Shown here: in pieces, positions 1-14,790 of the stretch
Numbering within the stretch: position 1 is the stretch's first letter
Layout of the letters: every line of letters begins with the position of its first letter
From: Paracoccaceae bacterium
Lineage (GTDB): Bacteria; Pseudomonadota; Alphaproteobacteria; Rhodobacterales; Rhodobacteraceae
Assembly (NCBI GenBank): GCA_002400675.1
Contig: NVQY01000155.1
Location: forward strand, 1 to 14,790
DNA: 14,790 nt
Reading direction: 5' to 3'
Position numbers and translations under genes: made by a program
The notes under the pieces: model-generated
Told to the model about the DNA's origin: nothing
Database searches by the model: none
The model's input: the letters and a program-made list of their open reading frames with translations, nothing else

Positions 1-431
1 TGGCGTTCCCCGTGCGCCAGATGCCCCAGATCGGCGCGCGCGATTGGCGAAAGGGCAAGCCTTTCAATCACTTCGTCGGTTTTTCGGTTGGCCTCGGTTG
101 GTACATGAAACCGCCGCGCGGCCAGCCAGATGTTTTCGAACACGCTTAACCCGTCCATCACATTGGGGGTCTGGGTCTTGATCCCGACCCCAAGCGAGGC
201 CACCTGATGCGGCATCCACCCGGTGGTTTCCACGCCGCGCATGAACACCTGTCCCTCAGTAGGGGTCAGCATGCCGGTCACGCATTTGAAGAACGTCGAT
301 TTGCCCGCGCCATTAGGGCCGATCAGACAGCGTAGTTCGCGCGCGCGCAGTTTGAAATTCACATTATCCGAGGCCACGACCCCGCCAAAGCGCATGGTCA
401 GGCGTTGCGTTTCCAGAACCACTTCAGCCAT
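1..431 (-). CDS. Branched-chain amino acid/urea-type ABC transporter ATP-binding protein (LivG/UrtD-like), N-terminal part
   Basis: This is the cytoplasmic ATPase of a HAAT-family importer; it energises uptake of the ligand delivered by the binding protein encoded at 2429-3649. The visible 143 residues start MAEVVLETQ, contain a perfect Walker A (GPNGAGKST, near residue 40) and a Q-loop region (KTQTPNVMDGLSVFENI), and reach a signature-like LAHGERQ at the window edge. Known LivG proteins usually have LSxGQQ here, whereas UrtD-type ATPases carry a HGE/HGQ variant, so this one leans towards the urea/amide branch. The start ATG overlaps the end of the upstream permease gene by 8 nt (ATGGCTGA), which indicates translational coupling. 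The C-terminal part, with Walker B, lies outside the window. A second ATPase (LivF/UrtE) would be expected further left. The substrate is inferred, not shown. Confidence 0.93.
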   Translation of the reverse strand, partial: MAEVVLETQRLTMRFGGVVASDNVNFKLRARELRCLIGPNGAGKSTFFKCVTGMLTPTEGQVFMRGVETTGWMPHQVASLGVGIKTQTPNVMDGLSVFENIWLAARRFHVPTEANRKTDEVIERLALSPIARADLGHLAHGER

Positions 432-1461
432 TGCCGCGCCCCCGGTTACGCATCCGGCGCGCCTGATGAACCCGACTGAACGGGCGGCGGCCAAAGCTGG
501 TTTTCCACAGCGAAGCAACCGCCGGCACCACGCCCTTGGGCAGGAACAACACGAACAGCACAAGGATCAGCCCCATGATCAGCGTGTTATCAATCAGGCT
601 TTGCTGGCCCAGCATGAACTTGAGATAAGCCAGCCCCGCCGCGCCCAGAATTGGCCCAACCCTTGTGCCCAGCCCACCGACGATGCACCAGATGATGATC
701 TCGGCCGATTGCCCCAGCGAAAACAACCCCGGCGTGACGATCTCTCCCCAGTTGGCAAACAGTGCGCCCGCCAGCCCGGCAATCGCCGCGCCGATGGCAA
801 ACAGCACGGTTTTGCGCGCGGCGATGTCATAGCCCATCAGCGACATGCGCACCTCGTTTTCGCGGATGCCCAACGCGATCCGGCCAAAGCTGGACCTGAG
901 AAGGGCGGTGACCAGCAGGTAAACGATAACCAGCAGAGCGGCGCAGACATAGTAATAGGCGTCGCCCCAGATATACGCCTCAGGATTGCCCGGAACGTTC
1001 AGCGTCTGAAAGCCGGGAATGCCGTTGAACCCGCCAAGGCGCGCCTTGCCGATCACATATTGCGGGCCTGCGGTCGAGTTGATGAATTTGAACAGGATCA
1101 GCGTCACCACAAGGGTGATGACGCCCAGGTAAACGTCCCCCAGCCGCCCGTAAAACATCATCGCCCCCAGCAACAGGGCAAACCCTGCCGGGACCAGAAC
1201 AGCCAGAATCATCGGCCATGTGCTTTCGCCAAAATTGATGGCGGCAATCGCGTAAACATATGCGCCTAAACCAAAAAACGCCGCCTGTCCAAAGCATAAA
1301 ATGCCGCCGAACCCCCAGATCAGGCCTAGACTAAAGCCAAGCATTCCGTAGATGATCAGGATGGTTAACGTGTAGGTGCTGATCATCAGCGGTGCCAGCC
1401 AGATCAACACCACGGCCACCGCTAGCGTGACCGCGCCCTCTTTGGCCCATGGCCCCTGCAT
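424..1461 (-). CDS. ABC transporter inner-membrane permease, LivM/UrtC-like
   Basis: This is the second transmembrane subunit of the importer. The 345-residue protein is almost entirely hydrophobic helices. It carries the LivM hallmarks YGMLGFSLGLIWGFGGILCFGQAAFFGLGAY near the N-terminus and a cytoplasmic coupling segment RIALGIRENEVRMSLMGYD about two thirds along. It ends in a basic, arginine-rich tail (RRMRNRGRGNG) that is unusually charged. I prefer the ATG at 1461. It has AAGGA eight bases upstream and shares one base with the stop of the preceding permease (TGATG). A GTG at 1464 is the alternative. The 3' end overlaps the ATPase start. Compared with LivM of E. coli it is short, like UrtC and other roseobacter LivM proteins. 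Substrate specificity cannot be read from the permease. Confidence 0.94.
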   Translation of the reverse strand: MQGPWAKEGAVTLAVAVVLIWLAPLMISTYTLTILIIYGMLGFSLGLIWGFGGILCFGQAAFFGLGAYVYAIAAINFGESTWPMILAVLVPAGFALLLGAMMFYGRLGDVYLGVITLVVTLILFKFINSTAGPQYVIGKARLGGFNGIPGFQTLNVPGNPEAYIWGDAYYYVCAALLVIVYLLVTALLRSSFGRIALGIRENEVRMSLMGYDIAARKTVLFAIGAAIAGLAGALFANWGEIVTPGLFSLGQSAEIIIWCIVGGLGTRVGPILGAAGLAYLKFMLGQQSLIDNTLIMGLILVLFVLFLPKGVVPAVASLWKTSFGRRPFSRVHQARRMRNRGRGNG

Positions 1462-2327
1462 CACATTTTTCCTTTAAAGAACTTGGCCGTGACGCCCTGC
1501 GGTAACAACCGCAGTAGGATCACCGCCGAAACCAGTAGAGCGACTTCACCAAACACCGGGGATATGGCAAAGGTGAACACCTGATTGACCACTCCAAACA
1601 GGCTTGCGCTGCTGATCAACCCGGCCACCAGCGACGGGCCTCCGGCAATTACCGTGATAAAGGCCTTGGCGATATACGCCCCACCCGAGGTCGGCACCAA
1701 CCCGACCAGTGGGGCCAGCACCGCCCCCGCCAGACCGGACAGCGCAGAGCCGCAAAAGAAGGTTGCCATGTAGATGCGATCTGGGCTGTAGCCCAGGGCG
1801 GCGGCCATGTCGGGGCGCTGCATCGTGCCCCGGGCGATCAACCCCAGCCGGGTGGATTTCAGCACCACCAGCATGGCAATGACCAGAACCACCGCCACCA
1901 CGATGATAAAGAAGTTGTAGCCGTTGATCTGATAATTTCCGACCGTGAAACCGGGGATCGGGGTTGAGATGCCGGTGGTGGTATTGCCGAATATCATCGT
2001 CGCAAGGCCAATAAACAAAAGGCTTAAGCCCCATGTCGCCAGCATCGTGTCAACCAGCCGTCCGTAAAGATGGCGGATCACCAGCCGTTCCACCACCAAG
2101 CCGATCAGCCCGACCACAAGCGGGGCAATGATCAGCATGGCGACAAATATATTCACCCCCAGGCCGACAGCGGTGATGGTGACGTAGCCGCCCATCATCA
2201 TGAATTCTCCATGTGCCAGATTGATGACTTTCATCATGCCGAACACCACGGCCAGCCCGGAACTGATCAGCACCAGCGAGGCGACGGCGTAGAGCATTTC
2301 CACAAGTATGACGACAGACAGATCCAT
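1461..2327 (-). CDS. ABC transporter inner-membrane permease, LivH/UrtB-like
   Basis: This is the first transmembrane subunit of the importer, 288 residues from the chosen start (MDLSVVILVEMLYAVASL). The LivH signature NLAHGEFMMMGGY is present near residue 38, as is the coupling loop with GLIARGTMQRPDMAAALGYS. An in-frame ATG at 2351 would add eight residues, but it lies inside a GC-rich hairpin (2351-2371) and has no ribosome-binding site. The ATG at 2327 has GAGGA upstream, at a long spacing of about 13 nt, and matches the usual N-terminus of the family. It is separated from the binding-protein gene by about 100 nt containing two hairpins, and runs directly into the second permease gene. 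Confidence 0.93.
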   Translation of the reverse strand: MDLSVVILVEMLYAVASLVLISSGLAVVFGMMKVINLAHGEFMMMGGYVTITAVGLGVNIFVAMLIIAPLVVGLIGLVVERLVIRHLYGRLVDTMLATWGLSLLFIGLATMIFGNTTTGISTPIPGFTVGNYQINGYNFFIIVVAVVLVIAMLVVLKSTRLGLIARGTMQRPDMAAALGYSPDRIYMATFFCGSALSGLAGAVLAPLVGLVPTSGGAYIAKAFITVIAGGPSLVAGLISSASLFGVVNQVFTFAISPVFGEVALLVSAVILLRLLPQGVTAKFFKGKM

Positions 2328-2350
2328 GCGGTTTACCGTTTCCTCAGGCA

Positions 2351-2398
2351 TGCCGGGAAAAGGCCCCGGCAGGGGGTCCGGGGCGGTGTTCCGCCCCG
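2351..2398 (-). promoter_or_regulatory. Tandem intercistronic hairpins between binding protein and permease genes
   Basis: Two GC-rich hairpins sit in the 100-nt gap. One is a perfect 8-bp stem CGGGGCGG/CCGCCCCG with a 4-nt loop (2379-2398). The other is a 7-bp stem TGCCGGG/CCCGGCA with a 7-nt loop (2351-2371). Neither is followed by a U-run in the direction of transcription, so they are not classic intrinsic terminators. Such elements after binding-protein genes commonly stabilise the upstream message and lower downstream expression, giving an excess of binding protein over permease. That role is inferred here from position. Confidence 0.6.
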
Positions 2399-2428
2399 AA
2401 TGTTACGTTTTGTACATTGCGAAACCGG

Positions 2429-3649
2429 TCAAATGTCGATTTCGTACTGCGTGTTGTCTCCTGGGTTGGCGGCCAGATCGCACACCGATTGGGTGTCAAT
2501 CGGCTGGCGCTGGGGCAAGGTTTCGATCACCTTCATGCCCTGATTTTCGAACTCCATCAGATGCACATCCAGCACCGCGTGGTGGGTCTTGGGATCAACG
2601 GTCACTTTGCCCGCCGGTCCGTCAATCGACAGACCGGATTCAAGGGCGGTGATAATCGCCTCGCGGTCAAGCGATCCGGCCTGGGCCACGGCCTTGGCCC
2701 AGGTCATCACGCCCTGATAGTTGGACACGGCAAGTTCGTGGATCGCTTTGCTGTCGCCATAGGCCGCCGCCCAAGCCGCCTTGAAGGCCGCGTTGGCCGG
2801 TGTGTCCAGTTCCTGCGAATAGTTGTAGGCGACCATGATGCCGTTGCCTTCGGCGGCGGTCAGCACCTTGTGTTCGTTGCCAACGCCAAGCGTGGTCGAG
2901 GCCAGCGGGATGCGGTCCTTCATGCCGGCCGCGGCCCATTGGCGGAAGAACGACAGATGCGCGCCCCCCACCAGCGGAGCGATCACCAGATCGGTGCCGG
3001 CGGTCTGGATCTTGGCGATGGTTGACCCGAAATCGCTGACGTCCAGCGGGAAGAAATCGACGCCAACGGTTTCACCGCCATTGTCGGTGACGAATTTCTG
3101 AATCCAGCGCGCGGTGATCTGGCCATAGTTGTAATCGGCGGCCAGAATATAAACCTTCTTGCCGGATTTCCCCATCGCGTAGGGCACCAGCGCCGCGACC
3201 TGCTGGGCCGGGGTGACGCCGTTGATGAAAATGTTGCGATCGCACACGCCGCCCTCATAGAGCACGTTGTAGAAATACAGGGTCTTGGTCTTGCGCATGG
3301 TCTGGCGAATCGCCTCGCGCGAGGCGGACAGGATGCCGCCCTGCACCACATCCACCTTGTCCTGACGGGTCAGTTGCTGGGCGTATTGCGAATAGAGAGC
3401 CATGTCGGACTGGGTGTCATAGGCGATCACTTCGACCTGTTTGCCCAGCAAGCCACCGGCGGCGTTGATCTGGCTGACCGCCAGCCGCATGGCCATGTCC
3501 ATGGGTTTGCCGTAGGCGTCGAAAATGCCCGAGGTATCCAGAACCGACCCCAGTTTGATGGTTTCCCCGGCGAGGGCAAACCCCGGCAGCATCGCCGCCC
3601 CGGTCAATGCTGCGGTGGTGCCCAGAAAGGCGCGTCTGTTCACTGTCAT
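2429..3649 (-). CDS. Tat-exported amide/urea-type ABC transporter substrate-binding protein (UrtA/FmdD/AmiC-like)
   Basis: This is the periplasmic ligand receptor of the importer, 406 residues. The N-terminus carries a twin-arginine signal (NRRAFLG, residues 4-10), a hydrophobic stretch and a likely cleavage after ALA at residue 27. The mature part begins GETIKLGSVLDTSGIFDAYGKPM and has the type I periplasmic-binding fold of the Peripla_BP_5 group. The run YNVLYEGGVCDRNIFINGVTP and the following YILAADYNYGQ resemble UrtA, FmdD and AmiC proteins, which bind urea, short amides or formamide. This is known family behaviour; the exact ligand here is inferred. The start ATG overlaps the flotillin stop in an ATGA and has GGGAG eight bases upstream. 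Tat export suggests folding or cofactor loading before secretion, although Tat signals are frequent on binding proteins in roseobacters. Confidence 0.92.
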   Translation of the reverse strand: MTVNRRAFLGTTAALTGAAMLPGFALAGETIKLGSVLDTSGIFDAYGKPMDMAMRLAVSQINAAGGLLGKQVEVIAYDTQSDMALYSQYAQQLTRQDKVDVVQGGILSASREAIRQTMRKTKTLYFYNVLYEGGVCDRNIFINGVTPAQQVAALVPYAMGKSGKKVYILAADYNYGQITARWIQKFVTDNGGETVGVDFFPLDVSDFGSTIAKIQTAGTDLVIAPLVGGAHLSFFRQWAAAGMKDRIPLASTTLGVGNEHKVLTAAEGNGIMVAYNYSQELDTPANAAFKAAWAAAYGDSKAIHELAVSNYQGVMTWAKAVAQAGSLDREAIITALESGLSIDGPAGKVTVDPKTHHAVLDVHLMEFENQGMKVIETLPQRQPIDTQSVCDLAANPGDNTQYEIDI

Positions 3650-5295
3650 GTCTTTTCTCCCGTTGGTTTCTTGTTGTCTGTGGTTTTTTCCTTGATCCGG
3701 TTGGCGTAATCGGCGGTGCGCCCGGCCAGATTGGCGTCGAAATCAAGACCGATTTCCGCGCCCATCTGTTTCATCGCCGGCAGGCGCACGGCCATGCCAA
3801 GTATCTGATCCATCGCCGCGCCAAAGGCCCCGTCGATGCCGCCCGTGCCGTCACCTGACCCGCCGCCCGATCCGCCGTTGCCGAAGCCGGCGATCTGGTT
3901 AATGCGGATTGAATCGATCTTTTCCACCGGCTTCATCATCTGCGTCATGATCTCTGGCATCCGGTCCAGCTTGCGTTCTTCGAGACGCATACGGATCACC
4001 GCGTCGCTGAGGGTGTTTTCAGCCGAGTTCAGGGCGGCCTGACCTGCGGCCATCGCTTCCATGCGGATCTGTTCGGCCTCGGCCCCGGTGGCGGCGGCGG
4101 TGGCCTCGGCCTTGGCGCGGGCCAGCAGGGTCGAGACCTCGCTTTTGACGCGCGCGTCTTCCAGTTCGGTGTTTTTTTGCTGTTTCAGGCGGGCGGTCTG
4201 GTGTTCGCGTTCGGCGGCGGCCTGTTCTTTCTGGGCCTGCACTTGTTCGCCGGCCACCAGAACCTGCGCGCGGGCGTTTTCCTCGGTGGCTTTGGCGGTG
4301 GCCTCTTCGGCGCGGCGCAGGGCCAGTTGAATGTCATTGGTGATGCGCGTTTCCTCTAGCGCCAGAATTGCGGCCATCTCGGCCCGGCGCAGGGTTTCGT
4401 CACTGGCGACCTGCGCGGATTTGGCCAGTTGGTCGTTTTCGATCCGGCTGGTTTCACTTGCCAGATGGGCCTCGGCCCGGGCCTGTTCTTCGCGCGATTT
4501 GGCGTCTGCCTCTAGCTTGGCCAGATGTTCCTGATTGGCGATCTCTGCGGCGCGTTCGGTCTGTTGCAGTTCAATCTGGCGCGTGTGCTGGGCCAGCCGA
4601 CTTTCGCGTACCGAGATTTCGGCCTCGGTTTCGATCTGAACCCGGGCCTTGCGCTGTTCGGCCACAAGTTCGGCCAGTCGTCGCATGCCGCGCGCGTTGA
4701 AGGTGTTGTTTTCGTTCATCTGGCTCAGGTCGCTTTGATCGACCGACACCAGCGAGGCCGACACCAGCGTCAGCCCGAGTTTGGCCGCCTGCGCCTCTAC
4801 CGCGCCGGCCACATCGGCGGTGAATCCGGCCCGGTCCAGATGGATTTCGTCCAGCGTTCGGGTTGCCGCCGCATTCTGGATCGCGTCAATCAGTGAGCCG
4901 GACAGGACCTCCTGCATGGCGTCGCCGCTGCGGGAAATCCGGTGGCCCAAGGCCTGCGCGGCGGTCGAGATTCCGTCATCGGTCGGGGCCACGCGCAGTT
5001 CGAATTCGAATTCCACATCGGCACGCATCTGGTCGCGGGTCAGCAGGGCATCGCGGCCCTTTCGGGCGGCCAGAAACGACTGAGAAACCATCGAGACCTT
5101 TTGCACCTGATGCAGGATCGGCAGGGCCAGACAGCCGCCATCAACCACCACAACCGCGCCGCCAAACCCGGTGCGCACCAACGCCGTGTCCAGCGTCGCC
5201 TTGGCAAAAAACCGTTGCAGGAACCAGATTGCCAACAACAAAACCAGCGCCAGAACAACAATCGAAACTATCCAGACCAAGGCGAAAACCCCCAT
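3646..5295 (-). CDS. Flotillin-like SPFH-domain membrane scaffold protein (YqiK/FloT type)
   Basis: From the ATG at 5295 the protein has 549 residues. It has an N-terminal membrane helix (residues about 3-25, VFALVWIVSIVVLALVLLL), then an SPFH domain (about 30-195) and a long Ala/Glu/Arg-rich coiled coil (about 205-445). After these come the typical flotillin segment EKIDSIRINQIAGFG, a Gly/Ser linker (GGSGGGSGDGTGG) and a short C-terminal domain. Flotillins oligomerise at the inner membrane and organise membrane microdomains and protein complexes. An upstream in-frame TTG at 5376 would add 27 residues, but it lies inside the operator-like palindrome and has no ribosome-binding site. The ATG at 5295 has AGGGG eight bases upstream. 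No NfeD partner is adjacent. Instead it overlaps the transporter binding-protein gene (ATGA), so it is very probably made together with the transporter. Confidence 0.9.
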   Translation of the reverse strand: MGVFALVWIVSIVVLALVLLLAIWFLQRFFAKATLDTALVRTGFGGAVVVVDGGCLALPILHQVQKVSMVSQSFLAARKGRDALLTRDQMRADVEFEFELRVAPTDDGISTAAQALGHRISRSGDAMQEVLSGSLIDAIQNAAATRTLDEIHLDRAGFTADVAGAVEAQAAKLGLTLVSASLVSVDQSDLSQMNENNTFNARGMRRLAELVAEQRKARVQIETEAEISVRESRLAQHTRQIELQQTERAAEIANQEHLAKLEADAKSREEQARAEAHLASETSRIENDQLAKSAQVASDETLRRAEMAAILALEETRITNDIQLALRRAEEATAKATEENARAQVLVAGEQVQAQKEQAAAEREHQTARLKQQKNTELEDARVKSEVSTLLARAKAEATAAATGAEAEQIRMEAMAAGQAALNSAENTLSDAVIRMRLEERKLDRMPEIMTQMMKPVEKIDSIRINQIAGFGNGGSGGGSGDGTGGIDGAFGAAMDQILGMAVRLPAMKQMGAEIGLDFDANLAGRTADYANRIKEKTTDNKKPTGEKT

Positions 5296-5357
5296 TATCG
5301 CGACCCCTGTCTGCCGTCGGGATTCCGAAGGCTGCGCAGGTGTGGCAACGGTGGTGG

Positions 5358-5404
5358 GTTTTAGTTTCCAATTCAAGTAAAATATTTGATTTGGAAACTA
5401 AAAC
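5358..5404. promoter_or_regulatory. 47-bp palindrome: paired inverted copies of the MarR-type operator
   Basis: The arms GTTTTAGTTTCCAA (5358-5371) and TTGGAAACTAAAAC (5391-5404) are perfect reverse complements over 14 bp. Pairing continues partly inward around a centre at 5381. Each half also resembles the site in the marR divergent gap. Positions 5359-5381 match 6593-6615 at 20 of 23 bases, and the opposite-strand copy (5403 to 5381) matches at 19 of 23. The two copies are 26 bp apart, centre to centre. The element lies between the stop of the amiC-like gene and the flotillin ATG at 5295. The reading as an operator is inferred from motif sharing. It is not followed by a U-run on either strand. 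Confidence 0.7.
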
Positions 5405-5419
5405 TTATAATGCGTTGAT

Positions 5420-6541
5420 TTATAAGGTTTTAATCACTTCAAACTTGTGCCCATCGGCGCGAGCAAGGTAGATTGGCGCGCGATGCTCTGGGCCTTTGGC
5501 GAGATTTTTGCGCCCGCTTCGGTAGAGGACCGGCAGGCAATCATAGCCGCTTTTGTCGCGCCACTGATCGGTGTAGCCATGCAACAGCCCGGCTAGAAAA
5601 TGCACCCCTTCATAGGTTGACTGGCCAATCGCATTCAGCACCGGGGCCTGATCGCCGTGCAGGGCGTAATAACGTTCCTTGAAGGCACAATTCGCGTCCG
5701 TTGCAAGGTTGCCGAAATAGGACGAGGCGGCAAACAACCGTTTGAGGCTGGAGGCCCCGCACGCCAGCAGGCCATTTTCTTCAAGCGCGCAGGAAAGCCG
5801 CACCACGCGCCGGTCCAGCCCGGCCTTGCCAAACGCCCGGTTGAACGCGATGGCATCCTGCCCGACCAGCGACAACAACAACGCTTCGGCCCCCGAGGCG
5901 TCGATCTCTTCCACCAGCCGGTCCATGTCCTTTAGCCCGAAGGGGACGTATTTTTCATAGGCCAGATGCACCGACATGCGCGACAGTTTCGATTTGGCAT
6001 AGGAATGAGAGGTGCGCGGCCAGACGTAATCATTGCCGATCAGCGCCCAGCTTTTGGGGCGGTAGCGGGTCTGCAAAAGCTCCATCGATGGGCCAAGCTG
6101 TTCCTGCGGCATCTCGCCGATGGCATAAAGCCCGGCGGTCTTTTCACCACCTTCATAGAGCGGCGTGTAGATGTAGGGCACGCGCTGGTGAACGACCTTG
6201 CTCAGGCGTTGGCGGACGGCGCTGATATGCATGCCGACAATCGCGTCAATCGACCCTGAATCGATCAGATCGTTGACCACTTCTTCGATGGGGACGGTGG
6301 CCTCAAGGGCGGCGTCGATCATGATCAGCTGCACCTTGCGCCCGCTTATCCCGTTGGCTTTGTTGAGTTCCTCAATCGCCACCTGCGCGCTGGAAATGCA
6401 CGAGGGTGCCCAGATTCCGGCCGAGCCGCACATGGGGATCAGCAGGGCAATACGATACGCGTCCCGCGACCGGGCCATCGGCCCGTCCCGCAAGTCACCC
6501 AATTCCGAGAGCAGCAGACTATCCGCCCCAAGCATCGTCAT
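5420..6541 (-). CDS. AmiC-like cytosolic periplasmic-binding-fold protein, putative amide sensor
   Basis: The product has 373 residues, close to the length of Pseudomonas AmiC, and begins with about 28 polar residues that contain no signal peptide. The binding domain then starts YRIALLIPMCGSAGIWAPSC. Motifs shared with the AmiC/UrtA/FmdD group include AIEELNKANGISGRKV, YTPLYEGGEKTAGLYAIGE, WALIGNDYVWPRTSHSYAK and a C-terminal YEGVHFLAGLL. In Pseudomonas, cytosolic AmiC senses amides and restrains the antiterminator AmiR. Here no AmiR is visible, but a divergent MarR regulator is. The start ATG at 6541 has AAGGA nine bases upstream. I infer a ligand-sensing or regulatory role. A transporter component with non-classical export cannot be excluded. 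Confidence 0.85.
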   Translation of the reverse strand: MTMLGADSLLLSELGDLRDGPMARSRDAYRIALLIPMCGSAGIWAPSCISSAQVAIEELNKANGISGRKVQLIMIDAALEATVPIEEVVNDLIDSGSIDAIVGMHISAVRQRLSKVVHQRVPYIYTPLYEGGEKTAGLYAIGEMPQEQLGPSMELLQTRYRPKSWALIGNDYVWPRTSHSYAKSKLSRMSVHLAYEKYVPFGLKDMDRLVEEIDASGAEALLLSLVGQDAIAFNRAFGKAGLDRRVVRLSCALEENGLLACGASSLKRLFAASSYFGNLATDANCAFKERYYALHGDQAPVLNAIGQSTYEGVHFLAGLLHGYTDQWRDKSGYDCLPVLYRSGRKNLAKGPEHRAPIYLARADGHKFEVIKTL

Positions 6542-6585
6542 ATCACCGCTTCCTTTCCGGTTTGTTTAAGGAGGCAGGCACATAG

Positions 6586-6618
6586 CAATTGATTTTACTT
6601 TCCAAGTCAAATAAATTG
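6586..6618. promoter_or_regulatory. Palindromic operator and divergent promoter region between amiC-like and marR
   Basis: A 33-bp dyad centred on 6602 reads CAATTnATTTnACTT, a three-base centre, then its mirror AAGTnAAATnAATTG. Long interrupted palindromes of this kind are typical for MarR-family dimers. A rightward promoter can be drawn inside it (TTGATT at 6589-6594, 17-bp spacer, TAAATT at 6612-6617). A weaker leftward one also fits (TTGACT on the minus strand with TGCTAT 17 bp later). Binding would therefore block both. The promoter hexamers are only partial matches; the palindrome itself is directly visible. Confidence 0.7.
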
Positions 6619-6623
6619 TGCCC

Positions 6624-6647
6624 ATGACACAAGTGGTGACAGCATGA
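6624..6647 (+). other. Possible 7-codon leader ORF overlapping the marR start
   Basis: An ATG at 6624 opens a seven-codon frame (MTQVVTA) whose TGA overlaps the marR ATG in an ATGA. No good ribosome-binding site precedes either start. The predicted transcription start of the rightward promoter would fall at about 6624, so the leader could be translated as a leaderless message and pass ribosomes on to marR. This may equally be chance. Confidence 0.3.
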
Positions 6648-7066
6648 ATGAACGCGCAAATCCGATCGGAAACTATGTCTCCTATGCGCTGGCGGCGGCC
6701 AACAGGGCGGTGAACCTGTCGCTGGCCGCGCGTCTGAAACAGCATGGCGTTCAGATCGAAGCCTGGCGGATCATGGAGACCCTGGACGGGGATCAGCGCC
6801 TGACCATGGGCGAACTGGCCGAGATTGTCCTGATCAATCCGCCGACCCTGAGCAAACTGGTTGACCGGATGGTATCCGACGGGTTTGTCCACCGCCATGT
6901 GGCGCAGAATGATCATCGTCAGGTGAACCTTTTGATCACCGCATTGGGGCAAAAGCGGATGATCCAGATCCGTCAGGAGATTCAGGATCAGGACGAACAG
7001 ATTTTCCAGAAACTTGGAAAAGAGCAAACCGAACTGTTGATTGGGATACTTCGCGGGTTGGCGTGA
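6644..7066 (+). CDS. MarR-family transcriptional regulator
   Basis: This is a 140-residue winged-helix dimer protein. The helix-turn-helix lies at about 46-82 (LTMGELAEIVLINPPTLSKLVDRMVSDG), the wing follows with the family-typical NDHRQVNLLIT (89-99), and a long C-terminal dimerisation helix closes the protein. MarR proteins normally repress their own and adjacent divergent genes and release DNA on binding a small ligand. The strong palindrome at 6586-6618 and the related pair at 5358-5404 suggest that this regulator acts on itself, the amiC-like gene and the flotillin-transporter genes. The ATG at 6644 lacks a good Shine-Dalgarno sequence (only GTGGTG nearby). No ligand can be inferred beyond the amide/urea flavour of the neighbours. 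Confidence 0.92.
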   Translation: MNERANPIGNYVSYALAAANRAVNLSLAARLKQHGVQIEAWRIMETLDGDQRLTMGELAEIVLINPPTLSKLVDRMVSDGFVHRHVAQNDHRQVNLLITALGQKRMIQIRQEIQDQDEQIFQKLGKEQTELLIGILRGLA

Positions 7067-7525
7067 GAGTATTTCAGCCTTGTTCAGCGAGCGATTTTCC
7101 TAGGCGACCGGAGACTCAGCATAGCTTTTTCCGCGATGGCTTCTTAAAAGGCACTGGTAGAAAGCTGAACAATCAGCAGTGGGCGGCATTGCACCCATTT
7201 GCTGACCCCCCCACCCAATGGTTCCTCCCAGGCCGCAAACGTATACGGGGGGGTAGGTGCGGCGTTTCGCTAGCGAGAGTGGATTTTGTGGGGGAATCCA
7301 CTTGGAAGCTAGGTAAAACAGTCAGGTATTTATTAGTTCAATAAAACAAATGGTTGCGAGGCGAGTTGCGCCTCTAGAGGTGGACTCTTGATAAAATTAG
7401 TCAAGAATACACCCCTGCCAACACCAGCCACGAGGAAGCCAGGCCAAAGACCATGCAGATCACACCGATATTTCCTGTTGACAGGTCTGCCCCTCTTGAC
7501 TCATCCCTTGATAATCGAAGTAGAG

Positions 7526-7555
7526 CGCCCGGAGGAAACCCCTCACGGGCGTTTT
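7526..7555 (+). terminator. Intrinsic terminator-like hairpin
   Basis: The stem CGCCCG/CGGGCG is extended by GAGG/CCTC with one bulged A and a five-base loop (AAACC). It is followed by TTTTGCTTTT. It points rightward and has no identifiable gene in front of it, so it may close an unrecognised transcript or be left over from a removed gene. Confidence 0.5.
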
Positions 7556-7591
7556 GCTTTTCCCGTTTCCGACAATTCAGATCAGACCCAG

Positions 7592-7624
7592 CCGCGCCGG
7601 TAATCCCGGGCGTGGCGTTTTGAC
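7592..7624 (+). terminator. Second hairpin with T-tail before the parB-like fragment
   Basis: CCGCGCC pairs with GGCGTGG (one G-T pair) around a partly self-complementary loop. The hairpin is followed by a short T-run. It is only about 65 bp behind the previous hairpin and about 30 bp before the ATG of the truncated ParB-domain gene, so attenuation is possible. A T-run of four is short for a strong terminator. Confidence 0.3.
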
Positions 7625-7654
7625 GTCTGCATCCCCCACACATCGAGGACCTTC

Positions 7655-7868
7655 ATGGATTTGGTATTCGCGCCAAGCGAGATCAAGGCCTGGCCGATCG
7701 AAAAACTGCGCCCCTACGCCCGCAATGCCAAGATGCACGGCGACGATCAGGTGGCCAAGATCGTGGCCAGCATGGCAAAGTTCGGCTGGACGGTGCCGTG
7801 CATGGTGGCGGACGATGGCGAGCTGATTGCGGAACATGGCCGGGTGCTGGCGGCAACGATGCTGGGTT
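7655..7868 (+). pseudogene. Truncated ParB/Srx N-terminal-domain protein (phage type)
   Basis: The first 71 codons encode a clear ParB-like nuclease domain start: MDLVFAPSEIKAWPIEKL, RPYARNAKMHGDDQVAKI, then FGWTVPCMVADDGELIAEHGRVLAA. In Rhodobacteraceae prophages this domain opens proteins of several hundred residues, often fused to or followed by a DNA methyltransferase near the terminase genes (known context). Here the similarity stops at about 7868, where the sequence switches to an unrelated aminotransferase fragment in the opposite orientation. The frame continues to a stop at 8011 with meaningless sequence. The usual GHGR motif reads EHGR, a further sign of decay. AGGA lies some 9 bases before the ATG. 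Confidence 0.75.
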
Positions 7869-8482
7869 CGAATATCAGACAAGAGATGCCAGACCAATCA
7901 ACCCCCATCTCGCCGGGTTTCAACACCTCGACGAACGACGCAAGCACTTGTCGGACCGGCGTTTCATGCAGCGCCATGGTGGCACTAAGCGCATCAAGGC
8001 CAAGACCGTGAAAGCTACCCTCAATGGCAAGAATTTTTCCCGGACGGTTGCGCTGGGCAAGCGACAGCGCCGTACTGACGGCGAAACTGCCCCCCACCTG
8101 AAACAGCACCCTAAAATCGCTGAGACCAAGAGTGTTGATCAGCCAGCGTGCAAACCTCTCTGCTTCGGGTGGATATATTCCGGCCACCAGATCGCAACAC
8201 CTAATCCTTCGTTGAATGGCAAGGTCGCAAAGTTTCTGAAAGTAACACCGACCTACCCGATAACGCGGGGATTGGCTATCCCCGGGCCGCACCCGCAGCC
8301 TCAAATATGCAATGATGGGAGTCGGTCCAGCCCATGGCAGCCCGTTTCACCAGCCGAGTGTATCTTGCATAACCGCTCAATTGGAGGATTCGAGAGATGC
8401 CACCAATAATATCATCAGCATATTGCCCCGAGCGCCCGGGTACATACTGAAGCGCCCACCAACAGTCTCGGGGTGACCCCAC
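7866..8482 (-). pseudogene. Frameshifted remnant of a class III PLP-dependent aminotransferase
   Basis: The minus strand encodes YPPEAERFARWLINTLGL, FRVLFQVGGSFAVSTALSLA, RNRPGKILAIEGSFHGLGLDAL and finally DWSGISCLIFEP. These are the substrate/cofactor-domain motifs of class III aminotransferases (the glutamate-1-semialdehyde aminotransferase relatives). The catalytic lysine region and everything after the EP motif is missing, because the gene is cut at about 7868 by the ParB-like fragment. Upstream, the reading continues in another frame (8290-8482, ending CIFEAAGAARG), so at least one frameshift is present. A third frame before 8483 shows protein-like sequence (FLLDAEAVLAQIKSLVYVVPWFGH). 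It is a dead fragment whose original pathway cannot be told. Confidence 0.65.
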
Positions 8483-8603
8483 CGCTGAAACTCAATTCAA
8501 GCGACAGATGCCCGAACCACGGTACAACGTAAACAAGAGACTTGATTTGGGCCAATACAGCCTCAGCATCCAGCAGAAGGCATTCTACTTGGGGAATGTC
8601 GGC

Positions 8604-10067
<1,464 letters not shown>

Positions 10068-10418
10068 ATGCAGATTCCTGAATGGACGAAACCTGCCCTC
10101 TTGGGCGCAGGAGTAGGTGCTATCGCTTTGGCAATTGTCGGGTTCAACTGGGGCGGTTGGGTAACTGGTGGCTCGGCATCAGAAATGTCCAGCAAGAGTT
10201 CAATTGCGGCTGTCGCCTCGGCCCTTACACCTTATTGTGTCCAAAACTCGCAAAACGACCCAAAGTCCACCGATGTGATGGCAGAACTCGAGAAAGCCAC
10301 CTCATATAGCCGTCGCGGCATTGTTGAGAAAGCTGGGTGGGCGACGCCACTCGGAGCCGAAAAACCGGATAGGGCCCTTGCAGAAGCTTGTCAGGTCGCA
10401 CTGAAAAAAGACATTTAA
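10068..10418 (+). CDS. Small membrane-anchored conserved hypothetical protein
   Basis: The 116-residue product has a short N-terminal segment MQIPEWTKPALL and one transmembrane helix (about 11-30) ending in FNWGGWVTGGSA. A soluble domain of about 80 residues follows, with two cysteines (57 and 108). From memory, proteins beginning with a tryptophan-containing anchor followed by GFxWGGWVTGG recur as uncharacterised conserved proteins in alphaproteobacteria. No function is assigned. The ATG is preceded only by a weak AGG. Codon use looks like a real gene, and it stands alone between two long spacers. Confidence 0.8.
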   Translation: MQIPEWTKPALLGAGVGAIALAIVGFNWGGWVTGGSASEMSSKSSIAAVASALTPYCVQNSQNDPKSTDVMAELEKATSYSRRGIVEKAGWATPLGAEKPDRALAEACQVALKKDI

Positions 10419-10917
10419 CCAGTGTTTGCCGGCAAACAGACAATTTGTCGGCAATCGACCACAGGATCGAACTTGCGGGTATCGGCCCTGACCGGACCGC
10501 CGCAGCGCAGAACAGAAACGCGGTTTCGCTGCCTGGAGTACATCCGCTTCCGTAACAAGGACCCAAAGGGCTCGCACATGCGACGAAAGCCCGTTTTTCG
10601 CCCTTGTTGTCGAAATGTGCTTAGTGCAGAATTCGGGCCACTTCCCTTTCCCATCACTGTCACGAACGGTCCACTGTGGACCTTCGTGGGCGGCGCAGCG
10701 AATGGCTGAAATGAACCATATTGTCATTGGAAATGCAGATATAAACGGCCAGTTGCAAATTGGGCAGTAAGCGAATAGCGAGTTAACATGTCAATAAACC
10801 CATAGCCCAATTACACGCGTCGCGCAAACTCTGCTTTAAAGTGTAGGAAAGTTCAGGGGTTGGCCAAAACCTATCAATTGTTCCAATATTTTTCGATTTC
10901 TAGCCAAGGAGGCCGCA
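10419..10917. other. Gene-poor spacer
   Basis: These 499 bases contain no frame that I can support as a gene on either strand. A perfect 7-bp dyad GGTCCAC-T-GTGGACC lies at 10668-10682. A widely spaced 8-bp pair AATTGGGC/GCCCAATT lies at 10758-10765 and 10805-10812. The right end is AT-richer and leads to the strong ribosome-binding site of the next gene. Confidence 0.4.
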
Positions 10918-11199
10918 ATGTCAGACTCCCAAGAAGACACTTCAAAAACCCACTATATTTGCCAAACCTACGTTGAAAAGAAGGGCACTCGAGGGGCGCA
11001 GGCAGGTCTGAAAATCGACAAGCAGTTCCAGTATTCAACCGAAGCACAGGCCCAAGAACGCGCGGAGCGGGAAAGCCAACTAGAGGGCTGCGTTGGTGCA
11101 GACGCTTATATGGTTGTCGAAGATCCAAGCTCTGGGGAAGTCAGCTCTCCGACTTTCATCGTTCGCCTCGGAAATGTCCCTGAATTCGATGACTTTTAA
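10918..11199 (+). CDS. Small hypothetical protein
   Basis: This is a 93-residue, acidic, soluble protein, MSDSQEDTSKTHYICQTY to NVPEFDDF. It has no signal peptide or membrane helix and contains two cysteines. The middle part (EAQAQERAERESQLEGCVGADAY) looks helical, and the end reads like a beta strand (SSPTFIVRLGN). An excellent AGGAGG lies six bases before the ATG, which makes translation likely. I do not recognise the family. The context is a mobile-element-scarred region next to an integrase stub, so it may have arrived by transfer. Confidence 0.7.
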   Translation: MSDSQEDTSKTHYICQTYVEKKGTRGAQAGLKIDKQFQYSTEAQAQERAERESQLEGCVGADAYMVVEDPSSGEVSSPTFIVRLGNVPEFDDF

Positions 11200-11227
11200 C
11201 GGCCATGCGAAACCAGCTCGCGGCACG

Positions 11228-11599
11228 TCAGCGAAAGGCAGGACCGTGCGCACAGACTGTTAGGGAGTGTCTGATGCCACGTTGAACTGGCGTGACTTGA
11301 TCAAGATAAAAGCTAGGGAATATACTGACACATCCTTGCGCGCGGCTGGCGGATATCACGTGAGCACTTGCCTGCCTGCCGGTAGTTGTTTTACTCGGGT
11401 CATTGAGAGAGATGATTAACTCGTCATGCTCCTCGGCCCATCCAGTAACCAAAACCACCGCCTTCTGATAGGACACGTCTCCACAAGGCTGGTTCCAGAT
11501 TTTTTGACCTAATGTCTTTTGGTGTCTCTGTGGAACCTGTCGACGATAGAAGTAGCGGCCTCGGTCTACCTTGAGATATCTGACGGTTTGACCAGTCAT
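11228..11599 (-). pseudogene. N-terminal stub of a tyrosine-type site-specific integrase
   Basis: From the ATG at 11599 about 70 residues are clearly integrase-like: MTGQTVRYLKVDRGRYFYRR, QVPQRHQKTLGQKIWNQPCG and DVSYQKAVVLVTGWAEEHDE. This is the N-terminal arm-binding/DUF6538-type region of phage and island integrases. After about 11390 the frame holds only random-looking sequence until a stop at 11228, and the core-binding and catalytic domains (the R...HxxR...Y residues) are absent. The stub begins 90 bp from the 3' end of tRNA-Tyr and reads away from it, the usual layout of an integrase beside its attachment site. It is therefore most likely the relic of an element once integrated at tRNA-Tyr. 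Confidence 0.7.
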
Positions 11600-11641
11600 T
11601 GTGTCGAGAACCCCCAAATTTGTGTCGAAAATCCTATCCTA

Positions 11642-11658
11642 ATGGCCTGTGTGGCCAT
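11642..11658. other. Short perfect hairpin between tRNA-Tyr and the integrase stub
   Basis: ATGGCC and GGCCAT (6 bp) flank the loop TGTGT. On the tRNA strand it follows a T-rich stretch but is not itself followed by a U-run. It could be a 3'-processing signal or terminator of tRNA-Tyr, or part of an old attachment region. Confidence 0.35.
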
Positions 11659-11688
11659 AAAAATAAGAAAATCAACGATTTGGTAAAG

Positions 11689-11772
11689 TGGTGGGCGACC
11701 CTGGAATCGAACCAGGCGTGCGTCTCCGCGAGGGAGTTACAGTCCCCTGCCACACCTTGCGGCCTGTCGCCC
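11689..11772 (-). tRNA. tRNA-Tyr (anticodon GTA)
   Basis: The minus strand folds as an 84-nt class II tRNA. The acceptor stem GGGCGAC/GTCGCCC is perfect, with discriminator A and an encoded CCA (11691-11689). The anticodon stem is GGGGA/TCCCT with loop CTGTAAC, so the anticodon is GTA (11740-11738). There is a long variable arm as expected for tyrosine tRNAs, and the T-arm is CCTGGTTCGATTCCAGG. It is transcribed leftward, towards the integrase stub, so its 3' end would have served as the attachment site. Confidence 0.97.
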
Positions 11773-11808
11773 ACTGTCAGGGTGCATTGCGCCCGACGTG
11801 AAGGCGTG

Positions 11809-11835
11809 ATTACTAGCGGTCCTCGGGGGCGTCAA
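11809..11835 (-). promoter_or_regulatory. Candidate promoter of tRNA-Tyr
   Basis: On the minus strand TTGACG (11835-11830) is followed, after a short 15-bp spacer, by AGTAAT (11814-11809). This would start transcription about 30 nt before the mature tRNA 5' end. The -35 is good, but the -10 and spacing are imperfect. Confidence 0.4.
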
Positions 11836-11895
11836 CAGGAAATTCATGCGCAGCGTCGCAAGGTCAGGCAAAGCCTGCATCAAAGGGTGAGAGTT

Positions 11896-12687
11896 ATGAA
11901 AAAACCCAAGTGGGTGGTCGAGAAGGAACAGGCACGCAAGTCCGGCGGGGCCGATACCGTCTGGTTGTTCGGAACGCACGCGGTGCGTGATGCGCTGTGC
12001 AACCCAAAGCGTGAAAAACTGCGCCTGATTGTGACGCTGAATGCGCGCGACAAGCTGGCCGATGCGATCGAAACTGCGGGGATCACCCCCGAGATGTCGG
12101 ATGCCCGCCACTTTGCCGCACCGCTTGATCCGGGGTCGGTGCATCAGGGGGCCGCCCTTGAGGTATTGCCGCTGCGCTGGGGCAGTCTGGTGGATAACTG
12201 CATCGGTGCGGAAATCCCACGGGTGCTGTTGCTGGACCGGGTGACGGACCCGCATAACGTCGGGGCCATTCTGCGAACTGGCGAGGTTCTGGGCGCAAGT
12301 GCGGTGATCGGCACACGCCACCACTCGGCACCTGAAACGGGGGCTTTGGCCAAGTCTGCCAGTGGGGCGCTGGAACGCCAGCCTTATCTGCGGGTGCGCA
12401 ATCTGGCCGACACCATCGTTGAGCTACAGCGCATGGGCTTTTTTGTGCTGGGGCTGGACGGCGAGGCGGATCAGACCGTTGAAACCGCTCTGGCGGGGCG
12501 CAAGGATCAACCGGTCGCTCTGGTGCTGGGGGCCGAAGGGCCGGGGCTGCGGCAAAAGACCAAAGAGACGGTGGATATGTTGGTCAAAATCAGCGCGGCG
12601 GGTGGATTCGGCTCGCTCAATGTGTCCAACGCGGCAGCAATTTCGCTGTACGCCTCGTTGCCGCAGGGCGATTCGGCGGACAAATAG
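11896..12687 (+). CDS. rlmB: 23S rRNA (guanosine(2251)-2'-O)-methyltransferase RlmB (SpoU/TrmH family)
   Basis: This SPOUT-class enzyme transfers a methyl group from S-adenosylmethionine to the ribose of G2251 in the peptidyl-transferase P-loop of 23S rRNA. The 263-residue protein has an N-terminal substrate-binding domain starting VWLFGTHAVRDAL (about 22-90). The trefoil-knot catalytic domain follows, with motif 1 LLLDRVTDPHNVGAILRTGE (112-131), motif 2 LVLGAEGPGLR (209-219) and motif 3 GSLNVSNAAAISLY (239-252). Motif 1 includes the catalytic asparagine and arginine. The ATG at 11896 is preceded by an AAGGGTGAGAG region. The frame is open further upstream, but that stretch contains tRNA-Tyr and is not coding. 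The original target assignment relies on family membership; other SpoU-type 2'-O-methyltransferases share these motifs. Confidence 0.92.
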   Translation: MKKPKWVVEKEQARKSGGADTVWLFGTHAVRDALCNPKREKLRLIVTLNARDKLADAIETAGITPEMSDARHFAAPLDPGSVHQGAALEVLPLRWGSLVDNCIGAEIPRVLLLDRVTDPHNVGAILRTGEVLGASAVIGTRHHSAPETGALAKSASGALERQPYLRVRNLADTIVELQRMGFFVLGLDGEADQTVETALAGRKDQPVALVLGAEGPGLRQKTKETVDMLVKISAAGGFGSLNVSNAAAISLYASLPQGDSADK

Positions 12688-12749
12688 CCTCGGATCGGTA
12701 ACATCTGCTCACACCGGTGAGAGGGGGCGCTCACATCTGCGTGGCAGGG

Positions 12750-12766
12750 GTTTGCACGGTGCAAAC
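12750..12766. promoter_or_regulatory. Perfect 17-bp palindrome upstream of the YHS gene
   Basis: GTTTGCAC-G-GTGCAAAC is a perfect dyad (8-bp arms, 1-nt centre) located 45 bp before the YHS-protein ATG. It has no T-run, and a 1-nt loop disfavours an RNA hairpin, so a dimer-binding operator is more likely. The binding regulator is unknown. Confidence 0.4.
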
Positions 12767-12811
12767 AACGCGGCATTCTGCCCGGACTTGCCCCAACCTC
12801 CGGACGTTCCC

Positions 12812-13264
12812 ATGCACCGCCGCCGATTTTTCCTTTCCTGTGCCGCCTTGCTGATGAGCGGCGTGATCGCGCCGCTTATGGCGCAAACGCCGGTGTTCTT
12901 TTCGGATGGGGGTAGCGCGATCAACGGCTATGACACGGTGGCCTACTTCACCCAAAGGGCACCGGTCAAAGGTCGGCGCGACATTTCCGTCATGTGGAAA
13001 GGCGTGGTCTGGCGATTTGCCAATGATGCCAACCGCGAAGCGTTCGAGGCCGACCCCTGGGCCTATGCGCCGCAATATGGCGGGTATTGCGCCTATGGCG
13101 TCTCGATGGGGTATCGCGACATTACCGTGCCAAACGCCTGGCAGATTGTTGATGGCAAGCTGTATCTGATCCGCACGCGACTGGTTCAGGCGATCTGGAA
13201 ACGCGATGTGAACGGGCATATTGTGCGGGCAAATGCCAACTGGCCCGCCGTCCTTAGCCACTGA
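12812..13264 (+). CDS. Exported YHS-domain protein
   Basis: The 150-residue product begins MHRRRFFLSCAALLMSGVIAPLMA, an N-terminal export signal with a twin-arginine-like start, probably cleaved around residue 24. The mature protein is a compact YHS domain: INGYDTVAYFTQRAPVKG, WKGVVWRFANDANREAFEADPWAYAPQYGGYCAYGVS and a C-terminal DGKLYLI. YHS domains are often linked to heavy-metal-handling proteins, and stand-alone exported versions like this one are common in proteobacteria without an established reaction. The single mature cysteine sits in the GGYCAYG motif. The start was chosen at the signal peptide; the frame upstream is open but runs inside rlmB. It follows rlmB in the same direction with a 124-bp gap that contains the 12750-12766 palindrome. 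Confidence 0.88.
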   Translation: MHRRRFFLSCAALLMSGVIAPLMAQTPVFFSDGGSAINGYDTVAYFTQRAPVKGRRDISVMWKGVVWRFANDANREAFEADPWAYAPQYGGYCAYGVSMGYRDITVPNAWQIVDGKLYLIRTRLVQAIWKRDVNGHIVRANANWPAVLSH

Positions 13265-13355
13265 CCCCCGCATGATCGGCGAAAATCCGCCCGAACCGTC
13301 ACAGGTCGTCACGAAAATGCGAGAAAACCTTTTTATTCGCCAAATCGCCCCCAAG

Positions 13356-13451
13356 TAATATGCAACCACAGAGAAGGAACCGCTGCTGGTTATTGTACTG
13401 TCCCTCGTTCCATACCTCGCGCCCAAGAGTTGAACTCTTGGGCGTTTTTTT
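13356..13451 (+). ncRNA. Candidate small RNA ending at a strong terminator
   Basis: The terminator at 13420-13451 lies 156 nt after the nearest upstream stop codon. A TAATAT box at 13356-13361 would start transcription at about 13368 and give an RNA of about 84 nt. Its body contains AACC/GGTT and a longer-range GGAAC/GTTCC pairing, and the pyrimidine-rich segments TCCCTCG and ACCTCG, which could face ribosome-binding sites. The -35 (TTATTC) is poor. The alternative is simply a long 3' untranslated region of the YHS gene. Confidence 0.35.
13420..13451 (+). terminator. Strong intrinsic terminator
   Basis: An 11-bp perfect stem CGCCCAAGAGT/ACTCTTGGGCG with a 3-nt loop is directly followed by seven Ts, and a second T7 run follows a few bases later. 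It points rightward, ending either the YHS-gene message or a separate small RNA, and it isolates the downstream CoA-binding gene. Confidence 0.9.
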
Positions 13452-13515
13452 GTGGCGTTTTTTTGTGGTAATGGCTGGATTGCGCATTGCGCCTGCACGG
13501 CCTAGGGTCGCGCCC

Positions 13516-13998
13516 ATGACTGAATATTCCGACTCTTATCTGAAAGAAATCCTGACCCGTACCAAAGTGGTGGCCATGGTCGGGGTGTCGATGAATCCGG
13601 TGCGGCCCAGCTATTTCGTGGCGCGTTATCTGGGGCTGCGTGGGTATACGGTGATCCCGGTCAATCCGGGCCATGCGGGCAAGATGTTGTTTGGCCAGAC
13701 TATACGCGCCTCATTGGCAGAGGTCGCGGCAGAGGTTGCGGCAGAGGTCGATATGGTCGATATCTTTCGCCGCTCGGACGCGGTGCCGCCCATCGTTGAC
13801 GAAGCGTTAGAGGTGTTTCCAGACCTGAAAACCATCTGGATGCAGATCGGCGTTTCCCACCCAGAGGCCGCCGCCAAGGCCGAGGCGCGCGGGGTGGACG
13901 TGATCCAGAACCGCTGTCCCAAGATCGAGTATCAGCGCCTGTTCGGAGAGCTGCGCATGGGCGGGTTCAATACCGGGGTGATTTCGTCGAAACTTTGA
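13516..13998 (+). CDS. CoA-binding domain protein, YccU family
   Basis: The 160-residue Rossmann-fold protein has the nucleotide-binding start KVVAMVGVSMNPVRPSYFVA (17-36), then GYTVIPVNPG, VDMVDIFRRSDAVPPIVDEA, WMQIGVSHPEAAAKAEARG and the closing NRCPKIEYQRL that marks the YccU/CoA_binding_2 family. These proteins bind CoA and resemble the isolated first domain of succinyl-CoA synthetase alpha. Their cellular role is unsettled. The ATG at 13516 comes after the terminator; any upstream extension would cross it. A threefold 12-bp tandem repeat (13717-13752) encodes AEVA-AEVA-AEVD in the loop before VDMVD, apparently one unit longer than usual. It ends 10 bp from the stop of the convergent membrane-protein gene. 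Confidence 0.9.
   Translation: MTEYSDSYLKEILTRTKVVAMVGVSMNPVRPSYFVARYLGLRGYTVIPVNPGHAGKMLFGQTIRASLAEVAAEVAAEVDMVDIFRRSDAVPPIVDEALEVFPDLKTIWMQIGVSHPEAAAKAEARGVDVIQNRCPKIEYQRLFGELRMGGFNTGVISSKL
13717..13752 (+). repeat. Three tandem 12-bp units inside the CoA-binding gene
   Basis: GCAGAGGTCGCG, GCAGAGGTTGCG and GCAGAGGTCGAT follow each other without a gap and stay in frame. The unit can expand or contract without breaking the reading frame. Confidence 0.9.
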
Positions 13999-14008
13999 CT
14001 CCGGGGCC

Positions 14009-14650
14009 TCATGGCGTGTACCCGGCGACGAACTGGCGCAGATAGGCGACCCACGCCCCGGGCAGTTCGATACGGTAGAACACACCCAACAGCGTCAGCA
14101 CGATCAGACCTGCGATCAGTCCCCCGGCAATCGTGGTCCCCCAGAACACGTTGATTGCCGCCCGTTTTCTGCCCCTGCGCAGCAACCCAAGCCTGAACCC
14201 GCACCCCATGTGGATGAACAGGGCGACGACGCCAAAGAAATAATAGGGCACGAAATACCAGATAAAGGGCGGGCCGCTCATCACGGATGCGGGCCAATAG
14301 AAATTGGTATCCAATCCGTTGACCCATCGGGCCAGGACAAATGCCAGCATGTGCTCTGTCAGGAAAAACAGGAACACCATGCCCGAAATGGCCTGAACGC
14401 GCCCCCATTTGCTGCGCAATCGCCGACGCAGGCCTTGCAACAGCAACCACAGACCCAAGCCCATCTGGACCAGCACCGAGGCGGCCAGCAATGGCTCCAC
14501 AATCGGGTTGCGGTACAGGAGGCGCAGGGTTTTCTGGACCGCGTTATAGACCTCTATCCCCCATAATCCGGATAGGTGCGTTGCCATGTGCAATAGGATG
14601 AAACTGCCCAGAAACAGCGCGTTCCAGCGATGAATCTTGCGCAGGCTCAT
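14009..14650 (-). CDS. Five-helix integral membrane protein, possible cytochrome b-like/fumarate reductase membrane anchor
   Basis: The 213-residue protein has five predicted helices (about 8-28, 50-72, 87-107, 126-148 and 170-192). Histidines lie within or next to helices: H7, H21 and H25 in the first, H100 in the third, H147 in the fourth. The beginning KIHRWNALFLGSFILLHMATH resembles the first helix of SdhC/FrdC-type cytochrome b anchors, where intramembrane histidines ligate haem. Whether haem is bound here is inferred. Its ATG overlaps the stop of the preceding gene (ATGA), so the two are co-translated and probably work together. No dehydrogenase flavoprotein or iron-sulphur subunit is visible. 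Other options are an uncharacterised membrane protein of the same fold. Confidence 0.75.
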   Translation of the reverse strand: MSLRKIHRWNALFLGSFILLHMATHLSGLWGIEVYNAVQKTLRLLYRNPIVEPLLAASVLVQMGLGLWLLLQGLRRRLRSKWGRVQAISGMVFLFFLTEHMLAFVLARWVNGLDTNFYWPASVMSGPPFIWYFVPYYFFGVVALFIHMGCGFRLGLLRRGRKRAAINVFWGTTIAGGLIAGLIVLTLLGVFYRIELPGAWVAYLRQFVAGYTP

Positions 14651-14790
14651 GTCCTGCCCTCTTGATTAAGCCGGTCGCGGAACCAGTCCATCGCCTTGGC
14701 GGTCTGTTGTTGCGGGGTTTCGTCCATCCCCATTTTCCGGATGTCCGCCAAGGTCACGCTGGCCAGTTCCTGACGCCATGCGGTTTCCGC
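14647..14790 (-). CDS. C-terminal end of an unidentified protein
   Basis: The last 47 codons of a leftward gene are visible, from AETAWRQELASVTLADIRK to AMDWFRDRLNQEGRT. The segment is hydrophilic and probably helical, with no recognisable motif. Its TGA overlaps the ATG of the membrane-protein gene. The gene starts beyond the right edge of the window, so its function cannot be judged. Confidence 0.75.
   Translation of the reverse strand, partial: AETAWRQELASVTLADIRKMGMDETPQQQTAKAMDWFRDRLNQEGRT

Follow-up and report, generated by a model that had tools for sequence, protein, structure and literature searches.

A conserved 22-bp motif as the candidate switch of a MarR-type regulator and its neighbouring flotillin-transporter operon

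Introduction

Why should a regulator gene and a flotillin gene be preceded by nearly the same sequence, once as a single copy and once as a 47-bp palindrome? The question is raised by a stretch of 14,790 nt (hereafter, the window) from contig NVQY01000155.1 of a Paracoccaceae bacterium (assembly GCA_002400675.1), whose genome assembly is fragmentary, with 2.88 Mb and 67.6% completeness. An initial annotation, made from the sequence of the window, had proposed that a MarR-type regulator governs two promoters, with a tandem site at the flotillin operon. We followed the motif through related genomes, and our comparison of sequences indicates that the regulator very probably uses it to control both itself and the neighbouring transporter-flotillin operon. 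Our search of the literature (open-licence papers) found no description of this operon or of its operator.

Results

The regulator and the operon it faces

The gene of the regulator (6644-7066, plus strand) encodes a protein of 140 amino acids without cysteine, which matches Pfam MarR_2 (5e-10) and passes the cut-offs of the MarR families (39.8 bits vs 27 for PF12802; 37 vs 24.6 for PF01047). Divergent from it, the minus strand carries, in order from the marR gap, an AmiC/UrtA-like Peripla_BP_6 protein (5420-6541; 373 aa; Pfam 4.3e-55; PDB AmiC 1pea, 8.8e-14), a flotillin (3646-5295; Pfam Flot 8.8e-30, Band_7 8e-15), a second binding protein of the amide/urea (HAAT) type (2429-3649; Peripla_BP_6 7.3e-80), a LivH/UrtB-type permease (1461-2351; BPD_transp_2 1.7e-31), a LivM/UrtC-type permease (424-1464; BPD_transp_2 1.8e-27) and a LivG/UrtD-type ATPase (3-563; ABC_tran 3.7e-18), whose gene is cut by the contig end. 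The equivalog cut-offs of UrtA, UrtB and UrtC were missed, by the binding protein (346.5 vs 494.8) and by the permeases (241.5 vs 374.25 and 226.5 vs 575.55). Read by eye, the N-terminus of the second binding protein is signal-like, whereas the AmiC-like protein has no evident signal peptide and is probably cytoplasmic. No ANTAR (AmiR-type) partner was found among the ten window proteins scanned with Pfam.

The flotillin likely starts at the ATG at 5293-5295; of 28 relatives, 22 align to the long flotillin ORF from residue 26 or beyond, and 6 from an earlier residue. An alternative TTG start at 5376 falls inside the operator described below. On the other side of marR, a 1.5-kb stretch separates it from mreB (7066-8604); two ORFs scanned within it, at 7655-8011 and 7798-8409, have no Pfam match, and the stretch may be decayed DNA.

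In relatives the operon runs further than the contig allows us to see here. Genes for LivF, an amidase and an acyl-CoA ligase lie downstream in all eight relatives examined, a count that includes the query, L072. LivF and the amidase share a single open frame in four of five loci (L068, L069, L070 and L072), and in the fifth, L066, the situation is obscured by an overlapping frame; for L072 the fusion was confirmed by Pfam. There (L072:2143-4506), as in L068-L070, a LivF-type ABC ATPase is joined to an amidase of about 500 aa (PRK07235-like) and followed by the ligase, an arrangement that would unite energisation of transport and amide hydrolysis in one polypeptide. The matches of the ligase, which include many acyl- and aryl-CoA ligases, do not fix its substrate. 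For the fusion, the own genome had no match at 1e-60, which says little in an assembly of this completeness.

Three copies of one motif in the window

Positions 5359-5381, before the flotillin gene, agree with 6593-6615, in the marR gap, at 20 of 23 bases, and the inverted copy at 5381-5403 agrees with the same segment at 19 of 23. The two copies before flotillin make up a 47-bp palindrome (5358-5404) in which 40 of 47 positions match themselves, corresponding to 20 of 23 arm pairs; the site in the marR gap is a 33-bp imperfect dyad (6586-6618; 13 of 16 arm pairs). The agreements at 20 and 19 of 23 bases, the 47-bp palindrome and the 33-bp dyad had been reported in the initial annotation and were reproduced when recomputed. 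In 2000 simulated gap pairs (first-order Markov) the best 23-mer agreement was 18, and 19 when the AT-rich stretches alone were simulated; neither simulation reached 20 in any of the 2000. Across the own genome, the 23-bp pattern at up to 3 mismatches matched at these three places only, and a reversed control pattern nowhere.

We describe the motif as a 22-bp dyad, TTTAnTT-N8-AAnTAAA, and name its copies as putative operators. O1 (6594-6615, plus strand, 0 mismatches) is the single copy between the divergent marR and amiC-like genes. O2a (5360-5381, plus strand, 0 mismatches) is the flotillin-proximal copy of the double site, and O2b (5381-5402, minus strand, 2 mismatches) is inverted with respect to it, with its centre 21 bp away. 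The 26 bp first given for the distance between the facing sites holds for the dyad centre used then, and becomes 21 bp with the centre that we prefer (see below). The palindrome lies 15 bases from the amiC-like stop codon and 62 bases from the likely flotillin ATG. Just downstream of the double operator, the minus strand has a short C-rich run (CCACCAC, window 5340-5357); several relatives have CCCTCAC or CTCCCAC at the same place.

Conservation of O1 between two divergent genes

Relatives of the MarR protein at E <= 1e-22 were found in 24 of 394 genomes of the family and 4 of 385 genomes of the class, both counts including the own genome, and the contigs of named genomes contributed 10 loci. 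The pooled set had 35 loci (the window, L030-L038, L040-L044 and L046-L065), 33 of them with a divergent AmiC-like gene; left out were L058, without an AmiC-like gene, and L059, with one on the same strand.

The core TTTCCAnnTCAAnTAA was present at up to 2 mismatches in the marR/amiC gap of 31 of the 33 loci, always in the same orientation; the exceptions were L061 and L065, with no motif in their marR gap. For 30 of the 31 loci none of 100 shuffled gaps equalled the real match, and for L062 8 of 100 reached its level. After removal of five near-identical loci (L036, L037, L046, L055 and L064) the motif was found in 26 of 28 gaps. In these 26 loci the mean information was 1.38 bits for the 22 operator columns, where the core columns are inflated because each locus was aligned at its best-matching core, 1.09 for the directly adjoining columns and 0.19 for the rest of the gap. 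Conservation across orthologous clusters had been proposed beforehand as the check for a shared operator, and it is borne out here as well as before flotillin, where each of 24 amiC/flotillin gaps has at least one copy.

The gaps of L033, L036, L038 and L064 are very similar by eye. Their MAG labels are Gammaproteobacteria for L033, Chloroflexi for L036 and Alphaproteobacteria for L038, and L064 is from a genome of the window's class, which suggests mis-binning or recent transfer.

Conserved bases around O1 point to two promoters. For the column counts L038 was also removed, leaving 25 loci. TTGA at -10 to -7, outside the core, is kept in 24 of the 25, and the first T of the second box of the marR promoter in all 25. 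GTCAA, which belongs to the amiC-like -35 box when read on the opposite strand, is invariant (25 of 25) and its preceding A is kept in 22; a partly conserved block at -17 to -12 lies on the side of the amiC-like promoter. The putative marR promoter (6589-6617, plus strand) would consist of TTGATT (6589-6594) and TAAATT (6612-6617), with O1 filling the 17-bp spacer. The putative amiC-like promoter (6582-6610, minus strand) would have TTGACT (6610-6605) as a -35 box inside O1 and TGCTAT (6587-6582) after a 17-bp spacer. A consensus promoter scan gave no sigma-70-like match in 5280-6700, so that the call of the marR promoter rests on conservation. From the conserved TTGA and GTCAA, O1 thus seems to be wedged into two overlapping divergent promoters.

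A double site with constant spacing before flotillin

We had 24 usable amiC/flotillin gaps; L032 was left out because of a contig end, and L061, L062 and L065 because the stretch examined had no flotillin match. Two copies of the motif were present in 22 of them, inverted in 18 and direct in 4, and a single copy in L033 and L038. As the second site we accepted the best remaining match with no more than 5 mismatches, provided that it lay 12 bp or more from the first, with no other regard to spacing; one or both copies were poor (3-4 mismatches) in L031, L043, L044, L049, L050 and L063. Measured between the preferred dyad centres, the two sites are 21 bp apart in 14 loci and 20 bp apart in 8, inverted and direct pairs alike.

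This centre lies 5.5 bases from the initial T of TTTCCA and was at first chosen to equalise the spacings of inverted and direct pairs. A symmetry scan also ranked it first, with small margins: 0.527 for the marR-gap sites, vs 0.492 for the earlier centre at 3.0, and 0.449 for the flotillin-gap sites, vs 0.435 at 9.0 and 0.411 at 3.0. With the centre at 3.0, direct pairs are still 20-21 bp apart and inverted pairs 25-26, and within each arrangement the spacing is nearly constant whatever the centre. Two more direct pairs came from outside this set, 20 bp apart in L077 (one copy weak, with 4 mismatches) and 21 bp in L099 (both weak, with 4 and 6).

A palindrome of this length could also act as RNA, as a terminator, an attenuator or an mRNA-stability stem, its likeness to the marR gap being then secondary. 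The window sequence does fold into a long stem, with -23.1 kcal/mol for 80 nt (-25.6 in L040), and it lies 15 bases past the amiC-like stop codon. The four direct-repeat loci, however, fold differently and more weakly (-4.1 to -11.9 kcal/mol), although some inverted loci are equally weak (-9.4 to -10.7), and two loci have a single copy. Nor do the arms covary: their variable positions agree in 119 of 234 cells, compared with a mean of 124.5 after shuffling. Given that direct-repeat loci lack the stem and that the arms lack covariation, we consider a hairpin function highly unlikely; it would also leave the copy in the marR gap unexplained. The segment 5358-5404 is not followed by a T-run and is not reported by the terminator scan, and an intrinsic terminator, with a G+C-containing stem and then a T-run, was discarded as a candidate there.

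The 47-bp palindrome is thus best read as two operators that lie two helical turns apart in either relative orientation. The simplest reading of the spacing is that two MarR dimers would occupy adjacent positions on the same DNA face, the palindrome as such being incidental. The promoter of the operon is less clear. By eye, TTAAAA-17-TTATAA (5405-5433, minus strand) is a tentative flotillin promoter that would place the start in O2b, and a search of the aligned relatives for a conserved flotillin promoter gave no good candidate; the conserved columns upstream of O2 lend it no support, as they are mostly the coding end and stop codon of the amiC-like gene.

The site is confined to the cluster and follows the MarR/AmiC-like pair

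Specificity was assessed in 22 genomes from the 27 that have a MarR match at 1e-22 (all except G224, G303, G314, G342 and G750). At up to 2 mismatches the 22-bp motif had 40 matches in these cluster-bearing genomes, all within the cluster; such matches occur in 21 of the 22, and G467 has a 3-mismatch match only. At 3 mismatches background shows up in the 22 genomes, as it does with the reversed-pattern control.

Flotillin genes served as the counterpart. Relatives of the flotillin were found in 54 of 394 family genomes at E <= 1e-90, and 35 of these matches were weaker (1e-109 to 1e-90). Nine of the weaker ones were examined as loci L101-L109; another two, from G314 and G224, correspond to L075 and L077. 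In L101-L109 there was no adjacent MarR or AmiC-like gene in the stretch examined, the best motif matches had 6-8 mismatches, and none of the genomes concerned belongs to the 24 of 394 that have a MarR match at 1e-22. These nine constitute a second class of loci with a flotillin and a HAAT binding protein, with 37-41% flotillin identity. G108, the second genome of this genus in our sample, matched neither MarR at 1e-22 nor flotillin at 1e-90.

Distant clusters that do have the MarR/AmiC-like pair also have the site. Four loci (L061, L062, L065 and L059) were reread on longer stretches as L076, L077, L078 and L075, respectively. The site precedes flotillin in L075 (2 mismatches) and L077 (1 mismatch), and the amidase in L076 (1 mismatch); in L078 it lies between the AmiC-like gene and the amidase and is weaker, with 5 mismatches in the 22-mer and 2 in the 16-mer core. 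Present in distant clusters with the pair and missing from the nine loci without it, the site therefore seems to stay with the MarR/AmiC-like pair when the operon is rearranged. A MarR homologue with 47% identity (L058/L074) has neither an AmiC-like neighbour nor an upstream motif, and the best matches in 17 low-identity MarR-like loci (L013-L029) have 4-8 mismatches. The surroundings of L011, L012, L014 and L045 were inspected by eye for diverged sites; diverged but similar sequences are found at two of these distant MarR/AmiC-like loci (L012:1281-1302, 4 mismatches; L045:6646-6667, 5 mismatches), and the operator may evolve together with its regulator.

These distributions bear on two further explanations. 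One is that the motif is a promoter element of a special sigma factor rather than an operator. TTGACT, within the motif on the minus strand, does double as the -35 box of the amiC-like gene and is almost invariant. Against this, the distal copy before flotillin occurs in both orientations, no -10-like box is seen by eye at a constant distance from the copies, and confinement to one cluster at up to 2 mismatches is not what a general sigma factor's promoters would show; we consider this explanation very unlikely. The other is that the motif is bound by a regulator encoded elsewhere or by a nucleoid protein, as would suit AT-rich sites whose binding by the local MarR is deduced. Such a protein appears very unlikely, as no site with up to 2 mismatches lies outside the cluster in the 22 genomes, and the site follows the MarR/AmiC-like pair across clusters; the nine related flotillin loci that lack the pair also lack the site. 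Association alone cannot single out MarR, given that the presence of the AmiC-like gene is equally tightly linked; we speak of a MarR operator on the strength of that association.

Discussion

Conservation of the motif, its confinement to the cluster and its tracking of the MarR/AmiC-like pair rather than of flotillin alone support a MarR regulon with two promoters, as first proposed. The regulon with a site at the flotillin operon stands, with two refinements: O1 appears to serve two overlapping divergent promoters, and O2 is a pair of operators. We put at roughly 0.82 the probability of the reading as a whole, namely that these are the operators of the adjacent MarR protein, autoregulatory at O1 and double before the flotillin operon at O2, with release by a compound of the pathway.

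The switch could work as follows. A MarR dimer would recognise the 22-bp dyad TTTAnTT-N8-AAnTAAA with its conserved TTTCCA..TCAA core. At O1, one dimer would cover the overlapping marR and amiC-like promoters and shut both, so that its occupancy would amount to autoregulation together with control of the amiC-like gene, the presumed sensor gene. At O2a and O2b, two dimers would lie next to each other on one DNA face, two helical turns apart, and block the operon of flotillin, binding protein, permeases and ATPase, which in relatives runs on into the LivF-amidase fusion and the acyl-CoA ligase. They may do so by preventing initiation at a promoter of the operon itself, or by stopping transcription that reads through from amiC. 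A compound of the pathway would release MarR, most likely a CoA thioester or an amide handled by the operon. A CoA thioester is a good first guess because relatives encode an acyl-CoA ligase in this operon and CouR sets a precedent (see below), and an amide is the second guess because the AmiC-like gene adjoins.

A more tentative idea, which we hold to be rather doubtful, is that the cytoplasmic AmiC-like protein works together with MarR as a single sensor unit, in which the former binds an amide and acts on the latter. In Pseudomonas, AmiC acts through AmiR. An AmiC-like neighbour is found in three of the four next-best MarR homologues (L011, L012 and L014, not L013; 32.8-34.1% identity), and 15 weaker homologues (L015-L029) have no AmiC-like gene at 1e-6 within about 1.5 kb. 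If the idea is true, a periplasmic-binding-protein fold would be the sensor for a MarR repressor of a flotillin-associated operon for amide uptake and activation.

The locus offers a well-defined local regulon for a flotillin-ABC-amidase-CoA-ligase operon, comprising a regulator, a 22-bp operator, divergent promoters and a double site. It also provides a natural experiment, as two operators kept 20-21 bp apart whatever their orientation predict dimers bound side by side. The identity of the inducer would reveal the substrate of the operon and help to explain why flotillin and transporter are co-regulated.

Comparison with known systems

A close parallel is CouR, the p-hydroxycinnamate regulator of Rhodococcus jostii, a MarR-family repressor. 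Its promoters have inverted repeats that overlap their -35 boxes; where two of them diverge, a repeat overlaps both boxes, and p-coumaroyl-CoA abolishes DNA binding (PMC4737184). Our locus shares with it a MarR-type regulator and a repeat over the -35 boxes of divergent promoters, which are here putative. The CouR box is a short repeat, cATTGA-5-TCAATg (PMC4737184), in contrast to the 22-bp dyad described here. Unlike in the CouR system as described there, our locus has a double operator 1.2 kb from O1, before a transporter operon, and the main text of the CouR paper contains neither the word flotillin nor the word transporter (PMC4737184).

The best NCBIfam match of the regulator is HpaR of homoprotocatechuate operons (TIGR02337, residues 17-139), whose cut-off it misses (64.6 bits vs 121.2); unlike those of HpaR, its neighbours are a transporter, a flotillin and, in relatives, an amidase and a CoA ligase. 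The system also recalls AmiC, the Pseudomonas amidase regulator (PDB 1pea), in having a Peripla_BP_6 protein without an evident signal peptide and, in relatives, an operon that encodes an amidase. The AmiC-like protein, however, scores higher with an extracellular ligand-binding receptor (8tg1) and a urea-binding protein (7s6e) than with AmiC, and the regulator that adjoins its gene is of the MarR type, unlike in the AmiC system. Overall, the logic of the circuit is that of known MarR regulators, an ordinary form of bacterial control that is here well conserved and neatly paired; what is less ordinary is that the double operator keeps its spacing in either orientation and that MarR is paired with an AmiC-like protein.
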